Source: Opitutaceae bacterium (GTDB taxonomy: Bacteria; Verrucomicrobiota; Verrucomicrobiia; Opitutales; Opitutaceae). Taken from it: a DNA stretch of 64,000 nucleotides. Within the stretch, counting starts at the first letter, position 1; each line of letters begins with the position of its first letter. This document shows positions 1-64,000 of the stretch, in pieces. Where the stretch lies: contig JANQSC010000027.1 of assembly GCA_028284235.1 (NCBI GenBank), forward strand, positions 1-64,000, read 5' to 3'. The notes beneath the pieces are model-generated. The model ran no database searches and was not told the origin of the DNA. It was given only the letters and a program-made list of their open reading frames with translations. A program made the position numbers and the translations under genes.

Positions 1-2
1 CC

Positions 3-626
3 CAGGCCCGCTACCTCGCCAAGCGCGGCATGGTCGCCATCTGCGCCCAGTACCGGACCCGGACCTCCCACAACGTCCCGCCCAACGTCTGCCTCTACGA
101 CGCCAAAAGCGCCGTGCGCTACGTCCGGGCCAACGCCGAACGTCTCGGAATCGACCCCGACAAGCTCGCGGTCGGCGGCGGCTCCGCCGGAGGTCACCTC
201 GCAGCCGCTACCACCTTCTGCGACGGCTTCAACGACACCCGCGACGACAAAAAGATATCCACCCGAGCCAACGCCCTCCTCCTCTTCAACCCCGTCATCG
301 ACAACAGCGTCAACGGCTACGGACACGAACGCGTCTCGGAATTCTGGGAGGATTTCTCGCCACTGCACAATATCTCCTCCCCGCCCCCGACCCTCTTTTT
401 GCTCGGCGACAAAGACAACCTCATCCCCGTCGGAACCGGCGTCGCCTTCCAAGCCGCCATCGAGAAAGCCGGCGGACGGTGCGAGCTTCGAATCTACGAA
501 GAAGGCCCCCACGGCTTCTTCAATCCCGGCCGCTCCGGCCCAAACGGCCGCGACTACTACGCCGAATGCGTACAAGAGATGGACGACTTCCTCGTCAGCC
601 TCGGCTTCCTGAAAGCGCAAAACTAG
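3..626 (+). CDS. alpha/beta hydrolase, esterase-like (5' end outside window)
   Basis: The reading frame is open to the left edge, so the N terminus, including the expected HGG oxyanion loop, lies outside. The visible 207 residues have the alpha/beta hydrolase layout: nucleophile elbow GGGSAGGH with the catalytic Ser, an acidic residue in LLGDKDNLIP, and the His in EEGPHGFF near the C terminus. This order and spacing fit acetyl-esterase or BD-FAE-like carboxylesterases, which in marine Verrucomicrobiota often sit in polysaccharide-degradation loci and remove acetyl or feruloyl groups. Substrate cannot be read from the sequence. No signal peptide can be judged because the start is missing. About 270 bp without a recognisable gene separates it from the next CDS. 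Confidence 0.85.
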   Translation, partial: QARYLAKRGMVAICAQYRTRTSHNVPPNVCLYDAKSAVRYVRANAERLGIDPDKLAVGGGSAGGHLAAATTFCDGFNDTRDDKKISTRANALLLFNPVIDNSVNGYGHERVSEFWEDFSPLHNISSPPPTLFLLGDKDNLIPVGTGVAFQAAIEKAGGRCELRIYEEGPHGFFNPGRSGPNGRDYYAECVQEMDDFLVSLGFLKAQN

Positions 627-895
627 AGCTGCCATTTGGCTTCGCTTTAACCACAACCTTCATTGTACCCAAAGTAAAAATACAACTCAAGAGTGCATCG
701 CTCCGCGTTCGCCGCGACCTCGAGCGAAACGGGCGGCTAACTTCTCAAACCGCTCCAACTCCCTCAATCTCCCAGTCCCTCCATCAAACGCCATATTTGA
801 AACACTTGCCAAAAAGAACCGAGGCGAAGAGATTCATTGAAACCCGGCGCCTAATCGCTTGTTTTATTAAGTAATCCCCCATAACTAGTAATCTC

Positions 896-1726
896 ATGCA
901 GAGTATAGGCGAACGTCTGGAAGAAGCGCGCAAGCGCCGAGGAATCACCGTCAGGGAAGCGTCGGAAGCGACGAAGATCCGTGGCGAGTACCTCAACAAT
1001 TTCGAATCCAACACTTTCAAGATGAACCTGCCCGACATCTACGTCCGCGGGTTCCTGCGCTCCTACGCGAACTACCTCCGCCTCAATTCCGACAAGATTA
1101 TCACGGACTACAACGCCCACCTTATCAGCGAGGGAAAGTCCTCGCGACGAGACACGCGCGAATTTCTCGGTCGGCTCGAGCTCCAGCAGCAGCCCATCAT
1201 CTCGGAAGAGCCCAAAAACGCCGGCGCCATCGACGACGCCCAAATCGAGGAAGCGGAAAACGAAGCCCCCTCGACCCCGATCTGGGAGCGCTTCAACATC
1301 GAGAAGGACGTCGCCATTAAGATAGGCATCTTCGCCGGACTCGCGGCCCTCGTCGTGATCGTCCTCGTCTGGGGCTTCCTCGCGTTCGTCGGATCCGAAG
1401 AACCGGTTACAGACTCTGCCTTGACCGCGACTCCCGCAGCGATCGCTCCGGCGACTAACGCTACGCCCTTCACGCTCATCGCCAACGAGGACGTCCGCGT
1501 CGAAGTCAAGGAAGCCGATGGCGAGCAGCGCTCCCTCTTCTTTGCCGTCCTGCCTCAAGGACAGGAAAAAGTCCTCTACGCGACCGGGACTGTCCTCATC
1601 TACTACAACGACTTCCAGGCTCTATCCGTAAAAATCGGCGAGACGACCTATCGAATGGTCGAGGGGAAGACGTCGATCCGAGTGACTCCCTCCAAGTTGG
1701 CAAACAGCCCGCCGAGCGGCAATTGA
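896..1726 (+). CDS. rodZ: RodZ-like HTH membrane protein
   Basis: 276 residues with the RodZ architecture. An N-terminal Cro/C1-type helix-turn-helix of the HTH_25 kind (about residues 1-72; starts IGERLEEARKRRGIT, ends IYVRGFLRSYANYL) is followed by an acidic linker, one membrane helix (about 141-166) and a small C-terminal periplasmic beta domain (about 190-265, DUF4115-like). RodZ proteins link MreB filaments to the elongation machinery and set rod shape; the HTH binds MreB rather than DNA in studied cases. The ATG at 896 puts the HTH at the very N terminus as usual. mreB is not in the window, so the cytoskeletal role is inferred from architecture alone. Confidence 0.8.
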   Translation: MQSIGERLEEARKRRGITVREASEATKIRGEYLNNFESNTFKMNLPDIYVRGFLRSYANYLRLNSDKIITDYNAHLISEGKSSRRDTREFLGRLELQQQPIISEEPKNAGAIDDAQIEEAENEAPSTPIWERFNIEKDVAIKIGIFAGLAALVVIVLVWGFLAFVGSEEPVTDSALTATPAAIAPATNATPFTLIANEDVRVEVKEADGEQRSLFFAVLPQGQEKVLYATGTVLIYYNDFQALSVKIGETTYRMVEGKTSIRVTPSKLANSPPSGN

Positions 1727-1789
1727 GGGCGGCGAAAATCCGTCCAAATTTACATTGAGTCGCCATCGGGCGCCCCGTAGACCAATGAG

Positions 1790-2239
1790 ATGAGCAAACT
1801 CACTGTCGCCATTGGTTCCGACCACGCCGGTTTCGCCTACAAACGGGCGATCATCGACCACCTCGCCGCTCGCGGCTACACGGTCAAGGACTACGGCACC
1901 CATTCCCCCGAGTCCTGCGATTATCCCGACTTCATTCGCCCCGTCGCGGAAGCCGTCGCCGCCGGCAAATTCGATCGAGGCATCGTGCTCGGCGGCTCTG
2001 GAAACGGCGAAGCAATCACCGCAAACCGAGTGCCCGGAATCCGCTGCGGCGTTTGCTGGAACGAACAGCTCGCCATTTGGAATCGCTCCCACAATGACGG
2101 CAATGTCCTCTCGCTCGGAGAACGCACCGTCACTCAGCAAGACGCCCTGGACATCGTCGACGCATGGCTGGCGACCGAATTCGAAGGCGGACGCCACATC
2201 CCGCGAATCGAAAAAATCGACGCTAAACGCTACCCCTAG
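1790..2239 (+). CDS. rpiB: ribose-5-phosphate isomerase B (RpiB/LacAB family)
   Basis: 149 residues, the usual RpiB length. It interconverts ribose 5-phosphate and ribulose 5-phosphate in the pentose phosphate pathway. Family marks are the N-terminal GSDHAGF, the YPDF segment, the phosphate and active-site loop GGSGNGEAITANRVPGIR and the SRHNDGNVLSLGER-like stretch (here SHNDGNVLSLGER). The active-site loop is the variant in which the E. coli-type Cys of CGTGIG is absent and a Glu (E74) follows GGSGN, as described for actinobacterial RpiB, where Glu is the general base. It starts 63 bp after the RodZ-like gene and may be co-transcribed with it. Confidence 0.93.
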   Translation: MSKLTVAIGSDHAGFAYKRAIIDHLAARGYTVKDYGTHSPESCDYPDFIRPVAEAVAAGKFDRGIVLGGSGNGEAITANRVPGIRCGVCWNEQLAIWNRSHNDGNVLSLGERTVTQQDALDIVDAWLATEFEGGRHIPRIEKIDAKRYP

Positions 2240-2276
2240 AAAACGACCGGAGCCGCGAATCCAGCGTTTCTTCCCC

Positions 2277-2684
2277 ATGCGCTCCCTCACGCTTTCCCTC
2301 CTTCTCCCCCTCCTCGCCGCCTGCGGGCCCGAACCCGATCCAAACGTCCCCTTGGAAATCGCGCTCCAATTTCAGACGCCCACACCCGGCTGGAGCCTCG
2401 AGTTGCAAAACGCCTACTTCGTCGACGACGAACTCTGGTGTATCCATCAACTCACTTCACCAGACGGTATGGTTGCCCAAGTCATTTCCGACGTCGTCGG
2501 GAAAGCGACACTGACGCTGCCGGCTTCCCGCGCGACCCCGCCTCCAGCTATCCGCCACTACGTTCTCGGCAAAACCTGGAACTGGAATCCCGACGAAACG
2601 CTCGTGTTTCTCGACTCGCTAGACGCAATCGCCGGCACCCTCGAACGCGCCGTTCCAATCCCCCTCGGGCCACCTGCAGAATAG
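2277..2684 (+). CDS. small lipoprotein of unknown function
   Basis: 135 residues. The N terminus MRSLTLSLLLPLLAACG is a typical type II signal peptide with lipobox LAAC, so Cys16 should be lipidated. The mature part is a small domain rich in beta-strand-like stretches with aromatic residues (GWSLELQNAYFVDDELWCIHQL). I recognise no family. The frame is also open upstream to 1812, but that part overlaps rpiB in another frame and is a shadow; the lipobox fixes the start at 2277, 37 bp after rpiB. Membrane anchoring is inferred; no substrate or partner can be named. Confidence 0.7.
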   Translation: MRSLTLSLLLPLLAACGPEPDPNVPLEIALQFQTPTPGWSLELQNAYFVDDELWCIHQLTSPDGMVAQVISDVVGKATLTLPASRATPPPAIRHYVLGKTWNWNPDETLVFLDSLDAIAGTLERAVPIPLGPPAE

Positions 2685-2800
2685 CGCCCATCCGACCTCC
2701 AGACACATTTTTCCTCGCCATCCCCGTCGCTTGGAACTCGAATCCTCGGCGAACAATCCAATGCTCCCGCCGAACCGAGCCTTGAACCCTGACACGCACA

Positions 2801-4867
2801 ATGTCCATGACCACCGCACGTAGCCAGGTCGCCTATCCAGAGACGCCCGAAATCCTACACGAACGCGACCTCCGCGTCACGGACTCCGGGGCGACCGACG
2901 AAGACCTGCTTCTCGCCTGGCGTTGGATGACCTACAGCCGCTTCACCGACAATCGCATCTTCGAACTCTACCGGCAGGGCAAAATGAAGGGAACTGTCAC
3001 CGTATCCGACGGGAACGAGGGACTTGTCGCCCCGATAGCGCTCATGATGGACAAGGCGATCGATTGCGTCTCCTGGACCCACCGCGGCATGCCCGGCCAT
3101 CTCGTCTGGTCCGACCACCTGGGCGACCACGTGTCCCAGTTTCTCGGAAATTCCGCCAGCCCCACCAAAGGACGCGAAGGCAACGCCCACCACGGCGATC
3201 CCGCCAACCGGTCCTTCCCGATGATCAGCCACCTCGGCAAAATGTCCTCCAACGTCCTCGGCGGCACCGATTCCCAAAGACGCAAAGGGCACAACGCGAT
3301 CGGCGTCACCTTCTTCGGCGACGGCGGCTCCAGCACTGGCGAGATCCACGAGAGCATGAACCTCGCCTCCGTGCTCGACCTTCCCGTCATCTTCATTGTC
3401 GAAAACAACCAGTACGCCTACTCGACCCCGCTACACGAACAGTATGCCGGAAAACTCGTCGACCGCGCCGCCGGCTACGGGATGAAAGGCATCGAGCTGG
3501 AAGTCGCCAACATCGAGGAGAATCTGAAAATTTTCCAAGACGCCATCGACGAGACCCGCGAAACCGGTCGTCCCATGCTCATCGAAGTGCACACCCTCCG
3601 GCTCCTGGGCCACGCGGGCTACGACACGCTCGACTATATCGATCCCGAGCTGTCCCAAAAATGGCTCGACGAAGATTGTCTGAAAAACCTGCGAGAACGA
3701 CTGGTCGCGGACGGCCACGGCGACCGCGTCGAAGCGGAAGAAGCGACCCTCAAGTCATTCGTCACCGAAACCGTCAACGAAGCCCTCAAGCTCCCGATGT
3801 GCCAACCCGAAGGGCTCATCGACGACGTCTACGCGCCGTCTACCACGCCAGTCGATTGGAAACCCGAAGCCGAAACCGAAACCGAAACCGAAACCGTCAC
3901 CTTCGCCCAAGCCATCAACCGAGCCCTCGCCAAGATTCTCGCCGAGTCGCCGGAATCGCTCGTCATGGGCCAGGACATCGCCGACTACGGCGGCCCCTTT
4001 AAAGTCACCAAATCCCTATTCAACACCCACGGCCGCAGTCGCGTCATCAACATGCCCATATGCGAGTCGGCCATGGTCGGCTACGCCACTGGGCAAGCAG
4101 TCAACGGGCACCGCCCCATCGTCGAATTCCAGTTCGCCGACTTCGCCACCGACGCCACCACCCAAATCACGCTCAACGCCGGCACCTACCACTTCCGCTC
4201 CGGCGCCAAAGCCCCCATGATCCTGCGCTTCCCCTGCGGCGGCGGACTCACTTTCGGCTCTTTTCACTCGCAGGACCTCGAAGCGCTCTATCTCCACATT
4301 CCCGGTACGAAATTGCTCTACCCGAGCACGCCGCAAGACGCCTACGACGCGCTGCTCGCCGCCTACGAGGACGACAACCCCGTCCTCTTTTTCGAGCATA
4401 AGAATCTCTACAACCTCCTCAAAGCGCCCGTGTCATTCAATCCCAACTACCGGGACGTTTGGCAACCCTCCCTGCGCCGCCAAGGCGACTACGCCACCGT
4501 CGTCACCTACGGCGAGATGACGCTCTGGGCCAACGACGCCCTCGACTACCTCTCCGAAGAGTACGAGCTCGAATGCGATCTCTTCGATCTGCGGGCGCTC
4601 GCCCCGCTCAACCTCGACCGGATTCGCCAGTCCGTCGCCCGCACCGGCCGCCTCGTCGTCATTCACGAGAGCCGTAGCAACGTCGGGTTCGGAGCCGAAC
4701 TCGTGGCCCGCATCACCGAAGAACAGTTCTTCGACCTCGAGGCCCCGCCCCTGCGCATCGCTTCCAAAAACATGCCCGTCCCCTTCGCCGCCGAACTCGA
4801 GGCCGACTACCGGCCCGACAAGAACAGTATCCTCAACGCCCTCGTCGACTGGATCGAAGCGGAGTAG
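2801..4867 (+). CDS. 2-oxoacid dehydrogenase E1, fused alpha and beta subunits
   Basis: 688 residues combining both halves of a heterotetrameric-type thiamine diphosphate E1. The alpha part (about 1-350) carries the ThDP motif GDGGSSTGEIHESMN with the NN at 202-203 (ENNQYAYS). The beta part (about 366-688) begins TFAQAINRALAKIL, contains the MPICESAMVGYATG region and ends with a transketolase C-terminal domain. The enzyme decarboxylates a 2-oxoacid and acylates the lipoyl group of E2. Fused E1 of this kind is common in Bacteroidetes-like and PVC genomes and usually acts on branched-chain 2-oxoacids or pyruvate; the substrate is not decided here. The linker is an ET repeat encoded by a hexanucleotide tandem. 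No E2 or E3 lies beside it, but a protein with E2-type lipoyl and binding domains is encoded at 20491-22080. Confidence 0.9.
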   Translation: MSMTTARSQVAYPETPEILHERDLRVTDSGATDEDLLLAWRWMTYSRFTDNRIFELYRQGKMKGTVTVSDGNEGLVAPIALMMDKAIDCVSWTHRGMPGHLVWSDHLGDHVSQFLGNSASPTKGREGNAHHGDPANRSFPMISHLGKMSSNVLGGTDSQRRKGHNAIGVTFFGDGGSSTGEIHESMNLASVLDLPVIFIVENNQYAYSTPLHEQYAGKLVDRAAGYGMKGIELEVANIEENLKIFQDAIDETRETGRPMLIEVHTLRLLGHAGYDTLDYIDPELSQKWLDEDCLKNLRERLVADGHGDRVEAEEATLKSFVTETVNEALKLPMCQPEGLIDDVYAPSTTPVDWKPEAETETETETVTFAQAINRALAKILAESPESLVMGQDIADYGGPFKVTKSLFNTHGRSRVINMPICESAMVGYATGQAVNGHRPIVEFQFADFATDATTQITLNAGTYHFRSGAKAPMILRFPCGGGLTFGSFHSQDLEALYLHIPGTKLLYPSTPQDAYDALLAAYEDDNPVLFFEHKNLYNLLKAPVSFNPNYRDVWQPSLRRQGDYATVVTYGEMTLWANDALDYLSEEYELECDLFDLRALAPLNLDRIRQSVARTGRLVVIHESRSNVGFGAELVARITEEQFFDLEAPPLRIASKNMPVPFAAELEADYRPDKNSILNALVDWIEAE
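3868..3897 (+). repeat. GAAACC hexanucleotide tandem in the E1 linker
   Basis: Four to five perfect GAAACC units lie in a row and encode the Glu-Thr run (about residues 357-365) between the alpha and beta halves of the E1 protein. A change in unit number would keep the reading frame and only lengthen or shorten the linker by two residues per unit. Confidence 0.85.
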
Positions 4868-4876
4868 CGACAACAA

Positions 4877-5383
4877 ATGGCCGAATCGGATTCATCGCCC
4901 TCTCTTAATTGGAACGCCGTCAAACTGTTCGCTATGGACGTCGACGGCGTCCTGACCGACGGCAGCCTCTACGTCTCCTCCGACGGAGCCGAAAGCAAGC
5001 GCTTCTCTATAATAGACGGACTCGGACTCGTCATGCTGCGGGAAGCCGGCGTAGCGGTCGCCTGGATATCCGGTCGTGGCTCCGAAGCAACGAGCCGACG
5101 GGCCGAAGAGTTGAAAATTGAATACGTCGTGCAAGGTCGTAAAGACAAAGCGGAAGCCCTCGCCGCGCTCCTAGACGAAATCGGCCTGAAACCGGAACAC
5201 GCCGTCTACATGGGCGACGATATCATCGACACCGGAGCGATCGAACTCGCCGGAATCGGCGTCGCCGTTCCCGAAGCCCAGCCTGAGCCGCTCGCCGCCG
5301 CCGACTACATAACCACTCGATCCGGTGGCTCCGGAGCCGTAAGAGAAGTTTGCAACCATATCCTCGCCGCGCGTTCTCAATAG
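4877..5383 (+). CDS. kdsC: KDO 8-phosphate phosphatase, HAD superfamily
   Basis: 168 residues, the typical length of KdsC. HAD motif I is DVDGVLTDG (Asp21 nucleophile, Asp23 acid/base), motif II lies in WISGRGSEATSRRAEEL, and the metal-binding motif is MGDDIID. It removes phosphate from 3-deoxy-D-manno-octulosonate 8-phosphate to give KDO for the LPS inner core. It lies 9 bp after the E1 gene and directly before lptC, as in the proteobacterial kdsC-lptC-lptA-lptB arrangement, which strongly supports the assignment. The organism therefore probably makes a KDO-containing LPS. Confidence 0.93.
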   Translation: MAESDSSPSLNWNAVKLFAMDVDGVLTDGSLYVSSDGAESKRFSIIDGLGLVMLREAGVAVAWISGRGSEATSRRAEELKIEYVVQGRKDKAEALAALLDEIGLKPEHAVYMGDDIIDTGAIELAGIGVAVPEAQPEPLAAADYITTRSGGSGAVREVCNHILAARSQ

Positions 5384-5388
5384 CTGAC

Positions 5389-5841
5389 ATGAATGCCAAA
5401 ATCCGACAACCACGAAGGCCGCTGCTCCTGGGAGCGCTCCTCGCCGCCGCTCTCGCCTTCGCCCAAACCCCCAACGAGCCAGTAGTCAATTTCAAGCTGC
5501 CCCTTTTCAACGAAGCGGGATACCGCACCGGCTACCTGCGCGGCGAGCAGGGCATCTACGTCAACGCGTCGCAAATACGAATCCTCGGCATGGAACTCAG
5601 CCAGTACACCGGCGACGAACGAGACGCCGTAATCGGAAAAATGGAAAGCCCCGAAGCGCTCTTCGAGTTCGACGACGCCCGCCAAAACACCGCCTCCGGG
5701 CCTGGAAGCATCAAAATTCAAAACGCCTCCTTCATCCTCACCGGCGAAGACTGGAACTGGCGCGAGCGAAACAACCAGGTCGTCATCAACAGAAACGTCA
5801 AAATAGTCCTCTTCGACAACATCGGAAACGTCATCAAATGA
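5389..5841 (+). CDS. lptC: LptC-like LPS export protein
   Basis: 150 residues. The N terminus has a short basic stretch and a hydrophobic segment ending LAFAQT, either a signal peptide or the single anchor typical of LptC. The rest is strand-rich with alternating hydrophobic residues and repeating short motifs (SIKIQNASFIL, NQVVINRNVKIVLFDN), as in the LptA/LptC/OstA beta-jellyroll. LptC takes LPS from LptBFG and hands it to LptA. The start at 5389 follows the kdsC stop by 5 bp; an upstream ATG at 5350 would overlap kdsC and displace the signal. The stop overlaps the lptA start (ATGA). Sequence alone is weak; position between kdsC and lptA carries much of the call. Confidence 0.75.
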   Translation: MNAKIRQPRRPLLLGALLAAALAFAQTPNEPVVNFKLPLFNEAGYRTGYLRGEQGIYVNASQIRILGMELSQYTGDERDAVIGKMESPEALFEFDDARQNTASGPGSIKIQNASFILTGEDWNWRERNNQVVINRNVKIVLFDNIGNVIK

Positions 5842-6560
5842 AACGCCTTTCACTCATCGCTATCCTCGTCTCCGCCGTCGCCCTCGTCGCGAACGCCCAA
5901 ACCGAGCCCACTCGGCCCGAGTCCACCATCGTCCCTTCAGACAAGCCGCTCGTTCCTACCGTAATCGAAGCGGAGAACCTCCAGGCGGAAATCACCGAAG
6001 AGCGCGGCTACTTGAAACTGATCGGCAGCGTGAAACTGTCGGGCACAAACCTCGAAATCACTTGCAACCAGATGGAGGTCTTCACCGACACGAAGGACAC
6101 CGAAGGTGAAGACACGATCGGCGACTTTAGCTCCATAAGAAGAATCCTCGCGACCGGCAACGTGAAGATCGTCCAGGAAGAACGAACCGCGACAGCCGGG
6201 AAAGCGGAAGTCCTCCGCGACGAAGAGGTCATCATACTCGACGAAGACCCGATCGTCTACCAAGACTCGATCGTCATGGACGGCACCGGCGCCCAAATGA
6301 TCATCGAACGCGGAAACGGAACCGTCAAAATGATCGGAGACCAAACCAACAAGCTTCGAATCACCGGCCCGCCCATCGAGGACTTCGGTTTTGAAGAAAA
6401 CGAAGCGGCATCCATCGTGCCCGAAGAAACGGAAACGATCATCCCTACCGACTCGGAGGAAGAGGCGAACGATCCGGATGCCGGCGACGCGAACGAAACG
6501 GAAGAAGAACAAGGCGCCGCCAACAACAACAACCGCAACCGCCGGCAAAACCGACAATGA
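5838..6560 (+). CDS. lptA: LptA-like periplasmic LPS bridge protein
   Basis: 240 residues. A signal peptide (about 1-21, ending VANAQT) precedes an OstA/LptA-type jellyroll (about 42-180) with recognisable strands such as GYLKLIGSVKLSGTNLEITCNQMEVF and an ARILATGNVKIVQEERTATAGKAEVL-like region. LptA polymerises across the periplasm and carries LPS to LptD. The C terminus (about 190-240) is an acidic tail followed by an Asn/Arg-rich end, longer than in E. coli LptA and probably disordered. ATGA overlaps join it to lptC upstream and lptB downstream, so the three should be translationally coupled. Confidence 0.85.
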   Translation: MKRLSLIAILVSAVALVANAQTEPTRPESTIVPSDKPLVPTVIEAENLQAEITEERGYLKLIGSVKLSGTNLEITCNQMEVFTDTKDTEGEDTIGDFSSIRRILATGNVKIVQEERTATAGKAEVLRDEEVIILDEDPIVYQDSIVMDGTGAQMIIERGNGTVKMIGDQTNKLRITGPPIEDFGFEENEAASIVPEETETIIPTDSEEEANDPDAGDANETEEEQGAANNNNRNRRQNRQ

Positions 6561-7336
6561 GCGAGACCGTTGAGAACGAAGTCGAAGCGGCGGAAGAAAA
6601 ACCCGCCGAACCGGCCAACATGATCGAGGTCCGCGGCCTCGTGAAAACCTACGGCAACAAGTCCGTCGTCAACGGAGCCAGCCTCGACATCTCCACCGGG
6701 GAAGTCGTTGGACTCCTCGGACCCAACGGGGCCGGAAAAACGACAACCTTCTACATGATCGCCGGGCTCATCGAAGCCACCCGCGGCTTCGTCCTTCTCA
6801 ATCGCAAAACGATCACCCACCTCAAAGTCCACCGCCGAGCCCGCCTCGGCATCGGCTACCTGCCGCAAGAGCCCAGCGTATTCAAAAAACTCACCGTCTG
6901 GCAGAACATTCAAGCCGTCGCCGAAACGCTTCCGCTCAATCGCCGCCAGCGCAAAGGCGTGATCGAAGCCCAGCTGTCCGACCTCGGCCTCACCTCCCTA
7001 GCAAAACAAAAAGCCTACACGCTGAGCGGAGGCGAGCGACGCCGACTGGAAATCGCCCGATGCCTCGTCACCCAGCCCGAGTTCCTCCTTATGGACGAAC
7101 CCTTCGCCGGCGTCGACCCCATCAACGTAGCCGAAGTACAAAAGATCGTCCTCGCCCTCAAAAACCGCGGTATCGGAATTCTAATCACCGACCACCAAGT
7201 GCGCGAAACACTGGCGATCGTCGACCGCGCCTACATCATTCACGAAGGCAAAGTCCTCACCAGCGGCACGCGCGAATTCCTCATCAACGACCCCAAAAGC
7301 CGCAAGCTCTACCTGGGCGAGAACTTCAACATGTAG
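6557..7336 (+). CDS. lptB: LPS export ABC transporter ATPase LptB
   Basis: 259 residues with all ABC ATPase motifs: Walker A GPNGAGKT (55-62), Q-loop in YLPQEPSVF, signature LSGGE (156-160), Walker B LLMDEP (177-182), D-loop GVDP and the switch His in ITDHQV. The FKKLTVWQNI and LSGGERRRLEIARCL segments are those of LptB, which powers LPS extraction from the inner membrane with LptFG. An acidic extension of about 20 residues precedes the usual start; Met22 would be a more typical beginning, but the ATGA overlap with lptA favours 6557. lptF and lptG are not in the window. Confidence 0.95.
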   Translation: MSETVENEVEAAEEKPAEPANMIEVRGLVKTYGNKSVVNGASLDISTGEVVGLLGPNGAGKTTTFYMIAGLIEATRGFVLLNRKTITHLKVHRRARLGIGYLPQEPSVFKKLTVWQNIQAVAETLPLNRRQRKGVIEAQLSDLGLTSLAKQKAYTLSGGERRRLEIARCLVTQPEFLLMDEPFAGVDPINVAEVQKIVLALKNRGIGILITDHQVRETLAIVDRAYIIHEGKVLTSGTREFLINDPKSRKLYLGENFNM

Positions 7337-7337
7337 C

Positions 7338-7450
7338 AAGCGCGGCGTACGCCGCGCGAGGTTTCTAGGTTTTAGGGGTTTAGGTGTTTAGGGACGGAAA
7401 GTCCTCGTCATCCTCCCACACAGAACCATAACCTAAAACCCTAAACACCC
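7338..7450. repeat. intergenic palindromes after lptB
   Basis: A GC-rich palindrome (GCGCGGCGTACGCCGCGC, 7340-7357) follows the lptB stop and can form a strong hairpin without a T-run. Next come TTTAGGG-like repeats (about 7368-7392) whose imperfect complement lies at 7431-7450, so the 63-bp centre can be looped out. It lies between the lpt operon and hprK and may act as a transcript end or a processed hairpin; this is inference. Confidence 0.5.
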
Positions 7451-7472
7451 ACCGCCTAGCCACCTCTCTACA

Positions 7473-8435
7473 ATGCCCTCCCAAAAACCGTACAAGAAAA
7501 TCGACAGCCTCTCCGTGCGGGATTTCCTCAAAGAGTACGGCGACCATTTAAAGCTCGAGCTCGTCGCCGGAGAGCGCGGACTGCGGCGCGTGATTCGCGA
7601 AGGGAGCGTCAATCGCCCCTCCCTCGCCCTCACCGGGTTCTTCCGGTATTTCGCCAACAAGCGACTGCAAGTGCTCGGCGCGTCGGAAATGACGTATTTG
7701 CGAAGCCTCGACAAAGCGACCCAGAGACAACGCCTTTCCGAATTGATCGACAACTCCATTCCCTGTCTCGTCATCGCCCGAAACTACTTGCCCCTTCCAG
7801 TCATGAAGGAAATCGCGGAGACGCGCGGCCTGCCGATCCTGCGCACCTCCATGATCACCATGAATTTCCTCAACGCGGCCACATTGTCCTTGGACGCCGC
7901 CTTCGCCCCGTCGACTTCCGAGCACGGCACCATGATGGATATCAAAGGAATGGGTACACTCATTCGCGGCTCCAGCGGAATCGGCAAAAGCGAATGCGCC
8001 CTCGCCCTCATCGAACGCGGACACAGCATCGTCGCCGACGACCTCACGCGTATCCGCTTGTTGGATGAACGCGAGTTGATCGCGTCCAGCATGGAAATGA
8101 ACCAAGGCTACATGGAATGCCGCGGCATCGGCATCATCAACGTCGGGGAAATGTTCGGCGTTCGCAGCATCCGTCCCGAAAAACGCATCGACCTCGTCGT
8201 CTCACTCATGGAACTCAAGCCCGACGTCGAAGAAGACCGCACCGGGCTCGACCAGGACTACTTCACCATCCTCGGTATCGACGTGCCGCATATCGAGATC
8301 TTCGTCCGCCCCGGCCGAGACATCGCGCGAATCGTGGAAGTCGCTTCCATGGTCCAAGCCCTCAAACGCCTCGGGCACGACCCCGCGAAGGAATTCAACG
8401 ACCGGTTGATCGCCACAATGGCGAAAGGAAAATAA
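7473..8435 (+). CDS. hprK: HPr kinase/phosphorylase
   Basis: 320 residues, normal for HprK. The N-terminal domain (about 1-130) precedes a P-loop GSSGIGKS (166-173), the catalytic His in EHGTMMDIKG, the ADD segment (189-190) and the K/P signature region EMNQGYMECRGIGIINV. It phosphorylates and dephosphorylates a serine of HPr, linking carbon or nitrogen status to regulation. Many Gram-negatives with HprK have incomplete PTS systems used for signalling; no HPr or EI gene is visible here. Its place directly after lptB recalls the proteobacterial lptB-rpoN-hpf-ptsN region, where PTS-type regulators also follow the LPS genes. Confidence 0.95.
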   Translation: MPSQKPYKKIDSLSVRDFLKEYGDHLKLELVAGERGLRRVIREGSVNRPSLALTGFFRYFANKRLQVLGASEMTYLRSLDKATQRQRLSELIDNSIPCLVIARNYLPLPVMKEIAETRGLPILRTSMITMNFLNAATLSLDAAFAPSTSEHGTMMDIKGMGTLIRGSSGIGKSECALALIERGHSIVADDLTRIRLLDERELIASSMEMNQGYMECRGIGIINVGEMFGVRSIRPEKRIDLVVSLMELKPDVEEDRTGLDQDYFTILGIDVPHIEIFVRPGRDIARIVEVASMVQALKRLGHDPAKEFNDRLIATMAKGK

Positions 8436-8899
8436 TTCGAAAACGAATCCACGCCGTTTTCCCAATCAAACCGTCGATTGCCCGATCGAAACGGACCCGA
8501 AAAAATGCCCTTGTCGAATGACCGCCGTCTTAAAGAGCTTAGTTTAAGCGAGTTCGGAACGAGAGAATCCCCGATCGCCGTGGCAAGGACTTTGCGAAAA
8601 AACTTATGCGCAATCCGATGTTAATAACTTGTCCAAAACTAGGGCTTGAGATATCCGTTTCTCTTTACGTTACTGTTACAAGATTTCAATTTTCAACGCA
8701 TCGCGCCCGCTCAGTTTACACCTTGTCTTCCTGAATCGAATTTTCCACTACAAGCTATCCGTTAAATCCCTAGAAACCAACGACTTGAAAGGTTACTCCC
8801 CTCTGCTCACCCTTCAAGCTCGCAACTCTCTTTTTGCTGTGGCCATTCTCCTCGGAATCAAAGTTAGAAACTCGCTCCGCGAAGCGTTCCGCCCAATGA
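8436..8899. other. non-coding stretch before dnaA
   Basis: About 460 bp without a credible gene. The centre (about 8600-8740) is AT-richer than the flanking genes. I see one near-match to a DnaA box (TTATGCGCA around 8605) but no cluster of perfect boxes, so I do not call an origin here. No clear terminator is visible after hprK. Confidence 0.5.
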
Positions 8900-8908
8900 T
8901 GTGAATAA
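8900..8908 (-). promoter_or_regulatory. DnaA box upstream of dnaA
   Basis: TGTGAATAA reads TTATTCACA on the minus strand, a perfect match to the DnaA box TTATNCACA, 24 bp before the dnaA start codon. A box here could serve dnaA autoregulation. A chance match in 500 bp is unlikely but possible. Confidence 0.5.
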
Positions 8909-8932
8909 CCGCCAACGTTTCTAACCCTTTCA

Positions 8933-10318
8933 ATGCCACAGGTCTCCGAACCCGCCCAAATCTGGGAAAAAGTAAAAGCCGAACTTTCCGAACTGCTCCC
9001 CCGCGACATCTTCGAGAGCTGGTTCGCTGCAGTCGAGTGCCTGCACGCCGAAGACACCTCCGTCGTGCTGCAAGTGCCCAACGAGTTTTCCGCAATCTGG
9101 ATCAACGACAACTACCTCGACCTGCTAACCAAAGCCTTCCAGCGCTTTCTCGGATACCCCGTGACCGTGTCCCTGAAAAACGACACGCAAGAAGCGCCCG
9201 CGGAAGCAGACGAGCGGAACCGCGTCGACGCCGCTCAAGACAGCGATCGCCAGGCCCGACCCGGAACGGCCGACTCCAAAAAACGCCGCCCGGACATCGC
9301 CACCCTCAACCGGCGCAACACCTTCGAGAACTTCGTCATCGGCTCCAATAGCCAGCTGGCCCACGCCGCCGCCATCGCCGTCGCCCACGCGCCCGCCGGC
9401 GCCTACAACCCGCTGTTCGTCTACGGAGAAACCGGTCTCGGCAAAACCCACCTCATGCACGCGGTCGGGCACCACATTCTGCTCAACAAGCCCGACGCTC
9501 GCGTCGCTTACCTTTCCTCGGAGAAATTCACCAACGAATTCATTTCCGCGATCCAGGACAATACCCTCACCCGATTCCGCAAACGGTACCGGAAAGTAGA
9601 CGTGCTGCTCATCGACGATGTCCAATTCCTCAGCGGCAAGGAACGGATACAAGAAGAGTTCTTCCACACCTTCAACGAGCTGTTCGAGCAGCAAAAGCAG
9701 ATCTTCCTCTCCAGCGACCGGCCCGCCAACGAAATCGCCAAACTCGAAAGCCGGCTTGTATCCAGATTCCAATGGGGACTCGTGACGGATATCCAGGCGC
9801 CCGACTTTGAAACCCGCGTCGCCATCCTCCGCAAAAAAGCCGAGCAACATAACTTCAAAGTTCACGACGAGATCATCAATTTTATCGCCGAGCACATCGT
9901 GAAGAACATCCGGCGACTCGAAGGCGCTCTCATAAAGGTCTGCAGCTACTCGTCCCTCACCGGCAACCCGCTCGATATCGCCACCTGCGAAATGCTCCTG
10001 AGCGACGTGCTGATGGAAGCCGCCAAACAGCAGCTCACCATCGACGCCATTCAAAAGAAGGTCGCCGAGTACTTCGAACTGCGGCACTCCGACATGCTAA
10101 GCCGCCGCCGGCCCAACCACATCGCCGTGCCGCGACAGATCGCCATGTACCTCAGCCGCGAACTCACCAAGCACTCGCTACAGGAGATCGGCGAAGCCTT
10201 TGGAGGCCGGGACCACGGAACTGTCATCCACGCCTGCCGCCAAGTCGAGAACCTCGTCGACCAAGACGACACCGTGCGCCACAGCGTCGACTACCTGAAA
10301 GTCCAGCTGTCCCGGTAG
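8933..10318 (+). CDS. dnaA: chromosomal replication initiator DnaA
   Basis: 461 residues with the four DnaA domains. Domain I (1-80, IWEKVKAELSELLPRDIFESWF) and a short, variable domain II (about 81-125) precede the AAA+ domain III with Walker A GETGLGKT (165-172), Walker B LLIDDVQFLSGKE, and sensor motifs. Domain IV holds the DNA-binding helix-turn-helix with the signature GGRDHGTVIHAC. It binds TTATNCACA boxes and opens the replication origin. dnaN, recF or gyrB do not follow; instead there is a small hypothetical gene, so the classical dnaA-dnaN order is broken here. Confidence 0.98.
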   Translation: MPQVSEPAQIWEKVKAELSELLPRDIFESWFAAVECLHAEDTSVVLQVPNEFSAIWINDNYLDLLTKAFQRFLGYPVTVSLKNDTQEAPAEADERNRVDAAQDSDRQARPGTADSKKRRPDIATLNRRNTFENFVIGSNSQLAHAAAIAVAHAPAGAYNPLFVYGETGLGKTHLMHAVGHHILLNKPDARVAYLSSEKFTNEFISAIQDNTLTRFRKRYRKVDVLLIDDVQFLSGKERIQEEFFHTFNELFEQQKQIFLSSDRPANEIAKLESRLVSRFQWGLVTDIQAPDFETRVAILRKKAEQHNFKVHDEIINFIAEHIVKNIRRLEGALIKVCSYSSLTGNPLDIATCEMLLSDVLMEAAKQQLTIDAIQKKVAEYFELRHSDMLSRRRPNHIAVPRQIAMYLSRELTKHSLQEIGEAFGGRDHGTVIHACRQVENLVDQDDTVRHSVDYLKVQLSR

Positions 10319-10321
10319 CAA

Positions 10322-10361
10322 AATAGGACCTATAAGTCCTATACGTCCTATAGGACCTATT
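10322..10361. repeat. 40-bp near-palindrome between dnaA and next gene
   Basis: The segment reads as four related 9-10-mers (AGGACCTATA, AGTCCTATA, CGTCCTATA, GGACCTATT), so that its two 13-bp ends are complementary with one mismatch. It begins 4 bp after the dnaA stop. It lacks a T-run, so it is not a standard terminator. Its right end continues into CTATTCACA, one mismatch from a DnaA box. Confidence 0.7.
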
Positions 10362-10375
10362 CACAGCTCTTCCCC

Positions 10376-10837
10376 ATGAATCTCACCGACGAACAGAAAC
10401 AGACGATCGCCCAACGCCTCGGCGACGGAGCGTCCATCGCCGATATCCAAAAACTCGTGACCGACGAATTTGGCGTCGCCATTACCTACATGGATACGCG
10501 CTTTCTCATAGACGATCTCAACCTCGAGCTCAAACCCGAGGAGCCCAAGCCCGAAACGCCCGCGAGCAACGACGTTTCCGCCGCTCCCGATCCATCAGCC
10601 CCTCTCGACAGTGGCGGGCCCGGCTCAGTCAGCGTGGAAATCGACAAAATCAAGCGCCCCGGCGCAGCTGTCAGCGGAAGCGTCACGTTTAGCGACGGCG
10701 TATCCGCAAAATGGTACGTAGACCCCATGGGCCGACTCGGTCTCGACCCGTCGCAAGAAGGCTACCAGCCAAGCCAGGAAGACATCGAAGCCTTCCAAGT
10801 CGAGCTGCAAACCAAGATGCAAGGACCTGGGGTCTAA
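10376..10837 (+). CDS. hypothetical protein downstream of dnaA
   Basis: 153 residues, soluble, no signal or membrane segment. The N-terminal third (1-60: MNLTDEQKQTIAQRLGDG, then a helix pattern ending in DTRFLIDDLNLEL) looks like a small helical, HTH-like domain. A Pro/Ser/Ala-rich linker (about 61-95) follows, then a compact beta-containing part with VSGSVTFSDGVSAKWYVDPMGRLGL. I do not recognise a named family. The start is 57 bp after dnaA, across the palindrome, in the same direction; co-transcription with dnaA is possible. GC and codon use match the neighbours, so it looks native. Confidence 0.7.
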   Translation: MNLTDEQKQTIAQRLGDGASIADIQKLVTDEFGVAITYMDTRFLIDDLNLELKPEEPKPETPASNDVSAAPDPSAPLDSGGPGSVSVEIDKIKRPGAAVSGSVTFSDGVSAKWYVDPMGRLGLDPSQEGYQPSQEDIEAFQVELQTKMQGPGV

Positions 10838-10851
10838 AGAAACTCTCACTT

Positions 10852-10937
10852 CGTAGGGCCGGCGCTTGCGCCGTGCCGCGATATTAAAGCTCTAGATACT
10901 CTCTGAAACGCGGCGCTTCGCAAGCGAAGGCCCTACA
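10852..10937. repeat. paired palindromic repeat (family R1, copy A)
   Basis: Two inverted 29-bp arms (10852-10880 and 10909-10937) start with CGTAGGGCC and end with GGCCCTACA on the plus strand; each arm can itself fold (GGCGCTTGCGCC in the left arm, TTCGCTTGCGAA read on the minus strand in the right arm). The same unit occurs at four other places in the window, always between genes. Confidence 0.85.
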
Positions 10938-10948
10938 GTTTCCGCAAA

Positions 10949-12961
<2,013 letters not shown>

Positions 12962-12999
12962 TCAAACGCGCCGCACGAACGAAGCAAGAATGAGGAGAC

Positions 13000-13030
13000 A
13001 AAAAAACGGCCGATCGCAAACGATCGACCG
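13000..13030 (-). terminator. rho-independent terminator after the M56 peptidase gene
   Basis: On the minus strand a 10-bp stem (CGGTCGATCG with CGATCGGCCG, one G-T pair) with a 4-base loop is followed by a run of seven T. It sits 43 bp beyond the M56 gene stop and before the ligA start, so it should end the blaI-M56 transcript. Confidence 0.8.
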
Positions 13031-13072
13031 CTTAAAACGCGGATACCCCAGCAAACTCGGGCATCCCTAGTT

Positions 13073-14377
13073 TCAACCCAAAGCTCTCCGCTTGCCGCCT
13101 CGCTTGAACTCCATGCGCTGACGGACAAGCACACTCACCGCTTCCCCGTCCTTCGTGGCCGGATGCCATTCCGACTGCAAAATCGCGTCGATCGATGGTT
13201 TCCCAAATCCCCGCTCGGAAGAATCGACTACCCTCGGCCGAATAACTCGACCTTCGGAATCGATCACCCACTCAATCGTAGCCCAACCTTCGTCGGGCAA
13301 ATCTTCGGGATACTCCGGGTCAATCTGATAGATGGCTTTAGGATACGTGTCGACTTCGCTCAGTTTGTAGATCGTCTTGGAATTCGATAGATTCGCAAAT
13401 TCGACCCTTTCCGCCAACGCAGTAGACGAAGCCGAGACCAATGCTCCCATCAGGGCGACGGAAAACGCAATCAGCGCGACTGCTTTCAATTTCGATTCTT
13501 TCATAGGATTAAACGTTAGTATTCTAGTTACGCGTTTCTTCAGCGACGTCCCCGTCAACGAAGCCGCCCAGGCCCCACCGCCCGTCGAAACCAGCGTCGC
13601 AGCTCTCACGAGACACTCCGCATAGCGACTGGGCGATTCTTCCCTGGAAAGCACCGCCTCATCGCAAGCATGTTCGCTTTCCAGGCAAAGCCGGGATCGC
13701 AAAAACCAAACCAACGGATGAAACCAAAAAACGAATACAGTCAAATTGTGAATACCTCTCCACAAGTTGTCGTATCGTTCGATGTGCGCTCTCTCGTGAA
13801 GAAAAGCCAACTGGACTTCCTCTTCGGACAATGCCTCGAGAAACACTCGGTTTATTACTATTTTGGGTCGAAAGACTCCACGGACGCCAATCGATGGAAA
13901 CTCGGGCCCATCCACCCATTCCAGCGGGCATCCTGCTTGTTTAAACAGTTCGCGATGGGAAGCGGAACATTCCTCATCGGTCCACTTATCACCAACTTTC
14001 GAATACGTTTTTCGTATCCAAGCACTCGCGGCAAAGCCAAACAGGGCCAAAATTCCCGCCATCCATACGCACGCAATCCAGAACGGCCCGCTTGGAGTGA
14101 TCGACGCGCTCGGGGCCATCCCAGCCGATCCAGAAATCGCGGATACGAACAGCGAATCTAAAGGCGTCCCGATTGACTCCAGCCGCGGCAGCAACCCGAC
14201 GATCAACGAAGTCGGGACCACAAACTTGAGCATCGCCGCCTGAAGCAGAATAAAGCGATGCCGCGCTCGAACAAAGGGAAACAAAAAGTAAACGGCGACC
14301 ATCCCAGTCGCAAAGAGCGAGGACTCAATCAAGTGCACCCACAAGTGCGCGAGAACCGACTCAATCTCACTCGCCAT
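13073..14377 (-). CDS. M56 (BlaR1/MecR1-type) membrane metallopeptidase with TonB-like C terminus
   Basis: 434 residues. Three hydrophobic segments (about 18-36, 42-63, 98-120) are followed by a cytosolic zinc peptidase domain with HExxH at 194-198 (LHERAHIERYD) and a second cluster WFHPLVW. A fourth hydrophobic segment (about 297-320) leads to a C-terminal domain (about 345-425) resembling the TonB C-terminal fold (YPEDLPDEGWATIEWVIDSEGRVI, then ILQSEWHPATKDG). BlaR1 uses the peptidase to trigger loss of the BlaI repressor after ligand sensing. Here no penicillin-binding sensor domain is present, so the signal is probably not a beta-lactam. Start overlaps the BlaI-like gene by 11 bp. Confidence 0.85.
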   Translation of the reverse strand: MASEIESVLAHLWVHLIESSLFATGMVAVYFLFPFVRARHRFILLQAAMLKFVVPTSLIVGLLPRLESIGTPLDSLFVSAISGSAGMAPSASITPSGPFWIACVWMAGILALFGFAASAWIRKTYSKVGDKWTDEECSASHRELFKQAGCPLEWVDGPEFPSIGVRGVFRPKIVINRVFLEALSEEEVQLAFLHERAHIERYDNLWRGIHNLTVFVFWFHPLVWFLRSRLCLESEHACDEAVLSREESPSRYAECLVRAATLVSTGGGAWAASLTGTSLKKRVTRILTFNPMKESKLKAVALIAFSVALMGALVSASSTALAERVEFANLSNSKTIYKLSEVDTYPKAIYQIDPEYPEDLPDEGWATIEWVIDSEGRVIRPRVVDSSERGFGKPSIDAILQSEWHPATKDGEAVSVLVRQRMEFKRGGKRRALG

Positions 14378-14771
14378 CGTCAGAACCCTCCCGCTTGCTC
14401 TTCTCGATCAGTCGCTCCAGTTCGAGCAACTCTTCGCGGCTCAACCGGCCCGACTCGACCAAATGCGAGACAATCGGCTGCGACGCCCCTTCCAATAAAG
14501 CGACGACATCGTCCACCAACCTCCCCACGATCGACTTGCGCGTCACCAACGCGCGATACAACCAGGCGTTCCCCACTTTCTTGACGCGCTCAATCGCGCC
14601 TTTGGCCTCCAGCCGACCCACAATGGTCTGCACCGTTGTATACTCCACTTTGGAATCCGGAGTCTCAGCCAAGGCTTCGTAGGCCTCGCGAGCCGTCGCC
14701 CGGTCCAATTTCCAAAACGCTCGCATCACATCCATCTCCAGCTTTGAAAGCCCTTTTTCCAATTCTGTCAT
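14367..14771 (-). CDS. BlaI/MecI/CopY-family transcriptional repressor
   Basis: 134 residues, winged helix of the penicillinase-repressor family: MTELEKGLSKLEMDVMRAFWKLDRATAREAYEAL, the recognition segment VEYTTVQTIVGRLEAKGAI, then a dimerisation tail. BlaI proteins bind dyad operators and are inactivated by their M56 partner, encoded next in the operon. An ATG 42 bp upstream keeps the frame open, but that part overlaps a promoter-like sequence and is not conserved in the family; MTELEK at 14771 fits family length. No beta-lactamase gene adjoins, so the regulon is unknown; the visible operator suggests autoregulation. Confidence 0.9.
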   Translation of the reverse strand: MTELEKGLSKLEMDVMRAFWKLDRATAREAYEALAETPDSKVEYTTVQTIVGRLEAKGAIERVKKVGNAWLYRALVTRKSIVGRLVDDVVALLEGASQPIVSHLVESGRLSREELLELERLIEKSKREGSDDGE

Positions 14772-14784
14772 AACAATTGTAGTT

Positions 14785-14813
14785 ATATCTACCACGTTTG
14801 TGGTATTTGACAA
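14785..14813 (-). promoter_or_regulatory. promoter with dyad operator for the BlaI-like gene
   Basis: On the minus strand TTGTCA (14813-14808), a 17-bp spacer and AGATAT (14790-14785) form a sigma70-like promoter ending 13 bp before the ATG. The spacer is filled by the perfect dyad TACCAC-AAAC-GTGGTA (14805-14790). A repressor bound there would block polymerase. A smaller palindrome ACAATTGT lies at 14773-14780. Confidence 0.65.
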
Positions 14814-14860
14814 GAAAAAAGCGCATCGGCATCGATTCTTTCGATTGAAGAGGTTTCGTT

Positions 14861-15289
14861 TCAGTCGATATCCGCGAGTTTTCCTCGAAATAGATCGCCG
14901 ATGCGGGTTTCCAGAGTTCGGCGGTAAAGCCGCCAGCCCCGATACACGAAAATCGCTGTCAGCGCGCCGCCGCCATCGGCTACCCAGTCGAGAACATCGC
15001 TGCTACGATGGGGATTGCTCGCTTGTATCCACTCGTCAACGACTCCGTAGGCCAACGCCAAAGCAACCGCCGCCAGCCAGCGGGCCCGTCGCATGGATCG
15101 GTCCGGCAAGCAGCGATACCAGAGCGTTCCCATCAGGCCGAATACAAAGAAATGGGCAATCTTGTCGAAATAGGGAATTTCGGGGCCGTCGGGACCGCTT
15201 TGACTATACCCCGACGCCCAGGCGAGAGTCGCCATCAAGGCCAGCACCGGCCATAGCATTCGCGTCGAAAACCCTGTATTCCTATTCAT
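14861..15289 (-). CDS. VanZ-like membrane protein
   Basis: 142 residues from the ATG at 15289. Hydrophobic segments at about 11-28, 44-60 (IPYFDKIAHFFVFGLMGTL), 73-90 and 102-120, with the VanZ signature pattern DKIAHFFVFG and AYGVVDEWIQ...RSSDVLDWVADGGGA. VanZ-family proteins are small integral membrane proteins of poorly known function; one member raises teicoplanin resistance. The frame stays open upstream to 15349, but that would run into tRNA-Pro, so the internal ATG is chosen. It lies alone between the BlaI promoter and the tRNA. Confidence 0.85.
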   Translation of the reverse strand: MNRNTGFSTRMLWPVLALMATLAWASGYSQSGPDGPEIPYFDKIAHFFVFGLMGTLWYRCLPDRSMRRARWLAAVALALAYGVVDEWIQASNPHRSSDVLDWVADGGGALTAIFVYRGWRLYRRTLETRIGDLFRGKLADID

Positions 15290-15337
15290 CGCCTGGGCTT
15301 CGCCCGATCGCTCCCTCCTCTCATTCCAGTTGGAAAA

Positions 15338-15415
15338 TGGTCGGGCCACCGAGATTCGAACTCGGGACCTCTTGTCCCCCAGACAAGCGCGCTAACCAGG
15401 CTGCGCCATGGCCCG
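15338..15415 (-). tRNA. tRNA-Pro (anticodon GGG)
   Basis: Read on the minus strand: acceptor CGGGCCA pairs with TGGCCCG, D arm GCGC/GCGC, anticodon stem CTTGT/ACAAG with loop CTGGGGG (anticodon GGG, codon CCC), T arm CCGAG-TTCGAAT-CTCGG, discriminator A and an encoded CCA. C1-G72 is typical of bacterial tRNA-Pro. Confidence 0.96.
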
Positions 15416-15576
15416 ACAATTAGGAAAGGCTGCAAAACTTGGGCCGCTCTTTCCTCGATTTCAAACGCTTTTTTGCCAAAGGGCGCAATTAATTCTCCCA
15501 ACTCGCCTAAATGCCGAAATTGGCTTGCCTCCGGTTACGCGGACAGGCATACACCTCTCTCCTCTCTCAGAAGGAT

Positions 15577-15661
15577 GCCCAGGTGGCGGAATTGGTAGAC
15601 GCGGCGGATTCAAAATCCGCTTTCTTCGGAAGTGTGGGTTCGAGTCCCACCCTGGGTACCA
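15577..15661 (+). tRNA. tRNA-Leu (anticodon CAA)
   Basis: 85 bases with CCA. Acceptor GCCCAGG pairs with CCTGGGT (G-T first pair), anticodon stem GCGGA/TCCGC with loop TTCAAAA gives anticodon CAA (codon UUG). A long variable arm and T arm GTGGG-TTCGAGT-CCCAC make it a class II tRNA. The encoded CCA is also the first three bases of the direct repeat that follows. Confidence 0.96.
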
Positions 15662-15857
15662 GGCTTCGCGAGGCGCTAGCCGGAGACAAAGCCTGTCGCG
15701 GCGAAACGACGTGAAGCCGGACTGTTGCTCCAACCCGGTTGCTACGCCTCGGCATGCCAGGCTTCGCGAGGCGCTAGCGGAGACGAAGCCTGTCGCGGCG
15801 TAGCAACGCGAAGCCGGACTGTGAGCCAAGCAAGACGCTACGCCCCGGCATGCCGGT
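15659..15857. repeat. 98-bp direct repeat on the 3' end of tRNA-Leu
   Basis: CCAGGCTTCGCGAGGCGCTA begins copies at 15659 and 15757, each running about 66 bp through GAAGCCGGACTGT with few differences; a third, partial copy of the linker part (CTACGCC-C/T-CGGCATGCC) ends at 15857. Within copy 2, CAGGCTTCG and CGAAGCCTG can form a 9-bp stem. The first copy starts exactly at the tRNA CCA. No integrase is nearby. Confidence 0.8.
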
Positions 15858-15934
15858 TTCGCGAAACGAGCTCGAATCGACATCACGTTCGAAGGAGCCG
15901 TTCTGCTTGGCAATTTTGGACCAAACACGCTCCT

Positions 15935-17350
15935 CTAGCGACTCCGCCGAGCAGCGTCTATCCTCGCCCAAGCGTCCAGCTCCGTTGCCGCTCCGTCATC
16001 GCCTTGTTCCCGCATCCAGGCGAGGAGCAAGGAGTGGAGCGTTTCCAACGTCTTCTCGTAGTCCGGGTTCGCCGACAAATCGCGCAACTCGAACGGGTCG
16101 TTCGACAAGTCATAGAGCTCGAACTCGTTCCTCACCTGATAGCGATGGTACTGGTTCAGCGCAAACGCGTCGCCTGTCTCGCCTTTGGCTCTCCAAGACG
16201 CGTATATCTTGGAATTTTCAACCACCGAGTTTCGAAATTCATTGGGTGAATTTACATTCCAAATGAGACGAAACCGGCTGTCCCTGACAGTTCGGATCCC
16301 AAACGCGTCCGGCCCGTGGTAAATCCCTTTCGATGTTTGCACGCCGTACACCTGCGTTCGGTGTTCCGCGTCAGGATTCTCGAGAACTGGGACGAAGCTC
16401 TTCCCGTCGAGATCGAATGCGCCGGGATCGCCTCCCGCGAGCTCGATACATGTGGGCAACAAATCTACATATTGAACCATAGCGCGTGTACGAGCGCCAG
16501 GGAGCACTCGCTTCGGCCATCGGATGATCTGGGCGGAACGCAAGCCGGTGTCGTAGCAGGTCCACTTGCAGTGCGGAAAGTTGGATCCTTGTTCGGAAAG
16601 AAAGACGACAACCGTGTTCTCCGATTGCCCGCGCTTTTCGATGAACTCGAGGCACCTCCCAAGTTGTTCGTCCATGTACGTTATTTCCGCATAGTATTTC
16701 GCCAGCTCGTCTCTTGTCCGCTTCGTATCCACCAAGTAGGGAGGAAGCGTCAATTCGCCTGCATCGTATTGACTCGGATCGCCTCGGTTCCAGGGAGTGT
16801 GAGGTTGATTGGAATTTACCATCAAACACCAAGGCGACTTTCCATTCTCCTGGATAAAAGCGTCTACTTTGCTCAGCTCCAGGTCTTCTCCCTGGCCGTT
16901 GTCGTGATGCCGGCCACCCAGGAATTCGAATGGAAAATTCTCCTTCGGCGAATGATGCGTCTTGCCGATCAGAGCGACTTTGTAGCCCAAGGGCTCAAGG
17001 TAGTGCGGGAAACTCCGCACGTGGTCGTAAACCCTGCTGTGATTCGGGTGGGCTCCATTCCTAACCGGATGAATGCCCGTGTAGAGACTCATGCGGGTCG
17101 GAGCGCACATCGGCGAGGAGTTGTAGGAATGCTCGAAGAGCAATCCTTCTCTCGCAAGCCCGTCAATATGGGGCGTCTCCACGTCCCCATTGCCATAGCA
17201 CCCAAAATCGTGATACGTGCAGTCGTCCGAAAGGAATATAAGAAAATTTGGCGGGTCAACTTCACTTGCTCGAACGCCCGAGGAGTAGAGGCAGGCCAAC
17301 GCGAAACATCGCATTGCAACACTTGTTAGCGTAAGAATTCGTCTTGACAT
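15935..17350 (-). CDS. secreted sulfatase (formylglycine type)
   Basis: 471 residues from the ATG at 17350, which begins a signal peptide (about 1-28, ending SSGVRAS); an ATG 105 bp further upstream would bury that signal. Alkaline-phosphatase/sulfatase fold: metal-binding LIFLSDDCTYHDFGCYG, the sulfatase signature C-x-P-x-R as CAPTR with Cys82 to be converted to formylglycine, then TGIHPVRNG and GKTHH. Expected to remove sulfate from a polysaccharide or glycan outside the cytoplasm; substrate unknown. It follows the second sulfatase by 53 bp in the same direction, so the two probably form an operon. The activating enzyme (anaerobic maturase or FGE) is not in the window. Confidence 0.92.
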   Translation of the reverse strand: MSRRILTLTSVAMRCFALACLYSSGVRASEVDPPNFLIFLSDDCTYHDFGCYGNGDVETPHIDGLAREGLLFEHSYNSSPMCAPTRMSLYTGIHPVRNGAHPNHSRVYDHVRSFPHYLEPLGYKVALIGKTHHSPKENFPFEFLGGRHHDNGQGEDLELSKVDAFIQENGKSPWCLMVNSNQPHTPWNRGDPSQYDAGELTLPPYLVDTKRTRDELAKYYAEITYMDEQLGRCLEFIEKRGQSENTVVVFLSEQGSNFPHCKWTCYDTGLRSAQIIRWPKRVLPGARTRAMVQYVDLLPTCIELAGGDPGAFDLDGKSFVPVLENPDAEHRTQVYGVQTSKGIYHGPDAFGIRTVRDSRFRLIWNVNSPNEFRNSVVENSKIYASWRAKGETGDAFALNQYHRYQVRNEFELYDLSNDPFELRDLSANPDYEKTLETLHSLLLAWMREQGDDGAATELDAWARIDAARRSR

Positions 17351-17403
17351 AACAACTACATCAAATCGACAGCGGCATTGACGAACACTGCGACAGCCTA
17401 GTC

Positions 17404-19056
17404 TCACGGATAGACATAAGGGTAAAGATTGACTCGCATCGCCCAGGATAGCCAATCGGCCCTGAGCTTTTCAGCGATCTCGGGGTGGACCGCGACGAGG
17501 TTCTCAGTTTCGCACCGATCCTCGTTTATATTGTAGAGCTCCCAAGTCCGATTGTTGTACCGGGAATTGCCTCGAACGAGCTTCCAAGGACCTTGGCGAA
17601 CGGCGCTCGATTCAAAGTGGTCGAAATACAAGGTTCGGTTCGCCAAACGACCCCTGTTTTCGAACAGCGCGACCCAGCTCAGCCCTTCTTCGGGCGCAAT
17701 TGGGAATCCGTTGAATTCCGCGGGATAGTTCGCTCCTGAAACTTCGCGAATGGTGGGCATGAAGTCGATCAAGTGAACCGGATCCCTGACCCAGCGATCG
17801 GGTTTTTGGATACCGTTTGGCCAGTGAGCGATCAAAGGACTGCAATTGCCGCCTTCGTGATTGAAATGCTTATACATGCGAAGAGGAGTGTTGCTCAAAC
17901 AAGACCATGCGCTCCCTACAGAGTGATAGGTGCCCGGTCCGCCCACTTCGTTGAGCGTCTCCGCTTCATGAACGATGTTGATTCCTCTGCGACTGGCGCC
18001 GTCGAAACCGTAAGGACCCCATTCGTAGCACGCTCCATTGTCGCTGGTTACGAGTATCAAGGTGTTTTCCAAATCGCCATTCTCTTCGAGCGCTTCGACG
18101 ATTCGGCCAACGCCGATATCTACATGCTCGATCATCGCCGCGAACGTCGCCATGCGATAGGCGAGGTCCACTTGTCGATCCTTCTCCAGACTGTCCCAAG
18201 TAGGATTGACCTGCCCCGCATAGTGGTTGGCAACTTCAGGCTTGTCCTCCGGAACCTGAGAAAGCCCCGTAAAGGACCAGGAGTCGTCCGCGAGGCCGAT
18301 TGCCATTTGCCGCTCGTATCTTTTCTCTCGGAGCGTGTCCCAACCCCTAAGGTAAGTGGCCACATACTTGTCTCGAGTCGAGGCCGGGGCGTGCAACGGG
18401 AAATGGGGCGACGAATGAGCGAGGTACAGGAAAAATGGCCGTCCCGAACTCTGCCCTTGGCGAACGAACTCGACCGCATAGTCGCTAAACGCGTCCGTCG
18501 CGTAAAAATCCTCTCTGTCATACTCGATTTCGAGAGCGCGGCCTTCGGGTAGGCGAATGTTTTTTGCAGGATCCCACTGGTCGGCCGCATAGCCGCGGAC
18601 GTAACCATAGTACTCGTCAAATCCTCGGTCGGTCGGCAGTTCCTGATGTCCCACATGCCATTTCCCGACTCCGTAGGTCGCATAACCCGCTGCTCGCAAT
18701 ACCTCGCCGAGAGTCACGCACGTTTTATTGAGACGCCCAAGATACGCAGGACCTCTTTCTTCGGTCCGGTCTCTACCCGTGAAGTTTGCAATGCCGGTTT
18801 GGTGCGAATAAAGCCCCGTCAATAAACTAGCCCGTGAGGGGCAACAACGCGCGGAATTGTAGCTTTGCGTGAACCTGAGCCCCCCTTTCGCGAGAGCGTC
18901 CATATGAGGCGTTTCGATTTCTCCTCCGAAGCTTCCAAGGTCGGAATACCCCATGTCATCCAGGAGAATAATCACCACGTTGGGCGGCGCGGCGACAAGG
19001 TTTAGACCGGCGAGAAGCGACAAATGAAAAAGTCCTACAGCTACGAGTCGTTTCAT
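17404..19056 (-). CDS. secreted arylsulfatase (formylglycine type)
   Basis: 550 residues. Signal peptide MKRLVAVGLFHLSLLAGLNLVAA, then NVVIILLDDMGYSDLGSFGGEI (metal-binding Asp-Asp), sulfatase signature CCPSR with Cys71 as the formylglycine site, followed by ASLLTGLYSHQTG and the second motif GVGKWHVG. It belongs to the arylsulfatase A-like group and has the full catalytic core plus a C-terminal subdomain (FDHFESSAVRQGPWKLV). It is first in a two-gene sulfatase unit. Marine Verrucomicrobiota use many such enzymes to degrade sulfated algal polysaccharides such as fucoidan; the exact substrate here is unknown. Confidence 0.94.
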   Translation of the reverse strand: MKRLVAVGLFHLSLLAGLNLVAAPPNVVIILLDDMGYSDLGSFGGEIETPHMDALAKGGLRFTQSYNSARCCPSRASLLTGLYSHQTGIANFTGRDRTEERGPAYLGRLNKTCVTLGEVLRAAGYATYGVGKWHVGHQELPTDRGFDEYYGYVRGYAADQWDPAKNIRLPEGRALEIEYDREDFYATDAFSDYAVEFVRQGQSSGRPFFLYLAHSSPHFPLHAPASTRDKYVATYLRGWDTLREKRYERQMAIGLADDSWSFTGLSQVPEDKPEVANHYAGQVNPTWDSLEKDRQVDLAYRMATFAAMIEHVDIGVGRIVEALEENGDLENTLILVTSDNGACYEWGPYGFDGASRRGINIVHEAETLNEVGGPGTYHSVGSAWSCLSNTPLRMYKHFNHEGGNCSPLIAHWPNGIQKPDRWVRDPVHLIDFMPTIREVSGANYPAEFNGFPIAPEEGLSWVALFENRGRLANRTLYFDHFESSAVRQGPWKLVRGNSRYNNRTWELYNINEDRCETENLVAVHPEIAEKLRADWLSWAMRVNLYPYVYP

Positions 19057-19350
19057 GAAAAAATGTGGCTAACTCCTCAACTTAGCCCGATCTCGATGAG
19101 GATTTCTCTAGGGGCTCCATGGATTTTTGCGATCGCCTGACTAAGACAAGGGGCAGCCAGATTCGAATTTCACTGTCGCAAGCCCGCTGGGAGTTGGCAA
19201 GCCCGGGGACCGACAGGGATTCCGATCGGCCCGCCCATTCTCCCCGATCCCGCTCCCTAGACTCTATGCGATTTTTGTTTTCTATAAACCACTCTAGTTC
19301 AATTACTTAAAACAAAGTAATCCCCATCTCCAAACTTTTCTTCCGACTTT
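19057..19350. other. non-coding stretch upstream of the sulfatase operon
   Basis: About 290 bp with no credible gene. Composition changes from GC-rich near the sulfatase start to AT-rich from about 19260. The sulfatase promoter should lie here on the minus strand, but I see no convincing -35/-10 pair. Confidence 0.4.
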
Positions 19351-19380
19351 TTGAACGTATTGGGACCCGGACCGTCTACC
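19351..19380 (+). promoter_or_regulatory. promoter-like element of candidate sRNA 1
   Basis: TTGAAC (19351-19356), 17-bp spacer, GTCTACC (19374-19380). The same two boxes at the same spacing stand before the second candidate RNA although the spacers differ. Confidence 0.5.
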
Positions 19381-19384
19381 TCAA

Positions 19385-19470
19385 TAACAATTTTATAGGG
19401 TATTGTTCATATTTCGTATCTAGTTTGTAGTTTGATAAGTTGAAAAAGCGCCGCTTAGCGGCGCTTTTTT
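19385..19470 (+). ncRNA. candidate small RNA 1 of a tandem pair
   Basis: About 85 bases expected from the promoter-like element to a strong terminator. The 3' half holds GTTTGTAGTTTGATAAGTT (19423-19441), shared exactly with the second copy, then a hairpin AAAAAGCGCCG-CTTAG-CGGCGCTTTTTT. No open reading frame of note. The 5' part (AT-rich, 19385-19420) differs from copy 2. Conserved single-stranded segment plus terminator is the usual layout of a base-pairing sRNA; target unknown. Confidence 0.6.
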
Positions 19471-19543
19471 GTATCCCCACCTCCCCTAAAAACACGCGTT
19501 TTCGGGGGATTTTTCACTTTTCGGCCAAAAAGATGAATTTTCT

Positions 19544-19573
19544 TTGAACGTTTTCCCCCCGACTGCGCCTACC
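19544..19573 (+). promoter_or_regulatory. promoter-like element of candidate sRNA 2
   Basis: TTGAAC (19544-19549), 17-bp spacer, GCCTACC (19567-19573). It matches the element of copy 1 in both boxes and in spacing, with a different spacer sequence. Confidence 0.5.
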
Positions 19574-19577
19574 CAAA

Positions 19578-19662
19578 GTGGATGAGGAAGTTGTAGTTTT
19601 TCTAAATTCTGGTTTGTAGTTTGATAAGTTAGAAAGGGTCCCGCTTAGCGGGGCCCTTTCGT
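19578..19662 (+). ncRNA. candidate small RNA 2 of a tandem pair
   Basis: About 85 bases, ending in a hairpin with stem AAAGGGTCCCG paired to CGGGGCCCTTT around the same CTTAG loop as copy 1, followed by a T-run. The stem bases differ from copy 1 on both sides yet keep pairing. GTTTGTAGTTTGATAAGTT (19612-19630) is identical to copy 1. It ends about 80 bp before rsmE, so it is separate from that gene. Confidence 0.6.
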
Positions 19663-19743
19663 TTTTCCAAAATCGACCCGTGAGCCCGTCCTCCGGGCGC
19701 GTTTCAAATTGCCCCTCGCCCCCCAGCCTCCAATGTCGATCCC

Positions 19744-20487
19744 ATGCCCGACTTGAGGAGCTACCACCCGAATCTCTCCCCCGACCAACCCGAGATCGCG
19801 CTCTCCAGCGAGGAGTCCCAACACTTGGTGGCCGCCAATCGCGGGCGGAACGGCGACCCGGTGACCGTCTTCGACGGCGAAGGGCGCGAATGGGAATGCG
19901 ATCTCGTCGAGGCCGACAAACGCTCCGCTCGACTGCTAGGGCGCTCGTTCACTCAACATTCGCCCCCTAATTCCACCATCGCTCTCGCCCAAGCGATTCC
20001 CAAGGGGAAAGGCCTCGAGGCGATCGTTCGCAAAGCGACCGAATTGGGAATCCAAAGCGTCTACCCCCTCGTCACCAACCACACGGAGATGAAAATCAAG
20101 GCGGATCGCGCAGAGACAAAATCCGAAAAATGGAAAACCGCGGCGATCGAGGGCGCCAAACAAAGCGGAAACCCGTTCATCCCAAAAATCCATGCCGCCC
20201 GCGGACTTGAACAGCTGATCGAGGAAACTGCCGACTCGTTCGCCATCCAACTGGTCGCGTCGCTGCAACCCAACAGTCTCTCGACAAAACAAGCCCTCGG
20301 CTCACGCGCCCCCGCGGACTCTCCGTCCGCCTTGATTCTAATCGGGCCCGAAGGCGATTTTTCCGATCGCGAATACGCCGCCATCGCCGCCGCTCGCTTC
20401 CAGCCCATCACTCTCGGACCCCACGTACTCAAGTGCGAAACCGCTGCGGTTGCCGCCTTGAGCATTCTGCGACACGAGCTCGGATAA
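19744..20487 (+). CDS. rsmE: 16S rRNA m3U1498 methyltransferase
   Basis: 247 residues, RsmE length. An N-terminal PUA-like domain (about 1-70, with HLVAANRGRNGDPVTVFDGEGREW) precedes a SPOUT methyltransferase domain ending in the knot motif LIGPEGDFSDREYAAI and LGPHVLKCETAAVAAL. QAIPKGKGLEAIVRKATELGI is the family's substrate-loop segment. It methylates N3 of U1498 of 16S rRNA using SAM. It is convergent with the next gene; only 3 bp separate the stops. Confidence 0.93.
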   Translation: MPDLRSYHPNLSPDQPEIALSSEESQHLVAANRGRNGDPVTVFDGEGREWECDLVEADKRSARLLGRSFTQHSPPNSTIALAQAIPKGKGLEAIVRKATELGIQSVYPLVTNHTEMKIKADRAETKSEKWKTAAIEGAKQSGNPFIPKIHAARGLEQLIEETADSFAIQLVASLQPNSLSTKQALGSRAPADSPSALILIGPEGDFSDREYAAIAAARFQPITLGPHVLKCETAAVAALSILRHELG

Positions 20488-20490
20488 GCG

Positions 20491-22080
20491 TTACCAGGTC
20501 ATCAAGCCACCCGCGTAGGTGAACCCCGCCCCGACAGAACAGAAAATGATCTTGTCGCCCGCTTCGAAAATCCCTTCTTCCGCCGCCCAGCCCAAGGCCA
20601 TCGAAACCGATGCCGCCGACGTGTTGCCGTACTTGCCTACGGTCACGATGAACTTTTCGTAGGAGATTCCCACGCGTTTGCTCACGGCTTTGAGGATGCG
20701 GGCATTCGCTTGATGCGGCACAATCCAGGAAACGTCTTCTTCGGAAAGCCCGTGACGTTTCATGGCGCTCTCGATAATATCGGAAAACGCCAGTACCGCT
20801 CGTTTGAATACAACCCCGCCGTCGAGCTGTATGTAGAACGAGTCGAGACTGTCGCCCGGCTGCGGAATCGGGTTCATCGCCCCGCCGCCCGTGCGGCAAA
20901 TCGCCTGCGTGAAGCGCGAATCGCCGCTGAGCTCGTGCCGATAGAAGCGGTGGCCGCCTTCCTGCGGGGTCATCACGGCCGCGCCGGCGCCGTCGCCAAA
21001 CAAAAACGCCGTTTCATGGTCTTTCGAATTGGTAATCTTCGACAGAATCTCCGCGGTCACGACGAGCGCGTTCTTCGCCGTTCCCCCGGCGATGAAGGAG
21101 CGTCCCACTTCCAACGCGTACAGCCAGCCGGAGCACGCCGCGTTCAAATCGAATGCCAAAGCCTGCCCGATCCCCAGTTCTTTCGCCAAAGCGCTCGCGG
21201 CGCCCGGAACCGGCTGGTCGGGCAACAAGGTGGCCACGATAACCGCGTCGATGTCGTCCACGGACATTCCCGCCATTTCCAGGGCTTTACGGGTCGCCTC
21301 GGTCGCGAGGCTCGTCGCCGACTCGCCCTCGCTGATCACGTAACGCTGCTTGATTCCAGTAACTTTCTCGATCTCCGCCGCCGTCTTGCCCGGAAACTCC
21401 TTTAGAATCTCTTCGTTGGACCGAGCGTTCTTCGGAACCGCGTAGCCAATTCCTGCGACACGCACCGTTTGCGACTCCGGCGACGAAGCCGATGCCACCT
21501 GCGGCGCCGGCGAGTCGCTCGTTTCCGCAGCGCCTTTATATTGATCGAGATCGTCCGCAGTCACTCGCCCTCCAGGGCCCGTTCCAGCGATGTCCGTGAT
21601 CGAATCCGGATCCAATCCACGCTCCTTCGCCAACTTCCGAGCCTTGGGCGTCCAGCGAGGACCGCCGCTCGCCGCAGGAGTCGCGCACGGAGCGACTGCA
21701 GCCGGCTCGGCGACCGGAGCGACCTCCGTCAAAGGCGCCACCACCGGCGCGGCTGCCGCGGTTGGGCTCGACTCTGGCTTCGCCGCAGATTCACCTCCGT
21801 CCCCGTCGACTTCCAAATGGCGCATCGACTCGTCCTCCGTCTCCATACGGAAGAAAGGCACCCCAACGTCCAGAATGTCGCCCGCACGGCAGAGAAAGCT
21901 CTTTATCGTCCCGGCGCAGGGCGCCTCGAAATCGAAAATCGACTTGTCGCTCTCCAGCTCCGCGAGTTTCTCGCCTTTCTCAACCGACTGGCCCGTCTCG
22001 CAAATCAAGTCGATCAGCGTGATCTCGTTCACAGTCGCGCCCATCGAAGGAATCGGCACTTCTATTAGCAGCTTAGACAT
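20491..22080 (-). CDS. lipoyl domain + E1/E3-binding domain + ketoacyl-ACP synthase III fusion
   Basis: 529 residues. Residues 1-82 form a lipoyl domain with the modified Lys46 in ESDKSIFDFEAP. An Ala/Pro-rich linker (about 95-138) leads to a peripheral subunit-binding domain (141-181: TPKARKLAKERGLDPDSITDIAGTGPGGRVTADDL pattern), both as in dihydrolipoyl acyltransferase E2. Instead of the E2 catalytic domain, residues 206-529 are a complete KAS III (FabH): Cys316 in AACSGW, His456 in PHQAN, Asn486 in YGNTS, plus GDGAGA and the C-terminal GAGFTYAG. KAS III starts fatty acid synthesis by condensing an acyl starter with malonyl-ACP. The fusion suggests that acyl groups made by a 2-oxoacid dehydrogenase pass from the lipoyl arm to the synthase. 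It lies 57 bp after pyrG in the same direction. Confidence 0.93.
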   Translation of the reverse strand: MSKLLIEVPIPSMGATVNEITLIDLICETGQSVEKGEKLAELESDKSIFDFEAPCAGTIKSFLCRAGDILDVGVPFFRMETEDESMRHLEVDGDGGESAAKPESSPTAAAAPVVAPLTEVAPVAEPAAVAPCATPAASGGPRWTPKARKLAKERGLDPDSITDIAGTGPGGRVTADDLDQYKGAAETSDSPAPQVASASSPESQTVRVAGIGYAVPKNARSNEEILKEFPGKTAAEIEKVTGIKQRYVISEGESATSLATEATRKALEMAGMSVDDIDAVIVATLLPDQPVPGAASALAKELGIGQALAFDLNAACSGWLYALEVGRSFIAGGTAKNALVVTAEILSKITNSKDHETAFLFGDGAGAAVMTPQEGGHRFYRHELSGDSRFTQAICRTGGGAMNPIPQPGDSLDSFYIQLDGGVVFKRAVLAFSDIIESAMKRHGLSEEDVSWIVPHQANARILKAVSKRVGISYEKFIVTVGKYGNTSAASVSMALGWAAEEGIFEAGDKIIFCSVGAGFTYAGGLMTW

Positions 22081-22137
22081 GGTGAATCTTCGTTTTGAAC
22101 CTTCGGCCCAAGCTTACAAGGAATTAATCGGCGACTT

Positions 22138-23793
<1,656 letters not shown>

Positions 23794-23835
23794 CTAGGGA
23801 GTTCCCAAAAACAGAAATCTCTAGGCTCAGAAGTC

Positions 23836-23864
23836 TGTAGGGCCGGCGCTTGCGCCGTGCCGCG
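23836..23864. repeat. single palindromic repeat arm (family R1, copy B)
   Basis: TGTAGGGCCGGCGCTTGCGC and nine following bases match the left arm of copy A exactly; no inverted partner arm follows within 100 bp. It lies between pyrG and the small membrane protein gene. Confidence 0.8.
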
Positions 23865-23912
23865 TGAGCTAGATCACAACTCCTGTCATACAGCGCTGTG
23901 CGAATAAACTCC

Positions 23913-24110
23913 CTACGCTAAAAACAAGGTCCACGCTGCAAACGCCACCAACGCGATCAACAACGCCGTCACCACTAAAACGATACCGAACTTCACGATT
24001 CGCCACAACGCGTACAGAGCCCCCGCCCCCACCACCACCAGGCAGACGGTCACCAGCCAGGGCGGGTACTGGGCCAGCAATTCGCGGGCTTCATTTATCC
24101 ATTCGGTCAT
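23913..24110 (-). CDS. small two-helix membrane protein
   Basis: 65 residues, MTEWINEARELLAQYPPWL followed by two hydrophobic helices (about 18-37 and 42-64) that end at the C terminus. The longer frame, open to 24515, is antisense to the kinase gene and is a shadow; the ATG at 24110 starts the membrane-protein-like part. Family not recognised. It is divergent from the kinase gene, with 123 bp between starts. Confidence 0.55.
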   Translation of the reverse strand: MTEWINEARELLAQYPPWLVTVCLVVVGAGALYALWRIVKFGIVLVVTALLIALVAFAAWTLFLA

Positions 24111-24233
24111 TGCCAGCGACACTAGGCCAGACGCGATCTCGCCTTCAACCCCGAATTTTTGTTTGCGCGACACAATCCAGACTATTTCGTCGGAGCCCAA
24201 GCCTCTCCAGGCCAGCAACAGGAAACTATTTAA

Positions 24234-25232
24234 ATGAGCGAACAGTACCACATCTACGGCATGGGCAACGCCCTCGTCGACATCGTCACCGAAGTAACCG
24301 ACCAATTCGTCGCCGACCACGCCATCGAGAAAGGCATCATGACCCTCGTCGACGAAGAACGCCAGCGAACCCTCGTCGACGCCATCCACCTGCCCAGCGC
24401 CGATCGCCAATGCGGCGGGTCCGCCGCCAATACAATCATTGGCGCCGCCCAGTTCGGAGCGCAGTGCTTCTACTCCTGCAAAGTCGCTAACGACGAAATG
24501 GGCGACTTCTACCACGACGACCTCACCGCCAACGGCGTCTCCACCAATCTCTCACCCGGCGCCCACGAGGACGGGATCACCGGGAAATGCCTCGTCATGA
24601 CCACCCCCGACGCCGAGCGAACCATGAACACCTTCCTCGGCATCACCGCCGAATACTCGGTTAAAGAAATCGACGAAACCGCCCTCAAAAATTCCCAGTA
24701 CCTCTACATCGAAGGCTACCTCGTCACCGGCGACGCCAGCCGCGAAGCCATGATCGGCGCCAAAGAGCTCGCCGAAGCCAACAGCGTAAGAACCGCCCTC
24801 ACCTTCTCAGACCCCAGCATGGTCAAGTACTTCCGAGACCAAATGGCCGAAGTCGTCGGCGACGGAATCGACCTCCTCTTCTGCAACGAAGAAGAAGCCC
24901 TCCTCTACACCGGCGCCGACAGCCTCGCCGCCGCCGTAGAGTCCCTCAAGTCCGCCGCCAGAACCTTTGTCGTCACCCTCGGGCCCAAAGGGGCACTCGT
25001 CTTCGACGGCAACGCCGAAATCGAAATCGACCCCTTCGAAGCGACCGCCATCGACACCAACGGGGCGGGCGACCTCTTCGCCGGCGCCTTCCTTTACGGC
25101 GTCACCAACGGGAAAAGCTTCGCCGAAGCCGGCGCCCTCGCCAGCCTCGCCTCGTCGCGCGTTGTCTCGAAATTCGGACCCCGTCTCGCCGCCGACGACG
25201 CCCGGGCCCTCCACGCCCAAATATTCGGCTAA
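24234..25232 (+). CDS. PfkB-family sugar/nucleoside kinase, adenosine kinase-like
   Basis: 332 residues, ribokinase fold. PfkB signature 1 is in CGGSAANTIIGAAQFG (about 62-77) and signature 2 in DTNGAGDLFAGAFLYG with catalytic Asp280. The N-terminal YGMGNALVDIVTEV and the SAANTI region are those of the adenosine kinase-like group widespread in bacteria, which phosphorylates adenosine or a related nucleoside or sugar. Purine salvage is the likely role; substrate is not provable by eye. The next gene starts 31 bp downstream in the same direction. Confidence 0.88.
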   Translation: MSEQYHIYGMGNALVDIVTEVTDQFVADHAIEKGIMTLVDEERQRTLVDAIHLPSADRQCGGSAANTIIGAAQFGAQCFYSCKVANDEMGDFYHDDLTANGVSTNLSPGAHEDGITGKCLVMTTPDAERTMNTFLGITAEYSVKEIDETALKNSQYLYIEGYLVTGDASREAMIGAKELAEANSVRTALTFSDPSMVKYFRDQMAEVVGDGIDLLFCNEEEALLYTGADSLAAAVESLKSAARTFVVTLGPKGALVFDGNAEIEIDPFEATAIDTNGAGDLFAGAFLYGVTNGKSFAEAGALASLASSRVVSKFGPRLAADDARALHAQIFG

Positions 25233-25263
25233 GCCCGAACCCAGCTCCCACTCCCCCACCCGC

Positions 25264-26496
25264 ATGGCCTCCGACTCCATTCGAATCGCCGTCATCGGGG
25301 GAGGAGCCGCCGGCTTTTTCGCAGCGATATCCGCGGCCGAAGTGAATCCCGACGCCCGCATCACTGTATTTGAAAAATCGGGACGATTCCTTTCCAAAGT
25401 CAAAATTTCCGGCGGCGGACGTTGCAACGTCACCCACGCCTGCTTCGATCCAAGAGAACTCGTCACCCGCTACCCGCGCGGCTCGAAAGAACTCCTCGGC
25501 CCCTTCTACCAATGGCAGCCCAGCGACATGGTCGCGTGGCTCGAACACCGCGGAGTAACGCTCAAGACTGAAAGCGACGGACGCATGTTCCCCATCACCG
25601 ATTCGTCCCAAACGATCATCGACTGCCTCGAAGTCGCCGCCCTCGAACATCGAGTGTCCCTTCGGTCCCGCGTCGGCGTCGAACGCATCCAATGTTCGGA
25701 TACTGATACTTTCACTCTCGAAACCGTCGACGGCGAAACCCTCCACGCCGACCGCGTCGTCATCGCCACCGGCGGAGGCAAGCAAGGCTCCGGGCACTCC
25801 CTCGCCCAATCGCTCGGCCACACCATCACGCCGACCGCGCCGTCGCTCTTCACCTTCCATATCGACGACGAGCGCATCAACGGCCTCCAAGGTCTATCCG
25901 TGCCCAACGCCCACGTATCATCGCCAGAAGCGAACCTCTCCCAGACCGGCCCGGTACTCATCACTCACTGGGGGCTCAGCGGACCCGCCATCCTCAAGCT
26001 GTCCGCGTGGGGAGCTCGCGCATTCGCCCAGCTCGACTACACCTTCGAACTCGTGGTCAACTGGACCGGCGCCCTGCGACGCGAGCAAGCCATCGAACAA
26101 CTGGCCCGCAGCAAGCGCCAACACGGCGCGAAACAAGTCGGCTCCCACTCTCCGCTCGGACTTCCCAAACGACTGTGGGAGCGCTTTTTGCAACTCTCGG
26201 AGATACCCGCTCGCACGCAATACTCCCAAGTATCGAACGCCCAGCTCGACAGGCTCGCTAACCAGGCGACCGAAAGCCGATTCCAAGTGGCCGGGAAAAG
26301 CATGAACAAAGAGGAATTCGTCACCTGCGGCGGAGTCGCCCTCGACGAAGTCGACTTCAAACGAATGGAGAGCAAACGCGTCCCCAACCTCTTCTTCGCC
26401 GGCGAAACGCTCGACATCGACGGCGTCACCGGCGGATTCAATTTCCAAGCCGCCTGGACCACCGGCCACATCGCCGGAACCTCAGCAGCGATATAA
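25264..26496 (+). CDS. HI0933/BaiN-family FAD-dependent oxidoreductase
   Basis: 410 residues. The N terminus IRIAVIGGGAAGFFAAISAAE is a Rossmann FAD-binding GxGxxG motif, followed by the family hallmark FEKSGRFLSKVKISGGGRCNVTH. Later VIATGGG and the C-terminal GVTGGFNFQAAWTTGHIAG complete the HI0933 (YhiN/BaiN) pattern. Members are flavoproteins of poorly defined reaction; BaiN was reported in bile-acid metabolism, and that function should not be assumed here. The frame is open upstream into the kinase gene, but the motif fixes the ATG at 25264. Confidence 0.9.
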   Translation: MASDSIRIAVIGGGAAGFFAAISAAEVNPDARITVFEKSGRFLSKVKISGGGRCNVTHACFDPRELVTRYPRGSKELLGPFYQWQPSDMVAWLEHRGVTLKTESDGRMFPITDSSQTIIDCLEVAALEHRVSLRSRVGVERIQCSDTDTFTLETVDGETLHADRVVIATGGGKQGSGHSLAQSLGHTITPTAPSLFTFHIDDERINGLQGLSVPNAHVSSPEANLSQTGPVLITHWGLSGPAILKLSAWGARAFAQLDYTFELVVNWTGALRREQAIEQLARSKRQHGAKQVGSHSPLGLPKRLWERFLQLSEIPARTQYSQVSNAQLDRLANQATESRFQVAGKSMNKEEFVTCGGVALDEVDFKRMESKRVPNLFFAGETLDIDGVTGGFNFQAAWTTGHIAGTSAAI

Positions 26497-26672
26497 GAAA
26501 CAAGGTGGAACGCGACGTCCCGGCGCGTTTGTTCATCATGAGCGAGAATAGAACTCGAAAAAGCGGAAACTGGACATCGCTTCGCTTGATCCGCTCCCTT
26601 CGGTCGCGGCCAGGATTTCTCCCTGCGGGAGAGGCAGGTTCGTCCAGAATGCAACAATCCCAATTGTAAAAT

Positions 26673-26753
26673 CGTAGGGCTGGCGCTTGCGCCACGCCGC
26701 GACTTACAGAATGAGATCTTCATACGCGGCGCAGCGCAAGCGCTGGCTCTACA
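26673..26753. repeat. paired palindromic repeat (family R1, copy C)
   Basis: Arms at 26673-26701 and 26725-26753 are inverted to each other. The right arm, read on the minus strand, has inner stem AGC-GCTTGC-GCT where other copies have GGC/GCC or TTC/GAA, so pairing is kept with different bases. The rest of the 340-bp gap (26497-26835) holds no gene. Confidence 0.82.
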
Positions 26754-26835
26754 GGATTGCGGCGCAGCGCACAGTGGGGGCGATGTCAAAAACACTATTG
26801 CTCCTACGGCTACTTCATGAAATTCTATTCAGGAT

Positions 26836-27378
26836 ATGAAGCTGATTCACAAAACCACCCTTTCCCTCCTGGCAGCGTCCGCCCTCCTTTTCTCCGGCTG
26901 TTCCGATTCCTCCGACAGCGAATCCGTCGCCGCCGCGCCCGCGCCCGAGAAAGCAACCAAAGACGACCTCGCCAGCGGCCTGGCGAACGTGCAAAAGAAG
27001 GCCGACGACCAAGCAGCGAAGCTCAAGTCCGAAGTCAGCGCCGCCCTCGCCAAGCAGCGCGAAGAGCTTCTCTCCGAGCTCAATGCCAATACGAGCAATC
27101 TCACCAGCCAGATGACCGGGCTGAAAAAACAGTACGACGACCTCAAAGGCAAACTGCCGGACGAAGTACTGAAAGTCGTGAAAGAGCAAATCCCCGACCT
27201 CGAGGCGAGCATCGCCAAGATCAAAGACATGGTCGCCAAGTTCGACCCGAAATCCGTCGAGGAAATCGCCGCCTTCAAAACGAAGTACCAAAAAGAGTAC
27301 GACATCGCCATGGACCTCATCAAAAAGGCCTCCACCCTACTAGAGAGCTCCGGCGTCAAAGTCCCCAAACTGTTCTAG
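26836..27378 (+). CDS. coiled-coil lipoprotein of unknown function
   Basis: 180 residues. Signal peptide with lipobox LFSGC (Cys near position 22) followed by an Ala/Pro/Ser linker. The body (about 38-170) is highly charged with heptad-like spacing, for example QKKADDQAAKLKSEVSAALAKQREELLSELNA, and is predicted to be almost wholly coiled coil. Such Braun-lipoprotein-like or spacer lipoproteins often tether the outer membrane or span the periplasm. No family name can be given. A perfect terminator follows 28 bp after the stop, so it is probably a single-gene unit. Confidence 0.72.
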   Translation: MKLIHKTTLSLLAASALLFSGCSDSSDSESVAAAPAPEKATKDDLASGLANVQKKADDQAAKLKSEVSAALAKQREELLSELNANTSNLTSQMTGLKKQYDDLKGKLPDEVLKVVKEQIPDLEASIAKIKDMVAKFDPKSVEEIAAFKTKYQKEYDIAMDLIKKASTLLESSGVKVPKLF

Positions 27379-27405
27379 GAACGCCCATCTCCCTCATTTT
27401 TTCCG

Positions 27406-27438
27406 AAAAACGGAGCCTCCATCAGGGCTCCGTTTTTT
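27406..27438 (+). terminator. rho-independent terminator
   Basis: A 12-bp stem AAAAACGGAGCC / GGCTCCGTTTTT with an 8-base loop and a T-run follows the coiled-coil lipoprotein gene; the A-run on the left side allows weak function on the other strand too. Confidence 0.92.
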
Positions 27439-27476
27439 ATTGCCAACTCGCGCCGTCCCAATCGACTTCATAGGCC

Positions 27477-28970
27477 ATGTCCTCCGCCCCGCTGCAAACG
27501 CTCGACCGAAAACTGAAGCGCATCCAAACCCTCGAATCCGTCTCCGGCCTGCTCGGGTGGGACGAACTCGTCAACCTGCCGCCCGAAAGCGCCGACCAAC
27601 GGGCGGAACAGTCCGCCGCGCTCGCCCAAGTGTGCCACAACGCGTCCGTCGACCCCGAACTCGGGCAAGTCCTCGCCGATCTCGAAGCCCAAATCGAATC
27701 GCTCGACGCCTCCGATCAAATCGTCCTCAAAGAGGCTCGCAAAGACTACGACCGCGCCGCGCGCCTCCCCGAAGAATACGTCGATCGCAAAGCCCGTCTC
27801 GACAGCGCCGCCTACCACGCCTGGGCCCGAGCTCGGGCCGACTCCGACTTCGCCCAGTTCGCGCCGTTCCTGCAGCAGCAACTCGACGCCGCTCGAGAAT
27901 TCGCCGAGCACCTCGGCTGGGGCGATCGAGCCTACGACTGTCACATCGACCTCCACGACCCCGGTATGGACACCGCCACCATCGCCGCGCTCTTTTCCGA
28001 ACTCAAAACTGAACTGGCCCCGATCGTTGAGCGTATCCTCAATTCCAACACGAAACCAGATGTATCCATATTTAAAGGATTTCCCATCGAAGCCCAATCG
28101 GAATTCCTCAAAACAATCACCTCCGACCTCGGGTTCGACTACCAGCGCGGTCGCATAGACGTCTCCCTCCACCCGTTTTGCAGCGGCAACGGCGCCGACA
28201 CCCGCATGACCACCCGATTCGACGCGGACAACCCGCTCGACTCCCTTTTCAGCGCTATCCACGAAACCGGACACGGACTCTACGAGCAAGGGCTTCCACG
28301 CGACCAGCTCCACACCGCTCTCGGAAAAGCCGCCGGCATGGGAGCCCACGAATCGCAAAGCCGTCTCTGGGAAAACCAAGTCTGCCGCAGTCGCGCTTTC
28401 TGGAACCGATACGAGTCCGACTTCCGAGAACGATTCCCCAGCCAATTGGAAAACGTATCCAGCGATGCTCTCTACCTCGCCATCAACAGCGTATCCAGAA
28501 ATCCGATTCGCGTCGACTCCGACGAAGTCACCTACAACCTGCACATCATCATCCGATTCGAACTGGAGCAGCGACTTTTCGACGGGTCACTTTCCGCTAA
28601 CGACCTGCCCGAGGCCTGGAACGCGCTCTACAAGGAGCTCCTCGACATCACCCCGCGCAACGACGCGGAAGGCGTCCTCCAGGACGTGCATTGGTCCGGC
28701 GGCGCCTTTGGCTACTTTCCCAGCTACTGCCTCGGCAACCTCCTCGCCGCCCAGCTCTGGTACGCCGCTCTCGAGCAACTCCCCGAGCTGGAAGCGGACT
28801 TCGAACGAGGCGAGTTCACCCGGCTCCTCGAATGGCTACGGACCAACGTCCACGCCCATGGAAAACGCCTGCCCCTCAACGAACTCGCTGTCGCCTCCAC
28901 GGGATCCCCGCTCTCGACCCAGGCCCTCGTCAAATACCTCGAAGATCGCTACTTGCCGCTGTATAGTTAG
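27477..28970 (+). CDS. M32-family metallocarboxypeptidase
   Basis: 497 residues, the usual size for the Taq/Pfu carboxypeptidase family. The zinc site HExxH is at 262-266 (AIHETGHGLYEQG), with the downstream family motifs ESQSRLWENQVCRSRAFW and IRFELEQRLFDG. It removes C-terminal amino acids from peptides in the cytoplasm; no signal peptide is present. The start 38 bp after the terminator suits a monocistronic unit. All catalytic residues that I can identify are in place. Confidence 0.95.
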   Translation: MSSAPLQTLDRKLKRIQTLESVSGLLGWDELVNLPPESADQRAEQSAALAQVCHNASVDPELGQVLADLEAQIESLDASDQIVLKEARKDYDRAARLPEEYVDRKARLDSAAYHAWARARADSDFAQFAPFLQQQLDAAREFAEHLGWGDRAYDCHIDLHDPGMDTATIAALFSELKTELAPIVERILNSNTKPDVSIFKGFPIEAQSEFLKTITSDLGFDYQRGRIDVSLHPFCSGNGADTRMTTRFDADNPLDSLFSAIHETGHGLYEQGLPRDQLHTALGKAAGMGAHESQSRLWENQVCRSRAFWNRYESDFRERFPSQLENVSSDALYLAINSVSRNPIRVDSDEVTYNLHIIIRFELEQRLFDGSLSANDLPEAWNALYKELLDITPRNDAEGVLQDVHWSGGAFGYFPSYCLGNLLAAQLWYAALEQLPELEADFERGEFTRLLEWLRTNVHAHGKRLPLNELAVASTGSPLSTQALVKYLEDRYLPLYS

Positions 28971-29030
28971 ATCCCGGAAACAGCGCCGCGGCCTGAGCCA
29001 AAAACAAGCGACGATCTTCTTAATTCTTAA

Positions 29031-29110
29031 CGTAGGGCCGGCGCTCGCGCCGTGCCGCGTGAGTTGCTTCCTCTCAAACTTCGCGGCGCGGCGCAAGCGC
29101 CGGCCCTACA
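29031..29110. repeat. paired palindromic repeat (family R1, copy D)
   Basis: Arms at 29031-29059 and 29082-29110 are inverted to each other, with GGC/GCC inner stems and the variant loop GCTCGC in the left arm. The rest of the 310-bp gap (28971-29281) has two small hairpins, CCCGCC-TT-GGCGGG at 29123-29136 and CCGAC-GTA-GTCGG at about 29154-29166, and no gene. Confidence 0.83.
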
Positions 29111-29281
29111 AAGAACCCTGTTCCCGCCTTGGCGGGATCCTGTCAGAGACCCCGACGTAGTCGGCGGTAGACTAGAAGAGTCGTATCCTGTTAAATACCC
29201 CCTGGTTCCTCCCTTGATAAAACAAGATTGCCACCCCCGCACGCCATCGCCAACGTCCCCCCTCTCAATCGGACTTTCACC

Positions 29282-30565
29282 ATGACGACGGAAACCCTCG
29301 ACATCGACTCCCTCGTACGGGCGATCGCTAGCGACGCGCGGGAAGCCTCCTTGGCCATCGCCAATGCGCCCACCGAGCAGAAGAACCGGGCCATTGTCCG
29401 CCTAGCCGACCTTATCGAGGCAAATCTCGACGCCCTGCGAGCCGAGAATGCCAAAGACCTCGCCGCAGCCGAGGAGAACGGCGTCACCCCGTCCATGCTC
29501 AAACGCCTCGAACTGAGCGACCGCATGGCGTCCGACATGGTTGCAGGCGCCCGCCAAGTGGCCGCCTTGCCCGATCCTCTCGGCGAAGTCCTGGAAACCT
29601 TCACCCATCCCCAAGGATTCGAAATCGCCAAAGTCCGCGTGCCCATCGGCGTCATCGGCATCATCTACGAATCGCGCCCCAACGTCACCGTCGACTGCGC
29701 CATTCTTTGCCTCAAGTCCGGCAACGCCAGCATTCTGCGCGGCGGCAAGGAAGCGTACCATACCAACATCGCTCTCGCGAAGCTGGTCACCCAAGCGCTC
29801 GAAGAAAGCGGCCTTCCCGCCAAAGCCTCCCAGTTCATCCCCACCAAAGAGCGGTCCGCCCTCGGTACGCTTCTCAAGCTCGACCAGCACGTTCAGTGCA
29901 TTATCCCCCGCGGCGGTGAAGGACTTATCCGATTTGTCGCTGAAAACAGCCACATCCCCGTAATCAAGCACTTCGACGGCATCTGCAATGTGTACGCCGA
30001 CAAGTCTCTCGACCTTGAACAAGCCCAAGCGCTCGTCGTCAATTCCAAGTGCCAGAAACCCTCGGTTTGCAACGCCGCCGAGAATCTACTCGTGCACCGC
30101 GACGTCGCGCCCACCGCCCTGCCCGCCTTCGCCCGAGCGCTCGCCGCCGAAGGGGTCGAACTCAGAACCGACGACGACGCCCGAGCCATCCTGAGCGAAT
30201 GCGGGATCGAGTCCCAGCCGGCCACCGAGGAGGACTGGAAAACCGAGTACCTCGACCTCACGCTCTCCATCAAAATCGTCGATTCGATCGACGAGGCCAT
30301 CGCCTTCACCAACCACTACGGCAGCGCCCACAGCGACGCCATCCTCACCACCGATCCGCAAGCGGCCGAAGCCTTTCTCAACGGCGTCGACTCCGCCACG
30401 GTCTACTGGAATGTGAGCACCCGCTTCACCGACGGCTTCGAGTTCGGCTTCGGAGCGGAAATCGGGATCTCCACCGACAAGCTCCACGCCCGCGGCCCCA
30501 TGGGGCTGCGCGAGCTGTGCAGCTACAAGTTCAAGATCACCGGCGACGGGCAGATACGGACCTAG
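29282..30565 (+). CDS. proA: gamma-glutamyl phosphate reductase
   Basis: 427 residues from the ATG at 29282; an ATG at 29228 would add 18 poorly ordered residues. Aldehyde dehydrogenase-like fold of ProA: VPIGVIGIIYESRPNVT, LRGGKEAYHTN, the catalytic Cys in CNAAENLLVH, and the end segment FGAEIGISTDKLHARGPMGL. It reduces gamma-glutamyl phosphate to glutamate semialdehyde in proline synthesis. The partner proB is not adjacent. A perfect inverted repeat follows the gene. Confidence 0.97.
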   Translation: MTTETLDIDSLVRAIASDAREASLAIANAPTEQKNRAIVRLADLIEANLDALRAENAKDLAAAEENGVTPSMLKRLELSDRMASDMVAGARQVAALPDPLGEVLETFTHPQGFEIAKVRVPIGVIGIIYESRPNVTVDCAILCLKSGNASILRGGKEAYHTNIALAKLVTQALEESGLPAKASQFIPTKERSALGTLLKLDQHVQCIIPRGGEGLIRFVAENSHIPVIKHFDGICNVYADKSLDLEQAQALVVNSKCQKPSVCNAAENLLVHRDVAPTALPAFARALAAEGVELRTDDDARAILSECGIESQPATEEDWKTEYLDLTLSIKIVDSIDEAIAFTNHYGSAHSDAILTTDPQAAEAFLNGVDSATVYWNVSTRFTDGFEFGFGAEIGISTDKLHARGPMGLRELCSYKFKITGDGQIRT

Positions 30566-30569
30566 CGTC

Positions 30570-30730
30570 TTGAAACCGCGAATGGACGCCAGTCGCAAGA
30601 GTTTTGAAACCGCGAATGGACGCGAATAAACGCGAATAAATGAAAAACCGGATGAGGATGTGAGGGGATCGAAACTTAAAATAATCAACTACCGGACTGT
30701 ATTCGCGTTTATTCGCGTCCATTCGCGGTT
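30570..30730. repeat. 31-bp perfect inverted repeat flanking a 61-bp centre
   Basis: The arm AACCGCGAATGGACGCGAAT plus 11 more bases (30608-30638) recurs as an exact reverse complement at 30700-30730. A partial direct copy of the arm start (TTGAAACCGCGAATGGACGC) precedes it at 30570-30589. The arms themselves consist of CGCGAATAAA-like subrepeats. It lies between the stops of proA and the ClC gene, so it could end transcription from both sides, or be a small non-autonomous mobile unit. Confidence 0.88.
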
Positions 30731-30753
30731 CCTCTAAAATCGACCGTTAGTCC

Positions 30754-32577
30754 CTACCCATCGTTCTCCTGCTGCACCTGCTGGCGGGTGATGTCGTGCA
30801 AGGTTACGACGCCGACCACGCGGCCTTCGTCGAGCCGACTGACCACCGGCAAGGCGCTCCACTCCGTATCCACAAACTGGTTCGCGACCTCCCGAATTTT
30901 CATATCGGGATAGATACAAGGAAATTCGCTGGCCACGAAGATCTCCCGAACCAGCTTGTCCGGCTCCTTTTGACTGACGACGATAATCCCCTTGCGGTGC
31001 ACTAGCCCCACGTACTTCCCGTTGGAATCGACAACGGGATAGATTTTAAATCGCTCGTCCTTAATTTTCAAATACGCTCGCTCCAATGGCAACTGCGCTT
31101 CGAGCGTGTGAACCGTATGTGTCATGATAGCGCTCACTGGCAATCCTTGCCAACCCCGGTCCGGCCGCAAGATCGGGAACTTCTTTAAATTGATCCCGTC
31201 CTGCAAAAGCAGCGCCTCGTAAATCGGCACTTGCCGCAGCTTGCTGGCGATTGCATAGGCCGACAGATTCGCCGCCATAATCGGCAGGATCAAACTGTAG
31301 TCGCCGGTCAGTTCAAAGATAATCAAAATCGAAGTGACCGGCGCTCGAATCACACCCGCGAACATCGCCCCCATTCCCACCAATGCCAAAGTGCCCGGCA
31401 TAGAAGAGTCGCTCGCCGCCATCAGTTCCGAAACCGAACCGACCAATCCCCCTAGCATTGCCCCAATGAAAAGCGTCGGCGCGAAGATTCCCCCGGCCCC
31501 ACCACTGGCGTACGAGAAAATCGTAGCAGTGAATTTTCCAATAAACAGAGCAGCGAGCAGCCCAAAGCCCAAACTCCCGAACAAAGCGGCCGACAGGTCC
31601 TCGTAGCCAATCCCGAAAATCCCCAGCCGCCCCGAATTCGCGAATACCGCCGCCCCAATGCAGCCCGTCGCCAGCCCGCCCAGCCCGGGCATCAAAAACG
31701 CGTAGCGCCCGCGCACCCGTTTCACCTGCTCGCGAGCCACTAAAAGCGTCTCCACAAACACGTGGGCCACGAATCCGGCAATCACCCCGAGAGCGAGACT
31801 CAAGACTAAGGTCTCCAAAGCGTGCGACTCGGGATGCTGGGGCACTTGAAACAACGAACTCGTCCCGAGTATCGAACGCTCGATGACCGCCGCGATCACC
31901 GCCACCATGACGATGCCCGCCAAGGCGCGATGCTTGAGGTCGCCCATGATCTCCTCGATGGCGAAAACGATCGCCGCTAGAGGCGTGTTGAACGCCGCGG
32001 CGATCCCGCCCGCGCAACCTAGCGGAATCAAAGACATGACCTGACGCGGCGCCAGCCCGAACCAACGCCCAATGCACGAGGCGATCGCCGCCGAAATCTG
32101 CACAGTCGGCCCCTCGCGCCCCAGACTCGCGCCCGAACCGATCGAAACCGTTCCCAGAACGAACTTGCTCACCGCCGCCCGAAACCGGATTCGCCCGAAC
32201 TTAAGGTAGTACGCCGCCTTCGTTTGAGGAATGCCGCTCCCCGCCGCTTCCGGCGCCCAGAACTTTATGAGAAACCCGACCACGACCCCGCCCAGCGCGG
32301 GCATCAGTATCAAGACGACTATCCCTACCGAGTCCACCCAGTCGGCGGCTCGGTGTATCCAATTCGACTCCGCCCAGTGAATCGCGCGGTGAAACGCCAC
32401 CGCCGAAAGACCACTCAGCACGCCGATCACGATCGCCAGCACGTGAAAACGCCTGCGCTGGTTAAGCGCGAGGACCTCCATCAAGCGGGAGAGTCGTCGC
32501 CTCGCCCGCCGGTAGAACGTTCTCTGGGTAAAAGGCATTTTCGGACTATCAATGAGTTTGCTGAAAGTCCCACTCAA
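30754..32577 (-). CDS. ClC-family chloride transporter with C-terminal CBS pair
   Basis: 607 residues. The ClC core (about 45-455) has the selectivity motifs GSGIPQ, GREGPTVQ with the gating Glu, and GGAGGIFAPTLFIGA. The proton-path Glu expected for exchangers is present in FAIEEIMGDL, so H+/Cl- antiport is more likely than a channel. Two CBS domains follow (about 470-600), a usual site for adenine-nucleotide control. The start could also be Met14 (MPFTQRT, 32538). The gene stands alone between a long inverted repeat and the divergent SYLF gene. Confidence 0.93.
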   Translation of the reverse strand: MSGTFSKLIDSPKMPFTQRTFYRRARRRLSRLMEVLALNQRRRFHVLAIVIGVLSGLSAVAFHRAIHWAESNWIHRAADWVDSVGIVVLILMPALGGVVVGFLIKFWAPEAAGSGIPQTKAAYYLKFGRIRFRAAVSKFVLGTVSIGSGASLGREGPTVQISAAIASCIGRWFGLAPRQVMSLIPLGCAGGIAAAFNTPLAAIVFAIEEIMGDLKHRALAGIVMVAVIAAVIERSILGTSSLFQVPQHPESHALETLVLSLALGVIAGFVAHVFVETLLVAREQVKRVRGRYAFLMPGLGGLATGCIGAAVFANSGRLGIFGIGYEDLSAALFGSLGFGLLAALFIGKFTATIFSYASGGAGGIFAPTLFIGAMLGGLVGSVSELMAASDSSMPGTLALVGMGAMFAGVIRAPVTSILIIFELTGDYSLILPIMAANLSAYAIASKLRQVPIYEALLLQDGINLKKFPILRPDRGWQGLPVSAIMTHTVHTLEAQLPLERAYLKIKDERFKIYPVVDSNGKYVGLVHRKGIIVVSQKEPDKLVREIFVASEFPCIYPDMKIREVANQFVDTEWSALPVVSRLDEGRVVGVVTLHDITRQQVQQENDG

Positions 32578-32710
32578 CGCACTTTTCCACGCCCCAATCT
32601 CAATTCGGCGCTCTTCTATTGCAATCCTAGTCGCTAGTCTCCAATAATTTCCGCGATTTAACTATCCCGCGAAAGGGAACTTCCCGCACAGTCCGCACAT
32701 CCCAGTCAAA

Positions 32711-33412
32711 ATGAACCGCATTTTTCGGAATCTCACGATCGCCCTCGCGCTCCCAATCTGCGCCCAAGCGCTCTTCGCCGCCCCCACGCGCGAAAACCTC
32801 GTCACGCGCATCGTCAACAGCGAATACGCCCTCGAGGAAATCATGGCCAAGCGGGACACGCAGATTCCCTCGTCCATTTTCGAAGAAGCCAAGGGGATCA
32901 TCATCACTCTCAACTACCGGGGAGGTTTCTTCCTCGGCGGACAAGCAGGACGCGGCGTCCTCGTGGCGAAAAACCCGCTGACCGGTGAATGGGGCGTGCC
33001 CGCATTCGTCTCCACCGGCGGCGCCAACTTCGGACTGCAGTTCGGAGTCAAGGAAGTCGACACCGTCTACCTCATCATGGACGAGGCCACCGTGCGCAGA
33101 GCCTATACCGGACGATTCGACCTCAGCGCCGACGCGGCTGCCGTCGCCGGACCCAAAGGCGTGCGACGCGAAGCCAACGAAAGCGACGACTACAAAAACG
33201 CGAACATTCTCGTCTACACCACGACCAAAGGCCTCTTCGCAGGCGTGTCCGTCAAAGCTGGCTGGGTGAAGCCCGACAACGCCGCCACCAAGATCTTCTA
33301 CGACACTCCGTACAACGCCCCGGAGATCGTCCTGAGCGACTGGTTCGAACTGCCAAGCGAGGCTCAAGCCCTCATCAATCGCATCAACTTCTACACCCGA
33401 GGCGGCTACTAG
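32711..33412 (+). CDS. SYLF (Ysc84-like, DUF500) domain secreted protein
   Basis: 233 residues with a signal peptide (about 1-23, ending ALFAAPT). The body matches the SYLF/YSC84 pattern: SSIFEEAKGIIITL, GGFFLGGQAGRGVLVAKN, WGVPAFVSTGGANFGLQFGVKEVDTVYLIM, and NILVYTTTKGLFAGVSVKAG. Eukaryotic SYLF domains bind phosphoinositides; bacterial ones are exported proteins of unknown role. Divergent from the ClC gene; no partner is evident. Confidence 0.88.
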   Translation: MNRIFRNLTIALALPICAQALFAAPTRENLVTRIVNSEYALEEIMAKRDTQIPSSIFEEAKGIIITLNYRGGFFLGGQAGRGVLVAKNPLTGEWGVPAFVSTGGANFGLQFGVKEVDTVYLIMDEATVRRAYTGRFDLSADAAAVAGPKGVRREANESDDYKNANILVYTTTKGLFAGVSVKAGWVKPDNAATKIFYDTPYNAPEIVLSDWFELPSEAQALINRINFYTRGGY

Positions 33413-33431
33413 TCCGCAAAGCCGGCCGCTC

Positions 33432-33728
33432 TTAGCGAGTCGCGCCCGCTACGAAGATCGACTTGAAGTTCTGGCGCTTGGCCAAGATCACTTCCGGGGA
33501 CTCCGTCTCCGCAACAGACTCCTCGCGCAGCTTGAAGGTCGACTCGACGCGTCCGCGACCGCTTTTCTCCTTGGGAGCCGACTCGAGTGTACCTCCGATG
33601 CGCAGGCGCGGGCGATCCGCCTTGGGCTGCGGCTTCTCGAAGTTCGGGCGTTCCCACTGGGCAGACACCGGAGCGGCGGCGGTTTCTTCGACTTCGTTAG
33701 AGAGAGTTGTATTGGTTTCCGTTTTCAT
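33432..33728 (-). CDS. small disordered hypothetical protein
   Basis: 98 residues, rich in Glu, Pro, Lys and Ser (MKTETNTTLSNEVEETAAAP, later RPRLRIGGTLESAPKEK), with no hydrophobic segment. No family is recognised. GC content and third-position bias match neighbouring genes, which supports coding. Its ATG lies at the edge of an AT-rich stretch (33740-33945) that probably contains the promoter. Convergent with the SYLF gene, 19 bp between stops. Confidence 0.5.
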   Translation of the reverse strand: MKTETNTTLSNEVEETAAAPVSAQWERPNFEKPQPKADRPRLRIGGTLESAPKEKSGRGRVESTFKLREESVAETESPEVILAKRQNFKSIFVAGATR

Positions 33729-33946
33729 GATGACTGGCTTTACATTCTATTTACGGCCCTGGGCGTTTCTACTTTAAGAGTTTTTTACGCTTTTTCGTGA
33801 AAACGAGCCGATCTCGAGTGTAAAATTTTACTTTAGTTATTGATTAATAGCAACTTATGAGAATTTAAACTTTTCTCACATTTTTCCGGAAAATCGGAGT
33901 CAAACGTTCCAAGTTGCCCTATCTGAATCTGAAATGCTGCTAAAAT

Positions 33947-34029
33947 TGTAGGGCCTTCGCTTGCGAAGCGCCGCGAAGCTAGCTCATCGGCATCCTCACA
34001 CGCGGCGCTTCGCAAGCGAAGGCCCTACG
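33947..34029. repeat. paired palindromic repeat (family R1, copy E)
   Basis: Arms at 33947-33975 and 34001-34029 are nearly exact inverted copies, both of the TTC/GAA inner-stem subtype (TTCGCTTGCGAA). The 218 bp before it (33729-33946) are AT-rich and without a gene. Confidence 0.87.
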
Positions 34030-34038
34030 AATACTCTC

Positions 34039-35697
34039 TCACCGCCGACCGCCGCGAATGATGTCCACCGCGACCCATACTCCGAGGAGCATCGACAATA
34101 CATAGCCGATCCAGCCAATCACCGGGATATCGAAGAGCAGCGGCGGGACTTTCGTCGTGATCACCAGAGACGAGCCAACGATCAGGCAACCCAAAATGAT
34201 GCCCAGTGTAATCTTGTTGCTGGCGTCGCTGATCGTGTAGTCCAACTTGTCTAGGCCCTTGTGCTGGAGATTCACTCTGAGGCTGTCCTTCTCGATTTTC
34301 TTGAGAATTCGCCGCAGCTCGTCCGGCAGCCCCTGCAAGTACTGCAAGCCTTGCATGGCCCCATCTCGAAATCCCCGCATGAGACGGGCGGGATCGCGCC
34401 GCTCCTTCATCATCTCGAGAAGCACCGGTTCGAAGGCCTCCCGCAAATTGTAGTCGGAGTCGAGACTCGTGCCCATCTCTTCCACGCAAAGAATCGCTTT
34501 AGCCGTGAGGGAATAGTCGCGGGCCAGGTCAATCCCGTTGCGGCCAAATATGAAAAGCAGCTGCAAAATCGCTTTCCCAATCTCCCCAACTCCGGTTTCC
34601 GGATCGTAATGCTCGCGCATCGCGACCATCACCTCCCGCTCCATCGTCCGCTCGTCCACCGCCAGGCCCGAATCCGCCAGATTGATCGCGGTCCGCACCA
34701 CCCGCTCGGCGTTCCCCTGCACAAATGCCAGAAACAAATCCACCAACCCGTAGCGCATGCGCCGTGTCAATTGACCCACCAATCCCCAGTCCATGAGACA
34801 CAGCTTGCCGTCTGCGAGCAGTCGCAAATTCCCAGCATGCGGATCGGCGTGGAAAAAGCCCGTGATCAAAATCTGGTGGAAGAGCGACTGCGAACCGCGC
34901 GACGCGATCCGTTTCGCGTCCGGCGAGTCCGGTTCCACTTCAGAAAGGGTTCTCCCTTCGATCCACTCCATCACCAAAACTTTGCGAGCACAAAGCGACT
35001 CGTAGACTTTCGGCGCGTCGATCGACTCCGGGTACGGATTCTGCAAGGCGAAGAACGCCATGCTCCGCGCTTCGTAGCGGAAATCCAATTCCCGCTCCAG
35101 ACCGCTACGCAAGGTCTCTACCACGCCAGGCAGATCGTAGGGCTTGAACTCTTCCAAGCGCTCGTGGGCCTGCCGAGCGAACCACATGAGAATGTCGAAA
35201 TCCGCCTCGATGATCTTTCGCAACCCCGGCCGCTGCACCTTGATGGCCACCCGCTCGCCGCTATCCTTCAGCACCGCCGAATGCACTTGGGCCATGGACG
35301 CCCCCGCCTCCGCCGTCTCCTCGATCGACTCGAATACCGCATCCAACGGCTGCTCGAGGGACTCTTCGATAATGGGGCGCACGCCTTCAAACGGGGCAGG
35401 CGGAACGTCCTCCTGCAATTTGCGCAGCTCGTTGATCAACGCTTCCGGAGCCACGTCGGGACGCATACTCAGCAACTGCCCGAACTTGATGAACGTCGGC
35501 CCGAGCTCTTCGAGCACCTTTCGCATCCGCTCGAATTGACTGAGTTTCTCCCGGCCCGCATCGCCAAACGCGCTCAAGACGCGCGGCGGCAAGTCCAGGC
35601 GCTGCAGCACATCGGCGAAGCCATTGCGAGCCAGCACGGAGACGATCTCTTTCGCCCGAGCTAAATTCGCGAACAGCTCGAACGGTTTAATCGCCAT
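34039..35697 (-). CDS. ubiB: UbiB/ABC1-family atypical kinase
   Basis: 552 residues. N-terminal KxGQ motif in TFIKFGQLLSMRPD, the Ala-rich loop region EAGASMAQVHSAVL, ATP-site Lys in VAIKVQRPGL, and catalytic FHADPHAGNLRLLADGKLCLMDWG. Two C-terminal membrane helices (about 493-545). UbiB proteins support quinone synthesis, probably as ATPases acting on lipid precursors at the membrane. A phasin-like gene upstream overlaps its start by 11 bp, a pairing seen beside other ABC1 kinases. Ubiquinone or menaquinone use cannot be told from this window. Confidence 0.9.
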   Translation of the reverse strand: MAIKPFELFANLARAKEIVSVLARNGFADVLQRLDLPPRVLSAFGDAGREKLSQFERMRKVLEELGPTFIKFGQLLSMRPDVAPEALINELRKLQEDVPPAPFEGVRPIIEESLEQPLDAVFESIEETAEAGASMAQVHSAVLKDSGERVAIKVQRPGLRKIIEADFDILMWFARQAHERLEEFKPYDLPGVVETLRSGLERELDFRYEARSMAFFALQNPYPESIDAPKVYESLCARKVLVMEWIEGRTLSEVEPDSPDAKRIASRGSQSLFHQILITGFFHADPHAGNLRLLADGKLCLMDWGLVGQLTRRMRYGLVDLFLAFVQGNAERVVRTAINLADSGLAVDERTMEREVMVAMREHYDPETGVGEIGKAILQLLFIFGRNGIDLARDYSLTAKAILCVEEMGTSLDSDYNLREAFEPVLLEMMKERRDPARLMRGFRDGAMQGLQYLQGLPDELRRILKKIEKDSLRVNLQHKGLDKLDYTISDASNKITLGIILGCLIVGSSLVITTKVPPLLFDIPVIGWIGYVLSMLLGVWVAVDIIRGGRR

Positions 35698-36010
35698 CCG
35701 AAGAAGCGCTGTCTGGCTGCGAGCAGCGCTTTTCTAGCTCCGACACACGCGTCTCCAATTGCTCGATACGCTCCGCTTGATTCCGACCGAGCTTGGCGAG
35801 AAGCTCGTCGAATTTCTCCTGGACGCCCTTCGCCGCCGACTCGAACTCCTCCTTCCCCTCGTCCGAAATCTTCTGGGCCGCTTCCTTTGCCTCGCTGGCG
35901 GAGATCTTCCCCTTTTCCACCAAGTCGCTCAACGCTTCCTCCGCTTTCTCCTTCGTTAGCACCGCAGCTCCCACGCCGGCCAGCATCGCTTTCTTAATTA
36001 CGTCAATCAT
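35687..36010 (-). CDS. phasin-like coiled-coil protein
   Basis: 107 residues from the ATG at 36010; the frame extends upstream to 36049 but MIDVIKKAMLAGVGAAVLTKEKAEEAL is the typical beginning of this family. The protein is helical throughout: a short amphipathic start, a VEKGKISASEAKEAA segment and a C-terminal coiled coil (QAERIEQLETRVSELEKR). Related proteins are annotated as phasin or PHA-granule regulators and often precede ABC1 kinases. Translational coupling with ubiB is likely from the 11-bp overlap. Granule binding is not shown by sequence. Confidence 0.75.
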   Translation of the reverse strand: MIDVIKKAMLAGVGAAVLTKEKAEEALSDLVEKGKISASEAKEAAQKISDEGKEEFESAAKGVQEKFDELLAKLGRNQAERIEQLETRVSELEKRCSQPDSASSDGD

Positions 36011-36126
36011 AGTGAAGGAAAACCTACTCCCTCGGGACGAATTCCGCAATCGATAAAATCAGCATTCGCGCGGAAACAAGCTTTCCTCTCGCGCCGCGCT
36101 CCCCTTTACTCCCTGGTCTTTCTGAA

Positions 36127-36618
36127 ATGCCCGAAATCAACTCGAAAACCCAATCCTTGCTCTTTGTCTGCTGGGGGAACATCTGCCGTTCCCCCACCGC
36201 CGAAAATGTCATGCGCCAGAAACTGGAGAAATCCGGTCTCGACAACATCCGATGCGACTCCGCCGGCACGCTCAACGCCCACCAAGGCCACCCGCCGGAC
36301 TCGCGGATGACCGCCGCGGGAAAACGTCGCGGACTCCCCATGACCGGCACCGCTCGAGGAGTTCGAACCGGAGATTTCGACAGCTTCGACCTGATCCTCG
36401 CCATGGACAACGCCAACCTCGAGGACCTGCGCGCCTTGGCGCCCAACGCCGAAGCCTTCCAAAAAGTGCGGCTCTTCTGCGACTTCTGCCGCGAACACGA
36501 CTACACCGAAGTGCCCGATCCCTATTACGGCGGTCCCGAAGGATTCGAGCTTGTGCTCGATCTGCTCGAGGATGGCTGCGACGGCATCCTCGAAACGCTC
36601 AAAGCCACGCAGTCCTAG
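36127..36618 (+). CDS. low-molecular-weight protein tyrosine phosphatase
   Basis: 163 residues. P-loop C-x5-R is VCWGNICRSPTAE (Cys15, Arg21) and the acid Asp lies in VPDPYYGG, as in all LMW-PTPs; AGT and MDNANLEDL are further marks. It dephosphorylates phosphotyrosine or phosphoarginine residues in the cytoplasm. The fructosamine kinase gene follows after 11 bp, so the two form an operon, as seen in several bacterial genomes where the phosphatase is proposed to act with FN3K on phosphorylated sugar-damaged products. Confidence 0.95.
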   Translation: MPEINSKTQSLLFVCWGNICRSPTAENVMRQKLEKSGLDNIRCDSAGTLNAHQGHPPDSRMTAAGKRRGLPMTGTARGVRTGDFDSFDLILAMDNANLEDLRALAPNAEAFQKVRLFCDFCREHDYTEVPDPYYGGPEGFELVLDLLEDGCDGILETLKATQS

Positions 36619-36629
36619 GCGCCCGCGGG

Positions 36630-37508
36630 ATGTCGATCTACGCCCAGATTGAATCCGCCATCGCCGCCGCGATCGACCGCCCATTCAAACTGACCGACCG
36701 ACGTCCCATTGGCGGGGGCTGCATCAGCCAGGCTGAGCGAATCGGCGCCAACGCCGACTTCTTCTTCCTCAAAACGAACGACGCTTCCTTCCTCGACCAA
36801 TTCGAAGCCGAGCAAGAGTCGCTAAACGCCCTCGCCAACTCCGGCGCGCTCAAAACCCCGCGACCGATCTGCTCCGGAATCGCCGAAGGAAAATCGTATC
36901 TAGTAATGGAATACATAGCCATCGGTTCCCCCAACGACAGCAGCTGGATACAGCTCGGCGAAGGGCTCGCCGCGCTCCACCGCGCGACGCAGCCCTACTA
37001 CGGCTGGATTCGCGACAACGCGATCGGGGCCACGCCTCAAGCCAATCCGGTCGCCGATGAATGGATACCGTTCTTCCGCGAGCATCGACTCGGTTTTCAA
37101 CTGGACCTCGCTCGCGCGAACGGATTCTCCCCCAAAGGAGCCCGCGAGCTGCTCGACCGGATCCCCCGCTTCTTCGAGAACTACCAGCCGCAGCCATCGC
37201 TGCTCCACGGCGATCTTTGGTCCGGCAACGTCGCCTTCACCGACTCATCCGAACCCTTCCTCTTCGATCCGTGCTGCTACTTTGGCGACCGGGAAACCGA
37301 TCTCGCCTTCACCGATTTCTTCGGCGGCTTTCCCGCCGCGTTCTACGCAGCCTACCAGCGAGCGTTCCCGCTCGATCCGGGATACGCCCAGCGCAAGGGC
37401 TTATACAACCTCTATCACTGCCTCAACCACTTCAACCTGTTCGGCGGCCCCTACGACCGCCAAGCCCAGTCGATGATCGATTCGCTGCTCGCCTGGTCCG
37501 AGTCATAA
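36630..37508 (+). CDS. fructosamine kinase family protein
   Basis: 292 residues, starting MSIYAQIESAIAAAI. The aminoglycoside-phosphotransferase-like fold is shown by GGGCISQAERIG, FFLKTND (ATP-site Lys), the catalytic loop LLHGDLWSGNVAF and the metal Asp in FDPCCYFGDRETDLAFTDFFGGF. Fructosamine kinases phosphorylate ketoamine adducts on lysine so that the damage falls off. Preceded by the LMW phosphatase gene at 11 bp. The longer frame upstream of 36630 is antisense noise within the phosphatase gene. Confidence 0.92.
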   Translation: MSIYAQIESAIAAAIDRPFKLTDRRPIGGGCISQAERIGANADFFFLKTNDASFLDQFEAEQESLNALANSGALKTPRPICSGIAEGKSYLVMEYIAIGSPNDSSWIQLGEGLAALHRATQPYYGWIRDNAIGATPQANPVADEWIPFFREHRLGFQLDLARANGFSPKGARELLDRIPRFFENYQPQPSLLHGDLWSGNVAFTDSSEPFLFDPCCYFGDRETDLAFTDFFGGFPAAFYAAYQRAFPLDPGYAQRKGLYNLYHCLNHFNLFGGPYDRQAQSMIDSLLAWSES

Positions 37509-37599
37509 ACCCGAGCGTCGGGGCTGAACTCCGGTGTCTCGCTGCCGATAAGGATTACGACTCGCCATCCACAGCCCTCGCCCTCAACTTGCCCAGAAA

Positions 37600-38388
37600 A
37601 TGTCACTGCTCGAAGCGATCATACTCGGAATCATCCAAGGCCTTACGGAGTTTCTCCCCGTCAGCAGCAGCGGCCACCTCGAACTGGGCAAAGCCATCCT
37701 GGGCATCGAGGCCACCAGCGACGTCACCTTTACCGTCGTCGTCCACGGGGCCACCGTGCTGAGTACTCTCGTCGTTTTCCGCGACGACATCCTCGAGTTG
37801 ATCCGCGGCGCCCTCCAGTTCCGTTGGAACGCTTCCACCGACTACATCGCCAAACTCGTGATCGCCGCGATTCCCGTCGTGATTGTCGGACTGTTCTTCA
37901 AAGAGGAAATCGAAACGCTTTTCAGCAACAACGTCCTCCTCGTCGGCAGCATGCTCATCGTCACCGGCTCCCTCCTTGCATTCACCTACTACGCGCCGAG
38001 CTCCGGCGAGGAGGTGACGCGAACTAAAGCCTTCCTTATCGGCGTCGCCCAGGCCATCGCCGTTTTACCTGGAATCTCCCGCTCCGGATCCACCATCGCC
38101 GTGGGACTGCTTCTCGGCGTCGACAAAAAGAAAGTCGCTCGCTTCTCCTTCCTCATGGTCCTCATCCCGATCATTGGAGCGAACGCGAAAGACATCCTCG
38201 ACGGCGGCATGGCCGAGAGCACCGTATCCGCCCTCCCGCTCGCGCTCGGCTTCCTCACCGCATTCGTATCAGGCGTGCTCGCCTGCAAATGGATGATCGC
38301 CATCGTCACCCGCGGCAAACTCATCCACTTCGCCTACTACTGCTTCATCGTCGGGACGCTTTCAATCGGCGCCCACTTCGCCCTCTAA
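37600..38388 (+). CDS. uppP: undecaprenyl-diphosphatase
   Basis: 262 residues, polytopic. Signature motifs are GIIQGLTEFLPVSSSGHL near the N terminus and LPGISRSGSTI in the middle, the two halves of the BacA/UppP active site. It recycles the lipid carrier of peptidoglycan and O-antigen synthesis by removing a phosphate from undecaprenyl pyrophosphate. It is convergent with the next gene and overlaps its 3' end by 44 bp. Confidence 0.96.
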   Translation: MSLLEAIILGIIQGLTEFLPVSSSGHLELGKAILGIEATSDVTFTVVVHGATVLSTLVVFRDDILELIRGALQFRWNASTDYIAKLVIAAIPVVIVGLFFKEEIETLFSNNVLLVGSMLIVTGSLLAFTYYAPSSGEEVTRTKAFLIGVAQAIAVLPGISRSGSTIAVGLLLGVDKKKVARFSFLMVLIPIIGANAKDILDGGMAESTVSALPLALGFLTAFVSGVLACKWMIAIVTRGKLIHFAYYCFIVGTLSIGAHFAL

Positions 38389-39043
38389 TCCCCGTTCCCG
38401 CGGCTGCGATTCGCTCCAGCAAGCGTAAACGAACCTCCGGGCGCGACACGAGCCGAGTCGCCTCCCTTAGCACGACGAACGCATCGCCCGTCCATTCCCA
38501 ATGCCCCCAACCCATCGGGATTTCCGCGTCGCGCCGAACCACACCCGGCAGCGTCGCGAGAATGCAGTAGGTCGCGCACCCGTAACGGGCGATTTTCGAG
38601 AATTTAATGCCGCTCCCCAGGCAGTTCTCCAAATACTGGAGACGGCGCGTCAGACGGTACCAGGTGTCGTGACGCCAATCTGAAAAGTCGTACGAATCGT
38701 ATTCATAAAACAATGACTCTTGACGGCGACACTCCGGTAAATGAGCGGCGAGCAACTGGCGCAGTCCGTCGACCCGTGAACGCAAATCCGCCTCCTCTCG
38801 GCGAACTGGAATTTCCAAACCCGCGTCCTTCAAAAAATCCGCCCGGCTCTGCTTGCACTCCACTGCAAAGGTGTCGCCCGGCTGGCCGTCGAGAGCGCGG
38901 TTGAAACGATAGCCAACGACATCCGCTCGGTAGTTCGACAAGGGAAGCCGCGTTTCCGCCGCCACCGCCGCGCAGCCATGCGCCCGGCGCAGCCATTCCA
39001 TCGCGCGTTCCTTCAAATCGAGATGCTCCGCGCTTTCCGCCAT
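38345..39043 (-). CDS. MmcB-like PD-(D/E)XK nuclease-fold protein
   Basis: 232 residues. The core NYRADVVGYR ... FAVECKQSRADFLKD has the D-x(n)-ExK pattern with the SRADF extension known from MmcB-type DNA repair proteins of alphaproteobacteria. Around it are an N-terminal helix (LDLKERAMEWLRRAHGCAAV) and an aromatic central part (YEYDSYDFSDWRHDTWYRLTRRL). Endonuclease or DNA-binding activity is inferred from fold signature only. Longer than MmcB; the C-terminal third is basic. The 44-bp overlap with uppP is real if both stops are right. Confidence 0.65.
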   Translation of the reverse strand: MAESAEHLDLKERAMEWLRRAHGCAAVAAETRLPLSNYRADVVGYRFNRALDGQPGDTFAVECKQSRADFLKDAGLEIPVRREEADLRSRVDGLRQLLAAHLPECRRQESLFYEYDSYDFSDWRHDTWYRLTRRLQYLENCLGSGIKFSKIARYGCATYCILATLPGVVRRDAEIPMGWGHWEWTGDAFVVLREATRLVSRPEVRLRLLERIAAAGTGIRGRSGRRLKASRR

Positions 39044-39149
39044 GAATGCATACTAGCCCGGCGCCCCGGACAACCGCGGTCCGTCCCAATCGGAATCCGC
39101 CACATAGGCGATTGCGCTTCCGCCCATCACGCCTCAACCTCCCGACCCT

Positions 39150-39749
39150 ATGAAACTGGGATTCCTCGCTTCCCATGGTGGAAGCAACATGCAGGCCATA
39201 CTGGAACGCTGTCGCAGCGGCTCCATCGCCGCCGAGCCGAGAATCCTCATCAGCAACAACGCCAACGCAGCCGCGATCGAGAAAGCCCGCCGCTTCGGCT
39301 TGGAAACGCGCGTATTCAACGGCAAGACCCACCCCGAATTCGAGACGCTCGACCAGGCCATCGCCGACGCCCTGCAGACCGCCGAAGTCGACCTCGTGGT
39401 CCTTGCCGGCTACATGAAGCAAATCGGTTCGCGGGTCTTGACCGCCTACCGAAATCGCATTCTCAACATCCACCCGTCGCTCCTGCCCAAATTCGGCGGC
39501 AAAGGCATGTACGGGATGCGGGTTCACGAAGCCGTTATCGCCGCCGGGGAAACCCAATCCGGAGCCACCGTCCACCTCATCGACGCAGAATACGACGAGG
39601 GGCCCATTCTCCAGCAGAGAACCGTGCCCGTACTGCCTAGCGACACTTCCGAATCGCTCCACGAGCGCGTTCTCGAGATGGAACACAACCTCTACTCCGA
39701 CACGCTCGCGCGGATCGCCAACGGGGAAATCCGCCTGCCACCCCAGTAA
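39150..39749 (+). CDS. purN: phosphoribosylglycinamide formyltransferase
   Basis: 199 residues. N-terminal LGFLASHGGSNMQAIL binds the substrate phosphate; the catalytic set is Asn-His in ILNIHPSLLPKFGGKGMYG and Asp in DAEYDEGPIL. It transfers a formyl group from 10-formyl-THF to GAR, step 3 of purine synthesis. No other pur gene is nearby, so it is a stand-alone locus, divergent from the MmcB-like gene. Confidence 0.96.
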   Translation: MKLGFLASHGGSNMQAILERCRSGSIAAEPRILISNNANAAAIEKARRFGLETRVFNGKTHPEFETLDQAIADALQTAEVDLVVLAGYMKQIGSRVLTAYRNRILNIHPSLLPKFGGKGMYGMRVHEAVIAAGETQSGATVHLIDAEYDEGPILQQRTVPVLPSDTSESLHERVLEMEHNLYSDTLARIANGEIRLPPQ

Positions 39750-39873
39750 GCGAAACAGAGCCGACGCGTCCCGCCCTGACTCGCTTGACAGAAAAAACGC
39801 TCATCGTAGAGTTTCGTTCAGGAATCCGCGCTCGGTATGCCGAGCGGGCTATCATCGAATCATTTCAACTTGT

Positions 39874-40101
39874 ATGAGAGGACCCAAACCCAACATCACC
39901 TCTTGGAGGGCGTTCGTCGGCGGCGAACAAATCGGCTACCGGTATCCCACGCAAATGGATGCCCACCAAGCCGCTCGCATACATATACGGGAGAACTACG
40001 ATCCCAACGCTCGGCCGCCCTCAGTCGTCATTCGTCCGTCCTATAGCCCCATCGAGCTTTCCCGCCGCAATCAAGAGCTCGATTCCGATCCGAAGGACTA
40101 A
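39874..40101 (+). CDS. small hypothetical protein
   Basis: 75 residues: MRGPKPNITSWRAFVGGEQI followed by a short helix (MDAHQAARIHIRENYDP) and a hydrophilic end. No signal or membrane segment and no recognised family. Codon use is like its neighbours. It is isolated by about 125 bp on the left and 190 bp on the right; the right gap contains a small hairpin GCGACC-ACAAC-GGTCGC. It may be a real small gene, but evidence is limited to an open frame. Confidence 0.4.
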   Translation: MRGPKPNITSWRAFVGGEQIGYRYPTQMDAHQAARIHIRENYDPNARPPSVVIRPSYSPIELSRRNQELDSDPKD

Positions 40102-40295
40102 ACCGTTCGCTTTGACAGGCGAAGCCAATCGACTTGGAAGCGAACGCTCCGTATCGGTTTTTATTTCACCCGACTACTTTGCGACCACAACGGTCGCAGC
40201 GGCGACCCCCACGCGCTAAAGCAACGCAGCGGCGTATTCTGAACTTGTCCTGAAACGCGTTTTCGATAGGTTTTCCAAAGCCAACTACCCCTGCC

Positions 40296-41135
40296 ATGAA
40301 AACGACTGTCGCGTTCTTGGCGCTCACTCTCCTCATCCGAGCCAGCGCTAGCCCTGAATTGATTGAAGAACATGTCTTCGGAGGCCTGCCTTCGGAAGAC
40401 GACTTGATGGTTCGGACCGCCTACGTCCTCGACTACGACGCCGACCGGAAAGCCCCCCGATGGGTCGCTTACCACTTGAACGCGAACTACCGCCAGACAC
40501 CGAAGCGGACCGGGAAGTGGAGTAGCTACCGCAACGATCCCGACCGGACTGACGAGCCACGCGAAGCCGACTACCGGGGCGTCTTCCAGGACGAGATCCG
40601 AAACTACGCTCGCGGGCACCTCGCCCCCTTCATGATCAGTGGAGGCGACCGCGACGGCGACGGCAAGATCCTCGACGCGGACAAAGACGGCATAGTCGAA
40701 GCGGGCGACGACCCCGACGAAGCCGACACCGTCAAGCAGGTCAACTTCCACAGCAACCTCACTCCCCAGCACCACCACGCCTTCAACGGCTCCGGTGGCG
40801 TCTGGTTCGAAATCGAGGAACGCGTCCGGGAGCTACAAGAAGAGCACGGCGAAGTCTGGGTCTTCGCAGGACCCGTCTTCGGCCCGGGCAACTACGACAT
40901 CATCGGCAACGACGTCCACGTCGCCCCCATGTTCTTCCAAATCATCATTTGGGAAACCAACGCTAACGAACCCGACATGGAAGCCTACCTCATGCCCCAC
41001 CACCAACGCGACCATGGCTCCATCGCAGAGCACCTCGTATCCGTCCGCCACATCGAAGCCATGACCGGCCTGAACTTCTTCCCCGACCTCGCCCTCGGCG
41101 ACGCCGAACGCATGTCGACTTACAGCGAGAACTGA
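40296..41135 (+). CDS. secreted DNA/RNA non-specific endonuclease with EF-hand insert
   Basis: 279 residues with a short signal peptide (about 1-19). The beta-beta-alpha-metal fold of the NucA/Serratia family is shown by RGHLAPF (106-112; usual DRGH with the catalytic His108), the metal-ligand segment NFHSNLTPQ (Asn154), WFEIEERVREL, and the core strand VWVFAGPVFGP. Between the His and Asn motifs sits an insert (118-145) with two overlapping EF-hand-like loops: D118-x-D-x-D-G-x-I-x3-D129 and D127-x-D-x-D-G-x5-D138. Family members digest DNA and RNA outside the cytoplasm; the insert suggests calcium dependence, which is inference. Confidence 0.88.
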   Translation: MKTTVAFLALTLLIRASASPELIEEHVFGGLPSEDDLMVRTAYVLDYDADRKAPRWVAYHLNANYRQTPKRTGKWSSYRNDPDRTDEPREADYRGVFQDEIRNYARGHLAPFMISGGDRDGDGKILDADKDGIVEAGDDPDEADTVKQVNFHSNLTPQHHHAFNGSGGVWFEIEERVRELQEEHGEVWVFAGPVFGPGNYDIIGNDVHVAPMFFQIIIWETNANEPDMEAYLMPHHQRDHGSIAEHLVSVRHIEAMTGLNFFPDLALGDAERMSTYSEN

Positions 41136-41680
41136 ACCCTCCAGTTCACGCGCTCCTCGCCCGCAGCCGCTCGAATCAAATCCCAATGGCCTTGGCCTCG
41201 CGACGTCAGAACGTAGCAGTTTCGGTTTTTCATTAAAAACCAGCCGACCGCCTTTCGCTTCAAAGCGATACCGGAAAACAGAGTCTGGCCTCGCGCGCGG
41301 CGCAAATACGAGTCGATTCGAGGGATCGATCGCCGCGTAATGAGGACGCTCATCCGTCGTGACAACCTATGACGGCGCTCGTCCGAGGAAACAAGTAGTT
41401 AAAATCTGGCGACATGACCGTAGATCTAGGTCCGCCACTGGTGGCTGTTTCGTTCGAAAACTAAGGCTTACCGTTGCGTTTGTCCTGCTCATATACCGCG
41501 ACTCTATTTTCGACATCAACCGCAACAATCCGTAATCCGCGATGGCGTCTCTCACCCAACACACCAGATGCACCCCTTGAATATTTGCATATAAAGTAAT
41601 TACCCTTAATCAAATACCTTAATAATATACGCTTATTTTTCGGGCCATCGAACCGAATTACGAACAGTCAACATAAACCG

Positions 41681-41878
41681 ATGGCCACCAGACTCCACTC
41701 TCGACTCATCCTGCTCGCGCTTGCCTTGCTCACGGTTTCTAGTGGCGTGTCGGTGCACACGACGACGGTAACGCAGCAGTCTCCACGTCCTCCAGAAAAC
41801 GTTCCCTGCGAGTCTTCTCCCGATGCCTTCCGAGATCGTCTTTCAGCTAATTGTAGGCGGACAAATATAAACTTCTAG
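41681..41878 (+). CDS. small exported peptide or gene remnant
   Basis: 65 residues: a convincing signal peptide (MATRLHSRLILLALALLTVSS) followed by only about 40 polar residues. The GC-rich stretch stands out in AT-rich surroundings. It could be a truncated remainder of a secreted protein. No family recognised. Confidence 0.3.
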   Translation: MATRLHSRLILLALALLTVSSGVSVHTTTVTQQSPRPPENVPCESSPDAFRDRLSANCRRTNINF

Positions 41879-41905
41879 GCGTATACGCGATAAAAGATAT
41901 TACCG

Positions 41906-41921
41906 CCCATTCTAGAATGGG
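41906..41921. promoter_or_regulatory. 16-bp perfect palindrome upstream of the giant-gene operon
   Basis: CCCATTCTAGAATGGG lies 101 bp before the start of the 2001-residue surface protein gene. Perfect dyads of this length in a promoter region often bind dimeric regulators; no regulator gene adjoins. Confidence 0.4.
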
Positions 41922-42022
41922 TCACGGCTACCGCAAGTGACGGATTTCACAATGATATATACAACTCTAACGCTAGGTCAAACTGCACCGGAACTAATAA
42001 ATAAAATTCAAGATTTCAAGTT

Positions 42023-45000
42023 ATGACTCTATACAAGGCATCGCGGATCAGCTCTTCGATTGGCCTTGCAATTATAGCATGTAGCGAAATGACTATTGCT
42101 TCCTTTACAATAGAAAGTGGAGAAACTCTCTCCTTAAGTGATCTCGAGACCTTTCAGATTGAAGGTAGTTTAACTATTGATACTGGCGGTACTCTCAATG
42201 CGGGAATCGGCTCAGCGCTGCACGTTAGTGACAACTGGAACAACAATGGCCACTTTAATCCAGGAACAAGCAGTGTGTATCTTGCGGACGGCAGCGCCAC
42301 TACAACTATTAGTGGCGACAATGCCTTTTATAATCTGACGATTGAGAGCGACGAGCCTGATCCTGGGAATAGAGCTTTGGGTTCCACCAATGGCAAGACT
42401 CTGGTATTCGTACCGAACGCCACCCAGACTATTCTTAACAACCTCTCAATCCAGGGTAGCGCCGACACGCTAATTGAGTTGCGTTCCTCAAATACTGGAA
42501 CGCAATACAACGCCTTCGATATCAGCACGGCGAACAGCGTTGAAGTGTCTTTTGTCGATGTGCAGGACGCGATCGCGCTCAACGGTACCATTAATCCAAC
42601 CGATTCCATTGATTCGGGTAATAATATTAACTGGTTTGCTGCTTCCTATTTAAAGACTATCGGCATGTATCCGGCGGACAATGCTATCCTGGACTCCACC
42701 GACACTCCACACCTGAGCCTTCGCTTTTCCTCCGATATCGAGGCGGCATCCGATAAATTCCTGCGCGTTTTCCGTGATGACGGCTCGTTGATGCAAACGT
42801 TAGCGGTCGGCGATAGCTCAAGGGTTGGCATTGACCAGAATGTCGTGAGAATCGAGTTGGACGCCCTCCCGGCCGATACCCGGTTTTTTGTGGAGTTGGA
42901 AGAGGGCGCCTTCCTGGAGGCCGGGGGAGTCATCCGCTCTCAGGCAATCAGCGGTAGCGCCGCCTGGAATTTCAGCGCTGCGCCGCCTAACTACGCCAGT
43001 GAGCGCTCATTGACACTGGATAAGGGTATCGTGCCTCTAGATGAAACTTCCGCCCATTTCCTGGACCCAAACAACGACGGCAATCAAGACGATTCCCCGA
43101 TCGCGAGCCTGATAGCGAAAATCGATCCCGGTCAGCCCCATCGCGGCTACCGCGAAATCGCCGGGCAAACCGCTCTCGCCAGCATCACCCACACACTGGA
43201 TGTTCGGCGCGACGATGGACGCGTAGAAGCCTACATCGATACCTCCTCGCCCGCAGACGGCGTTCCCGACCTTCTATGGGATCCCGACGCCAATACTCTC
43301 GAGCGGGTGAACCTGCGCATCACCCACGCCCTGGACGCCGAAAACAAGAAAAAGGACGCGACCAGTGGTGTTGGCCTGCCTTTGGGAGACGCCAATGCAG
43401 TCGCGATCGCGAGTGCAACACCGGGCCTGTCGGGCGTCAGTGACGATGCCGACCACACCTTTAGAGTATGGGCCTATTCCGGGGGCGAGTTCCAGCCCGT
43501 TACCGGCTGGCTTAGCGCAGATGGCAATGATTGGGAGCTAGCGCCGGACGACTATATACTGCCACTGGATATTGGCGCCAATCTGGCGATACTACGAGGT
43601 TCAGCCTCCCTGCCCCTGGCGATGAACGCTCCCGCCAGCGTCAAGATTACTAAAACCGTGAACCGCAAGGAAGTCTCGGTGGGCGGCATTGTCACCTATA
43701 CCATCACCGCCGAGAATCTGACTCGGCTTGAACTGGCGGCAGTCAACATCGTTGATGATATCCCTTCTGGCTTTAAGTACCTCGAGGGTTCAGCGCATTT
43801 GGAGGGAGCGCCCGCAGAACCCGAGGGCATGGGTACAGGCGTTTTGACTTTCGACTTGGGCCCCCTCCAGGCGGGTAGCGAGCATATCAAGACTCTGCGG
43901 TACCAACTGATGGTGGGTGCTGGAGTGAATTTTGGCCGCTACACGAATACGGCGGTGGCGACTATGCCGGACGCGGGGGTTGGCTCGGCCCTGTCGGCTC
44001 CGGACAACGCTCAGGTTGAAGTCGTGGTCGATGCTCTGTTTGATCTTTCCACTATCATTGGCAAAGTGTTCTTTGACCGCGATGGTGATGGCTATCAAGA
44101 TTCAGGCGAGCCGCCTGTCCCATATGCGCGCATTGTCACCGCCGATGGCCGGCAAGTTACCACCGATGCGGATGGCCGCTACCATATTGCCGGCGCGCTG
44201 CCGGGACGGCACGTGTTGCGCCTGGATGAGCGCAGTCTGCCCGCTGGCAGCGCTCTCACCACTCGCAAGGCCCTGATCGTCAATGTCAGGCCCGGACTGC
44301 CAGCCAAGGCCAACTTTGGCGTTCTGCTGAAAAGTGATGACGTTCTAGACAAATACCCCTTGAACATCCAAACGCTTCCCGGCGAACCCCGCCCGCGTCT
44401 AAGTGTCAGCCACGTTGGCCCGGCGATGCTCAATGCCGGCGGCAAGGGTTTGCAATACCCTCTGGCGTTCCGGCTGTTCAGCAACTACAGTTCCTACTTT
44501 GACCGCTGGGAGCTAGAGATACTCGAGCCCTTTAGCAAGCGAGTGATCGCTCGCAGGGCAGGCGCGCGTGACGACTTCTTCGAGCCTGCGCTATGGGATG
44601 GCGAAGAGCTTGAACCCCTTGATCTCAAGCCCGGCAAGACGCTGGCGTACCGCCTGCGGGTAAGCGACGCCGAAGGGCGTTCGGACATTACCCGGGAAAA
44701 GCAATTCCAACTGAGCGCTTTCGACAAGCGCCAGCCACAAACTCCGCCACCCGAAAGCCACTGGATGAGGCAGGAAAGCCGCCAGGATCAGAGCGATAAA
44801 CGCGAGATACCTATTCAGGGTCAGGCGGTGCAAATATACGGAGACGGCTTTGACCGTATTCGCGCGATCGGAGATAATGCCACGTTGTTAACAGTCCCCG
44901 TGTTTACCGGACCTCTGACCGCAGCCGATATACTGTCAGACGGCACGACCTTTGCCCCGAACGAGCGGCCGCGAGCGGAACTGATTCTGCCCTATGGGCA

Positions 45001-48000
45001 AATCAACATCGAAGCACTCGCGTCCACTGGCTATCAAGAAAGCGGAGCGCCGCCGCCCCTCAAAAGCGAATCAAACCCGGGTGTATATCGCTCCGTTGCC
45101 GATGCGCAGAAGCCGCTCCAGACCTCGATAGCGTCGCCCGCCCCACGTGTGGTGAACAGCCGAGTCATAACAATTGGCCCAGGCGCAAAGAGCAGTAAAA
45201 ATGATCTCTTCCTGGTCGCATTGATCGATGGAGAGATCCACCACCAGGAAATCAGCGGCAATATGGAAACCGCGACCTCCGGTGACCGCCGCTTTAAAGA
45301 CCGCGTATGGAAGGACGGCAAAGTTGCGGTGTATTTGAAAGGCGCGATCAAGGGCAAATACCTGATCACCGCCAGCTATGATAGCGAGCGGGGCGATGAA
45401 GACCTGTTCCGTCAACTGGATCCGGACGATGTCTACCCCATCTATGGGGATGGCTCAATCACTCAAGACCTAGCCGAAGAGGCTGACGGCAAGCTCTATC
45501 TCCTGCTGGAAGGGGACAACGTCCACTTTAAATGGGGCCGTTATTCAACCGCCTTGACCGAAACCGACCTGGCGCGCTTCCAGCGCAACTTGCAGGGCGG
45601 TAAGCTACATTACCGGAGCGAGGAAAAAACAAGCTACGGCGACGCAGCGACTACGGTCATCGGCTTCAATGCCAGAGCCAGACAAAAAGCCTCGCGCGAT
45701 GAATTCCAGGCCACCGGCGGCTCCCTCTACTACCTCAAAAACCAAGACATAGTCGCCGATTCGCTGCAATTGCAGGTCCAAGCGCGCGATCGGACAACGG
45801 GTGATGTGCTCAGCAGCGCGGCGCTGACGCCAGAAGTAGACTACGAAGTGGATGCCTCCGCCGGCAGAGTGAGCTTCTGGCACCCGGTGAAGCGTTATGT
45901 GGACTCCGGCCTGTTGACCTCATCGGATGCGGATACGGGCAACCTGGTCTACATCGTGGCGAACTACAGCTATTTTGTCATCGACGGCCTGGACAAGGGG
46001 GTCAGCGGTGGCCGTGTCGAGCAGGCCCTGACTGATGCCGTTAGACTGGGAGCGAGTTATGTCGATGAGGATCAGAACGCGACCCGTTATGCATTAAGAG
46101 GCTTGGATGGCTCCATTCACCTCGGCGAACACGCCAGCATCAATCTGGAATACGCGGAAACCCAAGGGCGGGGCGTCTCTAATTTTGTCTCAACCGATGG
46201 AGGGCTTACTTGGGGCATCGAAGAGCCAATAAATCCACAGGACGAGGCGGACAGCGGCAGCGCTTGGTCAATCAAGGGGGACGCGAGCTTTCTGCAAGAC
46301 CGCCTGAGTCTCGATTATTACTATCGTCAAGTGGGTGATGAATTCTCCACAAGCGCCACCGACCATGAACAGGGCAAGAAAGGCGCAGGCCTCAATTTGT
46401 TTTATGGGCTAAGCGACAATACCGGACTGCGCTACAAACACGACAGTCAATGGCTGATCAATGAAGGCAGCCAAGAGGCGCAACTGCAGGTGGACGGCAA
46501 AGAGAAACACACCGATACACTGCAGCTACAGTATGACAATGGCCCCATAAGGCTGACCGGCGAATACCGTCATCAAGATATCGTCCGCAATTCCAGCGAA
46601 GGGAGGGATACCGACGGCGATCTGCTCGCCATAGGGGGTACTTATCAATGGAGCCAAAGCGCCGAAATCAGCGCCGTCCAGCAAATCAGTCTTAAGGGTG
46701 AAGCCAACAACCAGACCCGCGTAGAGGTTCGCAAGCAACTAACCGAAGCGCTCGATTTGGGCGGTAGAGTGGCCACCGGCAGTAAAGGCGCTGTTTATGA
46801 GGTGGATGCCGGTTATCAAGCGCTTGAAACCCTCCGTCTGAACGGTGGCTTTGTCCAGGACTCCGACGGTTCCAAACTCACGCTGGGCAGCGCTTACCAG
46901 CCTCACGAACAGCGAAGCTACCGCGCCTCAGTCGCTCAAATCCGCAAGCAGGATAAAGACATCCGCCATGACCTATTGTTTGGCAGTAGTTGGGAAATGG
47001 ATAACGGCTTCACCTTCGATTCAGATCTGGCCATCGGTCTTGCCGGCGACCGCCGCCGTATTGGCAAAAATGCGCGCGCCAGTTACGCTTTGGACGAGGA
47101 ACGAGAAGTCTATGCGGATCTGAGCCGCTATAAACAGGGGAAAGCGCAAGAGACCAGCAATGGCAGCGAGATCGAGATCGGCGGAGATTTGAATGCCGAT
47201 TGGACCGGGTTTTTAAAAGCGGGACGAGGCTATGTCCACCGCTTGGACGGCGAGCGCGACAGCCGCAATAACTATGCCTTGGGTCTGGCCTATATACGCC
47301 AAGATCCGACAAGCGGTAAACCCTTGTTACAGGCCAGGCTCCTGCTGGAGGCAGTCGAGGACCGCGGCGCAACCAATCGCGACAGCCAACTGGCCCAACT
47401 TGATGTAAAAGGGCAACTCAACCGTGACTGGAGCCTGTTCAGCGAAATCGACTGGGGCCGTAACCGCAACACGGATACAAATTTGGTAGACGCCCGCAAC
47501 AACCGCTTTGATCTGGGCTTTGCCTATCGTCCGGTGGATAACGATGTCGTCAACCTGATCGGTAAATACAGTTGGGTAGACAACAAAGCGCCTGAAGGCC
47601 AGGACAGCATCGCTGGCCTGCAAGCAGACAAAGGCCACGTCTTTGCCACAGACATTTTATGGGATGTAAATCGCAACTGGCAACTGGGCGGCACGCTTGC
47701 CTATCGCCAGGGCGAAGAAAAAATAGAGTTCCTGCCCTGGGCAAGGACCCAAACCTCTTTGGTCGCCCCTGAAATAGCATACCGCTTCAACGCGGACAAC
47801 CGCCTATCGCTGGAATGGCGCCGGCTTGTCCAAAAACAGGCCAAGGACCGCAAGGACGGCGCCGTCGTTGAATACTCACGCCGTTTCAACGACCACATAA
47901 AAGTAGGGATTGGGTACAACTTCGCCGGCTTTAACGACGACCTGGGTGAACTGGATTACACCGTGAAAGGCATTTATATCAGAGTAACAGGAGTTCTGGT

Positions 48001-48028
48001 GGATCAAGAGGAGAATAAACGCGAATAA
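42023..48028 (+). CDS. giant DUF11/SdrD-B surface protein with C-terminal outer-membrane barrel
   Basis: 2001 residues. A signal-like N terminus (1-26) is followed by a strand-rich, beta-helix-like part with Ser/Thr/Asn repeats (about 27-200) and several Ig-like segments. A DUF11-type domain lies at about 535-665 (KITKTVNRKEVSVGGIVTYTI, IVDDIPSGFKYLEGS) and an SdrD-B/Cna-B-like domain at about 679-760 (GKVFFDRDGDGYQDSGEPPV). The C-terminal 800 residues are alternating amphipathic strands with repeated tyrosines (LSLDYYYRQVGDEF, VGIGYNFAGFNDDL), ending in a barrel-closing strand, so an outer-membrane barrel is likely. The layout recalls large gammaproteobacterial surface proteins. Codon use is less GC-biased than in flanking genes. 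The next giant gene starts 4 bp after its stop. Confidence 0.75.
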   Translation: MTLYKASRISSSIGLAIIACSEMTIASFTIESGETLSLSDLETFQIEGSLTIDTGGTLNAGIGSALHVSDNWNNNGHFNPGTSSVYLADGSATTTISGDNAFYNLTIESDEPDPGNRALGSTNGKTLVFVPNATQTILNNLSIQGSADTLIELRSSNTGTQYNAFDISTANSVEVSFVDVQDAIALNGTINPTDSIDSGNNINWFAASYLKTIGMYPADNAILDSTDTPHLSLRFSSDIEAASDKFLRVFRDDGSLMQTLAVGDSSRVGIDQNVVRIELDALPADTRFFVELEEGAFLEAGGVIRSQAISGSAAWNFSAAPPNYASERSLTLDKGIVPLDETSAHFLDPNNDGNQDDSPIASLIAKIDPGQPHRGYREIAGQTALASITHTLDVRRDDGRVEAYIDTSSPADGVPDLLWDPDANTLERVNLRITHALDAENKKKDATSGVGLPLGDANAVAIASATPGLSGVSDDADHTFRVWAYSGGEFQPVTGWLSADGNDWELAPDDYILPLDIGANLAILRGSASLPLAMNAPASVKITKTVNRKEVSVGGIVTYTITAENLTRLELAAVNIVDDIPSGFKYLEGSAHLEGAPAEPEGMGTGVLTFDLGPLQAGSEHIKTLRYQLMVGAGVNFGRYTNTAVATMPDAGVGSALSAPDNAQVEVVVDALFDLSTIIGKVFFDRDGDGYQDSGEPPVPYARIVTADGRQVTTDADGRYHIAGALPGRHVLRLDERSLPAGSALTTRKALIVNVRPGLPAKANFGVLLKSDDVLDKYPLNIQTLPGEPRPRLSVSHVGPAMLNAGGKGLQYPLAFRLFSNYSSYFDRWELEILEPFSKRVIARRAGARDDFFEPALWDGEELEPLDLKPGKTLAYRLRVSDAEGRSDITREKQFQLSAFDKRQPQTPPPESHWMRQESRQDQSDKREIPIQGQAVQIYGDGFDRIRAIGDNATLLTVPVFTGPLTAADILSDGTTFAPNERPRAELILPYGQINIEALASTGYQESGAPPPLKSESNPGVYRSVADAQKPLQTSIASPAPRVVNSRVITIGPGAKSSKNDLFLVALIDGEIHHQEISGNMETATSGDRRFKDRVWKDGKVAVYLKGAIKGKYLITASYDSERGDEDLFRQLDPDDVYPIYGDGSITQDLAEEADGKLYLLLEGDNVHFKWGRYSTALTETDLARFQRNLQGGKLHYRSEEKTSYGDAATTVIGFNARARQKASRDEFQATGGSLYYLKNQDIVADSLQLQVQARDRTTGDVLSSAALTPEVDYEVDASAGRVSFWHPVKRYVDSGLLTSSDADTGNLVYIVANYSYFVIDGLDKGVSGGRVEQALTDAVRLGASYVDEDQNATRYALRGLDGSIHLGEHASINLEYAETQGRGVSNFVSTDGGLTWGIEEPINPQDEADSGSAWSIKGDASFLQDRLSLDYYYRQVGDEFSTSATDHEQGKKGAGLNLFYGLSDNTGLRYKHDSQWLINEGSQEAQLQVDGKEKHTDTLQLQYDNGPIRLTGEYRHQDIVRNSSEGRDTDGDLLAIGGTYQWSQSAEISAVQQISLKGEANNQTRVEVRKQLTEALDLGGRVATGSKGAVYEVDAGYQALETLRLNGGFVQDSDGSKLTLGSAYQPHEQRSYRASVAQIRKQDKDIRHDLLFGSSWEMDNGFTFDSDLAIGLAGDRRRIGKNARASYALDEEREVYADLSRYKQGKAQETSNGSEIEIGGDLNADWTGFLKAGRGYVHRLDGERDSRNNYALGLAYIRQDPTSGKPLLQARLLLEAVEDRGATNRDSQLAQLDVKGQLNRDWSLFSEIDWGRNRNTDTNLVDARNNRFDLGFAYRPVDNDVVNLIGKYSWVDNKAPEGQDSIAGLQADKGHVFATDILWDVNRNWQLGGTLAYRQGEEKIEFLPWARTQTSLVAPEIAYRFNADNRLSLEWRRLVQKQAKDRKDGAVVEYSRRFNDHIKVGIGYNFAGFNDDLGELDYTVKGIYIRVTGVLVDQEENKRE

Positions 48029-48032
48029 ACTC

Positions 48033-51000
48033 ATGCGCTGGACAGGATCAAACAAGGACAGTAAACGATCTGTGACGCAGGCATTCAATCAACTGGCAGC
48101 GACAAGCTCTGCTGGCAGGCGCAAGTTCGCGACGCCCCATTGCGTTATGGGCCTCGTATCAATCGTGCTACTACACGGCCTGACTCAAGCGGCCACGACT
48201 GACGCGGACCTCAGCCTGGACGACAATACTGCGCACTCGCCCCGTATCCGTTTTATAGATGCAGACGATAAAGAGTTGATACTGCAAAAGCTAGACTCAG
48301 GCGAAGCTATCCTGGTCAACAATGAAGGGAAGCTTTGCTTCAAGCCTTCCAACGATGAAGACGACTTTCTCTGCTTTGAAACGCTGGATAACCTGCCCGC
48401 GCTGTTATGGGAAGGCATAACGGCAACCAATGCCCCCGGTATCCGCGTAAATGCCGCTGGACAGCTGGAATACCGCGATGAAGATGCCGCCGCTTGGGTG
48501 CCCTTCGATAACTTCGGTTCGGGAACAAACCTGGCCGACGGCTCGGTGGCCGAAGACAAACTCGTCCCCGTTTTGATATTCGACGATGGCGATTTACTGG
48601 ACCTTTCCGGGATCAACGCCAGTAGCGCCAGCGAGGGCCTAATTCTTCCCCAGAATACCGACACCTCGACGGCAACAGCCGAGGGGCAGATAAGTTGGGA
48701 CACCGATAACGACACCTTGCTTATAGGAACAGGCAGCGCCCAGATTATACTTGGCAGCAAAGACGGGGGTGTTACCCAAGTGGGCGATGCCGCCGGGCCG
48801 ACCGCCTTCACCGGCGCCAACGACGGTAACGCGCTCACCTTCGAAGGCGGGGCCACAGACGATGCCAATGACCTCACGTTGGTCGCTGCAGATGCCGCCT
48901 CCCCCGTGACCATCACGATACCCGCCACCACCGGCACCCTCGCGCTCGCCAGCGAGCTACCCGCGAGCGCCACCGACTCCACCCCAGGCCTGGTGGAACT
49001 CGCCGACACCGCCGAAGCAGCCGCCGGTGCCGTGACCGATCGCGCGGTCACCCCCGCCGGCGTCGCCGCCTACGTCGACGCCCAGAGTTTCAGCGCCGGC
49101 GACATCAGCGCAGTCGGCGACGTCGTCAGCGGCGAGGCCTTCACTGCCACCGACGGCAACGATGGCACCACGCTGTATTTTGAAGGGACCACCGCTGATG
49201 CTAACGAGGTCGCTGTAACCACCGCCGATCCGACGGCCGATGTCACAGTCACCCTGCCGGCGGCCGACACCACCTTGGTCGGCACCAATACCACCGACAC
49301 CCTTACCAACAAGACCCTGGCCAGCCCGGTGCTCGACACCTCCGTCTCCGGCACCGCCGTCCTGGACGAAGACGACCTGGCCTCGGACAGCGACACCCAG
49401 CTAGCGACGCAACAGTCCATTAAAGCTTATGTCGACAGTAGCGTCAGCGGCCTGGGCAGCGGCGATCTCACCGAGGTCGGCGACGCCACCGGCCCGACCG
49501 CCTTCACCGGCGCGGGCGACGGCAGCCAGCTCGTCTTCGAAGGCGCCACAAATGATGCCAATGACTTAACACTGACGGCGGCAGATCCAACCAGCGCCGT
49601 GACCGTCACCATTCCGGCGGCCACAGGCACACTGGCCCTGACCAGCGAGCTGCCCAGCGCGGCCACCACCACCGGCGCGGGCCTCGTCGAACTGGCCGAC
49701 AGCACCGAAGCTGCGGCCGGCAGCAATGATACCTTGGCCGCGACCCCGGCCGGGGTGAAGGCGTATGTGGATGCGCAAGGCTTTGGCACCGGCAGCGGCG
49801 ATGTCACCGACGTAGGCGACGCGGCCGGACCCACCGCCTTCACCGGCGACAACGACGGAAACAGCCTCACCTTTGAAGGCGCCACTGACGATGCCAATGA
49901 CTTAACACTGACAGCCGCCGACGCAGCCACCGACGTGACCGTCACCATCCCTGCAACCGACGGCACCCTTGCACTCACCAGCGACTTGCCCGGCGCCGCC
50001 TCGCACACGGTGGCGGGAACCGTGGAGCTGGCAACCGATGCGGAAACTGCTGCGGGGAGCGACGACGCTCGCGCGGTCACCCCGGCAAGTCTCGCGTCCC
50101 AAAACTACATTACCGCTGCAAGCACCGACACCCTGACCAACAAGGCCCTCGCCGACAGCAGCACCGTGCTGCAGGACGACGCCGACACCACCAAGCGAGC
50201 GACATTCCAGGTCTCCGGCGTGGCCACCGGCGCCACGCGCATGCTCGCCGTCCCCGACAAGGACGGCACCCTTGCGCTCACGAGCGACCTGCCGGGTACG
50301 GCCACCGCCGGCGGCGCGGGCCTCGTCGAACTGGCCGACAACGCCGAAGCGGCCGCCGGCAGCAATAACACCTTGGCCGTGACCCCCGCCGGCGTGAGAG
50401 CCTACGTCGATGCGCAAGGCTTTGGCACTGGCAGCGGCGATGTCACCGAAGTCGGCGACGCCGACGGCCCCACCGCCTTCACCGGCGACAACGACGGCAA
50501 CCAGCTCGTCTTCGAAGGAGTCACCGACGATGACAACGAAGTCACCCTGACCGTCGCCGACCCGGGCAGCGACGTCACCGTCACCATTCCGGCAACCACC
50601 GACACCCTGGTCGGCCGAGCCACAGTCGACACCCTTACCAACAAGACCCTAACCAGCCCGGCGCTGAACAGCAGTGTGTCCGGCACAGCGGTCCTGGACG
50701 AGGACAGCATGGCCTCGGACAGCGACACCCGGCTCGCCACCCAGCAGTCGATCAAGGCCTATGTCGACAACAGCGTCAGCGGCCTGGGCAGCGGCGATCT
50801 CACCGAAGTCGGCGACGCCGACGGCCCCACCGCCTTCACCGGCGACAACGACGGAAACCAGCTCGTCTTCGAAGGCGACACTGACGATGGCAATGACGTG
50901 ACTCTGGTGGCGGCCGACGGGTCGGCCGATGTCACCGTCACCATCCCGGCAGCTGACGGCACCCTGGCTCTGACCAGCGAGCTACCCACCAGCGCCTCTA

Positions 51001-54000
51001 GCGACGCCGAAGGCCTGGTAGAACTGGCCACCGCCACCGAAGCGAGCAGCGGCACCGACACCAGCCGCGCGGTCACCCCCGCCGGCGTGAAGGCGTACGT
51101 CGACGCCCAGGGCTTCGGTAGCGGCGACGGCGATGTCACCGCCGTCGGCGACGTCGCCACCGGCGCCGCCTTTACCGCCACCGACAGCACAATCGACAGT
51201 GACGGCACCACCTTGCATTTCGAAGGTGATACCAACGATGCCTTCGAGGTGGCGCTGACCTCGGAGAACCCGACGGCCGATGTCACCGTCACCCTGCCGG
51301 CGGCCACCGACACCTTGGTCGGTCGGGATACCACCGACACCTTAACCAACAAGGCCCTCACAGACAGCAGCACTGTGTTGCAGGACGAAACCGACGCCAC
51401 CAAGCAAGCGACCTTCGAAGTGGCCGGCGTGGCCGCCGGCGCCACCCGAACACTCGCCGTCCCCGACAAGGACGGTACCCTGGCGCTCACCAGTGACTTG
51501 CCCGGCGCGGCGTCCGAGGCGAGCGCGGGCGTCGTGCAACTGGCCACGACCGGCGAAGCGACCAGCGGCACCGCTAGTGACCGCGCGGTCACCCCCGCCG
51601 GTGTCGCCGCCTACGTTGAGGACCAGGGTTTTGGCACCGGCGACGGCGACGTCACCGACGTCGGCAACGCCGACGGACCGACAGCCTTCACCGGAGACAA
51701 CGACGGCAACCGCCTCACCTTTGAAGGCGACACCGACGATGACAATGACGTGACGCTCGTAGCGGCCGATGGCTCGGCCGCAGTGACCGTCACCATTCCG
51801 GCGACTGACGGCACCCTGGCACTAACCAGCGAGCTACCCACCAGCGCCTCTAGCGACACCGAAGGCCTGGTTGAATTCGCCGACACCACCGAAGCCCAAA
51901 CCGGCACCGCCACCGACCGCGCGGTCACCCCCGCCGGCGTGAAGGCGTACGTGGATGCGCAAGGGTTTGGCACTGGCAGCGGCGATGTCACCGCCGTCGG
52001 CGACGCCACCGGCCCGACAGCCTTCACCGGGGACAACGACGGCAATCAGCTCACCTTTGAAGGCACCGTCAATGACCTCAATGACGTAACCCTCGTCGCA
52101 GCCGACGGCGCGGCCGCGGCGACCGTCACCATTCCGGCCACCACCGGCACCCTGGCACTGACCAGCGAGCTACCCGAGAGCGCCACCGACACCGCTGAAG
52201 GTCTGGTGGAACTGGCCACCGATACGGAAACAGCTGATGGGAGCGACGCCACTCGAGCGGTTACCCCGGCAAGCCTCGCCGCCCAAAACTACCTGACCGC
52301 GACGAACACCGTGTTGCAGGACGACAACGACACCACCAAGCAAGTGGCCTTCGAGATGGCCGGCGTGGCCACGGAGACCACCCGAACACTCTCCGTCCCC
52401 GACAAGGACGGCACCATTGCGCTCACCAGCGATCTGAGCGGCCTGGGCAGCGGCGATGTCACCGACGTCGGCGACGCCACAGGACCCACCGCCTTCACCG
52501 GCGACAACGACGGCAACCGCCTCACCTTCGAAGGAGCCACCAACGACGCCAATGACCTCACGCTCCAAGCCGCGGATCCCGCCGCACCGATCACCGTGAC
52601 GATCCCCGCAGCCAGCGGCACCATTGCACTCACCAGCGACTTGCCCGGCGCGGCCTCGGATACGCTGGCGGGAACCGTGGAGCTGGCAACCGATGCGGAA
52701 ACTGCTGCTGGGAGCGACGCCACTCGCGCGGTCACCCCGGCAAGTCTCGCGTCCCAAAACTACATTACCGCCACGAGCGCCGACACCCTGGCCAACAAGG
52801 CCCTCGCCGACAGCAGCACCGTGCTGCAGGACGACGCCGACACCACCAAAGAAGTGGCCTTCGAGGTCTCCGGCGTGGCCACCGGCACAACCCGCACGCT
52901 CGCCGTCCCGGACAAGGACGGCACCCTCGCGCTCACCAGCGAGCTGCCCGTCACGGCCACCACCACCGGCGCGGGCCTCGTCGAACTGGCCGACAGCGCC
53001 GAAGCTGCCGCCGGCAGCAATGACGCCTTGGCCGTGACCCCCGCCGGCGTTAAGGCGTATGTGGATGGGCAAGGCTTTGGCACCGGCAGCGGCGATCTCA
53101 CCGCCGTCGGTGACGCCACAGGACCCACTGCCTTTACCGAAACCAGCGGTAATGACGGCACCATCCTGTATTTCGAGGGTGCGACTGCAGACGCCAACGA
53201 GGTGGCTCTGACCTCGGCCGATCCCGTCGCCGACGTCACCGTCACGATTCCAGCCACAAACGGCACTCTGGCACTGACCAGCGAGCTACCCGACAGCGCC
53301 TCTGTCGACACCGAAGGCCTGGTGGAGCTGGCCACCACCACCGAAGCGACCAACGGTACCGACACTAGCCGCGCAGTCACACCCGCCGGCGTGAAGGCGT
53401 ACGTCGACGTCCAGGGTTTTGGCAGTGGCGACGGCGATGTCACCGCCGTCGGCGACGCCACAGGACCGACGGCCTTTACCGGCGACGATGACGGCAACCA
53501 GCTGGTGTTCGAAGGAGCCACCAATGACGCCAATGACTTGACGCTGACAGCCGCCGACGCAGCCAGCGCCGTGACCGTCACCATCCCGGCAACCACCGGC
53601 ACCCTGGCACTGACCAGCGACCTGCCCGGCACGGCCTCCGAGTCGATTCCAGGCGTGGTGCAATTGGCCACCGCCGCCGAAGCGACCACAGGCTCCGCAA
53701 CCGACCGCGCGGTCACACCCGCCGGCGTGAAGGCCTACGTCGAGGACCAAGGCTTTGGCACCGGTGATGGCGATGTCACCGCCGTCGGCGACATCACCAA
53801 CGGCAACGCCTTTACCGAAACCAGCGGCAATGACGGCACCACGCTGTATTTCGAGGGCGCGACACCGGACGACAAGGAAGTGGCCCTGACCTCGGCAGAT
53901 CCGACCACTGATGTCACCGTCACCCTACCGGCGGCCAACACCACCTTGGTCGGCCGGGATACCACCGACACCTTAACGAATAAAACGTTAACCTCTCCAA

Positions 54001-56663
54001 CCATCAACGGCACGGACATAACATTGGACGATGGCGATCTGGTAGATATGTCCAGCGTCGGTGCCAGCTCCACCACCGAAGGGCTGATCCTGCCGCAAGC
54101 CGCCGATGTCTCCGAAGCCACAGCCGAAGGCCAAATCAGTTGGGACACCGATGACAATACCTTGTACGTCGGCGACGACACCGACGTCGTGGCGGTCAGC
54201 AATCCCTTCGGCGACGCTATTGACAGCAGCGACATTACCGATGGCACCGTGACGTCAACAGATATTGCGGATGGCGGTATCGCCACGGCGGACATCGACG
54301 ACGACGCTATCACCGAAGACAAACTAGCCAGCAACCTAGCCTTTGACGATGGAGACGTACTGAATCTGTCGGCCATCGCGCCCTCCGCGGCCACCACGGA
54401 GGGCTTGATCCTGCCGCAAAGCGCCGATGTCTCCGAAGCGCGGACCGAGGGCCAGATCGCCTGGGATACCGACGGCGACACGCTGTACGTAGGGGACGGC
54501 ACCACGGCGATTGCGATCAGCAATCCGTTTGGTACGGCCATCGATAGCGGCGAAATCACCGACGGGACCATCGCGGCGGAGGATCTGTCGTCGATGTCGG
54601 CGACAGACGGCCAGGTGCTGAAGTGGAACAGCGCCAGCGACGCCTGGCAGGCCTCGGACGACAGCAACAGCCAGGTGACCGTAATCAACGACCTGACCAC
54701 CGGCGGCACCGCCGACGCCTTGAGCGCCGAGCAGGGCAAGACGCTCGACGCCAACAAGCTGGAGACCACGGCGAGCTTCGGCGGTGATGTGTCCGGCAGC
54801 TACGACGACCTGCAGCTTGCCGCCGGTGCCGTGACCACGACGGAGATTGCCGACGCCACGATCGCCACGGCCGATATCGCAGAGGCAGCCGTCACCGAAG
54901 ACAAGCTGGCCGCCTCCCTGGCTTTCGGGGATTCGGATCTCATCAACCTGTCGGCCATCAATGCCAGCTCAACCACCGAAGGCCTGATCCTACCGCAGGC
55001 CAACGACGTCTCCGAAGCCAAAGCCGAAGGCCAAATCGCCTGGGACGACGACGACGACACCTTGTACGTGGGCGACGGCGCCAGCGCGGTGGCGGTCAGC
55101 AACCCCTTCGGCGACGCCATCGATTCTTCCGAAATCGCAAATGGAACCATCTCTTCGTCCGATATCGCCGCCAATGCCGTGACCACGACGGAGATTGCGG
55201 ACGCCACCATCGCGGCGGCGGATCTGTCGTCAATGTCGGCGACAGACGGCCAGGTGCTGAAGTGGAACAACGCCAGCGGCGCCTGGCAGGCCTCGGACGA
55301 CAGCAATAGCCAGGTGACCGTAGTCAACGACCTGACCACCGGCGGCACCACCGACGCCTTGAGCGCCGAACAGGGCAAGACGCTCGACGCCAACAAGCTG
55401 GAGATCACTGCGAGTTTTGGCGGTGATGTGTCTGGCAGCTACGACGACCTACAGCTTGCCGCCGGTGCCGTGACCACGACGGAGATTGCCGACACCACGA
55501 TCGCCACGGCCGATATCGCAGAGGCCGCCGTCACCGAAGACAAGCTGGCCGCCTCCCTGGCCTTCGACGATGGCGACGTGCTGGACCTGTCGGCCATCGT
55601 GCCCTCTACGAACACCACCGAAGGGCTGATCCTGCCGCAAGCCGCCGATGTCTCCGCCGCCAAATTCGAAGGCCAAATCAGTTGGGACACCGATGACAAT
55701 ACCTTGTACGTCGGCAACGGCGCCTCACCAACGGCTATTTCCAGCCAGACCTATGTGGACAACGCGATAAGCAACGTCACGTTAGACTCGGCTTATGACG
55801 GAGGGCGCACGTTAGCTGTCGATGCCGGCGCAGTGCAACTTACCGGCTCCAATGCTTCTGATGAGACATTGGAAATCAGTAATTCCGGCAACGGCGGCGC
55901 CCTACTGGTGGAAAATACCGGCACCGGTCATTCGTTCGAGGTGAATGATGAGGCTTCAGATACGACCCCTTTTGTTATTGATGATTCCGGCAACGTCGGT
56001 ATCGGGACCTCAAGTCCTGCTAACCACCTTGAAGTAGCAGGGCAGAGCCCCAGCCTGAAGTTAGGGACAACTGGTGATTGGCAAGCGGCAATAATTAATC
56101 TATCCGGAAACAGGAGTAGTGGCAGCGCAGGCGCGTTAGGCAGAATAGAATCCTATAACAACAGGTCGATTGATTATGTGCCGGTGGCGGGTATTAATTT
56201 CTATACTGGTGGTAGCGGGATGGAAAGCGGTGAGATCGCGTTCTTTACAAAGGAGCATACCGACGACGAACTAACGGAAGCGATGCGAATTGATGAGAGC
56301 GGCGACATCAGTGTGCCGCATTGGAACGTCACACAGATCTTCAATAATCAAACCGGTGGACTGCCACTCACCAGCGGATCATTTTCCACTAACGGAGGCA
56401 CCTTAATCGTGTTTGCCGCCGGTTCGGGATCCCGAAGTGGTTCGGGAATCATTGGGATGAGCGTAGAGATTAACAATACAGAGGTGGGGCAAGTAAAAAC
56501 GTATACCAGTGATACGTCTTCCAGTAAGCCGTTTGTTGCCAATGCCATCGTTGTGCCTGACATTGGCGAGGGCAGTTACACCGTTACGCTGACGGCGCTT
56601 AATGACACTACAACGAATGGCAATGACTTCTTTAATGTCACGGTTTATGAGCTGCCTTATTAA
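48033..56663 (+). CDS. giant exported protein of phage-tail-fibre-like repeats
   Basis: 2876 residues. An extended signal peptide ends near residue 53 (GLVSIVLLHGLTQA). Residues about 250-1985 are a tandem array of roughly 105-residue units with recurring elements GPTAFTGDNDGNQLTFEGAT, TVTIPATTGTLALTSEL, and TPAGVKAYVDAQGFG; I count 12 of the TPAG/TPAS elements. Interspersed are DTLTNKTLTSP and AVPDKDGTLALTSDLP modules. Residues about 1990-2570 hold further repeats (five EGLILPQ...GQISWDTD...TLYVG units, two LSAEQGKTLDANKLE units). The C terminus (about 2590-2876) has NVGIGTSSPANHLEV and a terminal beta domain. These are building blocks of phage and prophage tail fibres, but here the gene has a signal peptide and an outer-membrane partner. 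No S74 self-cleaving chaperone domain is seen. Probable role: long surface fibre or adhesin. Confidence 0.75.
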   Translation: MRWTGSNKDSKRSVTQAFNQLAATSSAGRRKFATPHCVMGLVSIVLLHGLTQAATTDADLSLDDNTAHSPRIRFIDADDKELILQKLDSGEAILVNNEGKLCFKPSNDEDDFLCFETLDNLPALLWEGITATNAPGIRVNAAGQLEYRDEDAAAWVPFDNFGSGTNLADGSVAEDKLVPVLIFDDGDLLDLSGINASSASEGLILPQNTDTSTATAEGQISWDTDNDTLLIGTGSAQIILGSKDGGVTQVGDAAGPTAFTGANDGNALTFEGGATDDANDLTLVAADAASPVTITIPATTGTLALASELPASATDSTPGLVELADTAEAAAGAVTDRAVTPAGVAAYVDAQSFSAGDISAVGDVVSGEAFTATDGNDGTTLYFEGTTADANEVAVTTADPTADVTVTLPAADTTLVGTNTTDTLTNKTLASPVLDTSVSGTAVLDEDDLASDSDTQLATQQSIKAYVDSSVSGLGSGDLTEVGDATGPTAFTGAGDGSQLVFEGATNDANDLTLTAADPTSAVTVTIPAATGTLALTSELPSAATTTGAGLVELADSTEAAAGSNDTLAATPAGVKAYVDAQGFGTGSGDVTDVGDAAGPTAFTGDNDGNSLTFEGATDDANDLTLTAADAATDVTVTIPATDGTLALTSDLPGAASHTVAGTVELATDAETAAGSDDARAVTPASLASQNYITAASTDTLTNKALADSSTVLQDDADTTKRATFQVSGVATGATRMLAVPDKDGTLALTSDLPGTATAGGAGLVELADNAEAAAGSNNTLAVTPAGVRAYVDAQGFGTGSGDVTEVGDADGPTAFTGDNDGNQLVFEGVTDDDNEVTLTVADPGSDVTVTIPATTDTLVGRATVDTLTNKTLTSPALNSSVSGTAVLDEDSMASDSDTRLATQQSIKAYVDNSVSGLGSGDLTEVGDADGPTAFTGDNDGNQLVFEGDTDDGNDVTLVAADGSADVTVTIPAADGTLALTSELPTSASSDAEGLVELATATEASSGTDTSRAVTPAGVKAYVDAQGFGSGDGDVTAVGDVATGAAFTATDSTIDSDGTTLHFEGDTNDAFEVALTSENPTADVTVTLPAATDTLVGRDTTDTLTNKALTDSSTVLQDETDATKQATFEVAGVAAGATRTLAVPDKDGTLALTSDLPGAASEASAGVVQLATTGEATSGTASDRAVTPAGVAAYVEDQGFGTGDGDVTDVGNADGPTAFTGDNDGNRLTFEGDTDDDNDVTLVAADGSAAVTVTIPATDGTLALTSELPTSASSDTEGLVEFADTTEAQTGTATDRAVTPAGVKAYVDAQGFGTGSGDVTAVGDATGPTAFTGDNDGNQLTFEGTVNDLNDVTLVAADGAAAATVTIPATTGTLALTSELPESATDTAEGLVELATDTETADGSDATRAVTPASLAAQNYLTATNTVLQDDNDTTKQVAFEMAGVATETTRTLSVPDKDGTIALTSDLSGLGSGDVTDVGDATGPTAFTGDNDGNRLTFEGATNDANDLTLQAADPAAPITVTIPAASGTIALTSDLPGAASDTLAGTVELATDAETAAGSDATRAVTPASLASQNYITATSADTLANKALADSSTVLQDDADTTKEVAFEVSGVATGTTRTLAVPDKDGTLALTSELPVTATTTGAGLVELADSAEAAAGSNDALAVTPAGVKAYVDGQGFGTGSGDLTAVGDATGPTAFTETSGNDGTILYFEGATADANEVALTSADPVADVTVTIPATNGTLALTSELPDSASVDTEGLVELATTTEATNGTDTSRAVTPAGVKAYVDVQGFGSGDGDVTAVGDATGPTAFTGDDDGNQLVFEGATNDANDLTLTAADAASAVTVTIPATTGTLALTSDLPGTASESIPGVVQLATAAEATTGSATDRAVTPAGVKAYVEDQGFGTGDGDVTAVGDITNGNAFTETSGNDGTTLYFEGATPDDKEVALTSADPTTDVTVTLPAANTTLVGRDTTDTLTNKTLTSPTINGTDITLDDGDLVDMSSVGASSTTEGLILPQAADVSEATAEGQISWDTDDNTLYVGDDTDVVAVSNPFGDAIDSSDITDGTVTSTDIADGGIATADIDDDAITEDKLASNLAFDDGDVLNLSAIAPSAATTEGLILPQSADVSEARTEGQIAWDTDGDTLYVGDGTTAIAISNPFGTAIDSGEITDGTIAAEDLSSMSATDGQVLKWNSASDAWQASDDSNSQVTVINDLTTGGTADALSAEQGKTLDANKLETTASFGGDVSGSYDDLQLAAGAVTTTEIADATIATADIAEAAVTEDKLAASLAFGDSDLINLSAINASSTTEGLILPQANDVSEAKAEGQIAWDDDDDTLYVGDGASAVAVSNPFGDAIDSSEIANGTISSSDIAANAVTTTEIADATIAAADLSSMSATDGQVLKWNNASGAWQASDDSNSQVTVVNDLTTGGTTDALSAEQGKTLDANKLEITASFGGDVSGSYDDLQLAAGAVTTTEIADTTIATADIAEAAVTEDKLAASLAFDDGDVLDLSAIVPSTNTTEGLILPQAADVSAAKFEGQISWDTDDNTLYVGNGASPTAISSQTYVDNAISNVTLDSAYDGGRTLAVDAGAVQLTGSNASDETLEISNSGNGGALLVENTGTGHSFEVNDEASDTTPFVIDDSGNVGIGTSSPANHLEVAGQSPSLKLGTTGDWQAAIINLSGNRSSGSAGALGRIESYNNRSIDYVPVAGINFYTGGSGMESGEIAFFTKEHTDDELTEAMRIDESGDISVPHWNVTQIFNNQTGGLPLTSGSFSTNGGTLIVFAAGSGSRSGSGIIGMSVEINNTEVGQVKTYTSDTSSSKPFVANAIVVPDIGEGSYTVTLTALNDTTTNGNDFFNVTVYELPY
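48780..53990 (+). repeat. tandem coding repeats (about 315 bp units) in the giant gene
   Basis: The DNA itself is repetitive: blocks such as GCGTATGTGGATGCGCAAGG and CTGGCACTGACCAGCGAGCT recur many times with only scattered differences. Units alternate between three module types. Homologous recombination between units could change the length of the protein in frame. Confidence 0.8.
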
Positions 56664-56889
56664 CAAATTGGTAAAGGACAACGCAAATGAGCGGGTAAAA
56701 AGTCTCGGGGAGGTTCGTCTAACGACCCCTGAAGGCGGGGTACAGGCAAAATTATCCCGAAAGGCACACTTAACTATTGGGAATCTTGTTGATACTGATA
56801 TAAAGTAGCCAGAAAACGAAAGTAGGGTCTCAGCCGGGTTCGAGGCGGATGATACCAGAACGCGCATTCGCTCAGGGCAAGAAAAGCCG

Positions 56890-57447
56890 ATGCGCATCAT
56901 CTTGCTGTTTATGGCGCCAGCGGCCACCCTGTCCGCGAGGGCCGAGCAATCTGTTGCCACCATTGCCGAGATCGACACTCAACGCTGCCCAATTGGAGGG
57001 CTCGGATGCAGATCCGAGGTTCGCCAACGCCATTCGGAGGTTAAATTCCGAGCTCAACGCCGTGGTGGCCGAAAACGAGAGCTTAAAAGCCCATCTCAAT
57101 CGGCTCGAAGCAAGAATAGAGCAACTGTTAGAAATAGAGCCTCGCCTAGCGGCTACAGAGGCAAGATGACCGTGGCGAGGCAGGCGATCCGTCTCAGTCG
57201 TCACCTTTTACAACGGCAGGCGCTCTTTCAAACAATGGGTCGCTTTTAGCCTCTTTCGTAAACAGCCAGAAACGCAATCCGACCGTGCCGATCTACCCGA
57301 GTCCAAACCAGATCTCGGTAGAACTCCTTGGGGAGCTACGATCGCCGGACGATATATGAAAAACTACCTCGAAGCAGGACGAGATTTTATGAAACGTTTT
57401 GGGCGGGACAATTCACAAGATGTGTTGTTGTGGAAGTTTCCGTAGGA
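56890..57447 (+). pseudogene. decayed gene for a small exported coiled-coil protein
   Basis: A signal peptide (MRIILLFMAPAATLSARAEQ) starts at 56890 in one frame. After a +1 shift at about 56965-56985 the next frame continues with a convincing coiled-coil stretch (ANAIRRLNSELNAVVAENES, then LEARIEQLLEIEPRL). That frame hits a TGA at 57167 and stays open for 91 more codons to a TAG at 57447. One frameshift and one nonsense codon would therefore restore a protein of about 185 residues. It follows the giant gene in the same direction. Family unknown; the reading is tentative. Confidence 0.4.
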
Positions 57448-57462
57448 GTAGAATCCGGCACT

Positions 57463-58047
57463 CTATCTCTCGATTACGATTGGCGACTTAAAAACGTAGG
57501 CCTCCTTTAGATCGCAAAGCCGCCGCTGCAGAGTACGAGTGATCTCCGTGCCAGCAGATACTATGAGCAAATTTTCGCTGGTAACCAGATTGGAACAAAG
57601 GGTATCCCCGATGCGTATGCTCTCAAGGTTGACTTCTTTTCGTTTTTTCAAGGGCCGCAATGCGGGCTTAGAATGGGTTTGAAAATGCTTGATTGCGTCG
57701 ACTAAATACAAGGCCATGACGTCGGTCGGGCACGGCTTGTTTATATATCGATACACCTGCGCTTGATTGATGGCGCTGACCGCGGTCTCCTGGTCGATGT
57801 TTCCGGTTAGCATTATTCTTACGATGTACGGCGATACTAGCCGAACTCGTTCCAAAAATTGGATACCATTCATCTTGGGCATCTGCATATCGGCGACTAC
57901 TACCGCGTAGTCCTTTCCCTTTTTTATTTTTTCCAATGCGGAATATGCGTCTGTGCAGGTATCCACTTCAAACTGTCCATGCAACTGACGTTTGATCGCT
58001 GCTAGAAGATTAGGATTGTCGTCGACAAAAAGTATACGCTCGTTCAT
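57463..58047 (-). CDS. response regulator with small C-terminal domain
   Basis: 194 residues. Complete receiver domain (1-125): acidic pair in FVDDNP, phospho-acceptor Asp53 in VVADMQMPKMNG, Thr in MLTGN, Lys in NKPC. The C-terminal part (about 140-194, IRIGDTLCSNLVTSENLLIVSAGTEITRTLQRRL) resembles the small domain found after receivers or before HD-GYP domains; no HD-GYP motif is present. Its start overlaps the stop of the upstream sensor kinase gene by 4 bp (ATGA), so the two are coupled and probably a cognate pair. Confidence 0.85.
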   Translation of the reverse strand: MNERILFVDDNPNLLAAIKRQLHGQFEVDTCTDAYSALEKIKKGKDYAVVVADMQMPKMNGIQFLERVRLVSPYIVRIMLTGNIDQETAVSAINQAQVYRYINKPCPTDVMALYLVDAIKHFQTHSKPALRPLKKRKEVNLESIRIGDTLCSNLVTSENLLIVSAGTEITRTLQRRLCDLKEAYVFKSPIVIER

Positions 58048-59840
58048 GCCGATATAGTTTCTCTGGCTTTCGGTTGGATCTGGTGTGGGAACGTTAGAAT
58101 AAAGATAGTTCCCTTGCCAGGCTTTGAAAGTGTCTTGATCTTGCCTCCGTGCTTTTTCTCCACTACGGAGTGAACGATCGCCAGTCCTTGGCCAGAGCCT
58201 TTCCCGATGTCCTTGGTGGTGAAGAACGGTTCGAATATTCTCGATTCAATGTCTTTCGGAATCCCTGATCCGCTATCTTGTATCCGTATTTCTACTTCAT
58301 CTCCGAGGTTCTTCGTCGAGATTCGAATCATCCCTTTAGAGTCCCCTTTTGGCCCTACGACTTCCTCGATCGCGTGAGCCGCGTTTGTAATCAAGTTCAG
58401 CATCACTTGGCTGAACTCGCCCGGGTAGCACTCGAAAGCGGATATGGTCGGATCGAAATCCGTTTGCACCTCGGCGACGCGTTTCCACTCGTTGCGAGCT
58501 ACGGTGAGCGTAGACTCGATCGCCTTGCGAAGATCGATCTGGGCGACTTCGTCTCTGCCTTGATACGAGAACTGCCTCATCGCTCCAACGATCCGGGTCA
58601 CGTTGGCGATACCTTCTAGAGTTTGGTTGATCGCGTTCGGAATCTCTTCCGAAAAGTACTTCAGGTCGGTTTCCCCTTCGATTTGAGTGGTTACTCTCGC
58701 ATCGCGACTTGATTTCGCGCCGCCGATGATCGAATCGAGCATCTCCCGGTATTGATGGATCATCGTGAAAAGGTCTGCGTACGCCTCTTTGAGAAATCGC
58801 ACGTTGTCGCCGATAAACTGCGTCGGAGTGTTGATTTCGTGGGCGATTCCCGCGGCCATCTGCCCAATGGATTCCATTTTTTGGGAGTGCCGCAGCTGTA
58901 TTTCCATTCGCTCGCGCTCCTTTTCGAGCTCCTTTCTCGTTGTAACGTCCCGCGCGACCATGACGATTCGACCCGACTTGCTGGGGTCCTTTCGAATCAC
59001 TCGGAAATTCGACTCTAGAAAACGCCATGAATCGTTTTCGCGTCGAATTCGATATTCAACTACATTGCCTAAGCCGCTATCCAGCGTCTCTTGGATAGCG
59101 TTTTGCACGAGCTGCCGATCGTCGGGATGGATGTCGGCGAAAATTCCCGATTGGCTCGTGTCGCCGTTTCTCTGTTTCAGAAGCGCCTCGTAGGAGGGGC
59201 TGCGATAAAGGCATCTGCCTTCGCGGTCAACGAGGGCGATCAGGTCGGCCGCGTTTTCCGTGATGAGGCGAAATCGTTCTTCGGATTGACGTAGTTCCAA
59301 AGTTCGGCGATCCACCTCTCGCTCCAGGCACTCGATTTGATATTTGCTCTCCTGCAGTAGACGCCACTTTTCGGTCATGGCGTGGGCAAGCTGAAGCACT
59401 TCCACGGTGTCGAACGGCTTTTTCAAAATCACGATCCGGTCGGATTGCCCCAATCGGCGGAAGAGATCGTCCCAGGAATAGTCGGAGTAGGCCGTGCAAA
59501 TTACGATTTGAATGTCTGCATCTATTTCCCAGATTCTCGAAACCGTTTCAATTCCGTCCCATCCAGGTGGCATGCGAACGTCCATAAACGCCACTGCATA
59601 CGGGCGTTGTTGACCGAGCGACCGGCGTACGCATTTCAAGGCCTCTTCCCCCTGGAATGCGGAATCCAGGACAAACTCGCGCCTGTCGGTTTCCGTCGGG
59701 GCTTTTCCTAGGAGATAGGATTCGGCGGCTTCCAGTTCGAGATTTTGACAAGCGGAACGGTCGAGGATCTTATTAAAATCCTGGTGGATGGACTGATTGT
59801 CGTCAACGAGGAGAATGCGGTTGTTTGTATGATCTTTCAT
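58044..59840 (-). CDS. receiver-PAS-histidine kinase
   Basis: 598 residues. N-terminal receiver (1-150) with Asp87 in [12 protein letters not shown], a coiled segment (160-185), PAS domain (about 186-305, with conserved SPSYEALL and [13 protein letters not shown]), then a HisKA-like domain with phospho-acceptor His334 in [12 protein letters not shown] and an ATPase domain with DSGSGIP and [13 protein letters not shown]. No membrane segment, so it is a cytoplasmic sensor. The N-terminal receiver suggests input from another kinase, such as the one encoded just upstream at 60179-61576. It overlaps the downstream regulator by 4 bp. Confidence 0.92.
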
Positions 59841-59894
59841 TATATATATTGAGGATCACTTGCGCCGAGCTTCAAACGAAGAAACAGCGCTCCC

Positions 59895-60176
59895 TTACTC
59901 ATGAGATAGGGGGGGAAAGAACTCGCGATTTTCTCTCTTTTCTGTGTTTAGGTTTTGCTGGTTATCCAGCAAGAGGAGCGCTAGCTGGTAAGCAATTCGG
60001 TTATCATATATTTCAGCGAATCGATCGGGATCGCGGCTAGGCTCTGAAACGGTTTCCTCGCACAGCTGGCGTGTGGCGGCGACAGCGGTTCGATAGTTCT
60101 CTATGGGGAATGGGTTGGGCATCATTCGTTTGCTCGTATTTGCTGGTTGACTCTGGAAATAGGTCTCGGGCTCCAT
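59895..60176 (-). CDS. small hypothetical protein between two kinases
   Basis: 93 residues with a helical, charged body (IENYRTAVAATRQLCEETVS, then IYDNRIAYQLALLLLDNQQN) and no signal. It starts 2 bp after the stop of the upstream kinase and lies 54 bp before the next, so it is very likely translated within the operon. No family recognised; it could be a small partner or phosphotransfer-type protein, but no conserved His motif is present. Confidence 0.55.
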   Translation of the reverse strand: MEPETYFQSQPANTSKRMMPNPFPIENYRTAVAATRQLCEETVSEPSRDPDRFAEIYDNRIAYQLALLLLDNQQNLNTEKRENREFFPPLSHE

Positions 60177-60178
60177 TT

Positions 60179-61576
60179 TCAGGAATGGGTTGCGCTGCCG
60201 TCCGTTCTAGCGATGGGTCCGTCGCTTTTCGATTCGCTTCCGAGTTCCTTGCTTGGAGCGAAGGGCAGTCTCAGCGTGAATGCAGCCCCGTGGCCGATCC
60301 CTTCGCTATACGCTGTTAAATCTCCCTCTAGTTCCTGAGCGGTGTTCGCGGCGCTATGCAGTCCGAAACCATGACCGTTCTTCCGCGTTGTGAATCCGTG
60401 AGCGAAGATGCGCGTGAGGTTTTCTGGCGCGATGCCGATACCGTTGTCGACGACCGAAAAAAGCAAATCGCTATCGCGGCGCTTTAACTGCATTGTTATC
60501 AGGTTGTCGCTTTGTTGCGAATCGTCGCAGGCGTATTTCGCGTTGCGAATCAGGTTTATGAGAATCTGAAGAATCTTGTGCTTATTTAGTTCTGCGTCCG
60601 GGACATCTTCCAAGTCCCGTCTCAATTCGATCGAGTGTCGGTCCAGGGCGTCGGCGTTTAGACGCAAAGCGTCTTCAACGAGCTCTCGAGGGTTGACGAT
60701 CTCCGCCACGGCGGAGGCGCCAGCGTAGCTCTGCTGCATGGAGACGATCTCCCTTATATGATCTATGTTCTTTCGAACGCTCTCTATCTCGGAAATCGAC
60801 GCCTTGTTTTCATCTTCAAGATGCTGAGCGAACTTATCGAGATAGTCGGGCAACCGCATGGCTCGCGAATCGCGCGCGAAAAAGCGCGGCAGGTCATCCG
60901 CTTTTTCTTTAAGAAGTTCAGCGATACTCGCGAATCCCGATAGCTTGCTTTTCTTAAGCCGTTCTTCGAGTAGGTTGGCGGATACGTTTACGCTATTCAA
61001 AACGTTTCCCACGTTGTGCAGGACGCCGGTCGCTACCTCTGCCATCCCGGCTCTGTGGGAGGCGTCGCGAAGACGCGCGTTTAGTTTGTCGAGTTTTGAC
61101 GCCATTCGCCGTCGCTCTGTTATATCTTCTGTAATTCCCAGGAGATATCTTGCCTTGCCGTTTTCGTCTTTAAGCGGAACCTTAGTGGTGCGAACGATTA
61201 TATTCCCTCGGTTTTTCGTTTGTAGTTTTTCCTCCATTACTTCACGAAGCTCGTTGTCGAGGACGTGTCGGTCTACCTTGGTGTAGTGGTCCGCATCCTC
61301 TTTTGGGAAAAAATCGTAATCGTTCTTCCCCGCCATTTCCTCACGTGAATAGCCGATGAGTTCCGCCCCCGCTTTATTCCACATCACGAAGCGAAGTTCC
61401 CGCGCTTCCTTGATAAACACTGCAATGGGGAGGTTTTCTAATACTTCCTTCAGAAACATCTTTGAATGTTGGAGAGCGAAAAGGGGTCCTCTTACCCGCT
61501 TCTCGTTCTTTTCGTATCTGGGCGCTGATCGATAGGTTTCTACTAGACCCTTAATAGCGGCTTCGTATTCATTCAT
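60179..61576 (-). CDS. PAS sensor histidine kinase (HNVGN type)
   Basis: 465 residues from ATG 61576. That start is chosen over 61615 because the sequence around MNEYEAAI is the part shared with the duplicated copy at 62063. A PAS domain (about 40-155, [34 protein letters not shown]) is followed by a His box of the less usual kind, [13 protein letters not shown] (His187), a helical stretch and an ATPase domain with DNGIGI and [13 protein letters not shown]. Kinases with LHNVGN boxes occur in cyanobacteria, planctomycetes and others. Cytoplasmic, no membrane helix. Confidence 0.9.
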
Positions 61577-61615
61577 TGCATTAATCGTATGTTGGATTCG
61601 TTTCCTTCGCCCCAA

Positions 61616-61787
61616 AACGCCAACTTAGCTAGGGTCGATAGGCGGTTTAACTTGCTGCGTATTAATACGGTATTTATGCACGGAAGTGTCTAAGGAAATT
61701 ACTTACGGCTTGCTTGAGCTGGGCGCATGCGTCCCCGGGAGAAGAGTTGCCGACCGCCAATCCAAGAAGGGGTTCTCCCCGGTTTCT
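61616..61787 (-). promoter_or_regulatory. duplicated intergenic region, copy 1 (upstream of kinase)
   Basis: Very similar to 62105-62286. Both copies contain the perfect palindrome CGTATTAATACG (61658-61669 here, 62158-62169 in the other). The palindrome is a possible binding site for the LuxR-type proteins encoded on either side; this is inference. Confidence 0.4.
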
Positions 61788-62063
61788 CTACATCGAAACA
61801 AGACCATGCCTCATGGCGAAGCGAACCAGATCCGGCACGTTATAGATATGAAGTCGTCTCATGATCTCCCCTCGATGGGCGTCGACAGTCTTAATGCTTA
61901 TCTGGAGACTATAAGCGATCTCTTTGGTCGAATTCCCTTCAGCGACGAGCTTCAGGATCTGTCGCTGCCGAGGGGTGAGCGTGCTTAGTCTCCTGTCGCT
62001 ATTCTCGGCAAATAGGCGATCAGAGTTCACTAGTCTATCAATGGCGGTGTCGTATTGATTCAT
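61788..62063 (-). CDS. chimeric stand-alone LuxR-type DNA-binding protein
   Basis: 91 residues. Residues 1-12 (MNQYDTAIDRLV) copy the start of the downstream kinase ([12 protein letters not shown]). From residue 13 (NSDRL) it matches the C-terminal part of the response regulator encoded at 62287: a full LuxR/NarL helix-turn-helix (LTPRQRQILKLVAEGNSTKEIAYSLQISIKTVDAHRGEIMRRL pattern), with only a few changes in the DNA-binding domain. It has no receiver domain, so it would bind DNA independently of phosphorylation, or compete with its parent. The frame is intact, which argues for use. Confidence 0.8.
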   Translation of the reverse strand: MNQYDTAIDRLVNSDRLFAENSDRRLSTLTPRQRQILKLVAEGNSTKEIAYSLQISIKTVDAHRGEIMRRLHIYNVPDLVRFAMRHGLVSM

Positions 62064-62286
62064 TGCTTTGTTGGTTGGTTGGATTCTGTTGGTTGGATTC
62101 GTTTCCTTCGCCCAAAACGCTCGCTTAGCTAAGGTCGATAGGCGGTTTAACTTGCTGCGTATTAATACGGTATTATTACACGGAAGTGTCTAAGGAAATT
62201 ACTTACAGCTTGCTTGAGCTGGGCGCGTGCGCCCCGGGAAAGGAGTTACCGACCGCCAATCTAAGAAGGAGCTCTCCCCGGTTTCT

Positions 62287-62919
62287 CTACATCGAAACGA
62301 GGCCATGCCTCATGGCGAAACGAACTAGATCCGGCACGTTATAAATATGGAGTCGTCTCATGATCTCCCCTCGATGGGCGTCGACAGTCTTAATGCTTAT
62401 CTGGAGACTATACCCGATCTCTTTAGTCGAATTCCCTTCCGCGACGAGCTTCAGGATCTCTCGCTGTCGAGGGGTGAGCGGGCTGAGTGTATCGTCGTTA
62501 TTTTCGACCCGGGATAGGCGATCAGAGTTTGTAGCCGCAGGGAGTCGCCCCCCATATGTCAAGTCTCTTATTGTCGCGCTAAGCCGATCCACATTAACAT
62601 CTCGTGAATAGCGAGTGTTGGTCTCGGGTGGATTGTCTTCTGTATTTAATGAGTTTTTGATTTCGTTTCTTATCGAGAGGATTTTAATATTCGCGAAAAC
62701 CCCTAAGAGCTTGGTTTTGAGGTCGCATCTATCTAGCTCTCGATTGACACAACCTATCAATATTAGATCAGGCTTTTTATTTTCGACCAAAGCGAACGCT
62801 TCGCTTTCGTGTCGAGCTTCGGCGACGACGCGCATATCTGCATTTCGCTCAAGCAGTGCACGCAAACGCGCACAGCAAAAAGCGCATTCGTCAACGATCA
62901 AAATGCGGATTTTTCCCAT
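62287..62919 (-). CDS. NarL/LuxR-family regulator with degenerate receiver domain
   Basis: 210 residues. The N-terminal domain (1-120) follows the receiver pattern (ILIVDECAFCCARLRALLER) but the position of the phospho-acceptor Asp holds Gly56 (PDLILIGCVN instead of PDxxLxDxxM), and no Lys-Pro motif follows. The C-terminal LuxR helix-turn-helix (about 146-210) is intact. It is thus probably a phosphorylation-independent regulator. It is the first gene of the minus-strand signalling cluster and the parent of the chimeric HTH gene. Confidence 0.85.
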   Translation of the reverse strand: MGKIRILIVDECAFCCARLRALLERNADMRVVAEARHESEAFALVENKKPDLILIGCVNRELDRCDLKTKLLGVFANIKILSIRNEIKNSLNTEDNPPETNTRYSRDVNVDRLSATIRDLTYGGRLPAATNSDRLSRVENNDDTLSPLTPRQREILKLVAEGNSTKEIGYSLQISIKTVDAHRGEIMRRLHIYNVPDLVRFAMRHGLVSM

Positions 62920-63499
62920 TTCAGTGGATTCCTGCTATGACATAGAAAGCAAAAAGGCTAGTTGTCAAGCGAGGCGATGCTTTCGCGATCATTTCCATTG
63001 CTCTCTACGCTCTTTATAACGGAAATCTTTCACTCTATTGGGAGAAATGCATAGTCAGCGATCTGTTATATACTCGTATTTATAGAAACGTCTCTTTTGC
63101 TTCTAAATACGCCTTCGACTGTTGAGATCTTCGATTAAATTTTTCGTTCATATTAAATTAATAATATACCCTTTCGACAGTCGATATGGAAAACCAGCCT
63201 CAGCGAATGCCCGCGCAGGAGTCCGATTGCGCTAGCCTGTAGATTCGTTTGGAGTTCAATCCCCAAATATCTGATTATACGGATTCGTTCAAAGACTGCA
63301 GAAAGGCGTTAGCGGTATCCCTCCAACGGCGCGCACGGATTTTAGCAGGCGAACGGAACATTCAGATGCGTAGAGCAAGCGGGATGGGCCAAACACTTCG
63401 AGAACAGTTTCGAAGCTAGGCTTTAGAGACTGTCCAATAAGTCCGACGGTGACCTCGAACGCAGGTCGACCTCCGGGGAGAATCGAGAGAGCGACCCTC
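62920..63499. other. non-coding stretch upstream of the signalling cluster
   Basis: About 580 bp without a credible gene. AT-rich between 63000 and 63190. It must hold the cluster promoter, but I see no clear -35/-10 pair on the minus strand. GAGACTGTCCAATAAGTCC at 63425 has the look of a mobile-element end, without a partner or a transposase. Confidence 0.4.
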
Positions 63500-64000
63500 T
63501 CAATTGCGTACGTTTAGGTTGTCCACCGTGACGGATTCGCGCGTTTCGGGCCGTACCGAAATCCGTGTGGCGGGGTGCGTGATATCTCCTGGCGAAGGAT
63601 AGCCATCGGTGTCCATGTCCGCGACGACGGTCAGGAAATAGTCGCCCGGATGCAGGTAGGTGAAGGTGAAGCTATCCGTTCTACCATTCAATTCAGGATA
63701 CAGAAGCAGCGTATCGATAAGTTCCTCACGGACGTAGCCTCCTCTTGTAATCAGTTTTCCACTACTATCTGTTATCGCTTTTTGAGAAAGATATATGTGA
63801 AGGGGTTTGCCCGCAGTAAACGCATTTCTTTCGATAGATACCGACAACGTTGACAAATGGGGCATCTGACTCGCCAGGCGGGGGTCCTGGGCTTCCGTTC
63901 CTAGCTGGACAAGCGAAAGACCTCGACCCTCGTCATGGGCGATGTACGTCTGCGAGGTCTGCGGATATTCGGACACCCAAGTCGGGACCGGCATTGGATC
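63500..64000 (-). CDS. secreted-looking beta-rich protein (5' end outside window)
   Basis: At least 166 codons, open to the right edge (two in-frame codons precede the ATG at 63994). The part seen is beta-rich: LSTLSVSIERNAFTAGKPLHIYLSQKA, then FTFTYLHPGDYFLTVVADMDTDGYPSPGDITHPAT, which resembles the small Ig-like or transthyretin-like domains with a DxDxDGxPxxGD calcium-type loop found in exported proteins and ending VTVDNLNV. It could be the C terminus of a larger surface protein. Function unknown. Confidence 0.6.
   Translation of the reverse strand, partial: DPMPVPTWVSEYPQTSQTYIAHDEGRGLSLVQLGTEAQDPRLASQMPHLSTLSVSIERNAFTAGKPLHIYLSQKAITDSSGKLITRGGYVREELIDTLLLYPELNGRTDSFTFTYLHPGDYFLTVVADMDTDGYPSPGDITHPATRISVRPETRESVTVDNLNVRN

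Follow-up and report, generated by a model that had tools for sequence, protein, structure and literature searches.

The window analysed here is the whole stretch of 64,000 nucleotides from an Opitutaceae bacterium, and its minus strand carries at 20491–22080 a gene encoding a 529-aa protein in which a lipoyl domain, a peripheral subunit-binding domain (PSBD) and a ketoacyl-ACP synthase III (KAS III) are fused. The reading frame starts with an ATG at 22080 and ends with a stop codon at 20491–20493, and the plus-strand frame of the same interval is interrupted by stops. The first-pass annotation had described a single 529-residue frame with lipoyl Lys46, a PSBD and the KAS III triad; the description and its coordinates were right, and the strand is the minus one. 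The next gene upstream encodes a CTP synthase (22138–23793, minus strand), and the convergent neighbour is an RNA methyltransferase gene (19744–20487, plus strand). Two further minus-strand ORFs with overlapping ends were observed at 15935–17455 and 17404–19056; both carry a Cys-x-Pro-x-Arg signature, which we take to mark them as sulfatase-like.

Domain architecture and predicted structure

Domains were assigned using Pfam, and all matches given below exceeded the cut-offs and lie on the minus strand. The lipoyl domain (residues 1–83; 21832–22080) was matched by Biotin_lipoyl (PF00364; residues 7–78, 1.9e-12), and its candidate lipoyl-lysine, K46 (21943–21945), sits in the motif ESDKS. It is followed by an Ala/Pro-rich linker (residues 84–140; 21661–21831; A+P 40%), the E3/E1-binding PSBD (residues 141–181; 21538–21660; E3_binding, PF02817, residues 144–178, 4.7e-12) and the KAS III domain (residues 204–529; 20494–21471), which was matched by ACP_syn_III (residues 310–385, 1.6e-25) and ACP_syn_III_C (residues 441–529, 1.7e-29). 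The triad residues C316, H456 and N486 correspond in the alignment to E. coli FabH residues C112, H244 and N274. The catalytic core of 2-oxoacid dehydrogenase E2 (2-oxoacid_dh, PF00198) had no Pfam match in the protein, and the sole NCBIfam model over its cut-off was a KAS III one.

An AlphaFold model from 12 sequences was poor (pLDDT 61), and the model from 88 sequences was good (pLDDT 87.8), with the lipoyl, PSBD and KAS III domains ordered and the linkers below a pLDDT of 50 at residues 98–138 and 186–197. Foldseek placed this model close to the FabH structures 4ryb (TMt 0.94) and 1hn9 (TMt 0.95). The linker had a median length of 52 aa across 85 fused proteins. An equivalent of K46 was present in all 23 lipoyl proteins of the lone or split kind and in all 85 fused ones, the latter by construction because the fused set had been chosen by the E-S/N-D-K motif.

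Residues of the CoA site

Adenine in CoA-bound E. coli FabH is stacked between Trp32 and Arg151 and bonded by Thr28, and Arg36 together with two Asn holds the phosphopantetheine, as described in the accessible text of PMC4606726, which compares a FabH with this complex. The KAS III sequences were aligned to E. coli FabH after contained duplicates had been removed, whereby 156 matches gave 122 different sequences, namely 95 KAS III linked to a lipoyl-PSBD (62–100% identical to the KAS of the window) and 27 ordinary FabHs of the phylum (35–40%), 12 of which came from the same family, including the FabH of the window's own genome. T28, W32, R36, R151 and F304 (E. coli numbering) were each present in 27/27 ordinary FabHs and in 0/95 linked KAS III; the substitutes in the linked set were Glu at position 32 (90/95), His at 151 (83/95) and Val at 304 (95/95). 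C112, H244, N274, N247 and R249 were retained in all 122 sequences, and position 214 of the linked KAS III was Lys in 92 and Arg in 3; R249 and K214 are presumably the basic residues with which FabH docks ACP. An earlier, smaller alignment (24 linked KAS III and 27 ordinary FabHs) gave the same split at the CoA site.

With T28, W32, R36 and R151 replaced and the triad and R249 kept, the linked KAS III appears equipped to condense on ACP and not to hold CoA as FabH does. This replacement is the strongest single evidence for a donor other than CoA, for which the protein's own lipoyl arm would be the obvious candidate; the lost contacts would also be compatible with an ACP-bound or other donor.

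Distribution of the fusion in the family

The 95 different linked KAS III sequences comprised 85 intact fusions, 9 sequences whose gene immediately follows a separate one for lipoyl-PSBD, and one with a disrupted frame (L177:3001-4915, a close relative from a UBA7389 MAG), in which the lipoyl and KAS parts lie in different frames. The intact fusions occupy a single open frame of 509–552 aa with the lipoyl motif present; five of them had been called split by the motif rule and were counted as fused since no stop interrupts the frame across the lipoyl part. Named fused relatives were 55–85% identical to the window protein. The first-pass annotation had proposed that the spread of the three-domain order be counted, and had named a frameshift or assembly error as what would overturn it. 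The order recurs in these 85 fusions, accompanied by the 9 split forms, and a mis-join is ruled out because 85 of the 95 linked sequences lie in one intact frame. An artefact joining two genes is thus of negligible probability: the disrupted frame of L177 is the one observation in its favour and does not concern the window gene, and independent assemblies yielding 85 different intact sequences refute it.

Among the matches listed from 288 genomes of the phylum, full-length matches were confined to the window's own family (11 of 25 family genomes), and four further genomes of this family (G160, G010, G283 and G099) had a KAS III of 57–65% identity with the lipoyl part out of its frame. A linked-type KAS III match at E ≤ 1e-90 was found in 139 of 200 family genomes. 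The labels of the 80 listed among 267 confirmed loci were Opitut-, Pelagicoccus, Ereboglobus or Rariglobus in 59 cases and other Verrucomicrobiota in 19 (including 2 Akkermansia), with 2 being neither (L204 and L231).

The window's genome was the sole one of the 200 with two matches at 1e-90. Its second fusion copy (525 aa; L002:196-1773, plus strand, contig C66) is more divergent, with 57–60% identity, and has a gene for a TetR-type regulator placed divergently beside it (L069). The CoA-site residues of this copy (the L007 row of the alignment) have likewise been replaced.

A putative partner E1

A gene for a fused E1 alpha–beta 2-oxoacid decarboxylase (E1ab) lies at 2801–4867 on the plus strand, and its domains, its nearest solved chains and its co-occurrence with lipoyl-PSBD point to it as the partner of the fusion. 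E1ab was matched by PF00676, PF02779 and PF02780 (E1_dh, Transket_pyr and Transketolase_C), which are E1 alpha and beta domains. The nearest solved chain of the beta half was 1um9 (8.6e-59), a 2-oxo acid E1 beta that we take to be from Thermus, followed by 2-oxoisovalerate or branched-chain E1 betas; pyruvate E1 betas came next, starting at 1.9e-55. The alpha half matched branched-chain chains at best at 9.4e-28 and pyruvate ones at best at 1.3e-21. The nearest NCBIfam models were pyruvate dehydrogenase ones, all below cut-off. By similarity, E1ab would be of the branched-chain type.

Among 148 good family genomes (completeness of 90% or more, contamination of 5% or less), 133 contained both E1ab and lipoyl-PSBD, 9 neither, 2 only E1ab and 4 only lipoyl-PSBD; over all 200 family genomes, 173 and 10 were in agreement and 9 and 8 were not. 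The exceptions with E1ab only (G329 and G398) and with lipoyl-PSBD only (G391, G418, G453 and G428) are all drafts of at least 200 contigs, and the E1ab match of G391 (3e-89) fell just short of the 1e-100 line set for presence. The nine double absences are spread over five genera. Two of the genera, g6 and g15, each include genomes with both genes as well as genomes lacking both, a pattern suggestive of repeated joint loss. A Fisher test of the co-occurrence gave 5e-10, a figure that ignores relatedness.

In the window, some 16 kb separate E1ab from the fusion, and the two do not form one operon. The same holds for several genomes belonging to the window's genus or to a near one, where the distance is roughly 10–18 kb. 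An ORF that appears DnaA-like by eye (8933–10318, plus strand) is located about 4 kb from E1ab.

E2 acyltransferases and FabH in the genome

A profile search of the window's own genome (97% complete) returned two PF00198 matches, on contigs C38 and C81, and both proteins passed NCBIfam cut-offs, one as the E2 of pyruvate dehydrogenase (PDH) and the other as that of 2-oxoglutarate dehydrogenase (OGDH). No third or branched-chain E2 for E1ab was found in this search, and with the two acyltransferases being of PDH and OGDH type, none is left over for E1ab. The suggestion that genomes with the fusion may lack both a normal branched-chain E2 and a separate FabH therefore held for the E2, only the PDH and OGDH acyltransferases being recognised, and failed for FabH, a canonical copy of which is present beside a plsX-like gene (L001). 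Because this FabH is retained, the fusion looks like an additional, second entry and not a replacement of the first.

The OGDH E2 (368 aa; L095:7443-8549, minus strand, contig C38) was observed to be without a detectable E3-binding domain, and a genome of the window's genus (G223) had just one E3-binding match outside its fusion. A further KAS III-like protein (L004:1477-2511, minus strand, contig C75) exceeded the cut-off of the PRK09258 model and neighbours an alpha/beta hydrolase-like ORF; the two presumably resemble an ole-type pair.

Split and lone forms

Thirty-six good genomes bear E1ab and have no linked-type KAS III at 1e-90, and 34 of them keep lipoyl-PSBD. In the 14 examined, the lipoyl-PSBD gene stands alone near the same CTP synthase gene (14/14; about 150–205 aa; in L142 a 437-aa open frame ends in it), and the stretches around it contained no linked KAS III. 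Six of the 14 (G155, G116, G207, G363, G382 and G399) had no third E2 match either. The persistence of lipoyl-PSBD in 34 of 36 genomes without linked KAS implies that it has some function independent of the KAS; ordinary FabH or another E2 core could possibly serve as its acyl acceptor there.

The order of events was examined in a quick tree of KAS domains (28 fused, 9 split, 18 of the 27 FabHs and E. coli FabH), for which the method warned of long branches at the root, and in a careful tree of lipoyl-PSBD (33 of the 85 fused, 9 split, 14 lone and 4 distant E2 domains as the root). The KAS tree separated the linked KAS III from FabH (SH-aLRT 100) and placed the split forms as one clade inside the fused ones (SH-aLRT 98), and the lipoyl-PSBD tree placed the split and lone forms together as one clade inside the fused ones (100/98). 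With the split forms nested in fused ones in both trees and the lone forms in the latter, the fusion seems to be old, to have been split later and to have then lost its KAS from the place. Loss of the KAS from the locus may have occurred twice, perhaps, and both tree roots rest on long branches. A path from lone lipoyl-PSBD through an adjacent KAS to the fusion was considered, and the trees argue against it.

At least three PF00198 matches were found in 25 of the 36 good E1ab-bearing genomes without linked KAS versus 13 of the 99 with it. The idea that fusion-lacking E1ab genomes own a third, branched-chain E2 was dropped in view of weak matches lying in frames of more than 1000 aa. A weak PF00198 match (~100 bits) in such a frame occurred in 15 of the 22 genomes examined, and in 3 of 3 without full-length E1ab. 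Three of these proteins (L132:71-4120, plus strand; L133:2962-6351, minus strand; L135:772-3909, plus strand) were checked and are single-chain E1 alpha–E1 beta–lipoyl–E2 proteins without a PSBD match. Judged by the size and order of the genes around them, the E2s in the vicinity of E1ab in L091 and L092 are apparently parts of OGDH clusters.

Fatty acid profiles

The fusion occurs in Pelagicoccus mobilis KCTC 13126 (L172), which identical DNA shows to be genome G390, a 97%-complete draft with the fusion, E1ab and two PF00198 matches. Its predominant polar-lipid fatty acids are aiC15:0 (anteiso), C16:0 and C16:1w7 according to the accessible text of PMC13274419. Other species in the published tables consulted likewise contain branched fatty acids. 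Lacunisphaera limnophila has 48.6% iso-C15:0 in the part of PMC5303756 available to us. Genome G274, taken as this species, is without full-length E1ab and without lipoyl-PSBD and has a 2-oxoacid_dh match in a frame of 1048 aa. Another route to branched fatty acids therefore exists in the family, plausibly through a single-chain E1–E1–lipoyl–E2 protein in G274. Branched fatty acids alone prove nothing for a route through the fusion, and the informative case is a bearer without a third E2 match.

Discussion

We consider it probable, at about two chances in three, that the fusion is a condensing enzyme carrying its own acyl-delivery arm, on which a branched acyl group would pass from the lipoyl group to the KAS cysteine without CoA. 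E1ab would decarboxylate a branched 2-oxo acid and reductively acylate the lipoyl group on Lys46, while the PSBD would dock E1 and/or E3, the latter re-oxidising the lipoyl arm. The flexible linkers would bring the S-acyl-dihydrolipoyl arm to Cys316, and condensation of the acyl-enzyme with malonyl-ACP would yield a branched beta-ketoacyl-ACP, so that an E2 acyltransferase core and free acyl-CoA would be skipped; ordinary FabH would presumably be kept for straight-chain starts from acetyl-CoA. We infer each chemical step, the substrate class and the lipoylation of K46 from sequence. The first-pass annotation had proposed a transfer from lipoyl to KAS without CoA that yields branched starters, and this proposal gains partial support from the CoA-site residues replaced in 95/95 linked sequences, the co-occurrence with E1, the failure to find a third E2 and the anteiso fatty acid of a bearer with two E2 matches; the persistence of lone lipoyl-PSBD without this KAS is what speaks most against it. 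With somewhat less assurance, we favour viewing the system as a CoA-independent gate, a 2-oxoacid dehydrogenase whose E2 core has been swapped for a condensing enzyme, in which decarboxylation, lipoyl carriage and the first C–C bond of a branched fatty acid would be the work of one machine.

The readings that compete with direct hand-over of branched acyl groups differ in which part they give up. The lipoyl arm may feed the KAS cysteine and yet serve acetyl or ordinary chains, transfer of the acyl group to ACP without condensation, or a specialised metabolite. The nearest NCBIfam models of E1ab, being pyruvate dehydrogenase ones, would agree with such a role, though all were below cut-off, and the second, more divergent fusion copy could be specialised; most of the nearest solved E1 chains nevertheless bear branched-chain or 2-oxoisovalerate labels, the genome also encodes a distinct PDH that has an E2 to itself, R249 and K214 are retained, and Pelagicoccus mobilis contains anteiso-C15:0, so that we regard this reading as unlikely. 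Less probable again is a mere docking device, in which the lipoyl domain and PSBD tether KAS III to the dehydrogenase and the KAS takes dissolved acyl-CoA or acyl-ACP. The PSBD is a docking domain, the triad is intact, and W32 is not kept by every thiolase-fold enzyme that uses acyl-CoA, OleA being an example, all of which would suit a tether. The CoA-holding residues, however, are replaced in every linked sequence and kept in 27/27 ordinary FabHs, and the lipoyl lysine, needless for a pure tether, is kept in 23/23 lone or split proteins.

We give a still smaller chance to the PDH or OGDH E2 core passing the lipoyl acyl group to CoA in trans, with KAS III being incidental or using the CoA ester. 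This would account for the stand-alone lipoyl-PSBD in all 14 fusion-lacking E1ab genomes examined, six of them with no more than two E2 matches, but the fused KAS III has lost its CoA contacts and yet conserves the triad, and the trees do not derive the fused form from the lone one.

Direct hand-over from the lipoyl arm would join elements of several known systems. The fusion shares its fold, the Cys-His-Asn triad and Arg249 with FabH (E. coli 1HN9 and Neisseria 4RYB), and differs from it in the attached lipoyl arm and PSBD and in the replacement of T28, W32, R36, R151 and F304. The order of N-terminal lipoyl domain, Ala/Pro-rich linker and PSBD is that of the E2 dihydrolipoamide acyltransferases, whereas KAS III stands where the CoA-dependent 2-oxoacid_dh core would be. 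The E3-binding protein, or protein X, consists of lipoyl domain, PSBD and a degenerate, inactive E2-like core; it likewise has no working E2 core, but the fusion has a complete condensing enzyme as its third domain. Textbook initiation runs through CoA, to which the lipoyl arm delivers the acyl group and from which FabH picks it up. Initiation by branched-chain 2-oxoacid dehydrogenase (BCKDH) and FabH resembles the predicted route in turning branched 2-oxo acids into branched starters for type II synthesis. The accessible text of PMC10026030 describes branched acyl-CoA from the BCKDH route as the precursor that starts synthesis in Staphylococcus aureus, and that of PMC9328018 proposes branched initiation by BCKDH and FabH for Akkermansia. 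Unlike the S. aureus system, the condensing enzyme here holds the arm itself, and the genome yielded no E2 to go with the E1.

The open-access literature searched, from which preprints were absent and in which subscription papers were few, yielded no description of a lipoyl domain together with FabH, and for PSBD with a ketoacyl enzyme only other complexes among the matches listed, as far as their accessible text goes. Broader searches of open-access literature gave no such fusion enzyme among the matches listed. Both halves of the fusion are known enzymes, and what would be new is the predicted direct hand-over. We know of no precedent for such a step from lipoyl to KAS. Standard NCBI models name only the KAS III part, and the route is therefore hidden in annotation.

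If true, the proposed mechanism would represent a new kind of carrier-to-carrier hand-over by an enzyme widespread within a bacterial family. It would explain how bearers lacking any recognisable E2 of the branched-chain type come to contain anteiso or iso fatty acids, and would provide a ready-made module for routing amino-acid carbon skeletons into branched lipids.
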